64,000 nt of DNA, from positions 248,001 through 312,000 of the forward strand of contig NZ_SJZG01000002.1 in NCBI RefSeq assembly GCF_004959775.1, read 5' to 3'. Source of the stretch: Agromyces sp. H66 (GTDB lineage: Bacteria; Actinomycetota; Actinomycetes; Actinomycetales; Microbacteriaceae). Both the position numbers and the translations under genes were made by a program. The notes beneath the pieces are model-generated. The model did no database searches, was not told where the DNA came from, and was given only the letters and a program-made list of their open reading frames with translations. Shown in pieces: positions 1 to 64,000 of this stretch (positions within the stretch are counted from its first letter, which is position 1; each line of letters starts with the position of its first letter).

Positions 1-1
1 C

Positions 2-496
2 ACCCCCAGCCGCGCCGAGCGCGAGGCCGCACGCAAGCGTCCGCTCGTGCCGAACGACCGCAAGGAGGCGGCGCGGCAGGCCCGGGCGAAGCAGGCGGCG
101 GCCCGCGAGCGTGCCCGCGTGGGCATGGCGATGGGCGACGACAAGTACCTGCCCGCGCGCGACCGCGGCCCGCAGAAGAAGTACGTGCGCGACTACGTCG
201 ACGCCAGGTTCAGCATCGGCGAGATCCTCATCCCGTTCATGTTCCTGATCATCCTGCTCACGTTCGTGCCGAGCGCCGAGGTGCAGGCGATCGGCATCAT
301 GGCACTCTGGGCCTTCTTCCTGGTGGCCGTGCTCGACGTGGTCATCCTCGGCTTCATCCTGACCCGCAAGGTCAGGGCGAAGTTCGGCGAGGACAAGGCT
401 GAGCGCGTGCGGTGGTACGCCGCGATGCGGGCGCTCCAGCTTCGTCCGCTCCGGCTGCCGAAGCCGCAGGTCAAGCGCGGTCGGTACCCGGCCTGA
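2..496 (+). CDS. DUF3043 domain membrane protein (5' end outside window)
   Basis: The frame is open from the left edge, so the start lies outside the window; 164 residues are visible. The N-terminal part is basic and Ala/Arg-rich (KRPLVPNDRKEAARQARAK). A block with MGDDKYLPARDRGPQKKYVRDY follows, typical of the actinobacterial DUF3043 family. Two membrane segments lie at roughly residues 75-93 and 100-120, and a basic tail ends the protein. The function of the family is unknown. The gene converges on the next one with an 18-base gap. An internal GTG at 47 could be mistaken for a start, but the conserved N-terminal block continues upstream of it. Family assignment is by recognition of the conserved block. 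Confidence 0.85.
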   Translation, partial: TPSRAEREAARKRPLVPNDRKEAARQARAKQAAARERARVGMAMGDDKYLPARDRGPQKKYVRDYVDARFSIGEILIPFMFLIILLTFVPSAEVQAIGIMALWAFFLVAVLDVVILGFILTRKVRAKFGEDKAERVRWYAAMRALQLRPLRLPKPQVKRGRYPA

Positions 497-514
497 GCCC
501 GGCCCGGGCCGCGG

Positions 515-1663
515 TCAGTCGCGGGCGTAGGCTCCGGCGCGGATGAGCGGGATGCGCGTCTCCTCGTCGGTGAGCGAGCCGTGCTGGCCGATCATGGACT
601 CCCCCTGCCGGTTCGCCTCGCGACGGTCGTAGTAGGCGACGCCCGACCGCGCGGCGATGAGGATGTCGCCGATGCGTTCGCGCACCTCATCGGCGACGGG
701 ACCGAACACGCCCGCCTCGATCGCCTCGTCGCGCCCGAGCACCCAGGCGCGGTGACCCTCGGCCGCGCGCCAGCCCTCGACGAGCGCCGAGCGCGCCGCG
801 GCGTCGAGTTCGGGCTCGACGTAGAACGAGAAGAACCGCGGCTCACCGCCGACGTGCCGGATCCCCTCGAGGAGTTCCGGGCGAGTGTCGACGAACACGT
901 GGCGACGCGCCGGCACGTCGATCACGCCGTGGTCGGCCGTCACCAGCACGCCGACGCCGCGCGGCAGGCCGCGCTCGAACGCCGCCAGCTCGGCGTCGAG
1001 CTGTTCCAGGGCGGCGAGCCAGCGATCGGACTCCCATCCGTGCGCGTGCGCGATGCGATCGAGCTCCGACACGTAGACGTAGACGAGGCATCGCGGCTCG
1101 GTCGCGACCACGTCGCGGGCCACGGCGAAGGACTCGGCGATCGTCCCCGCCGCTCGGTACTCGACGCCGCGCAGCACCGCACGCGAGAAGCCCGACCCGA
1201 TGTGCTTGGGCGATCCGACCGCGAAGCTCCGGGTGCCGGCATCCCTGGCCGTCTCGAAGAGCGTCGGCACCCGCTGCCAGGTCTCGGGCACCATCCGGTC
1301 GTCCCAGCCGTTGAGCTGGTTCACGATCCGGTCGTTGGCGCGATCGAGCACGCGATAGCCGACGAGGCCGTGCTCCCCCGGCATCCGCCCGGTGGTGAGG
1401 CTCGTGATGCCCGCCGCGGTCGTCGAGGGCAGCACGGTGCGGATGACGTCGCGCCGCGACATCCGTGCCGCCAGGAAGCGCGCGTGACCGGCCCGTGCCT
1501 GGATGTTGGCTGCGCCGAGCCCGTCGACGAGCACGACCACGGCGCTGGATGCCGCGGGCAGTCCGAACAGGTTCGACTCCCCGCTGAGGCTGGCGAGCGA
1601 ACTGCCGAGCACCCCGGTGAGCCTCGGGGCACTGACGGCGGGCACCGGTAGCATTGCAGGCAT
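515..1663 (-). CDS. Alkaline phosphatase family / nucleotide pyrophosphatase-like phosphodiesterase
   Basis: A 382-residue protein of the type I phosphodiesterase/nucleotide pyrophosphatase superfamily. Visible motifs are VVVLVDGLG with metal ligand Asp47, the nucleophile region [14 protein letters not shown] with Thr81/82, and TADHG for the second metal site. A C-terminal [16 protein letters not shown] block is typical of actinobacterial members. It should hydrolyse phosphodiester or phosphomonoester bonds; the substrate is not known. No signal peptide is obvious. ATG 1663 was chosen because a CAGACT -10-like hexamer lies 7 bases upstream, consistent with a leaderless mRNA. The frame stays open far upstream, antisense to the topoisomerase gene, but that part has no protein-like content. 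It diverges from the topoisomerase gene. Confidence 0.85.
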
Positions 1664-1738
1664 CGCGCCCAGTCTGGCACAGGCCGGGCGCGGCCCCGTT
1701 CCCCCGCGTGCCGAGCACGCCAGCCCCAGAGACGACGG

Positions 1739-4213
1739 ATGACCCGAGCAAAGAACCCGCCCGCCGACGAGCCGATCGTCGAACGCATCGAAGACGTCGA
1801 CGTCGCCACCGAGATGCAGGGCTCGTTCCTCGAGTACGCCTACTCGGTCATCTACTCGCGGGCCCTGCCCGATGCGCGCGACGGGCTGAAGCCCGTGCAG
1901 CGACGCATCCTGTTCGGCATGTCCGAGATGGGGCTGCGTCCCGACCGCGGTCACGTCAAGTCGTCGCGCGTCGTCGGCGAGGTCATGGGCAAGTACCATC
2001 CGCACGGCGACACCGCGATCTACGACGCCCTCGTGCGCATGGCGCAGCCGTTCACGTTGCGGGTCCCGCTCATCGACGGGCACGGCAACTTCGGCTCGCT
2101 CGACGACGGGCCCGCGGCCCCCCGCTACACCGAGGCCCGGCTGGCCGCCTCCGCGCTCGCGATGACCGACGGCCTCGACGAGGACGTCGTGGATTTCGTG
2201 CCCAACTACGACAACTCCGCCCAGCAGCCCGACGTGCTGCCCGCCGCCTACCCGAACCTCCTCGTGAACGGCGCGAGCGGGATCGCCGTCGGCATGGCCA
2301 CGAACATGGTCCCGCACAACCTCATCGAGGTCGTGGGCGCGGCCCGGCACCTCATCGCCCACCCCGACGCGACCCTCGACGAGCTCATGGAGTTCGTGCC
2401 TGGCCCCGACCTGCCCTCGGGCGGCACCATCGTCGGGCTCGCCGGCATCAAGGACGCCTACGCCACCGGGCGAGGCAGCTTCAAGACGCGCGCCAAGGTC
2501 TCGATCGAGTCCATCACGGCACGCAAGATGGGCCTCGTCGTCACCGAGCTGCCCTACCTCGTCGGACCAGAGAAGGTCATCGAGAAGATCAAAGACGGGG
2601 TGAACGCGAAGAAGATCAGCGGCATCTCCGATGTCACCGACCTGACCGACCGCACGAGGGGCCTCCGCCTCGTCATCGGCATCAAGACCGGCTTCAGCCC
2701 CGAGGCCGTGCTGGAGCAGTTGTACCGGCTGACGCCGCTCGAGGACTCGTTCAACATCAACAACGTCGCCCTCGTCGACGGCGGTCCGCAGACGCTCGGA
2801 CTGCGTGAACTGCTGCAGGTCTACGTCGCCCACCGCATCTCGGTCGTCACCCGCCGGTCGCAGTTCCGCCTCGCCCGCAAGCAGGAGCGCCTGCACCTCG
2901 TGGAGGGGCTCCTCATCGCGATCCTCGACATCGACGAGGTCATCCAGGTGATCCGCACGAGCGACGAGGCCGACCAGGCGCGCACCCGCCTCATGGACGT
3001 CTTCGACCTCACCCAGGTGCAGGCCGAGTACATCCTCGAACTACGGCTGCGCCGCCTCACCAAGTTCTCCCGCATCGAGCTCGAGACGGAGCGCGACCGG
3101 CTGCGCGCCGAGATCGCGGAGCTCGAGGAGATCCTCGCGAACCGGCACCGCATCGAGGCCCTCGTCTCCGACGAGCTCGCCGAGGTCGCCGAGCGCTATG
3201 GCACGCCCCGGCGCACCCTGCTCACCGATGCGCGTCCGAGCGTCGCGCGCGCGTCGGCGAAGCACGCGGCGGTCGCCCTCGAGGTGGCGGATGTCCCGTG
3301 CCGGGTGTTCCTCAGCGTCACGGGCCGCATCGCGCGCGTCGACCTGCCCGAGGGCCCCGAGGGCCCGGTCGCCATCACGACGCCGGCACGCCGAAGCAAG
3401 CACGACGCGATCCGCTCTTCACTCGACACCACGAGCCGTGCCGAGATCGGCGCCGTCACGAGCCTCGGCCGACTCATCCGGTTCACGCCCGTCGACCTGC
3501 CGATGCTGCCGCCGACCTCGGTGCAGCTCGGCGCCGGCGTGCGCGTGGCCGACTACCTCGCCCTGCCGAACCGGGACGAGAAGGTGCTCGCCCTGGTCTC
3601 GCTCGACGCCGACCGGTCGATCGCGCTCGGCACGAAGCTGGGCGTCGTCAAGCGCGTCTCGACGGGCGCCTATCCCAACAAGCCCGAGTTCGAGGTGATC
3701 GGGCTGAAGGCCGGCGACGAGGTCGTCGGCGCGGTGCAGGGCGACGAGACCGACGAGCTCGTGTTCGTGGCATCCGATGCACAGTTGCTGCGCTTCCCGG
3801 CAGCGTCGGTGCGTCCGCAGGGCTGCCCGGCCGGCGGCATGGCGGGCATCAACCTCGCCAGTGGCGCGCACGTCATCCACTTCACGAGCGTGCCGGCGGA
3901 TGCCGCAGCCGACGCCGTGGTCGTCACGATCGCCGCGAGCAACGAGACCCTCCTCGGCACCGATCCCGGAAGCGCCAAGGTGAGCGCCTTCGCGGAGTTC
4001 CCCGGGAAGGGCCGTGCGACCGGCGGCGTGCGGGCGCAGCGGTTCCTGAAGGGCGAGGACGCCCTGCACCTCGCGTGGGTCGGCCGCTCCCCCGCCCTCG
4101 CGGTCGGCGTCGACGGGTCGGCGAGGCAGTTGCCCGACGGCGGCGCGAAGCGCGACGGGTCGGGGCAGGCGCTCGAGGCGGTCGTCGCGGCGGTCGGGTC
4201 GCGCATCGGCTGA
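1739..4213 (+). CDS. parC: DNA topoisomerase IV/gyrase subunit A (ParC-type)
   Basis: An 824-residue type IIA topoisomerase A subunit, the DNA breakage-rejoining half of an A2B2 enzyme. The catalytic tyrosine is Tyr130 in [10 protein letters not shown]. The quinolone-determining region [20 protein letters not shown] is intact, with Thr92 and Asp96 at the usual resistance positions. The C-terminal half carries beta-pinwheel-like repeats. Its likely partner is the convergent B-subunit gene at 4554-6632. Actinobacteria normally have gyrA/gyrB near the origin, and this separate pair near rpoD is usually annotated parC/parE. From sequence alone I cannot exclude a second gyrase-type enzyme. The start ATG has no strong ribosome-binding site. 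Confidence 0.9.
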
Positions 4214-4553
4214 GACGCGGCCCGCGTCGCCGGCTCGGCCATAGGCCGTGATGCGAGTCGCCGCGAGCTTCCCGCGGTCGCCCTCGGCGCCATGATTCGA
4301 TACTGCGCGCCCGACTCACGGCCGTGGCGCCCTCGCCCGCCCCACCACGGGTCGCGGCTCAGCGTTTCGAACGCGAGTCGATGCCATCTGCACCGCTCCG
4401 GCCGGCTCACGGTGCAGTTGGCATCCATTCGTGATCGGCCGCGAGCCGCGGGCCGCGGGCCGACCATCCCGCCTGCACGGGGCATCGCCGACCACCCCAC
4501 GATCCGCCCACCGGCTCAGGGCATCGATGCAGCCAGCCCGATGACCCGCCCGG
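4214..4553. other. 340-base gap between convergent parC and parE
   Basis: No credible gene is seen here: short open frames in both directions are Arg/Pro-rich and lack ribosome-binding sites. The only clear structure is the long inverted repeat at 4380-4425, listed separately. No tRNA, promoter or mobile-element remnant was recognised. Confidence 0.6.
4380..4425. terminator. Long inverted repeat, possible bidirectional terminator
   Basis: GATGCCATCTGCACCG at 4380-4395 pairs with CGGTGCAGTTGGCATC at 4410-4425. 15 of 16 positions match, and the 14-base loop itself contains CCGGCCGG. It sits between the 3' ends of two convergent genes, which suits a bidirectional transcription stop. Neither side has a U-tract, so a protein-binding role remains possible. 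Confidence 0.5.
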
Positions 4554-6632
<2,079 letters not shown>

Positions 6633-6777
6633 GTCGGTCAAGCCTACTGACGCCGGGCGACACGACGCGTGAGGCGCTACGCGCACAGCGAAATGCCAGC
6701 CTCAACGGGAGGATCCCCCTCCTGCGCGTGCTTTCATTGAGGGACGGAATCATCGAGGTCGAGCAGGAGGAGGAGCC

Positions 6778-7014
6778 ATGACCCAGTACACCGAGACCAC
6801 CGGTGCGGTCGAGGAACTCGACACCCCGTATGAGCTCACTGCGCTCGACCGCTGCGACGCCTGCGGTGCGCAGGCCTACATCCGAGTCGTCGTCGCCAAT
6901 GGCGAGCTGCTCTTCTGCGCCCACCACGGCCGCAAGCACCAGGAGAAGCTCGCCCAGATCGCGCAGAGCTGGCACGACGAGTCGAGCCGCCTGCTGGCGG
7001 AGGGTCGCGACTGA
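6778..7014 (+). CDS. DUF7455 small zinc-binding protein
   Basis: A 78-residue protein with the core LDRCDACGAQAYIRVVV, then GELLFCAHH, the signature of the actinobacterial DUF7455 family. The CxxC and CxHH pairs could bind one zinc ion. The function is unknown. A very strong ribosome-binding site (AGGAGGAGGAGCC before ATG) predicts high expression. It diverges from parE and is followed by a perfect hairpin terminator, so it is probably monocistronic. Confidence 0.85.
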   Translation: MTQYTETTGAVEELDTPYELTALDRCDACGAQAYIRVVVANGELLFCAHHGRKHQEKLAQIAQSWHDESSRLLAEGRD

Positions 7015-7036
7015 CGCCGCCGCCCCACGAACGCAT

Positions 7037-7070
7037 GAACGCCCCGGCCTCGGCCGGGGCGTTCGGCATT
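7037..7070. terminator. Hairpin terminator after DUF7455 gene
   Basis: A perfect 13-bp stem: GAACGCCCCGGCC (7037-7049), loop TC, GGCCGGGGCGTTC (7052-7064), then GGCATTTCC. It lies between convergent genes and may also stop transcription coming from gatD. Confidence 0.85.
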
Positions 7071-7107
7071 TCCATGCCGGTGACCGCGCAGGTGCGGATG
7101 CCCCGAC

Positions 7108-7851
7108 TCAGCCCCGCGCCAATGGCGCCGCCGCGCGAACCGCACCGAGCTGCGCCTCCCTGGCCGCGGTCGCGTACTCGTCCACCATGGCGGCGCGTGG
7201 ACCCGGCTCGTACGCGAGGCTCGCACGCTCGGCGGCGACGCCGAGGAGGTGGTCGGCGAACGCCGGGTTCTTCGCGAGCACCGGGCCGTGAAGGTGAGTG
7301 CCGATGACGGAGCCCATCACGACGCCCTCCTGGCCGGATCCCCGGCTGTTGCCGACGCCCGAGCGCACGCGACCGAGCGGCGAGCCCTCGGCGCCGACGT
7401 ACTCGCGGGCGTGGTTCTCGAAGCCGACGAGCGTGCCGAAGCGCGGCGAGGCGACCACGAGGTCGCCGGTGATGCGCGCCGGCGCCGGCACCGCACGGCC
7501 GGGCAGGATGCCGAGTCCCTCGACGCTCGATCCGTCGGGGCGTTCGATCCCCCAGCTGAGGAGCTCCCACCCGGTGCCCACCGCGAGGATGGGAACGCCC
7601 TCGGTGCCCCAGGTGCGAAGTTCGTCGTGCATCGTGAGCAACCGGCCTCGGCTCTGCTCGAGCGACGAGTCGCTGCCGGACCCGAGCACGACGGCGTCGA
7701 CACGAGCGGGAAGCTGCTCACGCGTGTCGACGGCCACGACCCGGGCCTCCAGGCCGGCCCACTCGGCGCGGCGACGGAGCACCGCCGCGTTCTCGGAGTC
7801 TCCGTTCGTGTTCTGGTACGCGGGCAGCAGGGCGACGATGGTGAGGGTCAT
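7108..7851 (-). CDS. gatD: GatD-type glutamine amidotransferase-like protein lacking the nucleophile Cys
   Basis: A 247-residue class I (CobB/CobQ-like) amidotransferase of the GatD family. In other bacteria GatD supplies ammonia to MurT to amidate D-Glu of lipid II. The family features are present: GFENH (143-147), the GVGNSRGS loop and the catalytic-His block GTHLHGPVLAKNP with His188. The nucleophile elbow, normally AVCGGYQLL, reads AVGTGWELL, so Gly92 (codon GGC) replaces the catalytic cysteine. Glutaminase activity should therefore be absent. The start ATG overlaps the murT stop (ATGA), so the two are translationally coupled downstream of rpoD. See the findings for a possible altered role in group B peptidoglycan. 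Confidence 0.85.
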   Translation of the reverse strand: MTLTIVALLPAYQNTNGDSENAAVLRRRAEWAGLEARVVAVDTREQLPARVDAVVLGSGSDSSLEQSRGRLLTMHDELRTWGTEGVPILAVGTGWELLSWGIERPDGSSVEGLGILPGRAVPAPARITGDLVVASPRFGTLVGFENHAREYVGAEGSPLGRVRSGVGNSRGSGQEGVVMGSVIGTHLHGPVLAKNPAFADHLLGVAAERASLAYEPGPRAAMVDEYATAAREAQLGAVRAAAPLARG

Positions 7852-9104
7852 TCCGCTCCCGAGAGTCCGAGGTGGGCCCGAGTGCGCCGCATCGAGTCGG
7901 CCGTGAACACGATGGTCTTCACGCCCGACGCTGGGGCGGGCAGGGCGAGGAAGTCGTCGAGGGCGCGCGACAGATCGGTCTCCACGCGATCGATCTCGAC
8001 GCCGTCGTAGGCGAGCATGAGCGCCGCCTCGGCCGACTTCGAGCCGCTCACGATCGCCACCCGGCGAAGCGACGAGGCATCCGTCGGCCAGAAGTACGAG
8101 GGATCGCGCACGTCGGAGCCCATCGCGAAGAGGATCTGCTCAGTGCCCGGTTCGATGCTGTCGACGTTGAGCTGGTAGCTCGTGGGGTTCTGCACGAGCA
8201 CGAACTCGACCTCGTGGCCGCGCACGGTCACTCGCTCGCCACGACCGAACACGGGAGGGATGGAGCCGAGCGCCTCGTTCGCGGTCTGCGCGGAGAATCG
8301 TTCGCCGAGCACGGCCTTCGCCGTCGCGTACGCGGCGGCCGCGTCGACGGCGTAGTGCACGCCGCGAGCCGGCAGCGACGTCGTGATGAACGCCCGGCCG
8401 TCGTTGACGAGTGCGGTACGACCGTCGACCCCTTCGACGATGACCCCGTCGCCGGGCGCGAGCCGAGTCGCGCTCGTCTCGGTGTATCCGAGCCCGCGCG
8501 GCGTCGCGTCGACGACCGCCTGCGAGACCCCGAACCGATGCACCGCGACCTCCGGCGACACCTGCGCAGCGAGACGCTCGAGGTAGGCGTCGTCGGCGTT
8601 CACGATGATCGCCTCGTGCGCGCGCGCCGCGATCTTCGCGAGCATGCCCGCGACCATGTCGGAGTCGTGGAACCGGTCGATCTGGTCGACCATGACGTTC
8701 GTCAGGGCGACGGCGCGTGCGTCGACGCCCTGCATGACGAGGGCGCCGTGGCCCTCGTCCATCTCGAGCACGGCCATGTCGCCGGGCACGCGTCCCCGCC
8801 AGTCGGCACGTTCGAGGAGCGCCGAGGTGAGTCCCTGGCTGATGTTCGCCGTCGACGGGTTCGTGAACACGTCCACGCCGTGGGCGCGGAGGATCGCGAC
8901 GAGCATCTTCGTCGTGGTCGACTTGCCGCTCGACCCCGAGACGACGACGAGGCCCTGCGGGAAGCCCGAGAGCGTCCGCCTGAGGTAGCCGGGAGCGATC
9001 CGGTTGACGATCAGGCCCGGAATGGCCGATCCGCCGCCGGGCTTGCGCAGCCGGGCGGCGAATCGGACGAGCCTGCCGACGAGGATCGCCGGCGCGTAGC
9101 GCAC
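7848..9104 (-). CDS. murT: MurT-type Mur ligase (DUF1727 domain), zinc ribbon absent
   Basis: A 418-residue Mur ligase family protein. In other Gram-positives MurT uses ATP to activate the alpha-carboxyl of D-Glu in lipid II. The P-loop is VSGSSGKSTTT (55-65). The conserved EMDE and LTNVMVDQIDRF blocks follow, and the C-terminal DUF1727 domain has LVQNP (303-307) and VRDPSYFW with Asp334 near the expected catalytic Asp. The protein contains no cysteine, so the four-Cys zinc ribbon usually inserted in the middle domain of MurT is missing. The start GTG lies 7 bases after the rpoD stop, making an rpoD-murT-gatD operon. Confidence 0.85.
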   Translation of the reverse strand: MRYAPAILVGRLVRFAARLRKPGGGSAIPGLIVNRIAPGYLRRTLSGFPQGLVVVSGSSGKSTTTKMLVAILRAHGVDVFTNPSTANISQGLTSALLERADWRGRVPGDMAVLEMDEGHGALVMQGVDARAVALTNVMVDQIDRFHDSDMVAGMLAKIAARAHEAIIVNADDAYLERLAAQVSPEVAVHRFGVSQAVVDATPRGLGYTETSATRLAPGDGVIVEGVDGRTALVNDGRAFITTSLPARGVHYAVDAAAAYATAKAVLGERFSAQTANEALGSIPPVFGRGERVTVRGHEVEFVLVQNPTSYQLNVDSIEPGTEQILFAMGSDVRDPSYFWPTDASSLRRVAIVSGSKSAEAALMLAYDGVEIDRVETDLSRALDDFLALPAPASGVKTIVFTADSMRRTRAHLGLSGAE

Positions 9105-9111
9105 CGGTGGC

Positions 9112-10545
<1,434 letters not shown>

Positions 10546-10836
10546 TCGTTGAACCTCTCCTACCGTCGCGCGGCGTGTGCCCTCTCGGACGCGCGGCTCG
10601 TGCATTCGGCCCGGTCGTTTTCGGACACTATGAGGACCCATGTCAAGTCCGCTTGTTCGGCGCGAACATGTCGTGCCAGCGGACCAGAACGGGTCCTGTC
10701 CTCCATTATACAGTCACCCGTGCGCGCGGGCGTCCACGCGCCGGCCCGCTCCCCACTGGATGACAACGAATCCGGGCCGCCGGGAATTCCCTCTGAGCGG
10801 CGATTCTGCCGCGATTCCGGCCGCGGCGCCGCGCGA
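10546..10836. other. Leader and promoter region of rpoD
   Basis: This 291-base gap separates the rpoD start from the 3' end of the PAC2 gene. It holds a TATAAT on the minus strand (10705-10710), the palindrome TGTTCG-GCG-CGAACA (10654-10668) downstream of the inferred transcription start, and GGACC/GGTCC arms at 10681-10696. I see no open frame with a ribosome-binding site. Confidence 0.6.
10705..10710 (-). promoter_or_regulatory. -10 element of rpoD
   Basis: Read on the minus strand this is a perfect TATAAT, rare in this GC-rich sequence. No good -35 is seen 16-18 bases upstream (TGGACG lies 20 bases away). Transcription would start near 10698 and give a leader of about 150 bases. Confidence 0.6.
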
Positions 10837-11763
10837 TCAGCCGCCGAGCGGCGATTCGTCGTCGCGCGTGCGTCGGAATGCGAGGAACTTCTCGAGTTCG
10901 GCGGCGATCTCGTCGGCCGAGGGCAGTTCTCCCGCCTCATCGGTGAGCGGCGATCGCAGCGTCGTGCCCTCCATGTACGAGTCGTGTCGCTCCTCGAGCG
11001 TGCCGACGAGCTTCCCGAGTTCGCCGTTCTCGGCCACCTGCTCGTCGATCCGCGCCACGAACTCACGACCCTGCTCGCGCAGCGCGTCGGTGGGGAAGAT
11101 CCGTCCGGTCGACGCGCTGATCGCCTCGAGCGCGGCGACCGCGGCGAGCGGGTACTCGGTGTCCGACAGGTAGTGCGGGATGAGCAGCACGAAGCCGGTC
11201 GTCGGATGCCCCTGCTCGTGCAGGCGATACTCCACCAGATGCAGCGCGTTCGACGGCACCTGGGTCGTCGGGCGCCAGATGGACATGGCCTCGATGAGGT
11301 CGGCTCGGTTGCCGCTCACGGTCATGCCGATCGGCCGGGTGTGCGGCACGGGCATGGGGATGGAGTTGATCCACGTCGTCGACGACACGCCGAGGTCGTC
11401 GATCAGCCCGAGCACCGCCGAGCCGAATCGCTCCCACTGGAAGTCGGGCTCGTAGCCCGTGAGCAGGAGGAACGGCTGTCCGAGCTCGTCGCGCGCGAGG
11501 TCGAGGCTGAGCCGCGGCGGGCGATAGTCGGCGAGGTGGTCGCCCGCGAAGAGGATGATCGGCCGCCGCGCGCGGTAGTCGAGCAGTTCGTCGGCGTCGA
11601 ACGTCGCGACCACGGTGCTCTCGAGTGTGGAGAGGAGGTACTCGGTCGTCTGTGCGACGGCGGCGCCGGCATCCGCGAATCCGGTCAGGCCCGCGACGAG
11701 TGGCAGCCCGGGCGGCACGACGACGTCCGGATTCAGCTCGTACAGGGCACGGGGATCACGCAT
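10837..11763 (-). CDS. PAC2 family protein
   Basis: A 308-residue protein with the PAC2 (proteasome assembly chaperone 2-like) fold: an N-terminal GLPLVAGLTGFADAGAAVAQ block, FAGDHLADYRPPR, and PVPHTRPIGMTVSGN in the middle. The C-terminus is acidic and helical. The family is universal in actinobacteria, often near ATP-grasp or proteasome genes; its biochemical role is not established. The start ATG has TAGGCT exactly 6 bases upstream (11770-11775), so the mRNA is probably leaderless. It is transcribed towards rpoD and diverges from pepA. Confidence 0.85.
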   Translation of the reverse strand: MRDPRALYELNPDVVVPPGLPLVAGLTGFADAGAAVAQTTEYLLSTLESTVVATFDADELLDYRARRPIILFAGDHLADYRPPRLSLDLARDELGQPFLLLTGYEPDFQWERFGSAVLGLIDDLGVSSTTWINSIPMPVPHTRPIGMTVSGNRADLIEAMSIWRPTTQVPSNALHLVEYRLHEQGHPTTGFVLLIPHYLSDTEYPLAAVAALEAISASTGRIFPTDALREQGREFVARIDEQVAENGELGKLVGTLEERHDSYMEGTTLRSPLTDEAGELPSADEIAAELEKFLAFRRTRDDESPLGG

Positions 11764-11769
11764 GCTTCC

Positions 11770-11775
11770 AGCCTA
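11770..11775 (-). promoter_or_regulatory. -10 of leaderless PAC2 gene
   Basis: TAGGCT on the minus strand, 6 bases before the ATG. No ribosome-binding site lies between, which is the leaderless pattern seen repeatedly in this window. Confidence 0.6.
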
Positions 11776-11838
11776 CTGACGGGGCCCTCGCCACCCGTGC
11801 GATCGCGGACCGGCGGCGTGACGCTCGGAGCGAACACG

Positions 11839-11844
11839 TACGAT
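11839..11844 (+). promoter_or_regulatory. -10 of leaderless pepA
   Basis: TACGAT ends 6 bases before ATG 11851, with no Shine-Dalgarno sequence between. Confidence 0.55.
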
Positions 11845-11850
11845 CGCTGC

Positions 11851-13314
11851 ATGACCGTGCCCGAACTCGCCCGCTCCTCCGACCCCCTGACCGATTCCGA
11901 CGCCGACGTCGTGCTCCTCGCCGCCCGACCCGGGGGCTCGGGCGTCGAGCTCGTGGCACCCGAGGAGTACGAATGGGTGGGCCCCATGCTGTCGAGACTC
12001 GGTGCCACCGGTGCGGCCGAGGAGCTCACGCGGATCCTGTCGCCGGGCGCCGGGCCCGGCGTCGTCGCCGTCGCAGGACTCGGAGACCGATCGGATGCCG
12101 CGGGTCTCCGCTCCGCCGCCGGAAGCGCCGTCCGCCAGCTGGCCGGAACGGGTTCGGTCGCGATCGGCATCCCCGTCGTCGACGCCGCCGAGGCCGAGGC
12201 GGTGCTCGAGGGCGCGGCCCTCGGCGCCTACGCCTTCACCGAGTACCGCGCCGAGGCGAAGTCGCCGGTCGCGTCCGTCACGCTGCACACCGGCGTCGAC
12301 GCGCGCGTCGACCGGGTGCGTGCCATCGCGACCGCCGTGGCGCGCACGAAGGATCTCGTGAACACGCCGCCCGGCGACCTCTCGCCCGAGCGGCTCGCCG
12401 AGCTGGCGGTGGCCGCCGCGGACGCCGCCGGGGTGTCAACGCGTATCTGGGACGAGGGGGCCCTCGAAGCCGACGGCTTCGGCGGCATCCTGGCCGTCGG
12501 GCTGGGCTCGAGCCGCGGGCCGCGGCTCGTGCGCCTCGAGTACGCCCCCGACGGGGCATCCGTGCACGTCGCACTCGTCGGCAAGGGCATCACGTTCGAC
12601 TCGGGCGGCCTGTCGCTGAAGCCCATGGCCTCGATGGTCGGCATGAAGAGCGACATGGCCGGCGCCGCGGCCGTGCTCTCGGCGATCGTCGCGCTCGCCG
12701 AGCTCGAGGTGCCCATCCGCATCACCGGATGGCTGTGCCTCGCCGAGAACCTGGTGTCGGGCATGGCCATGCGTCCGAACGACGTGCTGCGTACCTTCGG
12801 CGGCACCACCGTGGAGGTGCTGAACACCGACGCCGAGGGGCGTCTCGTGATGGCCGACGGGCTCGCCGCCGCGAGTGCCGAGCAACCCGACGCGATCGTC
12901 GACGTCGCGACCCTGACGGGTGCGCAGGTCGTGGCACTCGGCCACCGCGTGTCCGGGCTCATGGGCGAGGACGCACTCGTCGCGCGCACGCGCGCCGCCG
13001 CCGACGCGGTCGACGAGGCCGTCTGGCCGATGCCGCTGCCGGGCGACCTCAAGGCGTTCCTGAAGTCGGATGTCGCCGACCTGGCGAACACCAAGCTCGG
13101 GGTGACCGTGCCCGGCATGCTCCTCGCCGGCGTCTTCCTGAGGGAGTTCATCGGCACGCGGGCCGAATCGGGCGACCGGATCCCGTGGGCGCACCTGGAC
13201 ATCGCGGGCCCCTCGTTCAACTCCGGCGGCGCTTGGGGATTCACCGGATCCGGCGGCACCGGAGCAGCCGTTCGCACCCTGATCCGGCTGGGCGAGGACC
13301 TCGCCGCAGGGTAG
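11851..13314 (+). CDS. pepA: Leucyl aminopeptidase (M17 family)
   Basis: A 487-residue cytosolic M17 metallopeptidase that removes N-terminal residues from peptides using two divalent metals. The metal ligands are in place: Lys245 and Asp250 in VGKGITFDSGG, Asp268 in MKSDMAGAAAV, and Asp327 and Glu329 in NTDAEGRLVMADG. The catalytic Arg331 is also there. The N-terminal half is the less conserved macro-like domain. Start ATG 11851 follows a TACGAT box at leaderless spacing. The same frame is open for 2.7 kb upstream across the antisense of rpoD and the PAC2 gene, but that is a GC-composition artefact. Confidence 0.93.
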   Translation: MTVPELARSSDPLTDSDADVVLLAARPGGSGVELVAPEEYEWVGPMLSRLGATGAAEELTRILSPGAGPGVVAVAGLGDRSDAAGLRSAAGSAVRQLAGTGSVAIGIPVVDAAEAEAVLEGAALGAYAFTEYRAEAKSPVASVTLHTGVDARVDRVRAIATAVARTKDLVNTPPGDLSPERLAELAVAAADAAGVSTRIWDEGALEADGFGGILAVGLGSSRGPRLVRLEYAPDGASVHVALVGKGITFDSGGLSLKPMASMVGMKSDMAGAAAVLSAIVALAELEVPIRITGWLCLAENLVSGMAMRPNDVLRTFGGTTVEVLNTDAEGRLVMADGLAAASAEQPDAIVDVATLTGAQVVALGHRVSGLMGEDALVARTRAAADAVDEAVWPMPLPGDLKAFLKSDVADLANTKLGVTVPGMLLAGVFLREFIGTRAESGDRIPWAHLDIAGPSFNSGGAWGFTGSGGTGAAVRTLIRLGEDLAAG

Positions 13315-13410
13315 TAGGGTCGTATGGGCGAGATCGTCGCCCGTACACCCGCCCCCGCTTCGACGAGGGGTGGTCCGTGTCGCAGATCTGGTGCGCAAGG
13401 GAGATTGCGG

Positions 13411-14784
13411 TTGTCCGAGCAGAACTTTGACATTGTCATCCTCGGTGGCGGCAGCGGCGGGTACGCAGCGGCGCTGCGTGCCGTGCAGCTGGGCTTCACC
13501 GTCGGCCTGGTCGAGAAGGACAAGCTGGGTGGCACGTGTCTGCATCGGGGCTGCATTCCCACGAAGGCCCTGTTGCACGCGGCCGAGATCGCCGACAACT
13601 CGCGCGAGTCATCGAAGTTCGGCGTCCGCTCCGTGTTCGAGGGCATCGACATCGCCGCGGTGACGAAGTACCGCGAGAGCATCGTCGCCAGCAAGTACAA
13701 GGGCCTGCAAGGTCTCGTCAAGGCGCAGGGAATCACGGTCATCGAGGGCGAGGGTCGGCTCGTCGGCCCGAACGCCGTGCAGGTCGGCGACGACCGGATC
13801 GTCGGCAAGAACGTCATCCTCGCCACGGGCTCGTACTCCCGGTCGCTTCCCGGCCTCGAGATCGGCGGCCGCGTGATCACGAGCGAGCAGGCGCTCGAGC
13901 TCGACTTCGTTCCGAGCAGGGTCGCCGTGCTCGGCGGCGGCGTCATCGGCGTCGAGTTCGCGAGCGTCTGGAAGTCGTTCGGCGCCGACGTCACGATCGT
14001 CGAGGCGCTCCCCCACCTCGTGCCCAACGAGGAGGAGTCGGTCTCCAAGCAGCTCGAGCGCGCCTTCCGCAAGCGCGGCATCGCCTACAAGCTCGGCGTC
14101 AGGTTCCAGGGCGTCACGCAGCACGAGGACGGCGTCGTGGTGACCCTCGAGAACGGTGAGACCGTCGAGGCCGACCTGCTGCTCGTGGCCGTCGGCCGCG
14201 GCCCCGTCACGCAGGGCCTCGGCTACGAGGAGGCCGGCATCGCCCTCGACCGGGGATTCGTGGTCACCGACGAGCGCCTCGCCACCAACGTGCCCGGTGT
14301 CTACGCGGTCGGCGACATCGTGCCCGGACTGCAGCTCGCGCACCGCGGGTTCGCCCAGGGCATCTTCGTCGCCGAGGAGATCGCGGGCCTGAACCCGATC
14401 GTCGTCGAGGACGTGAACATCCCGAAGGTCACGTACTGCGAGCCCGAGGTCGCCTCGATCGGCTACACCCAGGCGCGTGCGGCCGAGAAGTTCGGCGCCG
14501 ACCAGGTCTCGTCGTACGAGTACAACCTCGCCGGCAACGGCAAGAGCCACATCCTCGAGACGAGCGGTTCCATCAAGGTGGTGCGCGTGAACGACGGCCC
14601 GATCGTCGGCGTGCACATGATCGGCGCCCGGGTCGGCGAGCTCATCGGGGAAGCACAGCTCGCCGTGAACTGGGAGGCCTACCCCGAGGACATCGCCCCG
14701 TTCATCCACGCCCACCCGACCCAGAACGAGGCCCTGGGCGAGGCCTTCCTCAAGCTCGCCGGCAAGCCGCTCCACGTGAGCTGA
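13411..14784 (+). CDS. lpdA: Dihydrolipoamide dehydrogenase (E3)
   Basis: A 457-residue flavoprotein that reoxidises dihydrolipoyl groups of the 2-oxoacid dehydrogenase complexes with NAD. The FAD-binding motif is LGGGSGGYAA. The redox disulphide is Cys43/Cys48 in GGTCLHRGCIP. The NAD-binding block is VAVLGGGVIGVE, and the C-terminal catalytic His/Glu lie in HAHPTQNE. The start is TTG 13411: AAGGGAG lies 7 bases upstream and the protein then begins with the standard SEQNFDIVILG. It is followed by the E2 gene, and together they serve 2-oxoglutarate and pyruvate dehydrogenase with aceE at 34.2 kb. Confidence 0.93.
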   Translation: MSEQNFDIVILGGGSGGYAAALRAVQLGFTVGLVEKDKLGGTCLHRGCIPTKALLHAAEIADNSRESSKFGVRSVFEGIDIAAVTKYRESIVASKYKGLQGLVKAQGITVIEGEGRLVGPNAVQVGDDRIVGKNVILATGSYSRSLPGLEIGGRVITSEQALELDFVPSRVAVLGGGVIGVEFASVWKSFGADVTIVEALPHLVPNEEESVSKQLERAFRKRGIAYKLGVRFQGVTQHEDGVVVTLENGETVEADLLLVAVGRGPVTQGLGYEEAGIALDRGFVVTDERLATNVPGVYAVGDIVPGLQLAHRGFAQGIFVAEEIAGLNPIVVEDVNIPKVTYCEPEVASIGYTQARAAEKFGADQVSSYEYNLAGNGKSHILETSGSIKVVRVNDGPIVGVHMIGARVGELIGEAQLAVNWEAYPEDIAPFIHAHPTQNEALGEAFLKLAGKPLHVS

Positions 14785-14850
14785 CCCGGCGTCCCGAAAT
14801 TCGACTGCAATAAGCTAGAAAGCGTCACACGCTGTGAAGGAGACAAGCGC

Positions 14851-16476
14851 ATGAGCGAATCCGTCAGCCTCCCGGCACTCGGCGAGAGTGTCACGGAGGG
14901 CACGGTCACCCGATGGCTGAAGAACGTCGGCGACCGTGTGGAGGTCGACGAGCCGCTGCTCGAGGTCTCGACCGACAAGGTCGACACCGAGATCCCGTCG
15001 CCCGTGGCGGGCGTCGTCGAGGCGATCCTCGTCCAGGAGGACGAGACCGTCGAGGTCGGCACGCCCCTGGTGACCATCGGCGCCGGCTCGGGCGGCGCCG
15101 AACCGGCGGCGGCTGCTCCCACGGCTGAGGCGGCTCCCGCCGCGCCCGCCGCGCCTGAGGTTGCACCGGCTCCTGCCCCGGCACCTGCGCCGGCTCCTGC
15201 ACCTGAAGCCGCACCCGCCGCGCCGGCTCCTGCACCTGAAGCCGCACCCGCCGCACCTGCCCCGGCGCCCGAGCCGGCGACGGCTCCTGCCCCGGCACCG
15301 GCTCCTGCCCCGGCACCGCCGGCTCCTGCCCCTGCGCCCGCACCGGCTCCTGCCCCTGCGCCCGCACCGGCTCCTGCGCCTGAAGCCGCGCCTGCTGCGG
15401 CACCGGCGCCCACGCCTCAAGCGGCACCCGCGCCCGCTCCGGCACCCGCACCTGCGCCCGCGCCAGCACCGGAGGCCGCTCCGGCGCCTGCGCCCACCAC
15501 GCCCGCACCTCAGGCTGCTCCGCCCGCACCCGAGCCCGCTCCGGCCGCCGCTCCCGCGGCACCGGCCGGTGCACACGCCGGCCCCAGCGGCTATGTCACC
15601 CCGATCGTGCGCAAGCTCGCCAACGAGCAGGGCGTCGACCTCGCCAGCGTCACGGGCACCGGTGTCGGCGGTCGCATCCGCAAGCAGGACGTGATCTCGG
15701 CCCACGCGGCTCCGGCCGCCCCCGCGGCCGCGCCCACCCGCGCACCGCTCGAGACGTCGCCGCTGCGCGGCACGACCGTGCCGATGACGCGACTGCGCAA
15801 GGTCGTCGCCGAGCGTGCGGTGGTCTCGATGACCTCGACCGCCCAGCTCACCACGGTGGTCGAGGTCGATGTCACCCGCGTCGCACGGCTGCGCGATCGC
15901 GTGAAGGGTGCGTTCCTCGAGAAGACCGGCAACAAGCTGTCGTTCCTGCCGTTCTTCGCCCTCGCCGCCGCGGAGGCCCTCCGCGCCTACCCGATCATCA
16001 ACTCGACCGTCGACGGGGACAGCATCGTCTACCCCGCGACCGAGAACATGAGCATCGCGGTCGACACCGAGCGAGGTCTGCTCACCCCCGTGATCCGCGA
16101 CGCCGGTGAGCTGGACATCGCGGGACTCGCAGCCCAGATCGCCGACCTCGCCGATCGCACGCGCAACAACCAGCTCAAGCCCGACGAGCTGTCGGGCGGC
16201 ACGTTCACGCTCACGAACACGGGCTCGCGCGGCGCGCTGTTCGACACGCCGGTCGTGTTCCTGCCGCAGTCGGCGATCCTCGGCACGGGCATCGTCGTGA
16301 AGCGACCCGTGGTCGTGAGCCAGGACGGATCCGAGGCGATCGCGATCCGCTCGATGGTCTACCTCGCCCTGTCGTACGACCACCGCATCATCGACGGCGC
16401 CGACGCAGCCCGCTTCCTGACCGCGGTCAAGGAGCGGCTGGAGGAGGGCGACTTCGAGTCGGTGCTCGGCATCTAG
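14851..16476 (+). CDS. sucB: Dihydrolipoamide acyltransferase E2 with one lipoyl domain and long Ala/Pro linker
   Basis: A 541-residue E2 core protein. There is a single lipoyl domain (1-78, lipoyl Lys43 in STDKVDTE). A linker of about 165 residues follows, made almost only of Ala and Pro with scattered Glu. Next is a peripheral subunit-binding domain from about 247 ([11 protein letters not shown]) and the catalytic acetyl/succinyltransferase domain ending with SYDHRIIDG, catalytic His near 511. Many actinobacterial E2 proteins have two or three lipoyl domains, so one domain on an extended arm is noteworthy. AAGGAGA lies 6 bases before ATG. The stop codon shares the four bases CTAG with the convergent gene. 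It could be annotated sucB or aceF; in actinobacteria one E2 often serves both complexes. Confidence 0.9.
15110..15585. repeat. Imperfect GC-rich repeat coding the Ala/Pro linker
   Basis: Short units related to GCACCGGCTCCTGCCCC recur many times, some in longer tandem copies (for example twice between about 15316 and 15371). This region encodes the Ala-Pro arm of E2. Such a tract is expected to change length by slippage or recombination. Confidence 0.75.
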
Positions 16477-18086
16477 TCGAAGATCTCCCGCAGACGCCAG
16501 CCGGCCTCGCCCCTCACCACGAGGAGCGAGGCCGGCTCTCGTCCGACCTCCGTGCGGGACACCTGGACCAGCACGGCGCCTCCCATCTCCACCGTCACGG
16601 CCGCGCTGGACGCATCGAACCCGTCGGCCGGCGGGGGCGCGCCGTCGCGTGCGGCGAGCATCGCCTCGCGATCGTCGGCCTCGATGGTCGAGCCGTGCTG
16701 CACCACCTCGTCGAGGCACGCGAGGTCGAGGGCGGCGAAGCATTCGGCGCGGCGCTCGAGCAGCGCCGTCGCGGCCGCGGCCGCATCGTCGCCCGACACG
16801 TCGTCGATCTCGGCTCCGGCAGCACCGGGCGCGGCGACGGGGAGCTCGCCGGGCGGTGCGGGAGACGCCGTCTCGGCGACACCTGAAGCCGAAGCCCCCG
16901 CCGCGGCATCCGAACCGCCGGAGTCGCCGTCGGCCGGAGCAGGGGGTACGAGGGTGAGCAGGAGCACGAGTGCCCCTCCGCCGATCAGCCCGCCGACCGT
17001 GAGCGCACCACGGCGTGCCCGCAGCGCGGCGCCGGCGCGGCCGCGCAGCCGCTCGATCGGCGATGCCTCCATCGCCGCGATCACGCGCGCAGCGAGCTCC
17101 TCGGGCAACTGCACCAGTCCGAGGAGCGCGCGGAGGCCGCCGAGCGGTCTCCTGCCCGCCCCCGGCTCCTGGCCTGGCATCGCATCGTCGTCGGCGTGCG
17201 CCGGCAGCACGGGTGCCATGACTCGGGCGGGGACGCGCGTCGCCCCGACCCGAACCTCGACGCCCGCGATCGGCTCGGGCGCGGCCACCCCGAAGAGGTG
17301 CCGCTCGAGCTCGGCTTCGCAGGGGATGAACGGCCGTGCCGCCAGCCGCGCACGGACGAGTTCGACGGCCGGGTCGAGCACGCCGGCCGGCCGCACGGCG
17401 GCAGCGATCTCCTCGAGCAGGTCCGCCAGGGCGACATGTCCGGCCCGGAGGAGCGCCGTGCGCTCGGCCGGCTGCCCCGGCCCGGGCAGGCGGCGCAGCG
17501 CGCCGAGCCCGATGAGTCGCGGACGCCCGGCCTCGTCGAGGAGCAGGTCGGCCGCCGAGAGACGGGTGTGCACGAAGCCCTGCGCGGCCAGGTCGGCGAC
17601 CGCGACGGCGATCGGCGCGAGGATCGTGACCGCCTCGCCCGCGGTCAGCGCGCGTTCGGTGATCACTCGCGCCACGGACGGCCCGGGGATGCGCTCGACG
17701 GCGAGGCAGCATCGCCCGTCGTCGAACCCGGCCATGTCGAGCAGCACGGGGAGCGCGCCGCCGGAATCCGCCGACATCGCCTCGATCTCGATCGCGACGG
17801 ACTCGCCGGACACGTGCGCCGGATACACGCGCACGGCCACGAGCGGCGGCGCACCCGGGGCGGGCGTCGTCGCCGATGCGTCCGTCGGCGCCGTGGCGCC
17901 GGCCGGGCCGTGATCGTCTGCGGCATCGGGACCAGCTGCTGCGAGGTAGACGTCGGCACGCTCGCCGGAGGCGATGCGACGGAGCAGCCGGTACCCGGCG
18001 AGATGCCCGCTGAGCGGCGACGGATGCACGACCGACGCGGGAGACGGCACGACGTCATCGTGACGTTGACGGCGAACGCGGCTCAT
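16473..18086 (-). CDS. Membrane-anchored protein kinase-like protein, predicted pseudokinase
   Basis: A 537-residue protein with a kinase-like N-terminal domain (about 30-300), one membrane segment (about 358-382, [17 protein letters not shown]) and an extracytoplasmic domain of about 155 residues. The kinase part starts like a Ser/Thr kinase ([19 protein letters not shown]), but key residues are changed. The beta-3 Lys is Arg86 (VAVRVY), HRD reads HTR (173-175), the Asn of the catalytic loop is Asp180 and DFG reads GLG (193-195). Phosphotransfer is unlikely; a sensor or scaffold role is inferred. The start choice (ATG 18086) is uncertain, and 18137 is possible. It is convergent with sucB and divergent from lipB. 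Confidence 0.75.
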
Positions 18087-18200
18087 GCCGAGATCCTGCA
18101 CGGCCGCCCGGGCGACGGGGCGCCGCCGGGGGTCCATCGTGACGACGCACGCCCGCCGACCGGCATGTGGAGGACGAGTCGGGAACCACCGCGGCACGCC

Positions 18201-18206
18201 TAGACT
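18201..18206 (+). promoter_or_regulatory. -10 of leaderless lipB
   Basis: TAGACT, 7 bases before the ATG of lipB, with no ribosome-binding site between. Confidence 0.6.
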
Positions 18207-18213
18207 GGTCGGC

Positions 18214-18855
18214 ATGCTCGACTTCGTCGTCGCGGGGCTAAGCGCCAACTCCGTGCCGTACATCGAGGGTCTCGACCTTCAGCGCGCCGTCCATCGCGCG
18301 GTCGTCGCGGGCGAACGCCCCGACACCGTCATCCTCTTGGAACACCCCTCCGTCTACACCGCCGGCAAGCGCACCGCGCCCGACGAACGACCGACCGACG
18401 GGACCCCCGTCATCGACGTCGATCGCGGCGGCAAGATCACCTGGCACGGCCCCGGCCAGCTCGTGGGCTATCCGATCCTCCGGCTCGCCGAACCCATCGA
18501 CGTGGTGGGCTACGTCCGCCGGCTCGAGGGCATCCTCATCGACGTGCTCGCCGGCCTCGGCGTCGACGGCCGTCGCGTCGAGGGCCGCTCCGGCGTCTGG
18601 GTCGGCACGCCCGGCCTCGAGAACAAGATCGCCGCGATCGGCATCCGGGTCGCCGACGGCGTCACGATGCACGGGTTCGCGCTCAACTGCAGCAACTCGC
18701 TCGAGCCGTACGAACGCATCGTCGCGTGCGGCATCCGCGACGCCGGCGTCACGACCATCACGCGCGAACTCGGCCGCGAGATCACGCCCGAGCAGCTCGT
18801 CGAACCGATCACGCAGCGGTTCCTCGCCGAGGCCGGGGCGGCGGTCGCGGCATGA
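18214..18855 (+). CDS. lipB: Octanoyl-[acyl carrier protein]:protein N-octanoyltransferase
   Basis: A 213-residue LipB. It moves octanoate from octanoyl-ACP to the lipoyl lysine of E2 and H proteins, the first step of lipoate assembly. The conserved blocks are [16 protein letters not shown], the catalytic Lys138 in ENKIAAIGI and the acyl-binding Cys172 in IVACGI. The start follows TAGACT at leaderless spacing. The stop overlaps the lipA start (ATGA), so lipB-lipA is one translationally coupled operon. It lies close to the E2 gene that provides its substrate. Confidence 0.93.
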
Positions 18856-19841
18856 GCACCCCACCCGAGGGGCGCCGGATGCTGCGCCTCGAGGTCCGCA
18901 ACGCCCAGACGCCGATCGAGCGCAAGCCCGAGTGGATCAAGACCCGCGCGAAGATGGGCCCGGAGTACCGGCGGCTCCAGCACCTCGTGAAGAGCGAAGA
19001 GCTCCACACGGTGTGCCAGGAGGCGGGCTGTCCGAACATCTACGAGTGCTGGGAGGACCGCGAGGCCACCTTCCTCATCGGCGGCTCGCAGTGCACGAGA
19101 CGCTGCGACTTCTGCCAGATCGACACCGGCAAGCCGGCCGACTACGACGTCGACGAGCCGCGTCGGGTGGCCGAGTCGGTGGTGCGGATGCAACTGCGGT
19201 ATTCGACAGTGACAGGCGTCGCCCGCGACGACCTCCCCGACGAGGGCGCCTGGCTGTATGCCGAGACCATCCGCGAGATCCACCGCCAGTCCCCCGGAAC
19301 GGGCGTCGAGATCCTGGTGCCCGACTTCTCTGGGAGACCCGGGCTCCTCGGCGAGGTGTTCTCCGCCCGGCCCGAGGTGTTCGCCCACAACGTCGAGACG
19401 GTCCCGCGCATCTTCAAGCGCATCCGGCCGGCGTTCCGCTACGAGCGCTCGCTGGACGTCATCACGCAGGGCCGCGACGCCGGCCTCATCACGAAGTCGA
19501 ACCTGATCCTCGGCATGGGCGAGGAGCGTGCCGAGATCTCGCAGGCCCTCCTCGACCTGCACGAGGCGGGCACCGACATCATCACGATCACGCAGTATCT
19601 CCGCCCCAGCCCGCGCCATCTCCCCGTCGCACGCTGGGTGCGTCCCGAGGAGTTCGTCGAGCTCAAGGAGGAGGCCGAACAGCTCGGGTTCCTCGGTGTG
19701 CTGGCGGGCCCCCTCGTGCGCTCGTCGTATCGCGCCGGCCGCCTCTGGGCGCAGTCGATGCAGGCGAAGGGGCGCGAGCTGCCGCCCTCGCTCGCCCACC
19801 TCGCCGACACGTCGCTCGGGTTCGCGCAGGCGGTGGGCTGA
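18852..19841 (+). CDS. lipA: Lipoyl synthase (radical SAM)
   Basis: A 329-residue radical-SAM enzyme that inserts two sulphur atoms into the protein-bound octanoyl group. The auxiliary cluster cysteines are C55, C60 and C66 ([12 protein letters not shown]). The radical-SAM cluster is C81, C85 and C88 (CTRRCDFC). The C-terminal RSSYRAG motif carries the Ser that ligates the auxiliary cluster. It is coupled to lipB by a 4-base ATGA overlap and followed by a hairpin terminator. Confidence 0.95.
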
Positions 19842-19850
19842 GGCATCCGG

Positions 19851-19893
19851 ACGCCGCCTCCGTCCACCGAGAACACGGTCGGAGGCGGCGTTC
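19851..19893 (+). terminator. Terminator hairpin after lipA
   Basis: ACGCCGCCTCCG (19851-19862) pairs perfectly with CGGAGGCGGCGT (19880-19891) across a 17-base loop. It sits between the lipA stop and the promoter of the DUF4191 gene. Confidence 0.7.
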
Positions 19894-19902
19894 GCACGCC
19901 GG

Positions 19903-19908
19903 TATCCT
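19903..19908 (+). promoter_or_regulatory. -10 of leaderless DUF4191 gene
   Basis: TATCCT, 7 bases before ATG 19916, with no ribosome-binding site between. Confidence 0.6.
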
Positions 19909-19915
19909 TGTCACC

Positions 19916-20638
19916 ATGGCACGCACCAAGGACGCGGGATCCGCCCCCAAGCCCCGCAAAGAGCCCGGCCGCATGAAGCAGATGTGGCAGGTCTTCCAGA
20001 TGACCCGCCGCTACGACAAGAGCTCCCAGTGGCTCATGCTGCTCGGCTTCCTCGGCCCCGTGCTCGTGGGGCTCGCCCTCGCCCTGTGGTTCGGCGACGG
20101 CAACGGCTTCACCATCGCGCTCTGGATCGTCGCCGGAGTGCTGGCGGGCATCCTGCTCGCGCTCGTCATCCTCGGCCGACTGGCCGAGCGTGCGGCGTAC
20201 TCGCAGATCGAGGACCAGCCCGGTGCGGTCGGCGCCGTGCTCCGCAGCGGACTGCGCGGCGGCTGGGTCGGCAACGAGATGCCGATCGCTGTCAACGGCA
20301 AGACCCAGGACGCCGTCTACCGTGCGGTGGGTCGTGGCGGCGTCGCGCTGATCAGCGAGGGGCCCGTGTCGCGCACGCAGCGCATGCTCGACGACGAGAA
20401 GCGGAAGATCGCCCGAGTGCTCCCGAACGTACCGGTACGGCTCCTCTCGGTGGGCCACGATGAGGGCTCCATCAGGTTGCACCGCCTCCCCGCCACCCTG
20501 CGGAAGACCAAGCGCACGCTCACGAAGCCCGAGGTGCTCGCCGTCACGAACCGCCTGAACTCCCTGCAGACGCAGTTGCCCATCCCGAAGGGCATCGACC
20601 CCATGAAGGTGCGGCCCCAGCGCGGCAAGATGCGCTGA
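19916..20638 (+). CDS. DUF4191 family membrane protein
   Basis: A 240-residue protein of the actinobacterial DUF4191 family, nearly always found next to lipA. It has a basic N-terminus, two membrane segments (about 41-60 and 66-88), then a cytoplasmic domain containing [25 protein letters not shown] and a basic C-terminal tail. The function is unknown, and the lipA neighbourhood is conserved without explanation. ATG 19916 follows TATCCT at leaderless spacing. Confidence 0.85.
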
Positions 20639-20649
20639 CCCTCGCTCAT

Positions 20650-20690
20650 GTGCACGCGGCGTCCGTCGATCGGCGGATGCCGCGTCGCAC
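20650..20690. terminator. Bidirectional hairpin between DUF4191 and RDD genes
   Basis: GTGCACGCGGC (20650-20660) pairs with GCCGCGTCGCAC (20679-20690) with one bulge. An inner CCG/CGG pair lies within the 18-base loop. It lies between convergent genes 53 bases apart. Confidence 0.6.
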
Positions 20691-20691
20691 G

Positions 20692-21126
20692 TCAGGCGCG
20701 AATGAGCACCGTGCCCGCGATCTTGTCGTGGAAGCCCCGTTGGTCGGAATCCCACACGACGGCCGGCAGCACGATGACGAGCAGGGCCGTGCGGACGACG
20801 GGTCGCCAGGGGCCCACCCAACCGCCCGCGACCGGCAAGACCCGCAGGCCCACCAGCCGATGGCCGACGCTGCCGCCGATCGTCGGGATGAAGAGGATCT
20901 GCATCAGGGCGAAGATGCCGAGCGTGACCCACGAGTGCAGCATCGAACTGTAGGGGGCGAACAGCAGCGCGATCACGATCGCGGCCACCCAGTCGATCGC
21001 GAGCGCCGCGATGCGGCGACCCACCCGGCCCACCGAACCGGGCCCGGATTCGGGGAGCCCGAGCCGCTCCCCCGGCCACCGACCGGGTTCGAGATCTCCG
21101 GAGGTTCTGGGCTGGGTCGCTGGCAC
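20692..21126 (-). CDS. RDD family membrane protein
   Basis: A 144-residue protein with an RDD domain: RIAALAIDW, the central [13 protein letters not shown] block and the closing [16 protein letters not shown]. Three hydrophobic segments are visible. The family is loosely linked to ion exchange and to membrane modification; the substrate is unknown. GTG 21126 has TAGAAT exactly 6 bases upstream (21133-21138), a leaderless arrangement. It diverges from glnA, and its promoter abuts the GlnR sites of glnA. Confidence 0.8.
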
Positions 21127-21132
21127 CCCCCG

Positions 21133-21138
21133 ATTCTA
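21133..21138 (-). promoter_or_regulatory. -10 of leaderless RDD gene
   Basis: TAGAAT on the minus strand, 6 bases before GTG 21126. It lies 16 bases from the first GlnR half-site of glnA. Confidence 0.6.
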
Positions 21139-21154
21139 CCGGGCCGCCTGTCGC

Positions 21155-21192
21155 GTAACATGGCCGAAACATCCGCGTCACGGTCGGGAAAC
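21155..21192 (+). promoter_or_regulatory. Double GlnR box upstream of glnA
   Basis: The site reads GTAAC (21155-21159), 6 bases, GAAAC (21166-21170), 6 bases, GTCAC (21177-21181), 6 bases, GAAAC (21188-21192). This matches the published actinobacterial GlnR consensus gTnAC-N6-GaAAC repeated twice at exact spacing. A possible -10 (TACCGT, 21203-21208) follows. GlnR would activate glnA under nitrogen limitation. No glnR gene is in the window. Confidence 0.85.
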
Positions 21193-21267
21193 CGCGACTC
21201 GATACCGTCGGGAGCGGCTGTGCAAGTCCGTCCGGTCCCCACCCGCCCCTCTTGGAGTGTTCGTCAC

Positions 21268-22692
21268 ATGTTCAGTGATTCGTCTGAAGTGCTCAAGTTC
21301 ATCAAGGAGACGGATGTCAAGTTCCTCGACATCCGCTTCACCGACCTCCCGGGTGTGCAGCAGCACTTCAACATCCCGGCGTCGACCGTCGACGAGGAGT
21401 TCTTCACGGTCGGCCAACTGTTCGACGGCTCCTCCATTCGCGGGTTCGCCTCGATCCACGAATCCGACATGCAGCTGATCCCGGATGTCTCGACGGCCTA
21501 CGTCGACCCGTTCCGCGCCGAGCGCACGCTCATCATGGTCTTCGACATCTACAACCCGCGCAACGGCGAGATCTACGGCAAGGACCCCCGCCAGGTCGCG
21601 AAGAAGGCCGAGAAGTACCTCGCCTCCACCGGGATCGCCGACACCGCGTTCTTCGCGCCCGAGGCCGAGTTCTACATCTTCGACGACGTCCGCTACGAGG
21701 TGAAGCAGAACGCGAGCTTCTACTCGGTCGACTCCAACGAGGGCGCCTGGAACTCGGGCCGCGCCGAAGAGGGCGGCAACCTCGCGAACAAGACCGCGTA
21801 CAAGGGTGGCTACTTCCCCGTCTCGCCGGTCGACCAGCATGCCGACCTCCGTGACGACATCGTGCTGAAGCTCATCGACGCCGGCCTCGAGGTCGAGCGC
21901 TCGCACCACGAGGTCGGCACCGCCGGCCAGGGCGAGATCAACTACAAGTTCGACACGATGGTGCACGCGGCCGACGACATCCTGAAGTTCAAGTACATCG
22001 TCAAGAACACCGCCAACGAGTGGGGCAAGACCGCCACGTTCATGCCGAAGCCGCTCTTCGGCGACAACGGGTCGGGGATGCACACGCACCAGTCGCTGTG
22101 GAACGAGGGCAAGCCGCTGTTCTACGACGAGGCCGGCTACGGCGGCCTCTCCGACGTCGCGCGCTGGTACATCGGCGGCATCCTCAAGCACGCCCCCGCG
22201 ATCCTCGCCTTCACGAACCCGACGGTGAACTCGTACCACCGGCTCGTGCCGGGCTTCGAGGCTCCCGTGAACCTCGTGTACTCCGCGGGCAACCGCTCGG
22301 CGGCCATCCGCATCCCCATCACGGGCACGAACCCCAAGGCCAAGCGCATCGAGTTCCGTGCGCCGGATGCCTCGGGCAACCCGTACCTCGCCTTCGCCGC
22401 GCAGCTCATGGCGGGCATCGACGGCATCCGGAACCGCATCGAGCCGCACGAGCCCGTCGACAAGGACCTCTACGAGCTTCCGCCCGAGGAGGCCAAGTCC
22501 ATCCCCCAGGTGCCGGGTTCGCTCGACGCGGTACTCGACGCGCTCGAGGCCGACCACGACTTCCTCCTCGAGGGCGGCGTGTTCACCAAGGAGCTCATCG
22601 AGACCTGGATCGACTACAAGCGCGAGAAGGAGCTGAAGCCGCTGGCCCAGCGTCCGCACCCCTTCGAGTACGAGCTCTACTTCGGCGTCTGA
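21268..22692 (+). CDS. glnA: Glutamine synthetase type I-beta (main, adenylylation-regulated)
   Basis: A 474-residue glutamine synthetase that makes glutamine from glutamate, ammonia and ATP as a dodecamer. The catalytic blocks are [23 protein letters not shown], the ATP-binding [17 protein letters not shown] and the Glu/Arg site NRSAAIRIP. The adenylylation loop carries Tyr402 in [10 protein letters not shown], the residue that GlnE modifies. Length and indels fit the beta subtype. A GGAG element lies 12 bases before ATG. Expression is likely controlled by the double GlnR box and activity by the glnE product encoded convergently. A strong terminator follows. Confidence 0.95.
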
Positions 22693-22710
22693 ATTCCCGC
22701 TCCCCCAGGG

Positions 22711-22753
22711 CGACGGTCCCGCACCCGCGTGGTGCGGGACCGTCGTTCGTTCG
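22711..22753. terminator. Strong terminator between glnA and glnE
   Basis: A perfect 15-bp stem: CGACGGTCCCGCACC (22711-22725), loop CGCGT, GGTGCGGGACCGTCG (22731-22745), then TTCGTTCGG. It lies between convergent genes and probably serves both. Confidence 0.85.
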
Positions 22754-22781
22754 GCCCCGGTCGGTGTCGCGCGACGCGCGG

Positions 22782-25700
22782 TCAATGCGTGGTGGGATCG
22801 CGGCGCGGCTCGACGCCGTAGAAGCCCCGCTCGAACACCGCACGCGCTCGCCGCGTGACCGCGAGATAGTCGCTTTCGAGGCGGCTCGCCGACCCGGGCG
22901 GGTACCCCATGATGCGCGCCACGCCCTCGAGTTGCGAGCGTTCGACGGGCAGCACGTCGATCGTGCGGTCGAGCCACAGCGTCAGCGCCGACCTCGCACG
23001 CGACGCGAACACCCACGCCGTGCGCAGCACGCTCGCATCCGCGGGGGCGACGTGGCCGTGCTCGACGGCCGCGTCGAGGGCATCGAGCGTCGACGTGGTG
23101 CGGAGCGACGGATCGGCGGCGCCGTGCTGCAGCTGCACGAGCTGTACGTACCACTCGACGTCGGAGAGCGATCCCCGCCCGAGCTTCAGGTGCCGGGTGG
23201 GGTCGGCGCCCTGCGGCAGCCGCTCGTTCTCGACGCGCGCCTTGATGCGCTTGACCTCGCGGATGTCCTGCTCGGTGATCTCCGCCGGATAGCGCACCGA
23301 GTCGGCGAGGTCCGTGAAGTCGTGGATGAGCGCCGGGTCGCCGGCCACCCCGCGGGCGCGCAGCAGGGCCTGCGCCTCCCACGTCAGCGACCAGCGCGCG
23401 TAGTAGGCCCGGTAGGCGTCGAGCGACCGTGCGATGACGCCGTTGCGACCCTCAGGTCGCAGGTCGGCGTCGAGCTCGAACGGCAGGCGTGCATCCTCGC
23501 TCAGGCGAACGAGCTCCGACACGATGCGGAGGGCCCGGGCCTGCGCGGCCTCGGGCGAGGCATGCGTGGGCCGGAAGACGTAGACGATGTCGGCATCCGA
23601 CCCGATGCCGAGCTCGCGACCGCCGAACCGGCCCATGCCGATCACGGCGAACTCCAGCCCGTCGTCCTCGCCCCCGCGGATCGCCTCGACCAGGGCGGCG
23701 ATGTGGCTCTCGGTCACGTCGGACAGCCCTCGCCCGAGCTCCTCCACCGAGCACACGTCGAGGATGGCGGAGAGCGCCAGGCGCAGCACCTCGCGACGGC
23801 GGATGGCCCGGAACACCTTGGCCGAGGCATCCGCGTCGCCGTGGCGGGCGAGCACCGCCCGCTTCTCGTCCTGGAGCGCCGAGAGCGGGCGGGGCCGCAG
23901 CTCGTCGACGTCCTCGAGCCACGCGACCGCCTCGGGGATGCGCTCCAGGAGCTCGCCGGCGAACCGCGACCCCGAGAGCACGCGGGTGAGCCGGAGCGCG
24001 GCGTCCGACGAATCGCGCAGCAGGCGCAGGTACCAGTGCGTGGTCCCGAGGGTGTCGCTCACGCGGCGGAACGCGAGCAGGCCGTAGTCGGGATCGGCGC
24101 CGTCGGCGAACCAGGAGATGAGCACGGGCATCAGGTGCCGCTGGATGGTCGCCCGTCGCGACACGCCCGCGGTGAGCGCGCCGATGTGGGCGAGCGCGCC
24201 CTTCGGATCCCGGAAGCCGATCGCCGCGAGCCGTGCCTCCGCCTGTTCGCTCGTGAGCTCGAGCTCGCCCGGGGGCAGTGCCGCCACCGCCGACAGGAGC
24301 GGGCGGTAGAACAGCCGTTCGTGCAGCCCCCGGACGCGCTGACGGGTGTCCTGCCAGACCGCGGTCAGGTCTTCGGCGTTCCGTGCGAGACCCGACGAAC
24401 GTGCGAGGGTTCGCAGCCGTGCGGCGTCGCGGGGCATGAGATGCGTGCGTCGCAGCCGGTCCAGCTGCAGGCGGTGCTCGAGTACCCGGAGCACGCGGTA
24501 GTCGCGTGAGAACTCGGCCGCCTCCTCGCGACCCACGTAGCCGCGTGCCGCGAGCGCCGTGAGGGCCGGCAGGGTTCCGCCCTGCCGGATCTCGGGGTCG
24601 GTCGCCCCGTGCACGAGCTGGAGGAGCTGCACCGTGAACTCGATGTCCCGGAGCCCGCCGGGGCCGAGCTTCACCTGCACGTCGACCTCGTCGGCGGGGA
24701 TGTGCTCGGTCACGCGTTCGCGCATCCGCTGCACCGACTCGACGAACCCGTCGCGGCCGGAGCTCGCCCAGACCTTCGGGGCGACGCCCGCGGCGTAGCG
24801 GGCGCCGAGCTCCGCATCGCCCGCGATCGGCCGCGCCTTCAGGAGCGCCTGGAACTCCCAGCTCTTCGCCCACCGATCGTAGTACTGCAGGTGCGAGTCG
24901 AGCGTGCGCACGAGGGCGCCGTCCTTGCCCTCGGGCCGGAGGTTCGGGTCCACCTCCCAGAGCGGCGGCTCGATGCCGTGCTCGGCGATCATGCGCATCG
25001 CCACCATCGCGAGTCGGGTCGCGATGTCGAGAGCGCGGGCCGTCGAGACGACGTCCTCGTCGGCGGACTCGGCGACGAAGATCACGTCGACGTCGCTCAC
25101 GTAGTTGAGCTCGCGCGCGCCGGCCTTGCCCATGCCGATCACGGCGAGACGGGTCGCCGCAACCTCGCGCGCGGGATAGCGGCCGGGCGAGGCGGGGTCG
25201 CCGTCGGCGCGCGAGATCGAGCGCCGAGCCGCCACGAGCGCCGCGTCGAGCGCCGCGCCGGCGAGGTCCGCGAGACCGGCCGCGACGGTGTCGACGGCCT
25301 CGATCGTGCTCGGGCGCGTGAGGTCGTACACGGCGATGCCCGCGAGCAGGCGCCGGTAGCGCACCCGCACCGCGGTCGCCGCAGCGGTCGGAAGATCGGC
25401 CTGCGGCACGTCGAGGTCGTCGATCGCCGCCGTCAGCACGACACGTGCGTCATCCGCTCCGAGCGGCGGCAGGGGCACCTGCTGCAGCACCGCGAGCTCG
25501 GCCGGATGCCGCAGCAGGAAGTCGGCGAATCCGCGCGACGCCCCGAGCAGGCGCGCCAGGCGCTCGGCCGAGGCATCCTGACCGAGCACCGAGGCCACCT
25601 CGTGCGGCGCGCGCTCGTGCAGGCGACGGATCGCCGCGAGCGCCTCGTCGGGATCGCCGGCATGCGCGAGCGCGCCGAGCAGCCGATCGCCGTCGAGCCC

Positions 25701-25799
25701 GGTCGTCGAGGCGAGCTCCTCGAGCGAGGCGGCAGCCCGGTCGAGGTCGTCGAAACCCGCTCGGGCGAGCCGGCCGAGGGACTGCGCCTGTCGTGACAT
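22782..25799 (-). CDS. glnE: Bifunctional glutamine synthetase adenylyltransferase/deadenylase
   Basis: A 1005-residue GlnE with two nucleotidyltransferase domains. The N-terminal one has GMGKAGARELNYVSDVDVIFV and should be the de-adenylylating half. The C-terminal one has GMGRFGGRELGIGSDADIVYV and should be the adenylylating half. Each is followed by a GlnD PII-uridylyltransferase-type helical domain (KLGPGGLRDIEF, KLGRGSLSDVEW). It turns the main GlnA off and on by AMP modification of Tyr402. It lies 10 bases downstream of glnA2 on the same strand and converges on glnA, its target. Confidence 0.95.
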   Translation of the reverse strand: MSRQAQSLGRLARAGFDDLDRAAASLEELASTTGLDGDRLLGALAHAGDPDEALAAIRRLHERAPHEVASVLGQDASAERLARLLGASRGFADFLLRHPAELAVLQQVPLPPLGADDARVVLTAAIDDLDVPQADLPTAAATAVRVRYRRLLAGIAVYDLTRPSTIEAVDTVAAGLADLAGAALDAALVAARRSISRADGDPASPGRYPAREVAATRLAVIGMGKAGARELNYVSDVDVIFVAESADEDVVSTARALDIATRLAMVAMRMIAEHGIEPPLWEVDPNLRPEGKDGALVRTLDSHLQYYDRWAKSWEFQALLKARPIAGDAELGARYAAGVAPKVWASSGRDGFVESVQRMRERVTEHIPADEVDVQVKLGPGGLRDIEFTVQLLQLVHGATDPEIRQGGTLPALTALAARGYVGREEAAEFSRDYRVLRVLEHRLQLDRLRRTHLMPRDAARLRTLARSSGLARNAEDLTAVWQDTRQRVRGLHERLFYRPLLSAVAALPPGELELTSEQAEARLAAIGFRDPKGALAHIGALTAGVSRRATIQRHLMPVLISWFADGADPDYGLLAFRRVSDTLGTTHWYLRLLRDSSDAALRLTRVLSGSRFAGELLERIPEAVAWLEDVDELRPRPLSALQDEKRAVLARHGDADASAKVFRAIRRREVLRLALSAILDVCSVEELGRGLSDVTESHIAALVEAIRGGEDDGLEFAVIGMGRFGGRELGIGSDADIVYVFRPTHASPEAAQARALRIVSELVRLSEDARLPFELDADLRPEGRNGVIARSLDAYRAYYARWSLTWEAQALLRARGVAGDPALIHDFTDLADSVRYPAEITEQDIREVKRIKARVENERLPQGADPTRHLKLGRGSLSDVEWYVQLVQLQHGAADPSLRTTSTLDALDAAVEHGHVAPADASVLRTAWVFASRARSALTLWLDRTIDVLPVERSQLEGVARIMGYPPGSASRLESDYLAVTRRARAVFERGFYGVEPRRDPTTH

Positions 25800-25809
25800 C
25801 CGTCTCAGG

Positions 25810-27147
25810 TCAGAGGATCTCGAGATTGCGCTGCAACTCGAACGGGGTGACCTGCACCCGGTAGTCGCGCCACTCCGCTCGCTTGTTCGCGAGCACGTAG
25901 TTGAAGACCTGCTCGCCGAGCGTCTCGGCGACGAGCTCGGACTCCTCCATGTACTCGATCGCGTGGTCGAGGCTGGCCGGCAGGGGGTCGTAGCCGAGCG
26001 CGCGTCGCTCGCTGTCGGTGAGCGCCCACACGTCGTCCTCCGCCTCGGGCGGGAGCTCGTAGCCCTCCTCGATGCCCTTCATGCCCGCCGCGAGGAGCAG
26101 CGAGAAGGCGAGGTACGGGTTGGCGGCCGAGTCGATTGCGCGGTACTCGACTCGCGCGCTCTGGCCCTTGTTGGGCTTGTACAGGGGCACGCGCACGAGC
26201 GCCGACCGGTTGTTGTGGCCCCAGCAGATGAAGCTCGGCGCCTCGTCGCCGCCCCAGAGCCGCTTGTAGGAATTCACGAACTGGTTCGTCACGGCCGAGA
26301 TCTCGTTGGCGTGCCGGAGGAGCCCGGCGATGAACTGGCGGCCGATCTTCGACAGCTGGTACTGCGCCCCCGCCTCGAAGAACGCGTTCGCGTCGCCCTC
26401 GAAGAGCGAGAGGTGCGTGTGCATGCCGCTTCCGGGGTTGTGCGAGAACGGCTTCGGCATGAACGTCGCGTACACGCCCTGCTCGATGGCGACCTCCTTC
26501 ACGACCGTGCGGAAGGTCATGATGTTGTCGGCCGTCGTCAGGGCGTCGGCGTAGCGGAGGTCGATCTCGTTCTGGCCGGGCCCGGCCTCGTGGTGGCTGA
26601 ACTCCACCGAGATGCCGAGGTCCTCGAGCATGCGCACCGAGCGTCGACGGAAGTCGTGGGCGGTGCCGCCCGGCACGTTGTCGAAGTAGCCCGCCGAGTC
26701 GACGGGTTGCGGACCCTCGGGTCCGTACTTCGACGACTTCAGCAGGTAGAACTCGATCTCGGGGTGCGTGTAGAAGGTGAAGCCGCGGTCGGCCGCGCGT
26801 GCGAGCGTGCGCTTCAGCACGTTGCGGGGGTCGGCGACGGCCGGCTCCCCGTCGGGAGTCGTGATGTCGCAGAACATGCGTGCCGTGGGATCGATGTCGC
26901 CGCGCCACGGGAGCGTCTGGAACGTGGTCGGGTCGGGGAAGGCGAGGAGGTCGGACTCGTACGTGCGGCTGAGGCCCTCGATGGCCGAGCCGTCGAATCC
27001 GATGCCCTCGGTGAACGCCCCCTCGACCTCGGCGGGGGCGATCGCCACCGACTTCAGGGTGCCCACGACGTCGGTGAACCAGAGCCTGACGAACTTGACC
27101 CCACGTTCCTCGATGGTCCGGAGAACGAAGTCGCGCTGCTTATCCAT
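25810..27147 (-). CDS. glnA2: Glutamine synthetase GlnA2-type
   Basis: A 445-residue glutamine synthetase of the shorter type that accompanies glnE in actinobacteria. It has GIGFDGSAIEG, HPEIEFYLL, FMPKPFSHNPGSGMHTHLSL and NNRSALVRVPLY. The C-terminal loop EGYELPPEAEDD differs from the GlnA adenylylation loop, although a Tyr is present at the equivalent place. Its physiological role in actinobacteria is not settled. ATG 27147 is favoured by GAGAGAGGG upstream and by the conserved MDKQRDFVLRTI start. TACCCT at 27173-27178 (minus strand) is a possible -10. It forms an operon with glnE. Confidence 0.9.
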   Translation of the reverse strand: MDKQRDFVLRTIEERGVKFVRLWFTDVVGTLKSVAIAPAEVEGAFTEGIGFDGSAIEGLSRTYESDLLAFPDPTTFQTLPWRGDIDPTARMFCDITTPDGEPAVADPRNVLKRTLARAADRGFTFYTHPEIEFYLLKSSKYGPEGPQPVDSAGYFDNVPGGTAHDFRRRSVRMLEDLGISVEFSHHEAGPGQNEIDLRYADALTTADNIMTFRTVVKEVAIEQGVYATFMPKPFSHNPGSGMHTHLSLFEGDANAFFEAGAQYQLSKIGRQFIAGLLRHANEISAVTNQFVNSYKRLWGGDEAPSFICWGHNNRSALVRVPLYKPNKGQSARVEYRAIDSAANPYLAFSLLLAAGMKGIEEGYELPPEAEDDVWALTDSERRALGYDPLPASLDHAIEYMEESELVAETLGEQVFNYVLANKRAEWRDYRVQVTPFELQRNLEIL

Positions 27148-27234
27148 CCACACCCTCTCTCGCACCTCTCAGGGTAGCGGTTCGGCGACCGGCCGAGCGC
27201 CGACCGCCGCTGCCCGTTGTGCCAGACTGGCGGC

Positions 27235-28122
27235 ATGCCAGAGCAGCCTGTGAACGACCCAGCATCCGCGAGCTCCGCACTCCCCGAGACCAACCCGTAC
27301 GGCGGCGCCGCGGCGACCGGAGGCCCGAAGCGAGTGCGCACCCGGCACTTCCAGAACGCCAAACGCGAGGGCATCAAGATCACCGGACTCACGAGCTACG
27401 ACATGCTCACGGCGCGCATCTTCGATGAAGCGGGCATCGACTTCCTGCTCGTGGGCGATTCGGCGGGCAACACCGTGCTCGGCTACGAGACCACCCTGCC
27501 CGTGACTCTCGACGAACTCATCCCCCTCACGAGAGCCGTCGCCAGCGCCGTGCGGCGCGCGTTCGTCGTGGCCGACATGCCGTTCGGCTCCTACGAGAAC
27601 GGCCCCGAGGACGCCCTCAAGACCGCGGTCCGGTTCATGAAGGAGACGGGTGCCCACGCCGTGAAGCTCGAGGGCGGCGAACGCAGCGCCAAGCAGATCC
27701 GGCGCATCGTCGGCGCCGGCATCCCCGTGATGGGGCACATCGGCTACACGCCGCAGAGCGAGCACGGCCTCGGCGGCCACGTCATCCAGGGGCGCGGCGA
27801 GGGCGTGCAGCAACTGCTCGCCGACGCGAAGGCCGTGCAGGAGGCGGGCGCCTTCGCCGTCGTGCTCGAGATGGTGCCGGCGGATGCCGCGCGGCAGGTG
27901 ACCGAGCTCCTCGAGATCCCGACCATCAGCGTGGGCGCCGGACCGCACACCGACGGCCAGCTCCTCGTCTGGACCGACTGGGCGGGCCTCACGATCGGCC
28001 GCGTTCCGAAGTTCGTGAAGCAGTACGCGAACCTGGCCGGCGTCCTCAGCGAGGCCGCGACTGCGTGGCGCAAGGACGTCGAGGCGGGGAACTATCCCGA
28101 CGCCGAGCACAGCTACGAGTAG
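27235..28122 (+). CDS. panB: 3-methyl-2-oxobutanoate hydroxymethyltransferase
   Basis: A 295-residue PanB, the first committed enzyme of pantothenate synthesis (ketopantoate from 2-oxoisovalerate and methylene-tetrahydrofolate). Conserved blocks are [34 protein letters not shown] with the metal-binding Asp, [16 protein letters not shown], and [10 protein letters not shown]. The N-terminal ~35 residues are a variable Ala/Pro extension common in Microbacteriaceae. CAGACT lies 6 bases before ATG 27235, a near-consensus leaderless arrangement. It diverges from glnA2. Confidence 0.93.
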
Positions 28123-28139
28123 GCGCGGCGGCGCGACAC

Positions 28140-28325
28140 TCAGTCTTCGGCGGCCTCCTCCTCGGCCCACTTCGCGCTGTTCGCCCGGAGGATCTCCAGG
28201 GCGCGCTCGGCCTCCTCGCGGGTCTCGAACGGTCCGACCCGTTCGACCGCCGGTGACTGGAAGCCCTGCTCGACCTCACCGGTCTTCATGTTGTACCAGA
28301 ACATGTGCTCGACATCCTCGGCCAT
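28140..28325 (-). CDS. SPOR domain-like small protein
   Basis: A 61-residue protein whose sequence (FWYNMKTGEVEQG, then VGPFETREEAERALEIL) matches the small actinobacterial SPOR-domain proteins that sit beside map. SPOR domains usually bind denuded glycan strands at the septum. This protein has no signal peptide or membrane segment, so an intracellular role is more likely. It is acidic at the C-terminus. The gene is divergent from map, and the two ATG codons are separated by 11 bases with interlocked -10 boxes. Confidence 0.8.
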   Translation of the reverse strand: MAEDVEHMFWYNMKTGEVEQGFQSPAVERVGPFETREEAERALEILRANSAKWAEEEAAED

Positions 28326-28339
28326 AGGCTGATCCTATG
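28323..28339. promoter_or_regulatory. Interlocked divergent leaderless promoters (SPOR protein / map)
   Basis: The 17 bases CATAGGCTGATCCTATG hold two start codons and two -10 boxes. On the plus strand TAGGCT (28325-28330) is 6 bases before the map ATG (28337). On the minus strand TAGGAT (28337-28332) is 6 bases before the SPOR ATG (28325). Each -10 overlaps the first base of the opposing start codon. The two promoters cannot be occupied by polymerase at the same time. Confidence 0.65.
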
Positions 28340-29200
28340 CCCAAGGACCCCGCAGGCCACCTGATCCCCGGCCGTCTGTCGCCGACCCGTGAGGTGCCGG
28401 CCGGCATCGCCCGGCCCGAATACGTCGGCCGCGCCGCGCCGACACCCGGCGCGGGCGGCGATCGCTACACGGCCGAGGAGATCGAGCGCATCCGCGCGGC
28501 CGGTCGCATCGCCGCGGGAGCGATCGACGCCGCGGCATCCGCCATCCGGCCGGGAGTCACGACCGACGAGCTCGACCGCATCGTGCACGAGTACGTCGTC
28601 GCGCACGGCGCCTACCCCTCGACGCTCGGCTACCGCGGCTACCCGAAGTCGTCGTGCACCTCGGTCAACGAGGTCATCTGCCACGGCATCCCCGACGACA
28701 CCGTGCTGGACGACGGCGACCTCGTCAACATCGACGTCACCGCGTACCTCGACGGGTACCACGGCGACCTCAACCACACGTTCCTCGTGGGCCGGGCCGA
28801 CGAGCAGGCGGCGCTGCTCGTCGAGCGCACGCGGGAGGCGCTCGCACGCGGCATCCGCGCCGTCGCACCGGGTCGGCAGGTGAACGTGATCGGGCGCGCC
28901 ATCGAGGCGTATGCGAAGCGCTTCGGCTACGGCGTCGTGCGCGACTACACCGGACACGGCGTCGGCCGGGCGTTCCACACGGGGCTCGTCATCCCCCACT
29001 ACGACGCACCCGAGTTCGACACGATCATGGAGCCCGGCATGGTCTTCACGATCGAGCCGATGCTCACGCTCGGCGCGATCACGTGGGACGTCTGGGACGA
29101 CGACTGGACGGTCGTCACCCGCGACCGGTCGCTCACCGCGCAGTTCGAGCACACCCTCGTCGTCACCGAGCGCGGCGCCGAGATCCTGACCCTCCCCTGA
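28337..29200 (+). CDS. map: Type I methionine aminopeptidase
   Basis: A 287-residue methionine aminopeptidase that removes the initiator Met from nascent proteins. The five metal ligands lie in [29 protein letters not shown] and FEHT. An N-terminal extension of about 40 residues before the pita-bread fold resembles the type 1c enzymes with a PxxP-like linker ([22 protein letters not shown]). It starts from a leaderless promoter shared back-to-back with the SPOR gene. Confidence 0.93.
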
Positions 29201-29222
29201 GGGTCGCTCCTCGTGCCCGCGA

Positions 29223-29228
29223 TAGTGT
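29223..29228 (+). promoter_or_regulatory. -10 of leaderless ppgK
   Basis: TAGTGT, 6 bases before ATG 29235, with no ribosome-binding site between. Confidence 0.6.
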
Positions 29229-29234
29229 GGCGCC

Positions 29235-29990
29235 ATGGCGAGTGAGCACGCGATCGGCATCGACATCGGCGGCACGGGCATCAAGGGAGCGGTCGTCGAC
29301 CTCGCCACCGGACGGCTCGTCAGCGAGCGGTTCAAGGTGCGCACGCCCGAGGGCGGCCGGCCCCGGGACATCCTGCGGGCGGCCGAGGAACTGCTGGCGG
29401 GCATCGCCGACGAGGCCGACGGCACGAAGCTGCCGCTCGGCCTGTGCTTCCCGGCGATCGTCAAGCACGGCCGCACCCTCTCGGCGGCGAACATCTCCGA
29501 CGAGTGGATCGGCCTGCCAGCCGAGGAACTCTTCGAGCAGGCGCTCGGGCGTGAGATCCACTTCATCAACGATGCGGATGCCGCGGGCATCGCCGAGCTG
29601 CGGTACGGCGCGATCGCGGGCGTCGCCGGGGTCACGATCCTCACGACGCTCGGCACGGGGATCGGCTCGGCGATCATCAACGACGGCGTGCTCGTGCCGA
29701 ACACCGAGCTCGGGCACCTCGAGCTCGACGGACACGACGCCGAACGCCGCGCCGCCTACTCGGCGATGGAGCGTGAGTCGCTGAGCTGGGAGCAGTGGGC
29801 CGAGCGGCTGCAGCGGTACTACTCGCACCTCGAGTTCCTCTTCTCCCCCGACCTGTTCGTCGTCGGCGGCGGCGTGTCGAAGCACCACGAGCAGTTCCTG
29901 TCGCTGCTCGACCTCCAGACGCCGATCGTGCCGGCCGTGCACCGCAACAACGCGGGCATCCTGGGGGCGGCGTCGCTCGCGACGCGGTAG
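29235..29990 (+). CDS. ppgK: Polyphosphate glucokinase
   Basis: A 251-residue ROK-fold glucokinase that phosphorylates glucose with polyphosphate or ATP. The phosphate-binding loop is IGIDIGGTGIKGAVV. The glucose-site block FINDADAAGIAELRYG and the second nucleotide motif TLGTGIGSA are present. ELGHLELDG is also present, and the polyphosphate-dependent actinobacterial subgroup has its His/Glu here. The gene ends 2 bases from the 3' end of the convergent RNase P RNA gene. Confidence 0.92.
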   Translation: MASEHAIGIDIGGTGIKGAVVDLATGRLVSERFKVRTPEGGRPRDILRAAEELLAGIADEADGTKLPLGLCFPAIVKHGRTLSAANISDEWIGLPAEELFEQALGREIHFINDADAAGIAELRYGAIAGVAGVTILTTLGTGIGSAIINDGVLVPNTELGHLELDGHDAERRAAYSAMERESLSWEQWAERLQRYYSHLEFLFSPDLFVVGGGVSKHHEQFLSLLDLQTPIVPAVHRNNAGILGAASLATR

Positions 29991-29992
29991 GT

Positions 29993-30391
<399 letters not shown>

Positions 30392-30397
30392 ATCGCC

Positions 30398-30403
30398 AGA
30401 TTA
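30398..30403 (-). promoter_or_regulatory. -10 of rnpB overlapping RNase H stop codon
   Basis: TAATCT on the minus strand. Its first three bases are the TAA stop of the RNase H gene, and the RNA starts 7 bases downstream at about 30391, agreeing with the P1 helix end. Confidence 0.6.
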
Positions 30404-30823
30404 CAGCCCGAAGCTGGACTTCCGATCCATCGCCCGGTTCGCGAGGGCGTCGGCGCGCGAGTTCTCCAGGCGCGGCACCCACTCGAACGTCGCGTGCCGG
30501 CGGCCGATCAACTCCCGCGCCTCGCGGGCGATGTGCTGCATGTCGGGGTGCCTGATCTTCCACCGGCCCGACATCTGCTCCACCACGAGCTTCGAATCCA
30601 TGCGCACGTGCACGGATGCCCCGGGGTCGATCTCGAACGCGCGACGCAGGCCCTCGAGCATCCCGCGGTACTCGGCCACGTTGTTGGTGGCCACGCCGAC
30701 GTAGACGCCGATCTCCGCGAGCACCTCGCCGGATTCGCCGTCCATGACGATCGCCCCGCCCGCCGCGATGCCCGGGTTGCCCCGTGAGCCGCCGTCGGCC
30801 TCCACGATGAGCGTGCGCGACAT
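30401..30823 (-). CDS. RNase HI family protein (reverse transcriptase-like RNase H domain)
   Basis: A 140-residue RNase H fold protein with the acidic active-site residues in place: Asp in VEADGGSRGNPG, Glu in NNVAEYRG, Asp in VRMDSKLVVEQM and the final Asp in NSRADALAN. It should cut RNA in RNA-DNA hybrids. The family is usually annotated ribonuclease HI or reverse transcriptase-like protein and in actinobacteria is often adjacent to the zinc-ribbon protein seen here. The start ATG overlaps the previous stop (TGATG), so translation is coupled. Confidence 0.85.
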   Translation of the reverse strand: MSRTLIVEADGGSRGNPGIAAGGAIVMDGESGEVLAEIGVYVGVATNNVAEYRGMLEGLRRAFEIDPGASVHVRMDSKLVVEQMSGRWKIRHPDMQHIAREARELIGRRHATFEWVPRLENSRADALANRAMDRKSSFGL

Positions 30824-31560
30824 CAGATGCCGGACTCCTCCGTGCGCACGAGGATGCGGTCGCAGTCGGGGCAGAGCAGGACGTCGTCGGCGGCCGCCCG
30901 GCGCACCGTGTCGAGGTCCGATCCGGTGAGGGTCATGTTGCAGCCCTGGCACGTGCGCTGGCGCAGGAGTGCCGCGCCGATGCCGGCGCCGCGCGCGCGA
31001 CGCTGTTCGTAGAAGGCGAGGAGCTCGGCGGGCACGCCGCCCGCCACGACGTCGCGGTCGCGTTCGGCCGCCTCGCGTTCCTTCGTGAGGCCCGCGGCCG
31101 CTTCGTCGCGCTCGGCTTGGAGCTTCTCGACCTCGGACTCGATCGTGGCACGCTCCTCGTCGATGTCGGCGACCCGGAGCTCCGCGTCCTCGACGCGCTG
31201 CATGACGACGAGCTCCTGGTCTTCCAGGTCGGAGCGCCGTCGGGCGAGCGAGGCGAGCTCGGACTCCAGCGCCGTGACATCCTTCACCGACGACGTGTGC
31301 TGCAGCCGGTCGCCGTCACGGGCGATCCTTGCCTCGACGATCGCCACATCCGACTCGAGACGGGTCAGCTCGGCACGGGCTCCCTCGAGGGCGCCGACGG
31401 CCTCCGCGCGCGTGCCGCGCACGGCCGTGTGGCGCTTGGCGAGCTCGGCGAGCGGTGCGGTCTGCGGGAGTGCGCCCAACCGGTGGGCCAACTGCTGGAG
31501 GCGGGTGTCGAGGGACTGCAGCCGGAGCAGTTCCTGCTGGTCGGCGGGGCTTGCCTTCAC
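30823..31560 (-). CDS. Coiled-coil zinc-ribbon protein (C4-type, CT398-like)
   Basis: A 245-residue protein. A long coiled coil spans about residues 30-165, rich in Glu/Arg/Leu heptads (LESDVAIVEARIARDGDRL). A C-terminal zinc ribbon follows with CQGC and CPDC pairs, separated by a conserved NMTLTGSDLDTVRRA block. The family is widespread in actinobacteria, related to Chlamydia CT398 and H. pylori HP0958, and proposed to act as a protein- or RNA-binding chaperone. It lies between the Nif3 and RNase H genes in one operon. Confidence 0.85.
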   Translation of the reverse strand: MKASPADQQELLRLQSLDTRLQQLAHRLGALPQTAPLAELAKRHTAVRGTRAEAVGALEGARAELTRLESDVAIVEARIARDGDRLQHTSSVKDVTALESELASLARRRSDLEDQELVVMQRVEDAELRVADIDEERATIESEVEKLQAERDEAAAGLTKEREAAERDRDVVAGGVPAELLAFYEQRRARGAGIGAALLRQRTCQGCNMTLTGSDLDTVRRAAADDVLLCPDCDRILVRTEESGI

Positions 31561-31597
31561 GTGGTGCTCCTCGTGGGGTCGGAGTGGGAAGTGGAAA

Positions 31598-32416
31598 TCA
31601 TTGCACGACCTGGAAGTCCCACGGGTCGGTGCGCAGTTCGCTCACGCGGACCTCGAGGTCGGGGTGTTCGGCGCGCAACTGCGCGGCGGCCTCGTCGAGC
31701 CAGAGCCATTCGCTGGCCCAGTGCGACACGTCGATGAGCGCGGGCCCGCCACCGAGGAGAGCCTGTTCGCGGGCCTCGGATGCCGGGTGGTGACGCAGGT
31801 CGGCCGTCACGTAGACGTCGGCCGCACGCACCGCGGGGTCGCCGAGCAGCGAGTCGCCCGCCCCGCCGCACACCGCCACGGTCTCGACCGGGGCGTCGAA
31901 CTCACCGGAGGCGCGCACGCCGGTCGCCGTGGCGGGCAGGATCTCGGCGAGGCGGCGGGCGAGCCGGCCGAGCGTGGTGGGTTCCGCGAGCCGGCCCACG
32001 CGCCCGAGGCCGAGGGCCGGGTCGGCGCCGGGCACGATCGGTCGCGCGTCGAGCAGGCCGAGGCGGCCGGCGAGCACCGCCGAGGTGCCGCGCTCGACGA
32101 CGTCGGCGTTGGTGTGCGCCGCGAGGAGCGCGCATCGCGCACGGATCAGGCGCGCGAGCAGGGCGCCCTTGTAGCGGTCCTCCGCGATGGTCGTCACCCC
32201 GCGCAGCAGCAGCGGGTGGTGCGTGATGAGGAGGTCGGCGTGGGCCTCGATCGCCTCGTCGACCGTGCTGCCCACGGCGTCGACGGCCAGGAGCACACGT
32301 TCGACCGGGGCATCCGGATCACCGGTGACCAGGCCCGGCGCGTCCCATGGCTCGGCGCCCTCGAGCGGCCAGAGTCGATCGATCGTGGACATGACCTCGG
32401 CGAGTACGACTGGCAC
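31598..32416 (-). CDS. Nif3-like dinuclear metal centre protein (GTP cyclohydrolase I type 2 family)
   Basis: A 272-residue Nif3/DUF34 protein with the metal-binding HHP in LLITHHPLLLRG, the HTNADVV motif and the C-terminal HHPASEAREQ and DVSHWASEW blocks. The family binds two metals; its reaction is not established despite the inherited cyclohydrolase name. GTG 32416 has TAGGCT 6 bases upstream (32423-32428), another leaderless start. It leads the Nif3-zinc ribbon-RNase H set. Confidence 0.87.
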   Translation of the reverse strand: MPVVLAEVMSTIDRLWPLEGAEPWDAPGLVTGDPDAPVERVLLAVDAVGSTVDEAIEAHADLLITHHPLLLRGVTTIAEDRYKGALLARLIRARCALLAAHTNADVVERGTSAVLAGRLGLLDARPIVPGADPALGLGRVGRLAEPTTLGRLARRLAEILPATATGVRASGEFDAPVETVAVCGGAGDSLLGDPAVRAADVYVTADLRHHPASEAREQALLGGGPALIDVSHWASEWLWLDEAAAQLRAEHPDLEVRVSELRTDPWDFQVVQ

Positions 32417-32422
32417 CCGCCC

Positions 32423-32428
32423 AGCCTA
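32423..32428 (-). promoter_or_regulatory. -10 of leaderless Nif3 gene
   Basis: TAGGCT on the minus strand, 6 bases before GTG 32416. Confidence 0.6.
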
Positions 32429-32459
32429 TCGTCGCCGGTACCTCGGGCCCCGGCGGTCG

Positions 32460-32921
32460 TCAGGCGGGCACCGGCGGGTCGGTTCGTCCTTCGAGCGCCG
32501 TGATGCAACGGCCCAGGTAGTCGAGGAGGTCGAGGCGTTCGGCCTCGGTGAGACCGGAGATCATGAGGTCGTCGATCGCGGCGACGCGGCCGGATGCCTC
32601 GGCGAGGAGCCGTACGCCCGATTCGGTGAGCACGACCGGACGCGCGCGACCCGACGGGGCCACGTCGGCTCGCGTCACGAGGCCCCGATCCTGGAGGCCG
32701 CGCAGCACCGCGTTCATGGTCTGGCGGGTCACGAATGCCCCCCGCGCGAGCTCGGAGGCCGAGATCCCCGGCGTGCGCTGCAGCAGCTCGAGGCACGCGT
32801 ACTGCGGCGTCGTCACGCCGAGCGGCCGGAGCACATCATCGATCCGGGTGCGCAGGGCGGACTGGGCTCGCTTCAGGACGTAGCCGATGACCTCCCCGAG
32901 GTCGTCCAACGTCGGTCGCAT
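32460..32921 (-). CDS. MarR family transcriptional regulator
   Basis: A 153-residue winged-helix regulator. The sequence VTTPQYACLELLQRTPGISASELARGAFVTRQTMNAVLRGLQDRG forms the DNA-binding domain, with LTESGVRLL in the wing and helical dimerisation ends. It is divergent from a VOC-domain gene. Three near-identical palindromes TGTCA..TGACA lie in the gap, the first overlapping its own start codon, so autoregulation and control of the VOC gene are expected. The inducer is unknown. Confidence 0.88.
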   Translation of the reverse strand: MRPTLDDLGEVIGYVLKRAQSALRTRIDDVLRPLGVTTPQYACLELLQRTPGISASELARGAFVTRQTMNAVLRGLQDRGLVTRADVAPSGRARPVVLTESGVRLLAEASGRVAAIDDLMISGLTEAERLDLLDYLGRCITALEGRTDPPVPA

Positions 32922-32985
32922 GTCAGTAGCCTGACATAGAGTTCATATGTCAGGGTACTGACATGTGGATGTCAAAGCCCTGACA
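32921..32985. promoter_or_regulatory. Three MarR-type operator palindromes
   Basis: TGTCAG-TAGC-CTGACA at 32921-32936 overlaps the last base of the marR start codon. TGTCAG-GGTA-CTGACA lies at 32948-32963 and TGTCA-AAGCCC-TGACA at 32970-32985. Centres are 27 and 22 bases apart, about two or more helical turns, so dimers could bind cooperatively on similar faces. The array covers the whole divergent promoter region. Confidence 0.8.
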
Positions 32986-33016
32986 TGCATCCCCGCTTCG
33001 AGAACTGGAGAACACC

Positions 33017-33382
33017 ATGACCGTGACCGGACCCGACTTCATCGCACTGCAGGTGCGCGATGTGCCGCGCGCTGCGGCCTTCTACGAGCAGCGGCTCGGT
33101 CTCACGCGCGCCGCCGCGTCTCCGCCCGGCGCCGTCGTCTTCGCCACGAGCCCCATCCCGTTCGCGGTGCGCGAGCCGCTTCCCGGCGTCGACCTCGATT
33201 CCGGCCGACCCGGTCTCGGCGTCGCCCTGTGGCTGCATGCCGACGACGCTCGGTCGCTCCACGACACGCTGGCCTCGAGCGGGGTGCACATCGTCGCGGC
33301 CCCGGCCGACGGCCCGTTCGGCGCGACCTTCAGCTTCCTCGACCCCGACGGCTACACCGTGACGGTCCACGACGGGCGCTGA
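33017..33382 (+). CDS. VOC family protein (glyoxalase/bleomycin resistance fold)
   Basis: A 121-residue vicinal oxygen chelate protein: FIALQVRDVPRAAAFYEQRLGL at the start and the FLDPDGYTVTVHD metal-site end. Members include dioxygenases, glyoxalases and drug-binding proteins; the substrate cannot be told. GGAGAACACC precedes the ATG. It is controlled in all likelihood by the divergent MarR protein, which suggests a defence against a phenolic or electrophilic compound (inference). Confidence 0.85.
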   Translation: MTVTGPDFIALQVRDVPRAAAFYEQRLGLTRAAASPPGAVVFATSPIPFAVREPLPGVDLDSGRPGLGVALWLHADDARSLHDTLASSGVHIVAAPADGPFGATFSFLDPDGYTVTVHDGR

Positions 33383-33399
33383 CTCGACGCGAGGCTGAA

Positions 33400-33475
33400 T
33401 GGTGGGCCCTGCCGGGCTCGAACCGACGACATCCACGGTGTAAACGTGGCGCTCTACCAACTGAGCTAAAGGCCC
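33400..33475 (-). tRNA. tRNA-Val (anticodon TAC)
   Basis: On the minus strand the cloverleaf is complete. The acceptor GGGCCTT pairs with AGGGCCC. There is a D-arm TAGCTCAGTTGGTAGAGC, an anticodon stem CCACG/CGTGG around loop TTTACAC (anticodon TAC), and a T-arm with GGTTCGAGCC. Discriminator A and the CCA end are encoded. Confidence 0.95.
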
Positions 33476-33544
33476 CCGCGCCGACCGGCGCATGCCAATG
33501 CTATCCCGGTCGGCCGGTGGTGGGCGCGCCGCGGCGAGCCCGGA

Positions 33545-34009
33545 TCAGGCGGAGACGCCGGCCAGCGCCTCGCGGTACTGTTGGAGCGATCGGGCCTGAC
33601 CGCGCGGCGTCGCGAAGCTCGCTCGCACCACCCCATCGGTGCCGATGACGAACGTCGCCCGGCGGGCGACGCCGTTCGTGTCGTCGAACGCGCCGTAGGC
33701 GTCGGCGACCTCGCCGTGCGGCCAGAAATCCGCGAGGAGCGGGAAGTCGTACGACTGCGCCTCGCTCCACGCCCGGAGGGTGTGCTTGGAATCCACGGAC
33801 ACCGCCACGAGCTGCGTGCCGCCGGCCTCGAACATCGAGAAGTTGTCGCGCAGCTCGCACAATTCGCCCTGGCAGATGCCCGAGAAGGCGAGCGGGAAGA
33901 ATACGAGGGTGACCGGCCCGTCGGCGAGCAGCGCGTCGAGCCGGACGGTCTGCCCGAACTGGCTCGAGAGCGAGAACTCGGGGGCCCGGCTGCCGGGTTG
34001 CAGGATCAT
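33545..34009 (-). CDS. Peroxiredoxin (AhpE-like)
   Basis: A 154-residue thiol peroxidase. The peroxidatic Cys46 sits in PLAFSGICQGELCELRD (Ser replaces the usual Thr of the PxxxTxxC motif), with a second Cys51 nearby as in actinobacterial AhpE-type enzymes. The later Arg is in ARRATFVIG. It detoxifies hydrogen or organic peroxides and peroxynitrite. Divergent from aceE; a TAGGCT -10 (34053-34058, minus strand) lies about 40 bases before the ATG. Confidence 0.88.
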   Translation of the reverse strand: MILQPGSRAPEFSLSSQFGQTVRLDALLADGPVTLVFFPLAFSGICQGELCELRDNFSMFEAGGTQLVAVSVDSKHTLRAWSEAQSYDFPLLADFWPHGEVADAYGAFDDTNGVARRATFVIGTDGVVRASFATPRGQARSLQQYREALAGVSA

Positions 34010-34060
34010 CGGATGTCTCGCTTCCAGTGTTCACGCGGCATGACGGGCACTCAGCCTAGC

Positions 34061-34106
34061 CCCCGCATGCGGGGCATAGAATCACTAGGATGGCGTGGTG
34101 CCACGC
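34061..34106. promoter_or_regulatory. aceE promoter with 14-bp palindrome
   Basis: A perfect palindrome CCCCGCATGCGGGG (34061-34074) sits between the divergent peroxiredoxin and aceE genes. It is followed by two candidate -10 boxes for aceE, TAGAAT (34077-34082) and TAGGAT (34086-34091), and by the hairpin GCGTGG-TG-CCACGC (34093-34106). The palindrome is a good operator candidate; the regulator is not identifiable here. Confidence 0.5.
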
Positions 34107-34181
34107 GACCGTGATCCGGTCCCTCCGTCGTGCGCACGTCCCACACCCGCAGGCATGATCTGCTGAAGAGAGAGGTCGAGT

Positions 34182-36908
34182 GTGACTGTCAACGACCAGG
34201 ACCCCTACTCGGTCGAGGCGATGGACTCGGATCCCGAGGAGACATCCGAATGGGCCGAATCCCTCGACGCTCTCGTCTCCGAGAAGGGGCACCAGCGTGG
34301 TCGCGAGATCATGCTGAGCCTGCTGAAGCGCTCGAAGGAGCTGCACCTCGGCGTGCCCATGGTCCCGACGACGGACTACCTCAACACCATCGCCCCCGAG
34401 AACGAACCCGACTTCCCCGGTGACGAGGAGATCGAGCGCCGCTTCCGTGCCTGGATCCGCTGGAACGCCGCGGTCACCGTGCACCGCGCGCAGCGTCCGG
34501 GCATCGCGGTCGGCGGCCACATCTCCACGTACGCGTCGTCGGCCTCGCTCTACGAGGTCGGCTTCAACCACTTCTTCCGCGGCCAGGACCACCCGGGCGG
34601 CGGCGACCAGGTCTTCATCCAGGGTCACGCCTCCCCCGGCATCTACGCGCGTGCGTTCCTCGAAGGCCGTCTCTCCACCGACCAGCTCGACGGCTTCCGT
34701 CAGGAGAAGTCGCACGCGCCGAACGGCATCTCGTCGTATCCGCACCCGCGGCTCATGCCCGACTTCTGGCAGTTCCCGACGGTGTCGATGGGCCTCGGCC
34801 CGATCAACGCCATCTGGCAGGCGCAGCTCAACAAGTACCTCACCAATCGCGGCATCAGGGACGCCTCCGACCAGCACGTCTGGGCGTTCCTCGGCGACGG
34901 CGAGATGGACGAGATCGAGAGCCGCGGTCAATTGCAGGTCGCCGCGAACGAGGGTCTCGACAATCTCACGTTCGTCATCAACGCGAACCTGCAGCGACTC
35001 GACGGGCCGGTGCGCGGCAACGGGAAGATCATCCAGGAGCTCGAGAGCTTCTTCCGCGGCGCCGGCTGGAACGTCATCAAGGTCGTCTGGGGCCGCGAAT
35101 GGGATGACCTGCTCGCGCGCGACCACGACGGTGCCCTCCGCAACCTCATGAACGTCACGCCCGACGGCGACTACCAGACCTACAAGGCGGAGTCCGGCGC
35201 CTACGTGCGCGAGAACTTCTTCGGTCGCGACCCGCGCGCGCTCGAGCTCGTCAAGGACCTCACCGACGACGAGGTGTGGGGCCTCAAGCGCGGCGGCCAC
35301 GATTACCGCAAGGTGTACGCGGCGTTCAAGGCCGCCATGGAGCACAAGGGCCAGCCCACCGTCATCATCGCGAAGACGATCAAGGGCTACGGGCTCGGTC
35401 CCGCCTTCGAGGGCCGCAACGCGACCCACCAGATGAAGAAGATGACGCTCGACAACCTGAAGACCTTCAGGGACACCATGCGCATCCCGATCTCCGACGC
35501 ACAGCTCGAGGAGAACCCCTACCTCCCGCCGTACTACCACCCCGGCAACGACGACGAGGCCATCCAGTACCTGCACGAGCGCCGTCGCGCGCTCGGCGGA
35601 TACCTGCCCGAGCGCCGCACGACGCACACCGCGATCACGCTGCCCGACGACTCGGCCTACGCGATCGCGAAGAAGGGCTCGGGCACGCAGGAGATCGCCA
35701 CCACCATGGCCTTCGTGCGCCTGCTGAAGGACCTCATGCGTTCGAAGGACTTCGGCAACCGCATCGTGCCGATCATCCCCGACGAGGCGCGCACGTTCGG
35801 CATGGACGCGTTCTTCCCGAATGCGAAGATCTACAACCCGAACGGCCAGCACTACACCTCGGTCGACCGGGAACTCCTGCTCGCCTACAAGGAGAGCCCG
35901 CAGGGGCAGATCCTGCACGTCGGCATCAACGAGGCTGGCGCGCTGGCCGCGTTCACGGCGGTCGGCACGTCGTATTCGACGCAGGGCGAGCCGCTCATCC
36001 CGATCTACGTCTTCTACTCGATGTTCGGGTTCCAGCGCACGGGCGATGCGATCTGGGCCGCCGGCGACCAGATGAGCCGCGGCTTCATGATCGGTGCGAC
36101 CGCCGGACGCACGACGCTGACGGGCGAGGGCCTCCAGCACGCCGACGGGCATTCGCTGCTCCTCGCCGCCACGAATCCCGCGGTGGTCTCGTACGACCCG
36201 GCCTACGGCTACGAGATCGGGCACATCGTTCGCGCCGGCCTCGACCGGATGTACGGCGGATCGCACCCCGACCCCAACGTGATGTACTACCTGACGGTGT
36301 ACAACGAGCCCATCGTGCAGCCAGCCGAGCCCGAGGGCGTCGACGTCGAGGGCATCGTGCGAGGCATCCACCGCATCGCGGACTCGCAGGTGCAGGGACC
36401 GAAGGCGCAGCTGCTCGCCTCGGGCGTCGCCGTGCCGTGGGCGCTCGAGGCCAAGCACCTCCTCGAGACGGACTGGGGCATCTCGGCCGACGTGTGGTCG
36501 GTCACCAGCTGGACCGAGCTGCGCCGCGACGGCATGGCCGCCGACGAGCACAACTTCCTGAACCCCGACGCCGAGCGCCGCACGCCGTACCTCACGCAGA
36601 AGCTCGAGGGGTCCTCGGGACCGGTCGTCGCAGTGTCGGACTTCATGCACGCCGTTCCCGACCAGATCCGCGCCTACGTGCCCAGCGACTTCGCGACGCT
36701 CGGGGCCGACGGCTTCGGCTTCTCCGACACGCGTCCGGCGGCCCGCCGGTTCTTCAAGATCGACGGCCCCTCGGTGGCGGTGCGCGCACTCGAACTCCTC
36801 GCGGAGCGAGGCGAGGTCGACCGCTCACTCCCGGCGCAGGCCATCGAGAAGTACCGGCTGCACGACGTGAACGCCGGCACCACCGGGACGGCCGGCGGCG
36901 AGAGCTAG
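34182..36908 (+). CDS. aceE: Pyruvate dehydrogenase E1 component (homodimeric)
   Basis: A 908-residue homodimeric E1 that decarboxylates pyruvate with thiamine diphosphate and acylates the E2 lipoyl group. The thiamine-binding motif GDGEMDE near residue 238 continues to [34 protein letters not shown] and the C-terminal [16 protein letters not shown] are diagnostic. The start is GTG 34182 preceded by GAGAGAGG. The E2 and E3 partners are at 13.4-16.5 kb. A FasR-type regulator and the fatty acid synthesis genes follow, linking acetyl-CoA supply to its use. Confidence 0.95.
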
Positions 36909-36919
36909 CAGGCGACGAG

Positions 36920-38134
36920 GTGGCGGCGAAGTCCAGGACGAAAGCGGAGACGCTGGCGTGGTTGCGCACCATTGCGGGCGAGCTGTCGACCCAGACCCTG
37001 AAGCGCCTCGAGGATACGCTCCCGTGGTACGGCGACATGCCGCCCAGCCGACGTTCGGCCGTGGGGCTCGTCGCCCAGGCCGGCATCTCGTCGTTCATCG
37101 CGTGGTTCGAGGATCCGCGGTCGACGCCGTGGATCGCGGCCGACGTGTTCGGGGCCGCCCCGCGTGAGCTCCTCCGCTCGGTGAGCCTGCAGCAGACGCT
37201 GCAGCTCATCCGCGTCACGGTGGAGGTCGTGGAGGACCGCGTCGTGAAGGACGGCGGCGAGGCGCTGCGCGAGGCGATCCTGCTCTACTCGCGCGAGATC
37301 GCCTTCGCCGCCGCCGACGTCTACGCGCGCGCCGCCGAGGCGCGCGGCCTCTGGGATGCGCGCCTCGAGGCGCTCGTCGTCGACTCGATCCTCTCGGGCG
37401 AGTACGACGACGAACTTCCGAGTCGCATCGCCGCGCTGGGCTGGCACGGCCACGGCGAGGTCGCCGTGCTCGTCGGCACGGCGCCGAAGCAGCTCGATGT
37501 CGACCACGTGCGGCGGGCGGCCCGGCACATGCACGCCGATGTGCTCATCGGGGTGCAGGGCAACCGGCTGGTGCTCGTGATCGGTCGCTCCGATCCGCTC
37601 GGACGCGAGCCCGAGGAGTCGATCGGCACGTCGCCGGCGCTCACCTTCATGGAGATCGCCACCCAGCTCGAGCCGCACTTCGGCCCCGGCCACCTGGTGC
37701 TCGGCCACGAGGTGCCGAACCTCGTCGACGCGTCGAAGAGCGCGAAGGCCGCGCTCGCGGGCTTCGCGGTCGCGCGGTCGTGGCGGCACGCGCCGCGGCC
37801 CGTGCACGCCGACGACCTGCTGCCCGAGCGGGCGCTGGCGGGCGATCCGCTCGCGCGCGCCACGCTCGTGCACCGCATCTACCGGCCGCTGCAGGCGCAC
37901 TCGACCGAGCTGCTCACCACCCTCTGGAGCTACCTCGACAACGGCCGGTCGCTCGAGGCCACGGCCCGCGAGCTGTTCGTGCACCCCAACACGGTGCGGT
38001 ACCGGTTGAAGCGCGTCTCCGACGTGATCGGCTGGGATGCCACCGGCGCTCGCGAGGCCCTGATCCTGCAGGCCGCGCTCATCATCGGTTCGATGAGCGA
38101 CCACGAGCACACGCCACGGCGCCGTCCGTCGTGA
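36920..38134 (+). CDS. fasR: FasR-like PucR-family regulator of fatty acid synthesis
   Basis: A 404-residue regulator. The N-terminal three quarters is a ligand-sensing region without clear catalytic motifs. The C-terminal PucR-type helix-turn-helix reads SLEATARELFVHPNTVRYRLKRV. In Streptomyces the homologous FasR lies directly upstream of fabD-fabH-acpP-fabF and activates that operon; the order here is identical. The start is GTG 36920, 11 bases after the aceE stop, with only a weak AGG upstream; no earlier start exists in frame. Confidence 0.85.
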   Translation: MAAKSRTKAETLAWLRTIAGELSTQTLKRLEDTLPWYGDMPPSRRSAVGLVAQAGISSFIAWFEDPRSTPWIAADVFGAAPRELLRSVSLQQTLQLIRVTVEVVEDRVVKDGGEALREAILLYSREIAFAAADVYARAAEARGLWDARLEALVVDSILSGEYDDELPSRIAALGWHGHGEVAVLVGTAPKQLDVDHVRRAARHMHADVLIGVQGNRLVLVIGRSDPLGREPEESIGTSPALTFMEIATQLEPHFGPGHLVLGHEVPNLVDASKSAKAALAGFAVARSWRHAPRPVHADDLLPERALAGDPLARATLVHRIYRPLQAHSTELLTTLWSYLDNGRSLEATARELFVHPNTVRYRLKRVSDVIGWDATGAREALILQAALIIGSMSDHEHTPRRRPS

Positions 38135-38187
38135 CGCGCGCCTCGCGCGTGTCATGTGGGCCACGCACAAGGCTTTCGGCGAGAGCT

Positions 38188-38200
38188 TGTCGTAACGACA
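38188..38200. promoter_or_regulatory. Palindrome upstream of fabD, candidate FasR operator
   Basis: TGTCGT-A-ACGACA lies 37 bases before the fabD GTG start, in the only gap between fasR and fabD. Position and symmetry suit an activator or autoregulatory site. Assignment to FasR is inference from context. Confidence 0.45.
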
Positions 38201-38237
38201 CACACCCGGGCCGACGGGGATTGGCAGGATAGGGAGC

Positions 38238-39161
38238 GTGATCGTCGTCGTCTGCCCTGGACAGGGCTCGCAGACCCCCGGATTCCTCACCCCCTGGCTC
38301 ACCGAACCGGCCTACGCCGAGCGGCTCGACGCCCTCTCCGAGGCCGCGGGCGTCGATCTCGCGACCCACGGCACCGTGAGCGACGCCGACACGATCCGCG
38401 ACACCGCGATCGCCCAGCCGCTCATCGTCGCGGCGGGCCTCATCACGCTCGGCGGCCTGCTCGCCGACGGCCGCGGCGCCCGCATCGGCGGCATCGCCGG
38501 GCACTCGGTCGGCGAGATCACCGCCGCCGTCGGCGCCGGCGTCCTGCAGGAGGCCGACGCGATGCACTTCGTCGCCGAGCGGGGCCGAGCGATGGCGGAT
38601 GCCGCTGCGCTCGCGCCGACCGGCATGAGCGCCGTCATCGGCGCCGACGAGCCGGCACTGCTCGCCCGCCTGGACGAGCTCGGACTCGAGCCCGCGAACT
38701 TCAACGGCGGCGGCCAGATCGTGGTCGCGGGCGCACTCGACGCGCTCGAGGCGCTCAAGGCCGCGCCCCCCGCCGGTGCCCGGGTCATCCCGCTGCAGGT
38801 CGCCGGCGCCTTCCACACCCGCTACATGCAGCCGGCGGTCGAGCGGCTCGCCGCCGTGGCGGCGGCCGTTCACGACGTCGCCGATCCCGGCGTGACGCTC
38901 TGGACGAACCACGACGGCAGCCCCGTGGCATCCGGTGCCGCCTTCGTCGACCTGCTCGTGGGGCAGGTCTCCTCCCCGGTGCGCTGGGACCGCTGCATGG
39001 AGTCGTTCGCCGCCGCCGGCATCACCGGCCTGATCGAGGTCGCCCCGGCGGGCGCGCTCGTCGGCCTCGCCAAGCGCGCACTCAAGGGCGTTCCGACCGT
39101 CGCGGTGAAGACGCCCGACGACCTGCCCGCCGCCATCGAGCTCATCGACCAGGCCGCCTGA
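38238..39161 (+). CDS. fabD: Malonyl-CoA:ACP transacylase
   Basis: A 307-residue FabD that loads malonyl groups onto ACP for fatty acid elongation. PGQGSQTPG is at the N-terminus, the nucleophile Ser90 in GHSVGE and the catalytic His near 196 in GAFHTRYM. The start is GTG 38238 with AGGGAG directly upstream. It is the first gene of the fabD-fabH-acpP-fabF operon. Confidence 0.95.
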   Translation: MIVVVCPGQGSQTPGFLTPWLTEPAYAERLDALSEAAGVDLATHGTVSDADTIRDTAIAQPLIVAAGLITLGGLLADGRGARIGGIAGHSVGEITAAVGAGVLQEADAMHFVAERGRAMADAAALAPTGMSAVIGADEPALLARLDELGLEPANFNGGGQIVVAGALDALEALKAAPPAGARVIPLQVAGAFHTRYMQPAVERLAAVAAAVHDVADPGVTLWTNHDGSPVASGAAFVDLLVGQVSSPVRWDRCMESFAAAGITGLIEVAPAGALVGLAKRALKGVPTVAVKTPDDLPAAIELIDQAA

Positions 39162-39202
39162 TCCCGGGCACGACGAGCGGCACACACGAGAGATTGGCGA
39201 GC

Positions 39203-40207
39203 ATGACCAGACCCACACTCCAGCAGTCGCACGGCCCCGCCTACACGCGCATCTACGCGGTCGGGGCGGCGCGCGGCGAGAACGCCGTGCCGAACGACGA
39301 CCTCGTCGGACCGATCGACTCCTCCGACGAGTGGATCCAGCAGCGCACGGGCATCATCACCCGCACGCGCGCCGGAGCCGACGTGGAGGCCATCGACCTC
39401 GCCACGGATGCCGCACGCGAGGCCATCGAGAAGTCGGGCGTGGCCCCCGAGCTCATCGACCTCGTCATCGTCGCGACCATCTCGAACGTGCAGCAGACGC
39501 CGTCCATCGCCGCGGTGGTCGCCGACCGGGTCGGCGCCAACCCGGCCGCGGCCTACGACGAGAACGCCGCGTGCGCGGGCTACGCCTACGCGGTCGCCCA
39601 GGCCGATGCGCTCATCCGCACCGGCCTGGCGCACTACGCACTCGTCATCGGCGCCGAGAAGCTCTCGAACGTGGTCGACCCGACTGACCGGTCGATCTCG
39701 TTCCTCCTCGGCGACGGCGCGGGTGCCGTGGTCATCGGCCCGAGCGACTTCCCGGGCATCGCCCGCACGATCTGGGGCTCCGACGGCTCGAAGGCCGACG
39801 CCGTCGGCATGAACCACACCCTCACCGAGTTCCGCGAGGGCCGCTCGGAGTGGCCCACGCTCCGCCAGGAGGGCCCGACCGTGTTCCGTTGGGCCGTGTG
39901 GGACATGGCCAAGGTCGCGAAGCAGGCACTGGATGCCGCGGGCGTGACGAGCGCCGACCTCGCGGCGTTCATCCCCCACCAGGCCAACATGCGCATCATC
40001 GACGAGTTCGCGAAGCAGCTCAAGCTGCCCGAATCGGTCGTGATCGCCCGCGACATCGCGACGACCGGCAACACCTCGGCCGCCTCGATCCCGCTTGCGA
40101 CCCACCGGTTGCTGCAGGAGCATCCGGAGCTCTCGGGCGGCCTCGCCCTCCAGATCGGCTTCGGTGCCGGACTCGTGTTCGGCGCCCAAGTGGTGGTTCT
40201 TCCCTGA
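39203..40207 (+). CDS. fabH: Beta-ketoacyl-ACP synthase III
   Basis: A 334-residue FabH that condenses a starter acyl-CoA with malonyl-ACP and so sets chain type (branched starters are usual in this group). The catalytic triad is Cys124 (NAACAGYAYA), His259 (IPHQANMRI) and Asn290 (TTGNTSAAS). ATG 39203 follows GAGAG elements. It lies 41 bases after fabD. Confidence 0.95.
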   Translation: MTRPTLQQSHGPAYTRIYAVGAARGENAVPNDDLVGPIDSSDEWIQQRTGIITRTRAGADVEAIDLATDAAREAIEKSGVAPELIDLVIVATISNVQQTPSIAAVVADRVGANPAAAYDENAACAGYAYAVAQADALIRTGLAHYALVIGAEKLSNVVDPTDRSISFLLGDGAGAVVIGPSDFPGIARTIWGSDGSKADAVGMNHTLTEFREGRSEWPTLRQEGPTVFRWAVWDMAKVAKQALDAAGVTSADLAAFIPHQANMRIIDEFAKQLKLPESVVIARDIATTGNTSAASIPLATHRLLQEHPELSGGLALQIGFGAGLVFGAQVVVLP

Positions 40208-40227
40208 ACCGCCGACCATCGTCCATC

Positions 40228-40255
40228 TAGACTGTGTCTCGGTCAAACGAGACAC
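40228..40255 (+). promoter_or_regulatory. Internal promoter and inverted repeat before acpP
   Basis: TAGACT (40228-40233) is a -10 candidate. It is followed at once by GTGTCTCG (40234-40241), 6 bases, CGAGACAC (40248-40255), a perfect 8-bp inverted repeat spanning the expected transcription start. It could be an operator or the foot of a 5' hairpin that allows acpP to be made at higher level than fabD/fabH. Confidence 0.5.
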
Positions 40256-40272
40256 CCCCAAGGAGAAGAACA

Positions 40273-40521
40273 ATGGCATTGTCCACCGAAGAAGTTCTTG
40301 CCGGCCTGGCCGAGCTCATCAACGACGAGACCGGCATTGCGACCGACACGGTTGAGCTGGACAAGTCGTTCACCGATGACCTCGACATCGACTCCATCTC
40401 GATGATGACGATCGTCGTCAACGCCGAGGAGAAGTTCGACGTCAAGATCCCCGACGAAGAGGTCAAGAACCTCAAGACCGTCGGCGACGCCGTCGACTTC
40501 ATCGTCAAGGCCCAGGCCTAG
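40273..40521 (+). CDS. acpP: Acyl carrier protein
   Basis: An 82-residue acidic ACP. The phosphopantetheine attachment Ser41 is in the DLDIDSISMM motif, and KIPDEEVKNLKTVGDAVDFI forms the last helices. AAGGAGAAGAA precedes the ATG at good spacing. It carries the growing acyl chain and donates octanoate to LipB. Confidence 0.96.
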   Translation: MALSTEEVLAGLAELINDETGIATDTVELDKSFTDDLDIDSISMMTIVVNAEEKFDVKIPDEEVKNLKTVGDAVDFIVKAQA

Positions 40522-40599
40522 TCGCTGCTCGGGCGGGTCGCACGACGTGCGTGCGGCCCGCCTTCCGCATGACCTTTCCCTCCTACGGAGTGCTCTCGA

Positions 40600-41835
40600 A
40601 TGACCAAGAAGATCGTGATCACCGGTGTCGGCGCGACCTCGCCGCTCGGTGGAACCGCCCGCGACAGCTGGAACGCGCTGCTCGCCGGTGAGTCCGGTGC
40701 CCGCCACCTCGACCAGGAGTGGGCCACGGAGCTCGATCTCCCGGTGACGTTCGCCGCCACCGCCAAGGTGGCGACGGCCGACATCCTGGAGCGCCACGAA
40801 CTGAAGCGCCTCGACCCGTCGAGCCAGTTCGCCCTCATCGCCGGCCGCGAGGCCTGGGCCGACGCCGGTGCGCCCGAGGTCGCTCCCGAGCGACTCGCGG
40901 TCGACTGGTCGACGGGCATCGGCGGCGTGTGGACCCTCCTCGACGCATGGGACACGCTGCGCGAGCGCGGCCCCCGTCGCGTGCTTCCCATGACGGTGCC
41001 CATGCTCATGCCCAACGGGCCCGGCGCGGCCATCGGCATGGACCTGCACGCGCGTGCCGGCATCCGCACCGTCGTGTCGGCGTGCGCCTCGAGCACCGAG
41101 GCACTCGTCAACGCCTACGACCACCTGCAGCAGGGCCTCGCCGACGTCGTCATCGCCGGAGGTTCGGAGGCAGCCATCCACCCGCTCCCGATCGCCGCGT
41201 TCGCCGCCATGCAGGCGCTCTCCCGGCGCAACGACGAGCCCGCGATCGCCTCGAGGCCGTACGACCTCGGCCGCGACGGCTTCGTCCTCGGCGAGGGCGC
41301 TGCGGCACTCGTCATCGAGACCGAGGAGCACGCCAAGGCGCGCGGCGCCCGCATCTACGCCGAGCTGCTCGGCGGTTCGGTCACGAGCGACGCCTACCAC
41401 ATCACCGCACCCGACCCCGAGGGTTCGGCCGCCGCACGCGCGATGAAGCAGGCCATCGAGGGCGCCGGGGCCGCGCTCACCGACGTGGCGCACATCAACG
41501 CGCACGCGACGAGCACGCCCGTCGGCGACATCGCCGAGTACAACGCGCTGCGCCGGGTGTTCGGTGACGCGCTCGACGGCATCCCCGTCACCGCCACGAA
41601 GGCGTCGACCGGGCACCTGCTCGGCGGCGCCGGGGCGATCGAAGCGCTCTTCACGGTGATGGCGCTCCACGAGCGCACCATGCCGCCCACTATCAACCTC
41701 ACGGAGCAGGACCCCGAGATCCCGCTCGACGTCGTCACCTCGCCGCGCGCGCTGGGCGACGGCGACCTGATCGCGATCTCGAACTCGTTCGGCTTCGGCG
41801 GGCACAATGCGGTGGCGGCGTTCCGCACGGCCTGA
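40600..41835 (+). CDS. fabF: Beta-ketoacyl-ACP synthase II
   Basis: A 411-residue elongating condensing enzyme. The active-site residues are Cys162 (VVSACASSTEA), His302 (NAHATSTPVGD), Lys334 and His339 (TKASTGHLLGGAGA). It is the last gene of the fab operon; a perfect terminator follows 36 bases after the stop. Confidence 0.95.
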   Translation: MTKKIVITGVGATSPLGGTARDSWNALLAGESGARHLDQEWATELDLPVTFAATAKVATADILERHELKRLDPSSQFALIAGREAWADAGAPEVAPERLAVDWSTGIGGVWTLLDAWDTLRERGPRRVLPMTVPMLMPNGPGAAIGMDLHARAGIRTVVSACASSTEALVNAYDHLQQGLADVVIAGGSEAAIHPLPIAAFAAMQALSRRNDEPAIASRPYDLGRDGFVLGEGAAALVIETEEHAKARGARIYAELLGGSVTSDAYHITAPDPEGSAAARAMKQAIEGAGAALTDVAHINAHATSTPVGDIAEYNALRRVFGDALDGIPVTATKASTGHLLGGAGAIEALFTVMALHERTMPPTINLTEQDPEIPLDVVTSPRALGDGDLIAISNSFGFGGHNAVAAFRTA

Positions 41836-41870
41836 GCGGGTCCGCACCCGCGCGCGGTCGGTTCGCGCAT

Positions 41871-41909
41871 GAGAAGACCCCGGTCGCCTGAGGCGCCGGG
41901 GTCTTCTCC
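41871..41909. terminator. Terminator of the fab operon
   Basis: A perfect 13-bp stem GAGAAGACCCCGG (41871-41883) / CCGGGGTCTTCTC (41896-41908), with an inner CGCCT/AGGCG pair in the loop. It lies between convergent fabF and the DUF3145 gene. Confidence 0.85.
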
Positions 41910-41993
41910 ATCGCAGGCCCGCGGTTTCGGTCGTGCGTCGCCGGGAAGGGTCATCCGACCTCGCGTCGCGCCACCTCGGGCCCGCGCTCCCGC

Positions 41994-42515
41994 TCAGCCC
42001 ACCTGGTGCAGCCAGACGACCGGAGCGAAGTCACTCGCGTGGCGGAACGGCTCGAGCTCGTCGTCCCATGCCTGTCCGAGCGCGAGGCGCAGCTCGCGGT
42101 GCAGCTCGACGGCGTCGAGGCCCGCGAGCTCCATGGCGTAGCGGATGCGGTCCTCGGGCACGACCATGTTGCCGGCGGTGTCGGTCTGCGCGAAGAACAC
42201 GCCGAGCTCGGGCGTGTGCATCCAACGGGCGCCGTCGGACCCGGGAGTGGGATCCTCGCTCACCTCGAACCGGAGCTGCTCCCAGCCACGCAGGGCCGAC
42301 GCGAGTTTCGCACCGGTGCCGGGCGGCCCCTCCCAGTAGAACTCGGCGCGCATGAGTCCGCGATACACCGGCTGATCTGCCCAGTCGAAGTTCACGGCGC
42401 TCCCCAGCGCGCGTCCGGCCGCCCATTCCACATGCGGACACAGCGCCTTCGGCGAGGAGTGCACGAACAGCACGCCTCGCGCGGCGCGCCGGGCCCGCGT
42501 GACCTTCTCCGCCAT
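41994..42515 (-). CDS. DUF3145 family protein
   Basis: A 173-residue protein of the actinobacterial DUF3145 family (RGVLFVHSSPKALCPHVEWAAG, WEGPPGTGAKLASALRGWEQLRFEV, PEDRIRYAMEL). It is soluble and acidic. The family is nearly always found beside the FAS II operon, but its function is unknown. ATG 42515 is supported by a GGAG in the preceding CGGAGAACGGAG. Confidence 0.87.
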   Translation of the reverse strand: MAEKVTRARRAARGVLFVHSSPKALCPHVEWAAGRALGSAVNFDWADQPVYRGLMRAEFYWEGPPGTGAKLASALRGWEQLRFEVSEDPTPGSDGARWMHTPELGVFFAQTDTAGNMVVPEDRIRYAMELAGLDAVELHRELRLALGQAWDDELEPFRHASDFAPVVWLHQVG

Positions 42516-42699
42516 CTCCGTTCTCCGTTCTCGAGGTGCGTCTTCCCCTACGACCTCGGAACCACCGGACAGGCGGGTGTTCGATTGTGGACGGCGAGCC
42601 GTCAAGGTCGAGTATGCCGCGGATCCGTGGCCGAGACAAGACGAACACGCGGCACGAGGGTCGGCGATCCGCGGCGACCCGCGGGGATCCGGCGAACCA

Positions 42700-42705
42700 T
42701 ATACT
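42700..42705 (+). promoter_or_regulatory. -10 of the PadR-like gene
   Basis: TATACT, 35 bases before ATG 42741, which has its own GGAGG ribosome-binding site; a normal leadered promoter. Confidence 0.5.
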
Positions 42706-42740
42706 GAGTGAATCGTTCCCCATCCGGTCGGAGGCCCCGC

Positions 42741-43412
42741 ATGGCCGTGCGCGACGCGCTCCTCGCACTGCTGACCGTCGGTCCCGCCTACGGGTTCCAG
42801 TTGCACGGCGGCCTCGCCGCGCGCACCGGGGGCCGGCGCACCGTCAACGTGGGCCAGACCTACGCCACCCTGGATCGGCTCACGAAGCAGGGCCTCGTCG
42901 AGCCCGCCGGCTCCACCGACGACGGCCTGCCGCTGCATCGGCTCACGGCCGCAGGACACGCGGCCGCGCGGGCCTGGCTCGAAGGTGCGGATGCCGCGGG
43001 CGCCGACGCGTGGGACGAGACCGTCGATCGCGTGCTGATCGCCCGATCGCTGCCCGGGTGGGATGCCGGCGGCGTCGTGGCCGCCGAGCGTGCCCGGTGG
43101 GCGGAACGGAGGGCCGAGGCATCCATGGCCGCGGAGGCCACGTCGACGTCGTCCGACGAGACGGCGGGATCCGACGCGGGCGAGACCGCGCTCGCGCGCC
43201 TCGCGGCCGCCGCCGAGTCCGCCCGCGCCGACGCGGCGCTGGCGTGGCTCGACGTCGTGACACGTTCCGAGCGGCTCGCGTTCTCACCCCGCGCCGAACG
43301 GCCCAAACGCGGGCGGCGGCCCGGCGGCGCCTCGGGCCCGACCTCGGACGACGCCGACGCCGACCACGGCGCCGACCCCGGCGATGACGCTCAGGCGTCG
43401 GCCATGGCGTAA
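42741..43412 (+). CDS. PadR family transcriptional regulator
   Basis: A 223-residue regulator with a PadR winged helix in the first 80 residues (DALLALLTVGPAYGFQLHGGL, VNVGQTYATLDRLTKQGLVE, LHRLTAAGHAAARAWL). A helical region rich in Ala/Glu and a disordered acidic/basic tail follow. GGAGG lies 7 bases before the ATG. The 3' end overlaps the convergent polymerase gene by 22 bases. The target is unknown. Confidence 0.82.
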   Translation: MAVRDALLALLTVGPAYGFQLHGGLAARTGGRRTVNVGQTYATLDRLTKQGLVEPAGSTDDGLPLHRLTAAGHAAARAWLEGADAAGADAWDETVDRVLIARSLPGWDAGGVVAAERARWAERRAEASMAAEATSTSSDETAGSDAGETALARLAAAAESARADAALAWLDVVTRSERLAFSPRAERPKRGRRPGGASGPTSDDADADHGADPGDDAQASAMA

Positions 43413-45169
43413 CTGTCGACGACGGCGAGGTCGAGCGGGAACTCGACCGGGAAGTCGCCGAACAGCAGCGAGCCCGCGTCGCGCGCCGCCGCCTCGACCG
43501 CAGTCGCCACCTCATCGGCGACCTCGCGGGGCGTGTGCACGATGATCTCGTCGTGCAGGAAGTACACCAGGTGCGGCGCGCGCGAGAACACGGGGCCGGA
43601 TGCCGCGGCCGCCGGCGTCTCGGACGAGACGTGCGCAGCGATCTCGTCGAGCCGCCCGCGGAGCCCCGCCATCCAGCACAGCGCCCACTCCGCCGCGCTG
43701 CCCTGCACGACGAAGTTGCGCGTGAAGCGCCCCCAGTCGCGGGCTGTCGAACGGGCGCGACGCTCGTCGGCCGCGGTCGCCTCGGGTTCGCTCGCCCGCG
43801 CCTGCACCGCACGCCACTCGGCCGACGGCAGCGGCGACGAACGGCCGAGGAGCGTCGTGACCGTGCCGCCCCGCTCCCCCTCGCGTGCCGCGCGGTCGAC
43901 GAGCGCCATCGCCCGGGGGTACGCCCGGGCGAGCCGCGGCACGAGGCGGCCGCTCTCGCCGGTCGTCGCGCCGTACATCGCGCCGAGGATGGCATACTTC
44001 GCCTCCTCTCGCGTCGCCACGACGCCCGCGTCGACGAGTCCGCGGTAGAAGTCGAGGCCGCGGCTGGCCGCGGCGATGGCCTCGTCGCGCGCCATGCCGG
44101 CCAGGACGCGCGGCTCGAGCTGCGCCGCGTCGGCGACGACGAGCGTCCACCCGGGGTCGGCCGCCACCGCGCTGCGGACGTTCTTCGGCAACTGCAGCGC
44201 ACCGCCGCCCGCGGTGGCCCAGCGGCCCGTGGCCGTGCCGCCCGGCACGTACTCGGGCCGGAACCGTCCCTCGACGACCCACTCGTCGAGCCACGCCCAC
44301 CCGTTCGCGCTCAACAGCCGGGCGAGCTTCTTGTACTCGAGCAGCGGCTCGATCGCGGGGTGCTCGTGCTCGCGCAGTTCCCATCTCGCCGTCGAATCGA
44401 CCTGGACGCCGGCGCGGCGCAGGGCGCGCAGCAGGTCGACCTGCGAGTCGAGGTTCACGGATGCCGCGTCGAGCGCCGCGCGCACGCGCACCGCGAGCGC
44501 TTCCATGCGCTCGGGCTTCCGGCCCGGCGCGGGGCGCGCGCCGAGTTCGGCGGCGAGCACGCGTTCGTGCACGGCGCGATGCCACGGCAGGCCGGCCGCG
44601 TGCAGCTCGGCACCGATGAGGGCACCGGCGGACTCCGCGGCCAGCAGCAGCCGGAGCGCACCTGCGTCGGTGCTCTCGGCCACGAGTGCATCCTGGCGGG
44701 CGAGCTCGACGAGCAGCGCCTCGACGTCGACGCCTCGCACGGCATGCGCGTCGGCGGCGACGACATCGACCTGCTCGAAGTCGTCGAGGTCGAACAGCGT
44801 GCTGTGGCTGGACGGCGGCGGGGCGGCCGGGCTCTCCTCGGCGTTCGCCTCGGCCGGCCCCGGGGGCATCCATGGCGGCCGCGGGTGGCGGTCGGACTCG
44901 CGCGCCAGGGCCGTGAACGTCGAGCGGTCGAGGATGGCCGCGGCGAGACGGAGGTCGCGGCACCGTTGCACCCTGACGCCCGCATCGAGGAGCGCCGGGT
45001 ACCACTCGCGGGTGTCGACCCAGATCCACCGCGGATGGCCGGATGCCTCGAGCCCGCCGACGATGCCGGGGAGCTCGTCGCGCGTGACGAGCGCGAGCGT
45101 CTCGGACGGATGCGACGGGTCGACGAGCCGGACGAGGCCGCGCTCCCCCTGCCCGACGACGATCCGCAC
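43391..45169 (-). CDS. DNA polymerase I-like protein (annotated bifunctional 3'-5' exonuclease/DNA polymerase)
   Basis: A 592-residue family A polymerase, much shorter than PolA and lacking the 5' nuclease. Motif A reads ADAAQLEPRVLA (Asp near 347, usual DYSQIELR). Motif B region is AKYAILGAMYGATTGESGR and motif C is FLHDEIIVHTP near 540. The N-terminal 200 residues hold the place of the 3'-5' exonuclease, but I find no DxE-type exonuclease motif, so proofreading is doubtful. Members are common in actinobacteria as a second PolI-like enzyme, presumably for repair. The start GTG 45169 has GGAG just upstream; the N-terminal residues are uncertain. Confidence 0.82.
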   Translation of the reverse strand: MRIVVGQGERGLVRLVDPSHPSETLALVTRDELPGIVGGLEASGHPRWIWVDTREWYPALLDAGVRVQRCRDLRLAAAILDRSTFTALARESDRHPRPPWMPPGPAEANAEESPAAPPPSSHSTLFDLDDFEQVDVVAADAHAVRGVDVEALLVELARQDALVAESTDAGALRLLLAAESAGALIGAELHAAGLPWHRAVHERVLAAELGARPAPGRKPERMEALAVRVRAALDAASVNLDSQVDLLRALRRAGVQVDSTARWELREHEHPAIEPLLEYKKLARLLSANGWAWLDEWVVEGRFRPEYVPGGTATGRWATAGGGALQLPKNVRSAVAADPGWTLVVADAAQLEPRVLAGMARDEAIAAASRGLDFYRGLVDAGVVATREEAKYAILGAMYGATTGESGRLVPRLARAYPRAMALVDRAAREGERGGTVTTLLGRSSPLPSAEWRAVQARASEPEATAADERRARSTARDWGRFTRNFVVQGSAAEWALCWMAGLRGRLDEIAAHVSSETPAAAASGPVFSRAPHLVYFLHDEIIVHTPREVADEVATAVEAAARDAGSLLFGDFPVEFPLDLAVVDSYAMADA

Positions 45170-45249
45170 GACTCCATTCTCGCGTCCGCCTCCGACAGTG
45201 TCGGCGGCACCGGTCACCATGGACGCATGGACCGACCCGAGGCGCGACG

Positions 45250-46011
45250 ATGGTCGCGGTGAGCTTCCGATGCGGCCATGGCGCCGACCCCGCCGATGCG
45301 GGCGTCGTCTCCATCCGCCGCCCGTGCCCGCTCTGCATGCTGCTCGACGAGACCCATCGCACCCGCGCCGAGCTGCTGCGCCGCGTCGCGCCGCCGCACC
45401 GCGCGGCGCTCGCCCGCGAGACGCGCGTCGGCGCCGCGTTCGAGTGGCAGTGCCCGCGCGGCCACGACCGCTACCCGGCAACGGTTCGCGAGGTGCTGAC
45501 GGGCACCGGCTGCGCGAAGTGCCGGCAGAGCGCGGTTGCGCCCGCAGCGCTGCGCGAGGCCGGCGTTCCGTTCATGAACCCCTCGCTCAGAACCCGCACC
45601 TCGCAGACCGAGCAACGCCTCAAGACCCTGCTCGGGGAACGCATCCGCCTCAACCACCGCGTGAACGCCATCCGCATCGCGCGCACGTTCTACGGGCGCC
45701 GCGAGGTCTGGCCCGACGTCATCGTCCCGCAGCTGCGCATCGCGGTCGAGTACGACGACCCCGGGCGCACACGGCGGGCCCACCTCGGCCTGAAGGAGGC
45801 ATCCGACCTCGACAAGGACGACGCGCTCCGCGAGGTCGGCTGGGACGTCATCCGCATCCGGGCCGGCGGCCTGGCGGCCATCGGCGCACACAGCATCGTG
45901 TGCCGTCAGCTTACGCCCGCCGTGGTCGACGAGGTCGTCCGATCGATGCGGGCGATACGCGGCGACGCCGCCGTGGATGCGATCGCGCTGGGGCATCCGG
46001 CGCTCTCCTGA
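45250..46011 (+). CDS. Zinc-ribbon protein with Vsr/DUF559-like nuclease domain
   Basis: A 253-residue protein. Two zinc-ribbon-like parts are visible: FRCGH with CPLC (8-29), and WQCPRGHDRYPATVREVLTGTGCAKC (67-91), which resembles the DUF4379 treble-clef. The C-terminal half looks like a PD-(D/E)XK endonuclease of the Vsr/DUF559 type. It has Glu121 (TEQRL), Asp156 (WPDVIV), Glu167/Asp169 (VEYDD), His178, Asp187/Lys189, and the terminal GWDVIRIR strand. A role in DNA repair or restriction is inferred only. It is divergent from the PolI-like gene. Confidence 0.65.
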   Translation: MVAVSFRCGHGADPADAGVVSIRRPCPLCMLLDETHRTRAELLRRVAPPHRAALARETRVGAAFEWQCPRGHDRYPATVREVLTGTGCAKCRQSAVAPAALREAGVPFMNPSLRTRTSQTEQRLKTLLGERIRLNHRVNAIRIARTFYGRREVWPDVIVPQLRIAVEYDDPGRTRRAHLGLKEASDLDKDDALREVGWDVIRIRAGGLAAIGAHSIVCRQLTPAVVDEVVRSMRAIRGDAAVDAIALGHPALS

Positions 46012-46118
46012 TCTTCGCCGACGGCGGTGGAGGCAAACGGATGCGCCCGGAGCCCCGCGCCGATAGTGTGGATCCGTCCGCGTGCCACCGCGGTTCCCCA
46101 CGCGCAGAGAGGCTGTCA

Positions 46119-46589
46119 GTGCTCCTTCCGTTCCTCATCGTGGGAGGGGTCGGTCTCGTGCTGCTCCTCATCTCGCTCATCCTCGGTGACATCTTCGACC
46201 ACTTCGAGATCGGCGACGGTGCGATCTCGGGCACGGCGCTGGCGGTCGGACTCGTCGTCTTCGGCGCTTCGGGAGCACTCACCACCAGCGCCGGACTCGA
46301 CGTCGTATGGGCGTACGCGCTCTCGATCGTGCTCGCGGTCGTGGCGTACGTGTTGAGCGCGCTCCTGGTGCGCAACCTCAGCCGCAGTTCCGACGGCGTG
46401 CCGCAGTCGGCCGTGGGGCTCACCGGGGTCGCGAGGAGCGACATCTCCACCTCGGGCGGCGAGGTCAGCCTCGACGGGCCGGGCGAGGTCGAACGACGCA
46501 TCGCCTACTCCGACGCCTTCATCGCCGAAGGGTCGCGCGTCCGAGTCGTCGAGCACGCGGGCACGCGCGTGAAGGTCACCGCGGACTGA
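46119..46589 (+). CDS. NfeD-like membrane protein
   Basis: A 156-residue protein with three membrane segments (about 1-22, 36-56, 64-85) and a C-terminal NfeD-type OB-fold domain (SAVGLTGVARSDIS, GSRVRVVEHAGTRVKV). NfeD proteins are encoded next to band-7/flotillin proteins and act with them in membrane microdomains. GTG 46119 follows AGAGAGG. A TAGTGT -10 candidate lies near 46062. It forms an operon with the flotillin gene. Confidence 0.85.
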   Translation: MLLPFLIVGGVGLVLLLISLILGDIFDHFEIGDGAISGTALAVGLVVFGASGALTTSAGLDVVWAYALSIVLAVVAYVLSALLVRNLSRSSDGVPQSAVGLTGVARSDISTSGGEVSLDGPGEVERRIAYSDAFIAEGSRVRVVEHAGTRVKVTAD

Positions 46590-46593
46590 ACCC

Positions 46594-46633
46594 ACAGCAC
46601 CGCCCCTCCCCCAACAGCACCGCCCCGCCCCCG
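46594..46633. repeat. Two-copy 20-base tandem repeat between NfeD and flotillin genes
   Basis: ACAGCACCGCCCC occurs at 46594-46606 and 46614-46626, each followed by a C-rich tail; period 20. It lies in the untranslated gap just before the flotillin ribosome-binding site. Confidence 0.6.
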
Positions 46634-46655
46634 CAATAGCGCCCGAAAGGACCCC

Positions 46656-48113
46656 ATGCTCTCCCCCGAACTCATCCAGGTCATCGCCGTCGTCGCGATC
46701 GCCCTCGCGCTGCTCTCACTGCTCGTGTTCATCGCGCGGCGCATCCGCCGCGTGCCGCCGAACGAGGCCCTCGTCATCGTCGGCCGGGGCGCCGGGCGGC
46801 CTGCCCCGGGCGAGGCGACCATCGGGCAGCGCGTCGTCATCGGCGGGCGCACGTTCGTCTGGCCGATCCTGCAGCAGGGCTTCCCGATCTCGCTCGAGCA
46901 GCGCCAGATCGGCATCACCGTCGAGGGCGTCGACAAGAACCGCATCAAGATCGCCATCAAGGCCTCGATCAACTTCAAGGTGAGCGGCACCGAAGAGGGC
47001 GTGCGGCGCGCGGCGCAGCGGTTCCTCTCGCAGCAGGACGCGCTCACCGAGATCATCAAGGAATCGCTCGAGGGATCGCTGCGCTCGATCATCGGCGACA
47101 TGACGATCGAGCAGATCATCTCCGACCGCAAGGGTCTCTCCGACCGCGTCGTCGCCGAGACGAAGACCGACCTCGTCGAGCAGGGCCTGCAGGTCGACCT
47201 CCTGAACATCTCCGACATCTCCACGCCGGGCAGCGACTACCTCGCGAACCTCGGACGCGCCGAGGCGGCCCGCGCCCGTCAGGTCGCCGAGGTCTCCGAG
47301 GCCGAGGCGGCACAGGTGAGCGAGTTCGCTCGCATCGAGGCGGCCGAGCAGATCGCCGAGCGCCAGAAGGCGCTGAGCCTCAAGCAGGCGGCGATCAAGG
47401 CCGAGACCGACCGCGCCAACGCCGAGGCGGAGGCCGCCGGCCAGCTCGCCAAGGCGGAGCAGGACAAGCTCGTCGCCGTGCAGGAGCGCGACGCCCTCTC
47501 GGAGCAGGCGCTCGTGACCCAGGAGCGGCTCGACATCGAGATCCGCAAGCCCGCCGAGGCCGAGGCGTACGCCGAGGTGCAGCGTGCCACCGCCAAGCGC
47601 GACGCGGCGAACGCGTCCACCGAGGCCGAGGCCTACAAGCGCACGAAGATCGCCGAGGCGAACAAGGTCGCCGCGGTGCAGGACGCCGAGGCCGCCGCCA
47701 CCGCCGTGCGGGTCTCGGGTGAGGCCGAGCGCGATCGCCAGGTGGCCCTCGCCGCCGGTATCGAGGCGGAGGGTGAGGCGCGCGCCGCCGCCGTGCGGGC
47801 CGAGGGCCTCGCGGATGCCGCCGCGACCGACGCGAAGGCCGAGGCGCTGAAGAAGTACGGCGAGGCCGCCCTCGCCCAGGAGATCATCTCGCGCCTGCCC
47901 GAGATCGTGCGCGCCGCCGCCGATCCGATCTCGAACATCAAGACCCTCACGGTCGTCTCGACCGACGGCGCCAGCGCCGTCACGAAGACCGTCGGTCAGG
48001 TGCTCGGCGAGGGCACCGAGGTCGTGAAGTCGCTCACCGGCCTCGACGTGGGCGCCATCCTCTCCGGCCTCGCCGCCGGCCAGCTCGTGAAGGCCGACGC
48101 GACACACGACTGA
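46656..48113 (+). CDS. Flotillin / band 7 family protein
   Basis: A 485-residue flotillin. One membrane segment (about 8-26) leads to the band-7/PHB domain (about 40-190). A long Ala/Glu-rich coiled coil (about 200-400) follows with repeated EAEA motifs, ending in a short helical C-terminus (IISRLPEIVRAAADPISNIKTLTVV). It organises membrane domains and is coupled with NfeD. AAAGGA precedes the ATG. A perfect terminator follows. Confidence 0.9.
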   Translation: MLSPELIQVIAVVAIALALLSLLVFIARRIRRVPPNEALVIVGRGAGRPAPGEATIGQRVVIGGRTFVWPILQQGFPISLEQRQIGITVEGVDKNRIKIAIKASINFKVSGTEEGVRRAAQRFLSQQDALTEIIKESLEGSLRSIIGDMTIEQIISDRKGLSDRVVAETKTDLVEQGLQVDLLNISDISTPGSDYLANLGRAEAARARQVAEVSEAEAAQVSEFARIEAAEQIAERQKALSLKQAAIKAETDRANAEAEAAGQLAKAEQDKLVAVQERDALSEQALVTQERLDIEIRKPAEAEAYAEVQRATAKRDAANASTEAEAYKRTKIAEANKVAAVQDAEAAATAVRVSGEAERDRQVALAAGIEAEGEARAAAVRAEGLADAAATDAKAEALKKYGEAALAQEIISRLPEIVRAAADPISNIKTLTVVSTDGASAVTKTVGQVLGEGTEVVKSLTGLDVGAILSGLAAGQLVKADATHD

Positions 48114-48118
48114 GACAC

Positions 48119-48155
48119 GATGGGCGACGACCGCGGGTCGTCGCCCATCGCCTGT
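48119..48155. terminator. Terminator after flotillin gene
   Basis: A perfect 14-bp stem GATGGGCGACGACC (48119-48132), loop GCG, GGTCGTCGCCCATC (48136-48149), then GCCTGTT. It lies between convergent genes. Confidence 0.85.
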
Positions 48156-48168
48156 TGCGGGGTGTCGG

Positions 48169-48675
48169 CTACCGCGCAGGGGTGCCGGCTCGCCGCAACG
48201 GAGCGGTCAGCGGTTCGCCGAAGATCAGCTGCGTTCGGCAGTGGGCGACCTGCGGCAACGCGAGCAGCCGGTCGATGATCAGGGCCTGCAGCGCCGTGCT
48301 GTCGCGCACGGCGACGTGCACCAGATAGTCTTCGGCGCCACTGACGTTGTACAGGGTCAACGTCTCGGGCATCTCCAGCACCTTCCGCACGAAGTCGTTC
48401 GCGGTCTCCCGTGAGTGCGGACGCACCTGGATCGCCAGGAGCGCCTGCTCGCCCCGGCCGACCCGTGCCGGGTCGACGTGCGCCCGGACCGAGGCGATCA
48501 CTCCGCTCTCCCGCATCCTCCTGACCCGCTCCAGGCACGTGCTCGGCGCGACCCCCACCGCGGCGGCGATCTCCTTGTTGGGTGTCATCGCGTCGGCCTG
48601 GAGCACGCCGAGGATCGCCCAGTCGATCGAATCCAGTTCGGTGTTTCGTCGCCTTGCGCTTCCTGATTCGGACAT
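48169..48675 (-). CDS. Lrp/AsnC family transcriptional regulator
   Basis: A 168-residue regulator with an N-terminal helix-turn-helix (LDSIDWAILGVLQADAMTPNKEIAAAVGVAPSTCLERVRRM). A C-terminal RAM ligand-binding domain follows (LYNVSGAEDYLVHVAVRD). It is divergent from a LysE-type exporter, a common pairing in which the regulator senses an amino acid and controls its export. ATG 48675 has TAGGAT 6 bases upstream (48682-48687), a leaderless start. Confidence 0.9.
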   Translation of the reverse strand: MSESGSARRRNTELDSIDWAILGVLQADAMTPNKEIAAAVGVAPSTCLERVRRMRESGVIASVRAHVDPARVGRGEQALLAIQVRPHSRETANDFVRKVLEMPETLTLYNVSGAEDYLVHVAVRDSTALQALIIDRLLALPQVAHCRTQLIFGEPLTAPLRRAGTPAR

Positions 48676-48681
48676 GGCTGC

Positions 48682-48687
48682 ATCCTA
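48682..48687 (-). promoter_or_regulatory. -10 of leaderless lrp-like gene
   Basis: TAGGAT on the minus strand, 6 bases before the ATG. The divergent lysE-type gene has TAGGTT (48703-48708) on the plus strand and a normal GAGGAGG leader. Confidence 0.6.
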
Positions 48688-48739
48688 ACGAATTTCGGTC
48701 TAGGTTGGTCGAGTTCGCCCGAGAGGAGGTCGATCGCCC

Positions 48740-49366
48740 ATGCCGGTCGGAACCTGGCTGACCTTCGCGGCGGCGCTCCTGGTCGCGCTCGCCGTGCCCG
48801 GACCGGACTTCGTGCTCGTCGTGCAGTCCGCCACGCGAAGCATGAGGCGTGGGCTCGCCACTGCTGCCGGCATCGTCGCGGGTCTCTGCCTTCACGCGGG
48901 ACTCGCGGTCGCCGGGCTCACGACGTTGCTCGCCTCGACCCCGAGCGCGCTCTTCCTCCTCCAGCTCGTCGGCGCAGCCGTCCTCCTCTGGTTCGGGATC
49001 TCGATGCTGCGTGCCACGCGAACCACGCCGCATCCGCAACCCGGCACCCGTTCCGACCGGCGCGAGTTCGTGCGCGGCTTCCTGACCAACGCGACGAATC
49101 CGAAGGCCCTGCTGTTCTTCGCCGCGATCCTCCCGCAGTTCATCGGCGCCGGTGACGGAAGCGGCACTAGGACGGCCGTGCTGGCCGCCACCGTCGTGCT
49201 CGGTTCCGCGATCTGGTGGGCGGGTGCCGTCGTGTTCGTCCGACTCCTCGGCCTCGGAAGGTCGCCCGCCGCGGAACGCGTCGTCACCTCGATCGGCGGG
49301 CTGACGCTCATCGCCATCGCGCTGCTGCTCGCGGTCCTGTCGATCGCCGAACGCACCGTGCTGTGA
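48740..49366 (+). CDS. LysE family amino acid exporter
   Basis: A 208-residue LysE/RhtB translocator with five to six membrane segments. The family N-terminus FAAALLVALAVPGPDFVLVVQSATR and the GFLTNATNPKALLFFAAILPQF block are present. It should export an amino acid or related metabolite. GAGGAGG precedes the ATG. Its expression is likely governed by the divergent Lrp-type protein. Confidence 0.9.
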   Translation: MPVGTWLTFAAALLVALAVPGPDFVLVVQSATRSMRRGLATAAGIVAGLCLHAGLAVAGLTTLLASTPSALFLLQLVGAAVLLWFGISMLRATRTTPHPQPGTRSDRREFVRGFLTNATNPKALLFFAAILPQFIGAGDGSGTRTAVLAATVVLGSAIWWAGAVVFVRLLGLGRSPAAERVVTSIGGLTLIAIALLLAVLSIAERTVL

Positions 49367-49394
49367 CGGCGGGATGTCGGCCGGACTCGCGCCG

Positions 49395-50090
49395 CTAGAC
49401 CGGTCCGACCTCCGACCCGAGCGTGCCCATGACGTGGGTGCGGAGCGCCTCGGCGAATCCGGCGGAGTCGTCGGCGCGGAGCCGCTCGACCAGGGCGCGG
49501 TGTTCCTCGATGGTCTCGTCCACCCGTTGGAACAGGAGTTCGCGGTGCGCGCTCAGGAGCAGTCGTTGCCGGTCGGCGAGGCGGTCGCCGATCTCGGTGA
49601 GCAGGGCGTTGCCGGAGGCGGCGATGAACGACTGGTGGAATGAGATCGCGAGGCCGATGAAGCGGTCGAGATCACGTCTCGACAGCGCGTCGCGCTGGTC
49701 GGGCAGTTCCGCCTCGAGGCGATCGGCCAGTGCGCGGCGCACGCTGCTTCCGGCCCGCTGCACGCCCATCGTCTCGAGGATCAGCCTGGCATCCATCAGG
49801 TCGGCGATCTCGCGACTGCTGAGCTCGCGGACGAGTGCGCCGCGCTTGGGGTAGATCGTGATGCAGCCGTCGTCCTGAAGCCTGACGAGTGCGGCGCGGA
49901 TCGGAGTCCGACTCATGCCCAGACCCGCGGCGAGCTCGTTCTCGCTCAACATGCTGCCCGGACGGTGGGTGCCATCGAGGATCGCCGCGCGGATGGCGTC
50001 GTACGCACGGTCTGCTGCGCTCTGGATCCTCGGCACCCGCCGATCATGGCCCGGCCCCGGCAACGACGCAACTCCGAGCGTCGTGCTCAT
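49395..50090 (-). CDS. GntR family regulator (FCD domain)
   Basis: A 231-residue regulator: a GntR winged helix (about 25-90, SENELAAGLGMSRTPIRAALVRLQDDG) and an all-helical FCD ligand-binding domain (about 100-225, metal-type His residues in ISFHQSF and HRALVERL). The ATG start overlaps the stop of the upstream ccdA gene (ATGA), so it is translationally coupled to a thiol-redox operon, an unusual partner for an FCD regulator. A downstream GTG start (MPRIQSAADRAYD) is an alternative. Confidence 0.82.
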   Translation of the reverse strand: MSTTLGVASLPGPGHDRRVPRIQSAADRAYDAIRAAILDGTHRPGSMLSENELAAGLGMSRTPIRAALVRLQDDGCITIYPKRGALVRELSSREIADLMDARLILETMGVQRAGSSVRRALADRLEAELPDQRDALSRRDLDRFIGLAISFHQSFIAASGNALLTEIGDRLADRQRLLLSAHRELLFQRVDETIEEHRALVERLRADDSAGFAEALRTHVMGTLGSEVGPV

Positions 50091-50956
50091 GGGGCATCCG
50101 TCGACGGCGCAGCGGCCACGGGCGCGGATGTCGAGGCTGCGGACGCTCGCCGCGACCGTCGGCCGGCTCGACGATACAGCAGCCACGTCGCGACGAGCAC
50201 CGCGATCGCGACCGCGGCGAATGCGAGGTCGGGAACACCTGCGCTCATGCGCAGGGCCCCGGACTCGAGGGCGGCCTGATCCGAGGCGCCGAGGATGCCA
50301 CCGAGGGCGGCCGTCCCCTCGGTGACGATGAGCAGGATGCCGAGGCCGATGCCGAGGAGCCCCGCGACGATCTGCGTCCAGGTGTTCGTCCACCGGCCGA
50401 TACGGACCGACCGGGGGCGCACCATGCGTCGCACCCATGCCGAGCGCGACCATGCCGCGGCGAGGACGAGGAGCGGGAGGGTCATGCCGAATGCGAAGAC
50501 CGCGAGCGCGATGCCGCCGTAGAGCGGGTTGCCGCCGAGCGCCGCGAGGGCGAGCACCGAGCCGAGCACCGGCCCCGCGCAGACCCCGGCGAGCCCGTAG
50601 ACGGTGCCCAGCAGGAACACGGATGCGGCCGATCCGGTCTGGTCGGCTTCGGTTCGGGTGAATGCGGGGATGGGTATGCCGAGCACTTGCACGATGCCGA
50701 GGAGGATGACGATGACGGCGCCGATCGTGACGAGCGTGGTGCGGTGGGCGCCGACGAATGCCCCCACGGTACCGGCGAGCACGCCCACGGGCACGAGGGT
50801 GGTGATGAGGCCGAGGTAGAAGACACCGGTGCGCGCGATGAGGCGGCTCGGCGTCGTGAAGGCGTAGGAGAAGAATGCGGGCAGCAGCATCACCGAGCAG
50901 GGACTGAGGAGCGTGAGCACCCCGCCGATGAGGGCGCCCGTGAGCCCGAGATCCAT
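50087..50956 (-). CDS. CcdA/DsbD-type thiol-disulphide membrane transporter
   Basis: A 289-residue membrane protein of the cytochrome c biogenesis CcdA family with six or more membrane segments. The two conserved cysteines of the electron relay are Cys20 (LLSPCSVMLLPA) and Cys126 (GLAGVCAGPVLGS). It passes reducing power from the cytoplasm to extracytoplasmic thiol proteins. It lies 7 bases downstream of a DsbA-like gene, its likely partner. The C-terminal tail is Ala/Ser-rich. Confidence 0.88.
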   Translation of the reverse strand: MDLGLTGALIGGVLTLLSPCSVMLLPAFFSYAFTTPSRLIARTGVFYLGLITTLVPVGVLAGTVGAFVGAHRTTLVTIGAVIVILLGIVQVLGIPIPAFTRTEADQTGSAASVFLLGTVYGLAGVCAGPVLGSVLALAALGGNPLYGGIALAVFAFGMTLPLLVLAAAWSRSAWVRRMVRPRSVRIGRWTNTWTQIVAGLLGIGLGILLIVTEGTAALGGILGASDQAALESGALRMSAGVPDLAFAAVAIAVLVATWLLYRRAGRRSRRASAASTSAPVAAAPSTDAP

Positions 50957-50963
50957 CTGCGCG

Positions 50964-51824
50964 CTACTCGCTCGTTCCCGGCGGCGTCTCACCCGCAGCT
51001 TCGAGCTGTTCGTCGAGGAACTGCCGGAAGAGGTCGGTCGGCTGCGCGCCGGACAGCGCCCGGTCGCCGGCGACGAAGAACGGCACGCTCGTGACGCCCA
51101 GCCGGTGCGCCTCGTCGGTGCTCGCCAGTACGGCGTCGCGCAGGTCCTCGCGGTCGAGGTCGGCCTCGAACCTGCCGAGGTCGGGAACGCCGGCGTCACG
51201 AGCGAAGCCGATCAGCTTCTCGCGCGGCATGTCGGGGTGGCCCTGCTCGGGGGCGGCGGAGAAGAGCACTTCGAGGTACTCCGCGAAGCGGCCCTGCTCG
51301 GCCGCGGCCCGCACGGCGATCGCGGCGTCGACGGACTCGTCGCCGAAGAAGGCGACGTCGCGGAACTCGTAGCGCACGAGTCCGGCATCGACGTACTCGT
51401 CCAGGATGACCGGGAGGGTCTCGTTCGTGAACACCGCGCAGTACGGGCAGCGGAAGTCCGCCCACTCGACGAGCACGACGGGCGCGTCGACGTCGCCGAT
51501 CGCCATCGGGTCGTCGGCGTCGCGCCGGGCGATCTCAGGAACCTCCGTCGCCTGGTCGGCGGATGCATCGGCGGTGGCGGACGCTCCCGACCCGACGCCG
51601 GCCTGACTGGCCTCCGGGAACGCCTGGGCGATGGTCACGACCGCGAGGAATGCCGTGGCGACGCCGAGGACGACGTTGAGGGTACGGGACCGCCGGAGCC
51701 GCCGTTGGAGCGAAGCGCCGTGCACGGTCGCCGCCGCCGCGGGGCCACCCTTGGAGGCGCTTGGGGCTGCCTGCGCAGACTCGGAGCCGGCCGTGGGAGC
51801 ATCGTCTCGATCGGTGTTCGACAT
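50964..51824 (-). CDS. Membrane-anchored DsbA-like thioredoxin-fold protein
   Basis: A 286-residue protein with a disordered N-terminus, a signal-anchor segment (about 49-69) and an extracytoplasmic DsbA/DSBA-like thioredoxin fold. The active site is Cys126-Pro-Tyr-Cys129 (WADFRCPYCAVF) and the cis-proline is in GVTSVPFFV. It should form or rearrange disulphides outside the membrane. ATG 51824 has TATCCT 6 bases upstream (51831-51836), a leaderless start. It leads the operon with ccdA and gntR. Confidence 0.88.
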   Translation of the reverse strand: MSNTDRDDAPTAGSESAQAAPSASKGGPAAAATVHGASLQRRLRRSRTLNVVLGVATAFLAVVTIAQAFPEASQAGVGSGASATADASADQATEVPEIARRDADDPMAIGDVDAPVVLVEWADFRCPYCAVFTNETLPVILDEYVDAGLVRYEFRDVAFFGDESVDAAIAVRAAAEQGRFAEYLEVLFSAAPEQGHPDMPREKLIGFARDAGVPDLGRFEADLDREDLRDAVLASTDEAHRLGVTSVPFFVAGDRALSGAQPTDLFRQFLDEQLEAAGETPPGTSE

Positions 51825-51830
51825 GAAGCA

Positions 51831-51850
51831 AGGATACAACTTGGATCCAA
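51831..51850 (-). promoter_or_regulatory. -10 and palindrome of dsbA-like operon
   Basis: TATCCT (minus strand, 51831-51836) is 6 bases before the ATG. The perfect palindrome TTGGATCCAA (51841-51850) lies in the spacer, where a bound repressor would block polymerase. The GntR protein of the operon is a candidate (inference). Confidence 0.5.
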
Positions 51851-51891
51851 CATCGCGCCTGGCCCGTGAGCACCGCAGTGCACACGCGGGG

Positions 51892-52650
51892 TCACAGCGC
51901 CCACCCGCCCGCGACCAGCAGATCCTGTCCGGTGATCCACCTCGCATCGTCGGAGACCAGGAACGCGATCACTCGTCCGATGTCTTCGGGTTCACCGATC
52001 CGGCCGAGCGCGGTGCGAGCGGCAAGCTGATCGACGAGTTCCGGGAATCGCTCGAAGCCGTCATCGCCGAGACGTGTGCGGGTGGGTCCGGGCGCGATCG
52101 AGTTCACCCGGATGCCGCGCGGACTCAGCTCGAGCGCGAGGTAGCGAGTGGCGACGACGAGCGCCGCCTTCATCGCCGCGTAGGCCGAGTAGCCCGGCGT
52201 CGTATCGCCGGGTCGGACCGAGCTGCTCGACGTGCTCACGATGACGCCGCCGTCCTCGATGATCGGCGCAAGCTCGCGGGTGAGCAGGTACGGGCCCTTG
52301 AAGTGCACCGCGTAGTAGCGGTCCAGAGCCGCCGCGTCCATGTCGGGGAACGGCACCCCGCCGCCGAAGCCGCCGTTGTTGACGAGTGCGTGGATGGTGC
52401 GCGTTCCCCAGCGTTCCTCGAGCTCCTGCTCGATCTCGGCTCTGAAGCCGGGAAAGGTGTCATGATCGGCGAGATCGAGCGGCAGCGCGACCGCGCTTCC
52501 ACCCATCGCCTCGATGTCGCGCACCGTTTCCCGGGCGCCTTCCGGATTCCTTCGGTACGTCAGAATCACTCCGGCCCCACGCCGGGCCACCTCCACTGCG
52601 GCACTCCGGCCGATTCCTGAACTTGCTCCCGTGACGATCGTCACTCCCAT
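51892..52650 (-). CDS. Short-chain dehydrogenase/reductase
   Basis: A 252-residue classical SDR. The cofactor motif is TGASSGIG (7-14). Asn91 is in ALVNNGG, the catalytic Tyr157 and Lys161 are in YAAMK, and APGPTRTRL follows the active site. TYRRNPE after the second strand suggests NADP preference. It ends with the usual C-terminal WITGQDLLVAGGW. AAGGGAA lies 8 bases before the ATG. The substrate is unknown. It is divergent from an AraC regulator, the common arrangement for inducible SDR genes. Confidence 0.88.
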   Translation of the reverse strand: MGVTIVTGASSGIGRSAAVEVARRGAGVILTYRRNPEGARETVRDIEAMGGSAVALPLDLADHDTFPGFRAEIEQELEERWGTRTIHALVNNGGFGGGVPFPDMDAAALDRYYAVHFKGPYLLTRELAPIIEDGGVIVSTSSSSVRPGDTTPGYSAYAAMKAALVVATRYLALELSPRGIRVNSIAPGPTRTRLGDDGFERFPELVDQLAARTALGRIGEPEDIGRVIAFLVSDDARWITGQDLLVAGGWAL

Positions 52651-52801
52651 GTCAGCATTCCCTTCGTGGTTGCCTGCTCTTCCAGACAACTGCCCGCCGG
52701 GGATGCGGCGAGGATCAGATCCTCGCGTGCTCTTGCCTGATCCTCTCGATCTCGGTCGGATCGGGTAGCGGGGCGAGAACACCTGCTGCTTGGATCGGGC
52801 T

Positions 52802-53701
52802 ATGTCGATCCAGGAACTCCGGCGTCTCATCGCTCGCCACGCCCCGGAAGGGGTCACCGAAACGGCGCTGCCCGGCGTGCTCGTCTCGCGGCATTCCGAG
52901 CCGGGTCCGCCGCACGAGTCCACGACCGGCACGGTGCTCGCGATCGTGGCCCAAGGGGGCAAGCGAATCGCCGTCGGCGACCGCGTCCACGAGTACGCGG
53001 AGGGTCAGTATCTCGTGGCGTCGGTCGATCTTCCGGTCAGCGGCCAGTTCGTCGATGCGACACCCGAGCGGCCGGCTCTCGGGTTCGCACTCGTGCTCCG
53101 CCCGGCCGTGGTGACGGACCTCCTGCTGAGCGCACCGCCGTTGGTGACGCACGGGTCCCGGCGACGGGCACCGATCCCGCCAGGTGTCGCCGTGTCCGAC
53201 GCCGCCCCGGAGCTTCTCGACGCCGCGGTCCGAATGCTCCGCCTCCTCGACCGGCCCGGTGATCGAGGGGTGCTCTCGCCGATGATCGAGCGCGAGCTCC
53301 ACTGGATCGCGATGACCTCCGAGCACGGCGCAACGGTGCGGCAACTGGGCCTCGCCGACAGCAGCATGAGTCGCGTGCGGCAGGCGGCGCGATGGATCCG
53401 GGACCGATACGCCGAGACGATCCGTATCGAGGAGCTTGCGCGGATGTCTCAGATGAGCACGTCGGCATTCCACCGCAACTTCCATGCGGTGACCGAGATG
53501 AGTCCCATCCAGTTCCAGAAGCAGATCCGCCTGCAAGAGGCCCGGATGCGACTCCTCACCGACCCGGGCGACGTCGCCGGCACGGCATACGCGGTCGGCT
53601 ACGAGAGCCCATCGCAGTTCAGCCGCGAGTACCGTCGGCACTTCGGCGCGCCGCCCGGTCGGGATGCCGCGCAGCTGCGGGCGAGCGCCCGGACGGAATG
53701 A
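52802..53701 (+). CDS. AraC family transcriptional regulator
   Basis: A 299-residue regulator with an AraC_N-type cupin domain (LPGVLVSRHSEPGPP, QYLVASVDLPVSGQ). Two helix-turn-helix motifs follow (IEELARMSQMSTSAFHRNFHAVTEMSPIQFQKQIRLQEAR and VAGTAYAVGYESPSQFSREYRRHFG). It is divergent from the SDR gene and overlaps the ltrA-like gene (ATGA), so both neighbours may be targets. An in-frame TTG at 52790 is an alternative start. Confidence 0.87.
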   Translation: MSIQELRRLIARHAPEGVTETALPGVLVSRHSEPGPPHESTTGTVLAIVAQGGKRIAVGDRVHEYAEGQYLVASVDLPVSGQFVDATPERPALGFALVLRPAVVTDLLLSAPPLVTHGSRRRAPIPPGVAVSDAAPELLDAAVRMLRLLDRPGDRGVLSPMIERELHWIAMTSEHGATVRQLGLADSSMSRVRQAARWIRDRYAETIRIEELARMSQMSTSAFHRNFHAVTEMSPIQFQKQIRLQEARMRLLTDPGDVAGTAYAVGYESPSQFSREYRRHFGAPPGRDAAQLRASARTE

Positions 53702-55032
53702 CGGCGATGCCAGGCAGCAACGGAAGGACCGCCCGCTCGATCCTCGGGGCGGTATCGAGCGAGGCCGGACACCGGGTGACCACGCTCGAGCTGTTCTTCG
53801 ACCTCGCCTACGTGTTCGCCTTCACTCAGCTCTCACGGCTTATGGCTCACGAACACAGCGCCTTGGGCGTCCTGCAGGCCCTCGTGATCCTCGCGTTGCT
53901 CTGGTGGTCGTGGGCGGCGTACAGCTGGCTGTCGAATCTCGCGCACGCCGACGCCGGCATCGTCAGGGTCGCGATGATCGTCGCGATGACGGCGATGCTG
54001 GCGATGCTCGTCGTCGGGGTGGTTGTGCTGGAGGCCTACCACGACCGGCCGGGCGGACTCTTCGGGCCGATGGTCTTCGTCGGCGCCTACCTCGTGGTTC
54101 GCATCACGCACGCGATCGTCTTCGTCGTGCTCGAGGACGATCGGCGGTTGCGCCGCCGCGCACTTCTGACGGTGACACTCTCGGTGACCGCGTCCGGCAC
54201 ACTCCTGATCACCGGGGCGCTGCTCGGTGAGCCGTGGCAGATCTGGTTCGCGCTGGCCGCGGTCGCCATCGAACCGATCGTCGCCTACCGTACGACTGCC
54301 AATGTCGAATGGACCTTGCCGTCCATCCCGCACCTCACGGAGCGGCACGGACTCATCGTCATCCTGGCCCTCGGCGAGTCGATCATCGCGATCGGCGTGG
54401 GCGTTGCCGCTGAACCCGTCGACGTCACCATCCTCATCGGTGTGGTCATGGCCACCCTGATCACGGTGGCGATGTGGTGGGCGTACTTCTCCCGACTCGC
54501 CCATCCCGCCGAGGAGGCCCTTGCGCGACGCGATGGCGGCGAGCTCGCACGTGCCGCGAACGATGCCTACACTCACCTCCACCTCCCGATCGTCGCAGGC
54601 ATCGTGCTCGCGGCACTCGGACTGGAAGGCGCGATGGCGCACATCGCCGACACCGAGCCGTTCGGCATATTCGGGGCCGCGGCCCTCGGGGGCGGTATCG
54701 CCTGCTTCGTGACGGGAACGGGCTTCTTCGCGCTCCGAGTCCTCGGCGAGCGTCGCATACCGCGATTCCTCGGCGCCACGGCGTTCCTCGTACTCGTGCC
54801 GCTGCTCGCGGCCGTTCCGCCGTTGGCCGCCCTCGCTGTCGTCCTGGGGCTCCTCATCGTCATCCTCGCCGTCGAGTCGGCTCGAGCCACGACGCCGCCC
54901 GCTGCTCCCGACGTCAGCTCGGAGCACCATGAAATCGGATGTCGTCGACGGGGCGGTGGAGCCGTTTCTCGCGGGCGTCGACCCGGATCTGCTGGAGCCA
55001 CCGGTCAACTGGGCGCGACCGGGAATGCATGA
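53698..55032 (+). CDS. Low temperature requirement protein A family
   Basis: A 444-residue membrane protein of the LtrA family with about ten hydrophobic segments. The signature TTLELFFDLAYVFAFTQLSRLM is at the N-terminus, and ERHGLIVILALGESIIAIG lies in the middle. The function is unknown; it was named from a cold-growth locus in Listeria. Its start overlaps the AraC stop. The last ~40 residues (CRRRGGGAVSRGRRPG...) are Gly/Arg-rich and out of character, and they overlap a better-looking frame, so the 3' end may be frameshifted or recently extended. Confidence 0.83.
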   Translation: MTAMPGSNGRTARSILGAVSSEAGHRVTTLELFFDLAYVFAFTQLSRLMAHEHSALGVLQALVILALLWWSWAAYSWLSNLAHADAGIVRVAMIVAMTAMLAMLVVGVVVLEAYHDRPGGLFGPMVFVGAYLVVRITHAIVFVVLEDDRRLRRRALLTVTLSVTASGTLLITGALLGEPWQIWFALAAVAIEPIVAYRTTANVEWTLPSIPHLTERHGLIVILALGESIIAIGVGVAAEPVDVTILIGVVMATLITVAMWWAYFSRLAHPAEEALARRDGGELARAANDAYTHLHLPIVAGIVLAALGLEGAMAHIADTEPFGIFGAAALGGGIACFVTGTGFFALRVLGERRIPRFLGATAFLVLVPLLAAVPPLAALAVVLGLLIVILAVESARATTPPAAPDVSSEHHEIGCRRRGGGAVSRGRRPGSAGATGQLGATGNA

Positions 55033-55177
55033 ACGCGGCATGGCGCCGCTGATCGTGAATCTCGACCAGGTGCGCACGATGTTGTGGACGAGGCTCACCC
55101 GGCAGATCGCGAAGACCCGGGCGCCGGAGCTGATCGCGCTCCGCGACGAGCTGTTCGCCGACCGACCCGCCGACTAG
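54929..55177 (+). CDS. Hypothetical small protein overlapping ltrA 3' end
   Basis: An 82-residue frame beginning with ATG preceded by CGGAG. It overlaps the last 104 bases of the LtrA gene. Composition is protein-like (MKSDVVDGAVEPFLAGV, then LDQVRTMLWTRLTRQIAKTRAPELIALRDELF) with an amphipathic C-terminal half. No family recognised. Confidence 0.45.
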   Translation: MKSDVVDGAVEPFLAGVDPDLLEPPVNWARPGMHERGMAPLIVNLDQVRTMLWTRLTRQIAKTRAPELIALRDELFADRPAD

Positions 55178-55282
55178 CGTTCTTCGCGCGCTGATGCGTG
55201 ACGAAGTGCATCCGAACCCGCGGTGAGACGAGAAGCCAGTGGTATCGGGTGAATACGCACCCGCTGATGAAGGGAAAGCCCG

Positions 55283-55501
55283 ATGAAGCGCATCATCGCC
55301 ACCGGATTCATCGCCGCTCTCGCCACGTTCGGCGTCGCTGGCACCGCCCACGCTGCGCCCGCCGACGCCGCCTGCTTCGGCCAGGTGCACAAGACCATCA
55401 ATACCGAAGGCGCCCTCGGATTCACGAACGTTGGAGACGTCGTCCAGGCGCTCGGCGGGCAGGGCAAGAACGAGACTGCCAGGGGCATCTGCGGCGACTG
55501 A
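55283..55501 (+). CDS. Small secreted two-cysteine protein
   Basis: A 72-residue precursor with a clear signal peptide (MKRIIATGFIAALATFGVAG, cleavage probably after AHA at 24). The mature part is about 48 residues with only two cysteines, Cys31 and Cys70, which could form one disulphide closing almost the whole chain. A good ribbon-binding AAGGGAAAG precedes the ATG, and a 16-bp terminator follows. No family was recognised with confidence; it recalls small exported proteins common in actinobacteria. Confidence 0.75.
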   Translation: MKRIIATGFIAALATFGVAGTAHAAPADAACFGQVHKTINTEGALGFTNVGDVVQALGGQGKNETARGICGD

Positions 55502-55524
55502 GTGTCTGACGCTCTCAGCACTGT

Positions 55525-55575
55525 GGTCGGCGGCTCGGAACCCTCGCTTCCGAGCCGCCGACCCACTCGTCTTCC
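55525..55575. terminator. Very stable terminator after the secreted-peptide gene
   Basis: A perfect 16-bp stem GGTCGGCGGCTCGGAA (55525-55540) / TTCCGAGCCGCCGACC (55548-55563), with a 7-base loop, followed by CACTCGTCTTCC. Confidence 0.85.
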
Positions 55576-55645
55576 AACATCGCGGCATGGCCGGCTCTTG
55601 TCGGATCACCCTGCATGAGCCCGAAGCTCCGCGCAGTTCCACAGA

Positions 55646-55663
55646 CTGAGGCTCATGCCTCAG
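55646..55663 (-). terminator. Hairpin after the lipoprotein gene
   Basis: CTGAGGC-TCAT-GCCTCAG, 7-bp stem, 13 bases beyond the lipoprotein stop codon at 55677-55679 on the minus strand. A weak terminator candidate. Confidence 0.4.
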
Positions 55664-55676
55664 GGCCGCCGCTCAG

Positions 55677-56786
55677 CTACTCGACTGCGCAGGGCGACTG
55701 AACGCGGATGCTCGGCCCGCCGCCGAACTCCGACGCGGTCAGGTACACCGTGCTGATAAGACCGCCGGCGGCACCCTCGGCAGCGATGCCGTTGTCGGGG
55801 CGATACACCGTGAATGCACGTGACGACCAGTACCGGTCGACGAGCTCGAAGAGTTCCTCGTCGGGCGTCGACGAGGCAGCGGTGGTCACCACGACCTCCG
55901 ACAGGACGCCGGGAAAGCCATCGGGATGCTCGCACCGACGGCGTTCGGGTGGATAGGTCGTGGCGATCGTGAGCCCGAGTTCCGCCGCGGTGCCCTCGAC
56001 CAGCGCGAGACCCTCGGCCTCAGCGGTGGCGATGTTCGGGGCCTGCAGTGACTCGTCGCGCTGCGGACCGGCGTAGTCGGCGACGCGAGCGGTGAGGATG
56101 TCGCGCGCGTATGCCACGGCGTCGCCTGCATCGATGACGTACGCGTCCTCCGCGATCGTCAACACGACGACCATGCCGCCCGGGCCCGATACCCGGCCGA
56201 GTGCCGGATAGCCGGTGCGATCCTCGAGCGGCGCGAACACCCCGTCGAAATCAGGTGTGCGCAGCATCCCCTCCATCAGGTCGCCCGCTCCGGGCACGAT
56301 GAAGAGCCGTCCGCCTTCGAGCGCGCACGCCACCACGACCAGGCACTCGAATGCCCAGCCCCTGCATGCCGCGACCGCGTCGTAGCCCCCGATCGACGTC
56401 GACGAGGCGATCGGCTCGCCGTCGGCGTCTCGCACGTTCACGGCATCACCGTCGAACGGTAGCGCCTCGACCGAGAGGTAGCCCCAATCGCTCGTGTAGT
56501 CGAGGGCGGGTGCGCCGGCGTTCCACGAACAGCGGAGACCGCCGGCCGCCGGCAGGAGCATCAGCAACGGGTCGAACTCCAGCGGTGGCATCGCCGACAT
56601 GGGGCTGGGCTCCACGCCGCCGACGTCGGTGAGTGCTGCGGCGACGAGGTCGTCGGAGGGAACCAGCTCATCGCAGCCCAACGGGGCGGCATCGGCCTCC
56701 TGGCCCCCGGTGCCGATCGCGCAGCCCGAGATCAGCAACAACAGAGCGAGGACGGCGGGCACGCTTCGTCGGATCGCAGTCGGCAC
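55677..56786 (-). CDS. Putative lipoprotein of unknown function
   Basis: A 369-residue exported protein with a lipoprotein signal (AVLALLLLISGC, lipid-attachment Cys22). Seven or so further cysteines (for example LGCDELV, LRCSWN, ACRGWAFECLVVVAC, RRCEHPDG, SPCAVE) suggest disulphides in two similar halves. It is acidic and anchored outside the membrane. No family recognised. GTG 56786 has TACGGT 6 bases upstream (56793-56798), another leaderless start. Codon use matches the neighbours. Confidence 0.7.
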   Translation of the reverse strand: MPTAIRRSVPAVLALLLLISGCAIGTGGQEADAAPLGCDELVPSDDLVAAALTDVGGVEPSPMSAMPPLEFDPLLMLLPAAGGLRCSWNAGAPALDYTSDWGYLSVEALPFDGDAVNVRDADGEPIASSTSIGGYDAVAACRGWAFECLVVVACALEGGRLFIVPGAGDLMEGMLRTPDFDGVFAPLEDRTGYPALGRVSGPGGMVVVLTIAEDAYVIDAGDAVAYARDILTARVADYAGPQRDESLQAPNIATAEAEGLALVEGTAAELGLTIATTYPPERRRCEHPDGFPGVLSEVVVTTAASSTPDEELFELVDRYWSSRAFTVYRPDNGIAAEGAAGGLISTVYLTASEFGGGPSIRVQSPCAVE

Positions 56787-56792
56787 GAGACG

Positions 56793-56798
56793 ACCGTA
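56793..56798 (-). promoter_or_regulatory. -10 of leaderless lipoprotein gene
   Basis: TACGGT on the minus strand, 6 bases before GTG 56786. Confidence 0.5.
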
Positions 56799-56985
56799 TG
56801 GGGTGGTGCAGCTCGCACACCATGCGGCCGGTCATCACTGACACACCGATGAGTGGGAAACGGGAACAGCCCAGTGTGCGTCGGTCGGATCCGAGGTGCG
56901 CACAAGCCGGGTCACCAGTAGCCCCGACCAGTGACGACGACGGGCGCGACGAGCGGATGCGACGGGCAGGCTCGTTGCCATCACC

Positions 56986-56999
56986 GACCGAAATCGGTC
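56986..56999. promoter_or_regulatory. Palindrome before the epoxide hydrolase gene
   Basis: GACCGA-AA-TCGGTC, 6-bp arms, directly upstream of the AAAGGA ribosome-binding site of the gene at 57018. A likely operator for an unlinked repressor. Confidence 0.45.
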
Positions 57000-57017
57000 A
57001 ACCGAAAGGAAATCATC

Positions 57018-58214
57018 ATGAGCACCATCATCGACGGCACCACCGGCATCCGGTCGTTCGCGGTCGAGTTCTCGCAGGAACAGATCGACGACGCACGCCG
57101 GCGGATCGCGGCGGCGCGATTCCCGAGCAGGGAGCTCGTCAACGACCGCTCGCAGGGGGTGCAGCTCGCGACGCTGCAGGAGCTTGCGCGGTACTGGTCG
57201 GACGAGTACGACTGGCGCCGCGTCGAACGACGGTTGAACGCGCTGCCGCAGTTCACGACCGAGATCGACGGAGTCGAGATCCACTTCATCCACGTGAGGT
57301 CGCGGCATGAGAACGCGATGCCGCTGATCATGACGCACGGCTGGCCGGGTTCGGTGATCGAGATGCTGGACATCATCGGCCCCCTGACCGACCCGACCGC
57401 GCACGGCGGCTCCGCCGAGGACGCGTTCCACGTCGTGCTGCCGTCCCTGCCCGGCTACGGGTTCTCGGGCGAACCGACCGAGCTGGGCTGGGAGAACGGC
57501 CCCATCGCCGCCGCCTGGGCGAAGCTGATGGCCCGCCTCGGCTACACGCGCTACGTCGCCCAGGGCGGCGATGTCGGCGCCGCGGTCACCGACGCGATGG
57601 GCCGCCAGGGCCCCGACGGGCTGGTCGGCATCCACATGAACCTGCTCGCCCTCGCGATCGGCGTCAAGGACGTCCTCCCGGCCGAGTCGGAGCCGGAGCG
57701 CGCCGCGCACGCCGCCCTCGAGACGTTCACCACGGACGGCTTCGGCTACTTCCTCGAGCAGTCCACCAGGCCGCAGACCATCGGCTACTCGCTGCTCGAC
57801 TCGCCGATCGGCCTCGCCGCGTGGATGCTCGACCACGACACCGACAGCTACCTCAAGATCACCCGCGCGTTCGTCGACGGCGACCCCGTCGGCAACCTCA
57901 CCCGGGACCAGATCCTGGACAACATCACGTTGTACTGGATGACGGGCACCGGCGCGTCCGCCGCCCGCTGGTACTGGGAGTTCGGCCGGTTCCTGGCCGC
58001 GTCCCACGGCCACACCCCGCCGCCGGTACAGGTCCCGGTCACCTTCACGACCTTCCCGGGTGAGCTCTTCCCGTCCCCGCGCACCTGGGTCGAGGCCGTC
58101 TACCCGACGACCACGTACTTCAACGAGGTCGACCGTGGTGGCCACTTCGCGGCCTGGGAGGAGCCTGAGCTCTTCACGGCCGAGGTGCGGGCCGCATTCA
58201 GGTCGCTGCGCTGA
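57018..58214 (+). CDS. Epoxide hydrolase (EPHN and alpha/beta-hydrolase domains)
   Basis: A 398-residue microsomal-type epoxide hydrolase. The N-terminal EPHN lid domain (SFAVEFSQEQIDDARRRI, YWSDEYDWRRVERRLNALPQFTTEIDG) precedes the alpha/beta-hydrolase core. The core has the oxyanion HGWPGS, the nucleophile Asp185 in AQGGDVGAAVTD and the catalytic His in DRGGHFAAWEEP. It converts epoxides to diols. AAAGGAAA precedes the ATG. Its stop overlaps the next start (TGATG), forming a two-gene detoxification-like operon. Confidence 0.9.
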   Translation: MSTIIDGTTGIRSFAVEFSQEQIDDARRRIAAARFPSRELVNDRSQGVQLATLQELARYWSDEYDWRRVERRLNALPQFTTEIDGVEIHFIHVRSRHENAMPLIMTHGWPGSVIEMLDIIGPLTDPTAHGGSAEDAFHVVLPSLPGYGFSGEPTELGWENGPIAAAWAKLMARLGYTRYVAQGGDVGAAVTDAMGRQGPDGLVGIHMNLLALAIGVKDVLPAESEPERAAHAALETFTTDGFGYFLEQSTRPQTIGYSLLDSPIGLAAWMLDHDTDSYLKITRAFVDGDPVGNLTRDQILDNITLYWMTGTGASAARWYWEFGRFLAASHGHTPPPVQVPVTFTTFPGELFPSPRTWVEAVYPTTTYFNEVDRGGHFAAWEEPELFTAEVRAAFRSLR

Positions 58215-59158
58215 TGTTCGCGCTCCGCGCCTACGCACCGAGCGAGCCGGCACGACTCGCCTTCGAGGAGGCCCCCTCGCCCGACCTCGGGCAACGGGAT
58301 GTCCTGGTCAGAGTGCACGCGAGCGGTGTCAGCCCGGGCGAACTGGACTGGCCCGGAGTGTGGCTCGACCGCGACGCCACGCCCCGCGTACCCCCGATCA
58401 TCCCGGGACGCGAGGTCGCCGGCGTCGTCGAGGCGGTCGGCCCGCAGGCGACGGGATTCGCCGTCGGCGACGAAGTCTTCGGTTACCTTGATGTCCATCG
58501 TGACGGCGCTGACGCGGAATACGTCGCCGTTCGGGCCGACGCCGGCGAACTCGCACCGAAGCCCGAGTCGTTGGCGTACCCGGAGGCGGCGGCGGTCCCG
58601 CTGTCCTCCCTGACGGCGTGGCAGGCGCTCTTCGATCACGGGGACCTGCAACCCGGGCAGCGAGTCCTCGTCCATGGCGGTGCCGGGGGCGTCGGGACGT
58701 TCGCGGTCCAGTTCGCCCGCTGGAGGGGCGCCTTCGTCGTGGCGACGAGCTCCGAGCGCGACCGTGCGTTCGTGAGCGAGCTCGGAGCCGAGGAGGTGAT
58801 CGACTACCGCGGGGCGCGCTTCGAGGACGCCGTGTCGGACCTGGACCTGGTCCTGGACACGGTCGGAGGTGACACGTGGTCGCGATCATGGGACGTGATC
58901 CGCCCTGGTGGGCGGCTCGTGTCGATCGCGGTCCCGCGTCCACCCGACCGAGACGATGAGGACGGGCGCCGGGCGATCTGGTTCGTCGTGCGGCCGGATG
59001 TCCCCCAGCTGGTCGAGATCGGCCGGCTGATGGACGCCGGGCTCGTCCGGCCGATCGTCTCGGAGGTCCTGCCGCTCGCCAGGGGCGCAGAGGCCTATGG
59101 GCCCGGCGCCCTGCGGAGCGGGCCCGGAAAGGTGGTGCTGTCCGTGGCCGGCGGCTAG
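58214..59158 (+). CDS. NADP-dependent medium-chain oxidoreductase (quinone reductase-like)
   Basis: A 314-residue zinc-independent MDR. The GroES-like N-terminus has VLVRVHASGVSPGELDWPG, and the Rossmann motif is VHGGAGGVGTFAVQFAR. A distinctive LVLDTVGGDTWSRSWDVIRPGGRLVSI block follows. Structural-zinc cysteines are absent. It resembles quinone oxidoreductases. Translation is coupled with the epoxide hydrolase by a one-base overlap. Confidence 0.88.
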   Translation: MFALRAYAPSEPARLAFEEAPSPDLGQRDVLVRVHASGVSPGELDWPGVWLDRDATPRVPPIIPGREVAGVVEAVGPQATGFAVGDEVFGYLDVHRDGADAEYVAVRADAGELAPKPESLAYPEAAAVPLSSLTAWQALFDHGDLQPGQRVLVHGGAGGVGTFAVQFARWRGAFVVATSSERDRAFVSELGAEEVIDYRGARFEDAVSDLDLVLDTVGGDTWSRSWDVIRPGGRLVSIAVPRPPDRDDEDGRRAIWFVVRPDVPQLVEIGRLMDAGLVRPIVSEVLPLARGAEAYGPGALRSGPGKVVLSVAGG

Positions 59159-59180
59159 AAGACGCCATGCCCGCGGACCT

Positions 59181-59211
59181 GCTCGCCGGGAGCCACGAGC
59201 TCCCGGCGAGC
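59181..59211. terminator. Terminator between the oxidoreductase and regulator genes
   Basis: GCTCGCCGGGAGC (59181-59193), loop CACGA, GCTCCCGGCGAGC (59199-59211): a perfect 13-bp stem between convergent genes. Confidence 0.8.
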
Positions 59212-59239
59212 GACGCGCGCCGAGCAGACCTCGTCGAGG

Positions 59240-60397
59240 CTAGCCGGCGACCGGCTCGTACGTGGGGAGTGCGCTTCGCAGAGCCCTGCGGGAGTTGATC
59301 TGGAGCTTGAGGAAGACCTTCTTGAGGTGCCACTCGACAGTGCGGGGGCTGAGGTAGAGCGTGGCACCGATCTCGGCGTTCGTCCTCCCGTCTGCTGCCA
59401 GTCGCGCCACATGCGCTTCCTGGGGCGTGAGCTCCTCGTGCTGCGCCTGGGTACGCTTGCGCACCGTCGCCCCGGTCGCGACCAGCTCATGCCGAGCGCG
59501 TTCCGAGAACCCCTCAGCACCCATGTCCGCGAACATCGAGTGCGCGATCCGCAGTTGCTCGCGCGCGTCGACCCGCCGTCCCTCGCGACGAAGCCATTCG
59601 CCGTACACCAGATGCGCACGTGCCACCTCTGGACGCAGTCGCGTGGCACTGAGGCACTGGATCGCCTCGAGGTAGTGCGGTTCGGCGTCCGCGGCCTCGC
59701 TGAGGAGGGCGGTCGACCGCTCCGAGATTCCGACCGCCCAGTCCGTGGCGCCCACCCTCGCGCTCGCCGTGAGGCGCTCGAGGGATGCCGCAGCTCGGTG
59801 CGGTCGGCCGAGCCGTGCGGCTGCCTCGATGTGTTCGACCGAGGCGAAGATGGAGACGAACCAGTCGGGCCATGCGTCCCACGCTTGCTCAGCGGCATCC
59901 AACGCCTCGTCATACCTCCTCAGGCCGTTCAGCAACATCGCGCCGGTCCAGTGCGCCCATTGGAGCCCGAAGCCCGACCCGCTCGCACCCGCGTTTCGCC
60001 TGGCCTCCTCGAGCAGGGCGAGGCCCTCGGATTCCCGACCGCGAAGCGCCGCCAGCAACATTCCTCCGAATGGAGGGACTCGACTGCCGATCGCCTGATT
60101 CACCGCAGCTGCTTCAGCACACAGGCGGAGAGCGGCTTCCAGCTCGCCCGTCATGGCCATCGTGATCGCGGAGCCGTTCAGGCCGAACGCGAGCGGAGTG
60201 AGCGCTCCCGCCTCCCGCGCCAGCTGCAACTGCCGCGTCGTGCTCGTGTTCCGCGTCTCGAAGTCCCAGAGCTCGAGCGCGGCACACGAGGCGATCACAC
60301 TCCACTGCATTCCTCGGTCGATCGGAAGGTCCCCGGCGACGAACTCGCCGAGTCCGCGGCGGAGGGTGGGTGCCGCCGCCTCGCGACCGTCGGTCAC
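59240..60397 (-). CDS. LuxR-type regulator, C-terminal half of a split MalT-like protein
   Basis: A 385-residue protein of TPR-like helical repeats ending in a LuxR helix-turn-helix (LTPQEAHVARLAADGRTNAEIGATLYLSPRTVEWHLKKVFLKLQ). In the family this is the C-terminal half of a ~900-residue AAA-type regulator whose N-terminal half lies just upstream in another frame. The GTG start overlaps the upstream stop by four bases (GTGA). Joined, the sequence would read LLLHGMSVL-TDGREAAAPTLRRGLGEF, the normal continuation. Either a one-base deletion broke the gene, or the two halves are made as coupled polypeptides. Confidence 0.8.
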   Translation of the reverse strand: MTDGREAAAPTLRRGLGEFVAGDLPIDRGMQWSVIASCAALELWDFETRNTSTTRQLQLAREAGALTPLAFGLNGSAITMAMTGELEAALRLCAEAAAVNQAIGSRVPPFGGMLLAALRGRESEGLALLEEARRNAGASGSGFGLQWAHWTGAMLLNGLRRYDEALDAAEQAWDAWPDWFVSIFASVEHIEAAARLGRPHRAAASLERLTASARVGATDWAVGISERSTALLSEAADAEPHYLEAIQCLSATRLRPEVARAHLVYGEWLRREGRRVDAREQLRIAHSMFADMGAEGFSERARHELVATGATVRKRTQAQHEELTPQEAHVARLAADGRTNAEIGATLYLSPRTVEWHLKKVFLKLQINSRRALRSALPTYEPVAG

Positions 60398-62001
60398 AGC
60401 ACGGACATCCCATGCAGGAGGAGATCGGTACCGTGCTGATCGGCGCCGAAGGCTCGCCTGCTACGCACGACGCGGGAGACCTCGCGCATGTCGGCACCGG
60501 CGCGGTCGCCGGCGAAGAGCGCCGCCCCCCATGCGTCGAGATAGGACTCGCGAGCAAGAACCCGGTCGAGCGACTCCAGCCGCTCTGCCGCCGCGAGCAG
60601 GAGTGCAGGCGCCTCGTCGAGCGAACCCGACGCGGACGCGATCTGAGCACGCATCAGGTCGGCCCGAGCGTGGTGCAACTCGTCGAAGGTGGATGAGTCG
60701 GCCGTGTGAAGTACATGCAGCGCAGACTCGAATTCTCCTGCGTGCAGGCTTGCTTGCGCTGCCGCGAGAGCACGTTCTGCCCGCGCGGTGGGATCGTTCG
60801 TCAACTCCGCCGAACGCTTGAGGAACGCAGCTGCAGCCGAGAGTCCGCCTCGGGCACGCGCTCGCCCCGCTGATCGCTCCAGCTCCATCGCCACGGTCTC
60901 GTCCGGTCCGACGGTTGCGGCCGCGAGATGCCATGCGCGACGGTCAGGCTCGACCTGTGGGTCGATCGACTCGGCGAGGGAGAGGTGCACGATGCGCCGA
61001 TCGAGCGGCGATGCCGCTCGGTAGACCGCGGAGCGCACGAGCGGGTGACGGAACTGCACCCCGCTGTCCAGGGTGAGCAAGCCCTCGCTCTCCGTCTGGT
61101 CTGCCGCCGAGGCATCGATACCGAGGCGATCTGCCGCACGCCAGAGCAGTAACAGATCGTCGCCCGGCTCGGCGGCGGCGAGGAGGAGCAGGAGCCGCGC
61201 CTCTCGGGAGAGTCCCTCCAGGCGAGCGAGGAAGGCATCCTCGATACGCTCGGGAAGGCCCCGAGCGTCACGCCGCACGAAGGCACCCGGGAGTTGTGTC
61301 GAGGTCAGCCGCTGCGGCAGCTCCAGCAACGCGAGCGGATTGCCCCGGGTCTCCGTGAGCAGCCGATCACGCACGCGGGATTCGAGTCGACCAGGGATGA
61401 CCGTCCGCAGGAGTGCGTGAGCGTCGTCCTCTGCGAGACCCTCCAGTCGCAGTTCCGGCAGGCCGTCGAGTTCGCGATTCGAGGCCGGCTCGCGCACGGC
61501 GAACACCATGGCGATCGAATCCGCGAGCAGGCGTCTCGCGACGAAGGCGAGGGCCTGCGTGGAGGCGCTGTCGACCCACTGGGCATCATCGATGAGGCAG
61601 AGCATCGGCTGTCGCGCGGCTTCCTCCGAGAGGAGGCTCAGGGCGGCGAGCGAGACGAGGAACGGGTCGGGAGTCTCCCCGTCGATCAGACCCAGAGCGA
61701 CGCTCAGCGCCACCTCCTGCGGTGCGGGAATCGAGCCCACGCGATCGAGGAACGGCCGGCACAGCTGATGCAAGGACGCGAACGGCAGCTGCATTTCCGA
61801 CTGCACCCCGGAAATGCGGTGAAGCTGGAGGCCGGTGGCGTGATCCGCGCAGTGGCGGAGCAGGCTCGTCTTGCCCATCCCGGCTTCACCGCGGAGCACC
61901 AGAACCGCCCCGCGGCCGCCTCGTGCTTCTGCCAGGAGGTTGTCCAGCAGCGTCAGCTCGCGCGCACGACCGAACAGGAGACGGTCGTCGTGTCCGCCCA
62001 T
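60394..62001 (-). CDS. AAA-type ATPase half of a split LuxR/MalT-like regulator
   Basis: A 535-residue protein with a STAND/AAA ATPase. Walker A is GEAGMGKTS (Lys44) and Walker B is MLCLIDDAQWVD (Asp138/139). LLTETRGNPLALLELP follows, as in MalT-like regulators, then a winged-helix part and the first helical repeats. It stops at TGA 60396 where homologues continue into the DNA-binding half. AAGGAGG lies 7 bases before ATG 62001. Whether it works alone or with the downstream product is unknown. Confidence 0.8.
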   Translation of the reverse strand: MGGHDDRLLFGRARELTLLDNLLAEARGGRGAVLVLRGEAGMGKTSLLRHCADHATGLQLHRISGVQSEMQLPFASLHQLCRPFLDRVGSIPAPQEVALSVALGLIDGETPDPFLVSLAALSLLSEEAARQPMLCLIDDAQWVDSASTQALAFVARRLLADSIAMVFAVREPASNRELDGLPELRLEGLAEDDAHALLRTVIPGRLESRVRDRLLTETRGNPLALLELPQRLTSTQLPGAFVRRDARGLPERIEDAFLARLEGLSREARLLLLLAAAEPGDDLLLLWRAADRLGIDASAADQTESEGLLTLDSGVQFRHPLVRSAVYRAASPLDRRIVHLSLAESIDPQVEPDRRAWHLAAATVGPDETVAMELERSAGRARARGGLSAAAAFLKRSAELTNDPTARAERALAAAQASLHAGEFESALHVLHTADSSTFDELHHARADLMRAQIASASGSLDEAPALLLAAAERLESLDRVLARESYLDAWGAALFAGDRAGADMREVSRVVRSRRAFGADQHGTDLLLHGMSVL

Positions 62002-62113
62002 GCTGAGGCCTCCTTGCGAACCCCTCCTCATGATCCGAGGCAGCCGAACGGCCGGCGCCCGAAGTTTGTACGCATCATCTGCCGGAGCCGAGCCGGGGCG
62101 GCGGCACTGAGGC

Positions 62114-62127
62114 AACTTGAGGAAGTT
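62114..62127. promoter_or_regulatory. Inverted repeat in the divergent regulator/small-gene region
   Basis: AACTT-GAGG-AAGTT, 18 bases upstream of the TAATCT -10 of the small gene at 62158 and in front of the LuxR-type operon. A possible operator. Confidence 0.4.
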
Positions 62128-62144
62128 TCGCTTGGCTCGGAGTG

Positions 62145-62150
62145 TAATCT
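62145..62150 (+). promoter_or_regulatory. -10 of leaderless 80-residue gene
   Basis: TAATCT, 7 bases before ATG 62158. Confidence 0.45.
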
Positions 62151-62157
62151 GGGGGCA

Positions 62158-62400
62158 ATGTCCGCCGCAAACAGGTCTGACGACCTGGGGAATGTTGCGG
62201 CCGCCGCTGATCGTGGGCACGAAGGCAAGGGGCGATCAGCCACCGTTGAAGAGCGGGTCCAGGCGGCGCAGCGTCCCTGGGAGACGCGCGCGGAGGCAAC
62301 TCTGATCAGAGAATTCCACGAACGAACCTACATTGGACCGGGCGCCGCACATGAAGTCATCACGGCTGAATTACGATCCAGAGATGGTCCTGACCAGTGA
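62158..62400 (+). CDS. Hypothetical small protein
   Basis: An 80-residue hydrophilic protein (MSAANRSDDLGNVAAAADRG, ending with EATLIREFHERTYIGPGAAHEVITAELRSRDG). It shows no signal peptide and no family I recognise. Support comes from a TAATCT -10 at leaderless distance, its position divergent from the regulator operon, and reasonable composition. It ends 3 bases before a convergent tRNA gene. The frame extends upstream antisense to the regulator, which I treat as non-coding. Confidence 0.5.
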   Translation: MSAANRSDDLGNVAAAADRGHEGKGRSATVEERVQAAQRPWETRAEATLIREFHERTYIGPGAAHEVITAELRSRDGPDQ

Positions 62401-62403
62401 TTG

Positions 62404-62477
62404 TAGGGCGGACGGGACTTGAACCCGTGACCGATGGATTATGAGTCCACTGCTCTGACCGGCTGAGCTACCGCCCC
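62404..62477 (-). tRNA. tRNA with CAT anticodon (elongator Met or Ile2)
   Basis: On the minus strand: acceptor GGGGCGG/CCGCCCT with a terminal G-U pair, D-arm TAGCTCAGCCGGTCAGAGC, anticodon loop CTCATAA (CAT) and T-arm CGGGTTCAAGTCCCG. Discriminator A; CCA is not encoded (ACAA follows). Sequence alone does not separate elongator tRNA-Met from lysidine-modified tRNA-Ile2; the TTCAAGTCC loop resembles Ile2 of E. coli. Confidence 0.9.
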
Positions 62478-62487
62478 TCGCGGCGCG

Positions 62488-63744
62488 TCACTCGGGAAGT
62501 GCCGCGGGCGCGATCTCGGTGACCGGGTCGGTCACCGATTTTCCACGATACAGGCTCTCGAATGTCGAGATCGTGCGCTGGATGTCGTGCGCGGCGATGA
62601 GCCGCAGTGACCCCTCTTTGAGCGAGCGGTACTCCTCGGGAGACGCCTCGAGCACCATGCGGAGCTTGGCGGCCAGGTCTTCGGGATTCGAAGGTTCGAA
62701 GAGGTAGCCGTTCTCGCCGTCGTGCACGAGGTGCGGCAGGGCCATGGCGTTCGCGGCGACCACCGGCAGCGCCGAGGCCATCGCCTCCATGGTCACGATG
62801 CTCTGCAGCTCGGCGATCGACGGCATCGCGAGCACCGACGCGCGGTGGTAGGCGTCGCGAAGCTCGTCGTCGGTGACGTAGCCCGTGAACGTGACGCGAT
62901 CGGCGACCCCGAGTTCTGCGGCGAGGTGCTCGAGATTGCGCTTCTGGTCGCCGCCGCCGACGATCTCGACCTTCGCGTCGAGGTCGGCGGGGAGCAGGGT
63001 CAGCGCTCGCAGGAGCACGTCGATCTGCTTCTCGCCGGTGACGCGCCCGACGAACAGGATGCGATTCTCGGTGCGCGGTTCCCACGAGGGCGAGTACTTG
63101 TGCGCGTCGATGCCGCAGGAGATGGCGTGCACTTCCGACAGCCCCGTGTGCCGCTCGAGGAACTGCGCGGCCTTGCGGGTCGGTGTGGTGACGGCCTCCG
63201 CACGGCCGAACGTGCGCCGGGCCGCCTTCCAGGCGAGGCCCACCGCCCACTCCTGCCATGCCTTCGGCAGCAGGGTGAACTCGAGCATGTTCTCGGGCAT
63301 GAAGTGGTTGGTGCCGATGATGCGGATGCCGCGGCGCTGCGCCTCGATGGAGAGCCCGCGTCCCACGACGATGTGCGACTGGAAGTGCACGACGTCGGGC
63401 TTGACCTCGTCGATGACCCGGGCGCTGTTCTGCTTGATCCGCCACGGCAGGGCGAATCGCAGCCAGTCGTGCGGATACCAGCGCCACGAGTAGAGGCGGT
63501 GCGCGGTGAGCTCCTGGCCCTCGTGCACCTCCTTCCACGTGCCGTGCTTGCGGCTCGCGGCAGGAGCCATGACGTGAACCTCGTGGCCACGTTCGACGAG
63601 TCCGGCGGCGAGGCGCTCCGCGAAGCGGGCGGCCCCGTTGACGTCGGGCGCGAACGTGTCGGCTCCGATCAGGATCCTGAGCGGACGTTCCGTCTCTGAG
63701 CCGTGGGTTCCGGCCGGGGGTGTCGCACCAGGTGTGTCAGACAC
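62488..63744 (-). CDS. GT4 family glycosyltransferase
   Basis: A 418-residue GT-B glycosyltransferase. The acceptor domain starts RILIGADTFAPDVNGAARFAERLAAGL with HGTWKE and HFQSHIVVGRGL. The donor domain has ILFVGRVTGEKQIDVLLRA, VEIVGGGDQ and the nucleotide-sugar site AMPSIAELQSIVTMEAMASALPVVA. It resembles actinobacterial mannosyl- or glucosyltransferases of cell-envelope lipids; the donor is not certain. GTG 63744 (SDTPGATPP) is chosen because GAGGAA lies upstream. A further ATG at 63831 is only 3 bases from a TAGGGT -10 and would not be fully transcribed. Confidence 0.85.
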   Translation of the reverse strand: MSDTPGATPPAGTHGSETERPLRILIGADTFAPDVNGAARFAERLAAGLVERGHEVHVMAPAASRKHGTWKEVHEGQELTAHRLYSWRWYPHDWLRFALPWRIKQNSARVIDEVKPDVVHFQSHIVVGRGLSIEAQRRGIRIIGTNHFMPENMLEFTLLPKAWQEWAVGLAWKAARRTFGRAEAVTTPTRKAAQFLERHTGLSEVHAISCGIDAHKYSPSWEPRTENRILFVGRVTGEKQIDVLLRALTLLPADLDAKVEIVGGGDQKRNLEHLAAELGVADRVTFTGYVTDDELRDAYHRASVLAMPSIAELQSIVTMEAMASALPVVAANAMALPHLVHDGENGYLFEPSNPEDLAAKLRMVLEASPEEYRSLKEGSLRLIAAHDIQRTISTFESLYRGKSVTDPVTEIAPAALPE

Positions 63745-63834
63745 AGTGGTCGTGTTCCTCACATTCGTCGGATCGAGGCGATCGGCCTCCTGGGATGCAC
63801 GGCCCGGGGGTTCGGCACGCGCAGGCTGCATCCG

Positions 63835-63840
63835 ACCCTA
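63835..63840 (-). promoter_or_regulatory. -10 of the glycosyltransferase gene
   Basis: TAGGGT on the minus strand. Transcription should start near 63828, giving a leader of about 85 bases to GTG 63744. Confidence 0.45.
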
Positions 63841-63892
63841 GTCTACGCGGCGTCGGTACCGCTCCCCTGTGAACGCATGTCGCCGAACGCGC

Positions 63893-64000
63893 TCAGAGGC
63901 GCGTCTGCGGGTGGTTTCGCGCGAGAATGAACACTCCCCACACGGCGATCGCCCCCGCGATGACGAACACGAAGTTCGCCCAGAGCGGCGCCTGCGAGGC
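63893..64000 (-). CDS. C-terminal end of a small membrane protein (cut by window edge)
   Basis: The last 35 codons of a gene that starts beyond the right edge. They encode a hydrophobic segment (NFVFVIAGAIAVWGVFILA) followed by RNHPQTRL and a TGA stop. Too little is visible to name the family. Confidence 0.6.
   Translation of the reverse strand, partial: ASQAPLWANFVFVIAGAIAVWGVFILARNHPQTRL

Follow-up and report, generated by a model that had tools for sequence, protein, structure and literature searches.

A cysteine-less MurT-GatD pair behind rpoD in Agromyces and other Microbacteriaceae: a probable amino-acid ligase of group B peptidoglycan that alternates with a CofE-like gene

The lipid II isoglutaminyl synthase consists of two proteins, MurT and GatD, and the known target of MurT is the alpha-carboxyl group of D-Glu, as described in PMC3266927. 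According to the same source, the Staphylococcus aureus complex is needed whichever donor is used, and the S. aureus pair with the C94G substitution in GatD remains able to use free ammonia for amidation at pH 8.5. The roles of the S. aureus GatD residues Tyr17, Gly60, Cys94 and Arg128, which are compared below, are those given in PMC5871853. In another described system, CofE proper, an amino acid is joined via its amine to an acyl phosphate, as presented in PMC10861534. In group B walls, the D-Glu alpha-carboxyl is described as bearing the bridge; in Clavibacter, D-Glu is linked to D-Ala by D-diaminobutyrate (D-Dab) (both in PMC9603630). The wall diamino acids (Lys, Orn) are given mostly clade by clade in the literature consulted, and no enzyme for the group B bridge step was found named in the open-access literature searched.

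The window, the whole stretch of 64,000 nucleotides from Agromyces sp. H66 analysed here, contains a MurT-GatD pair on its reverse strand, where all features of the window given below also lie. The MurT homolog (418 residues, 7848..9104) lies directly downstream of rpoD, the gene of the principal sigma factor (9112..10641) and a conserved neighbour of Cys-less pairs in Microbacteriaceae, and is followed by the GatD homolog (247 residues, 7108..7851). Further downstream lies a topoisomerase subunit gene of the parE/gyrB type (4554..6686), by which the locus is often bordered on the right in relatives. Seven bases separate rpoD and MurT, and the MurT stop and the GatD start overlap by 4 bases, in agreement with the coupled operon described in the initial annotation of this DNA.

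The GatD homolog (PF07685, 68.9 bits) has the fold of the class I glutamine amidotransferases but lacks their nucleophile Cys. Its AlphaFold model (pLDDT 92.3) has 6gs2_A as the top PDB match (TM 0.89), and in the phmmer alignment with S. aureus GatD (5n9m/6gs2; E ~3e-31) the catalytic Cys94 falls on Gly92 (codon GGC, 7576..7578), which confirms the replacement first noticed from the letters alone. The equivalent of S. aureus GatD His189, His188 (7288..7290), is kept in the window. The MurT homolog (PF08245, 48.5 bits; PF08353, 25.5 bits, with a cut-off of 25) contains no Cys in its 418 residues and thus no zinc ribbon, and the retention of its P-loop and C-terminal region was also read correctly at the outset. 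The P-loop is GSSGKST (8916..8936), the sequence in Cys-bearing relatives being mostly GTNGKTT. Glu114 (8763..8765), the equivalent of the Mg/ATP residue Glu108 of S. aureus MurT, is kept, as is Asp334 (8103..8105), the equivalent of the third triad residue Asp349; the loop preceding the latter is 3 residues shorter than that of Cys-type MurTs. At the place of the adenine-pocket Asn267 stands Asp254 (8343..8345). Both proteins miss the NCBIfam equivalog cut-offs (GatD, 124 bits against 450; MurT, 81.9 against 800). Homology with the MurT-GatD superfamily is seen in the adjacent genes, in the Mur ligase, MurT_C and GATase_3 domains and in the fold, and the P-loop Lys and the Glu at the Mg-binding Glu108 place are features of a Mur-type ATP-dependent ligase. 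Since the AlphaFold model of MurT (pLDDT 87.6) matched the MurT and the MurF/pMurE folds alike, the model does not decide the acceptor.

The MurT_C match is the single one in the whole Agromyces sp. H66 genome. No second GatD was found there: three further GATase_3 matches (L003-L005) did not match GatD (phmmer, E 1e-3), and from their sequences we take them to be PdxT, PurQ and HisH.

We surveyed 120 Microbacteriaceae genomes from 85 genera and fetched the MurT-GatD loci. Over all loci examined, inside and outside this set, Cys was present in 0 of 187 readable rpoD-linked GatDs, as against 55 of 60 readable unlinked GatDs, these being counts of loci in which some genomes are counted twice. 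Four rpoD-linked loci have no readable GatD (L088, L094, L293, L308); L043, L047, L082 and L309, being fragments or ends of contigs, were counted as unlinked, and L104 and L105, which are other Mur ligases, were left out. The residues at the Cys place of the rpoD-linked GatDs were Gly (162), Ala (12), His (7), Ser (3), Asn (2) and Thr (1). The loss of Cys in rpoD-linked GatDs is far beyond chance. The comparison outside the group B family also came out as the initial annotation had anticipated, Cys being present in all 41 GatD loci that were retrieved from further families of the same order; these 41 belong to the 60 unlinked GatDs above and are a subset of about 66 strong MurT matches from that one order. 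The retained histidine noted in the initial annotation is present in the window, but the His189 place is His in just 63/187 rpoD-linked GatDs and has been lost in most of these relatives.

Three kinds of MurT-GatD exist in the family: type i and type iii stand behind rpoD, and a Cys-bearing type is found elsewhere. The pair in the window belongs to type i. In type iii (L095-L098, L100, L102, L103), the GatD Cys is replaced by His, the Asp349 place is lost, and MurT keeps one or two CxxC motifs (7/7 loci). In a quick maximum-likelihood tree of MurT, types i and iii form separate, distant clades, so the GatD Cys was probably lost twice, independently in the two types. The nearest MurTs in the tree are Cys-bearing, ribbon-less MurTs of other families and of Microbacteriaceae. 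Two genomes, G066 (L076/L060) and G054 (L079/L040), each hold a Cys-type pair and a Cys-less pair. The two matching halves of the MurT of L070 lie in one open frame, with about 165 additional bases between them. In some family members with small genomes, a shortened or eroded GatD stands beside an intact MurT (L024, L027, L028, L053, L061, L088).

The erosion of GatD in such genomes, L088 for example, would fit a pair that is a pseudo-enzyme or a decaying remnant with a regulatory role. We consider this very improbable, because MurT is kept in 58/60 genomes of the own genus, Agromyces, and because the median dN/dS among 15 genomes of that genus, the window's included, is 0.20 for MurT and 0.29 for GatD. 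The two Agromyces genomes lacking MurT are G255, an assembly of 170 contigs with a completeness score of 100%, and G455, with a completeness of 77%. Two further observations argue against decay: the Glu108 place of MurT is Glu in 191/191 rpoD-linked loci, and every one of the 99 Microbacterium genomes analysed below has either MurT or a CofE-like gene.

The zinc ribbon proved to be a poor guide. Its loss had been coupled in the initial annotation to that of the Cys as a sign of changed function. This argument was rejected, because most Cys-bearing pairs have no CxxC in MurT either (42 of 55 unlinked pairs, namely 21/21 and 9/20 in the two out-of-family groups and 12/14 in the family); the ribbon is not diagnostic.

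The changes in the glutaminase site are wider than the one Cys. Compared with Cys-bearing GatDs, the places of Tyr17, of the oxyanion Gly60 and of Cys94 are altered in nearly all type i GatDs, and the Arg128 place stays. Judged from the aligned residues, the glutaminase site of type i is dismantled as a whole, with the fold kept. In MurT, the Asn267 place is Asp in 164/169 distinct type i sequences and Asn in 98% of the Cys-type ones, and the Asp at the adenine pocket may mean that a different nucleotide is used. The loop before Asp349 is shortened in nearly all type i MurTs, and the Asp349 place itself is Asp in 182/191 rpoD-linked loci. The retention of a dead GatD would be explained by the S. 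aureus complex, which is needed whatever the donor.

A pair of this kind might still be a D-Glu amidase that uses free ammonia directly, without glutamine. The activity of the S. aureus C94G pair with ammonia (PMC3266927) is a precedent, and the catalytic residues of MurT are kept. We regard continued amidation as improbable, however: nearly every type i MurT is altered near the nucleotide and in the stretch leading to Asp349, group B walls carry the bridge on this very D-Glu carboxyl, and the gene that alternates with the pair comes from an amino-acid ligase family and not from an amidase family.

This alternation was clearest in Microbacterium. In 99 genomes searched at E 1e-20, 15 had MurT, 84 had a CofE-like (PF01996) gene, none had both and none had neither; the search profile for the CofE-like gene (A3) was built from six genes found behind rpoD. 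All 15 MurTs adjoin rpoD, and the CofE-like gene adjoined rpoD in 30/30 loci fetched, out of the 84 genomes. The Fisher value for the mutual exclusion is 4.6e-18, with relatedness ignored. On a quick tree of rpoD DNA from 45 Microbacterium, parsimony required at least 10 changes between MurT and the CofE-like gene, at least 2 of which are forced by well supported branches. A record titled Planococcus sp. APC 4015 (L283) contains a MurT locus of the Microbacterium type and is probably a mislabelled or mixed assembly.

In the 120 family genomes, the corresponding numbers were 84 with a type i or iii MurT, 16 with the CofE-like gene (class b) and 0 with both; the scoring of G099 as type i is based on a 78-residue fragment, and that of G113 on contig pieces in which rpoD was not seen. 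The class-b gene stood next to rpoD in the fetched sequence of 6 of the 16 genomes. In these searches the remaining 20/120 genomes showed neither of the two, 12 of them holding a Cys-type pair only and 8 none of these genes. Of 11 rpoD stretches retrieved from MurT-less genomes, 6 had the CofE-like gene; the other 5 comprised one contig end, one with a racemase-like gene and three with neither gene. In G053, which has no MurT or class-b CofE-like gene at rpoD, another CofE-like gene lies beside a Mur-ligase-like gene (L377:1186-1902, reverse strand). The absence of MurT from most Microbacterium was considered as a refutation of a role in group B walls and was dropped; the CofE-like gene fills those genomes. 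The pair is not, on the other hand, the general group B enzyme that had been suggested, as 84/99 Microbacterium hold the different gene and 20/120 family genomes hold neither.

The CofE-like gene behind rpoD gave 26-55 bits with PF01996 (cut-off 25), and three of its proteins gave 30-35 bits with TIGR01916, whose equivalog cut-off is 180.65; by these scores its product is related to CofE only weakly. A separate, high-scoring PF01996 gene is found elsewhere in the genomes, that of Agromyces sp. H66 included, and is presumably the true CofE. The mutual exclusion shows a shared role of MurT-GatD and the CofE-like gene, and not its chemistry. A ligase that joins an amino acid by way of an acyl phosphate is the simplest common denominator of the two.

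Further genes accompany these loci. An ATP-grasp protein (PF14397) was found in 14/16 genomes with the CofE-like gene, 4/7 of type iii, where it lies nearby, and 2 type i genomes at high score; in the family-wide search it was absent from the genome of Agromyces sp. H66. Of the named MurT loci, taken as the best 80 of 133, 47 have an alanine-racemase-like gene downstream of the pair; the window has none. The alr cut-off was reached by 1 of 4 racemase-like genes scanned, and the gene could be an ordinary alanine racemase. A diaminobutyrate transaminase above the NCBIfam cut-offs occurs in 2 of the 11 rpoD stretches from genomes without MurT.

Since Schleifer and Kandler, group B peptidoglycan has served in taxonomy as a marker. 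The Microbacteriaceae are described with this type of wall in PMC10978784, and the wall of Agromyces aureus is typed as B2gamma in PMC5217419. In A. aureus AR33, the pair stands behind rpoD, and its GatD has Gly at the Cys place, reading VPILAVGTGWELL. Lacisediminihabitans, Frondihabitans and Salinibacterium are listed as B types in PMC7033078, and their loci likewise have Gly at this place. Whether MurT or the CofE-like gene marks Lys or Orn walls was also considered, the diamino acids being given mostly at the level of clades. Among the best 80 of 133 loci, the named relatives with a MurT locus include Microbacterium, Curtobacterium, Agreia, Labedella, Frondihabitans, Salinibacterium, Lacisediminihabitans and Humibacter.

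Taking these observations together, we think it probable that the rpoD-linked Cys-less MurT-GatD acts in group B peptidoglycan as an NTP-dependent amino-acid ligase and that the CofE-like gene does the same step. MurT would phosphorylate the D-Glu alpha-carboxyl in the precursor stem peptide, like the known amidase, and the amino group of the first bridge residue, instead of ammonia, would attack the acyl phosphate. This residue would be diaminobutyrate in Agromyces and other residues elsewhere. GatD would no longer hydrolyse glutamine and would serve as a structural partner that MurT needs for activity, perhaps also holding the amino acid. The same step would fall in other lineages to the unrelated CofE-like ligase, in most cases together with an ATP-grasp partner, at the same site behind rpoD. 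The bond made is likely to be that between the bridge amino acid and the D-Glu alpha-carboxyl, because of the group B walls, the known target of MurT and the diamino-acid and racemase genes in the neighbourhood. Much of this was proposed in the initial annotation, namely the activation of D-Glu by MurT, a bridge amino acid as the acceptor and a GatD that is not a glutaminase, and it has now gained strong, if indirect, support at the level of sequence from the family-wide loss of Cys and from the exclusive alternation with a gene whose family comprises amino-acid ligases.

Both ligases might instead act on another carboxyl of the envelope, such as that at position 3, of hydroxyglutamate or of a glycopolymer. 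The cell-wall context is based on homology and neighbours, and a CofE-like gene, qimC, lies in a wall-modification operon of Streptococcus pyogenes, its chemistry being presented as unclear in PMC13059722. A target other than D-Glu seems unlikely to us, since the known MurT acts exactly on the D-Glu alpha-carboxyl, the group that is used in the group B walls described for the family. With D-Glu as the preferred target, we lean towards a wider proposal, that two unrelated and interchangeable systems at one chromosomal site form the D-Glu bridge amide, a defining bond of group B peptidoglycan. One would be a Mur ligase whose glutaminase subunit is dead and which was recruited on two occasions, as type i and as type iii; the other would be a CofE-like protein with an ATP-grasp partner, and the two would have been swapped repeatedly within one genus. 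The group B bridge step would then have two candidate enzymes at one locus, and Microbacterium would offer a clean natural experiment. If this is true, a glutamine amidotransferase became an amino-acid ligase through the loss of its glutaminase.

Among known systems, the pair in the window is most readily set beside the lipid II isoglutaminyl synthases of S. aureus (6gs2), S. pneumoniae (6fqb) and S. pyogenes (9sq9), with which it shares the gene pair, the Mur ligase middle domain, MurT_C and the GatD fold, as well as the equivalents of the P-loop Lys, Glu108, Asp349 and Arg128. It differs from them in having no catalytic Cys, Tyr17, oxyanion Gly60 or zinc ribbon, in the change of Asn267 to Asp, in the shortened Asp349 loop and in scores far below the NCBIfam equivalog cut-offs; it also differs in its rpoD locus and in the alternation with a CofE-like gene. 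The Cys-bearing ribbon-less pairs of other families, and of 12/14 Cys-type loci in the family, have no CxxC, as in the window, and seven in-family Cys-bearing members could be aligned at 33-39% identity. Unlike the window, these pairs keep the Cys, the TNGKT motif and the ADGRD loop and are not beside rpoD. The alternative gene at rpoD resembles the F420-0:gamma-glutamyl ligase CofE/FbiB in matching PF01996, yet it lies far under the TIGR01916 cut-off. Aslfm of Enterococcus faecium is a D-amino-acid ATP-grasp ligase of the bridge. Some CofE-like loci are like the Aslfm-type systems in that an ATP-grasp protein lies near a racemase-like gene, whereas the ATP-grasp protein here is of the PF14397 type, belongs to a group B family and has a putative activity.
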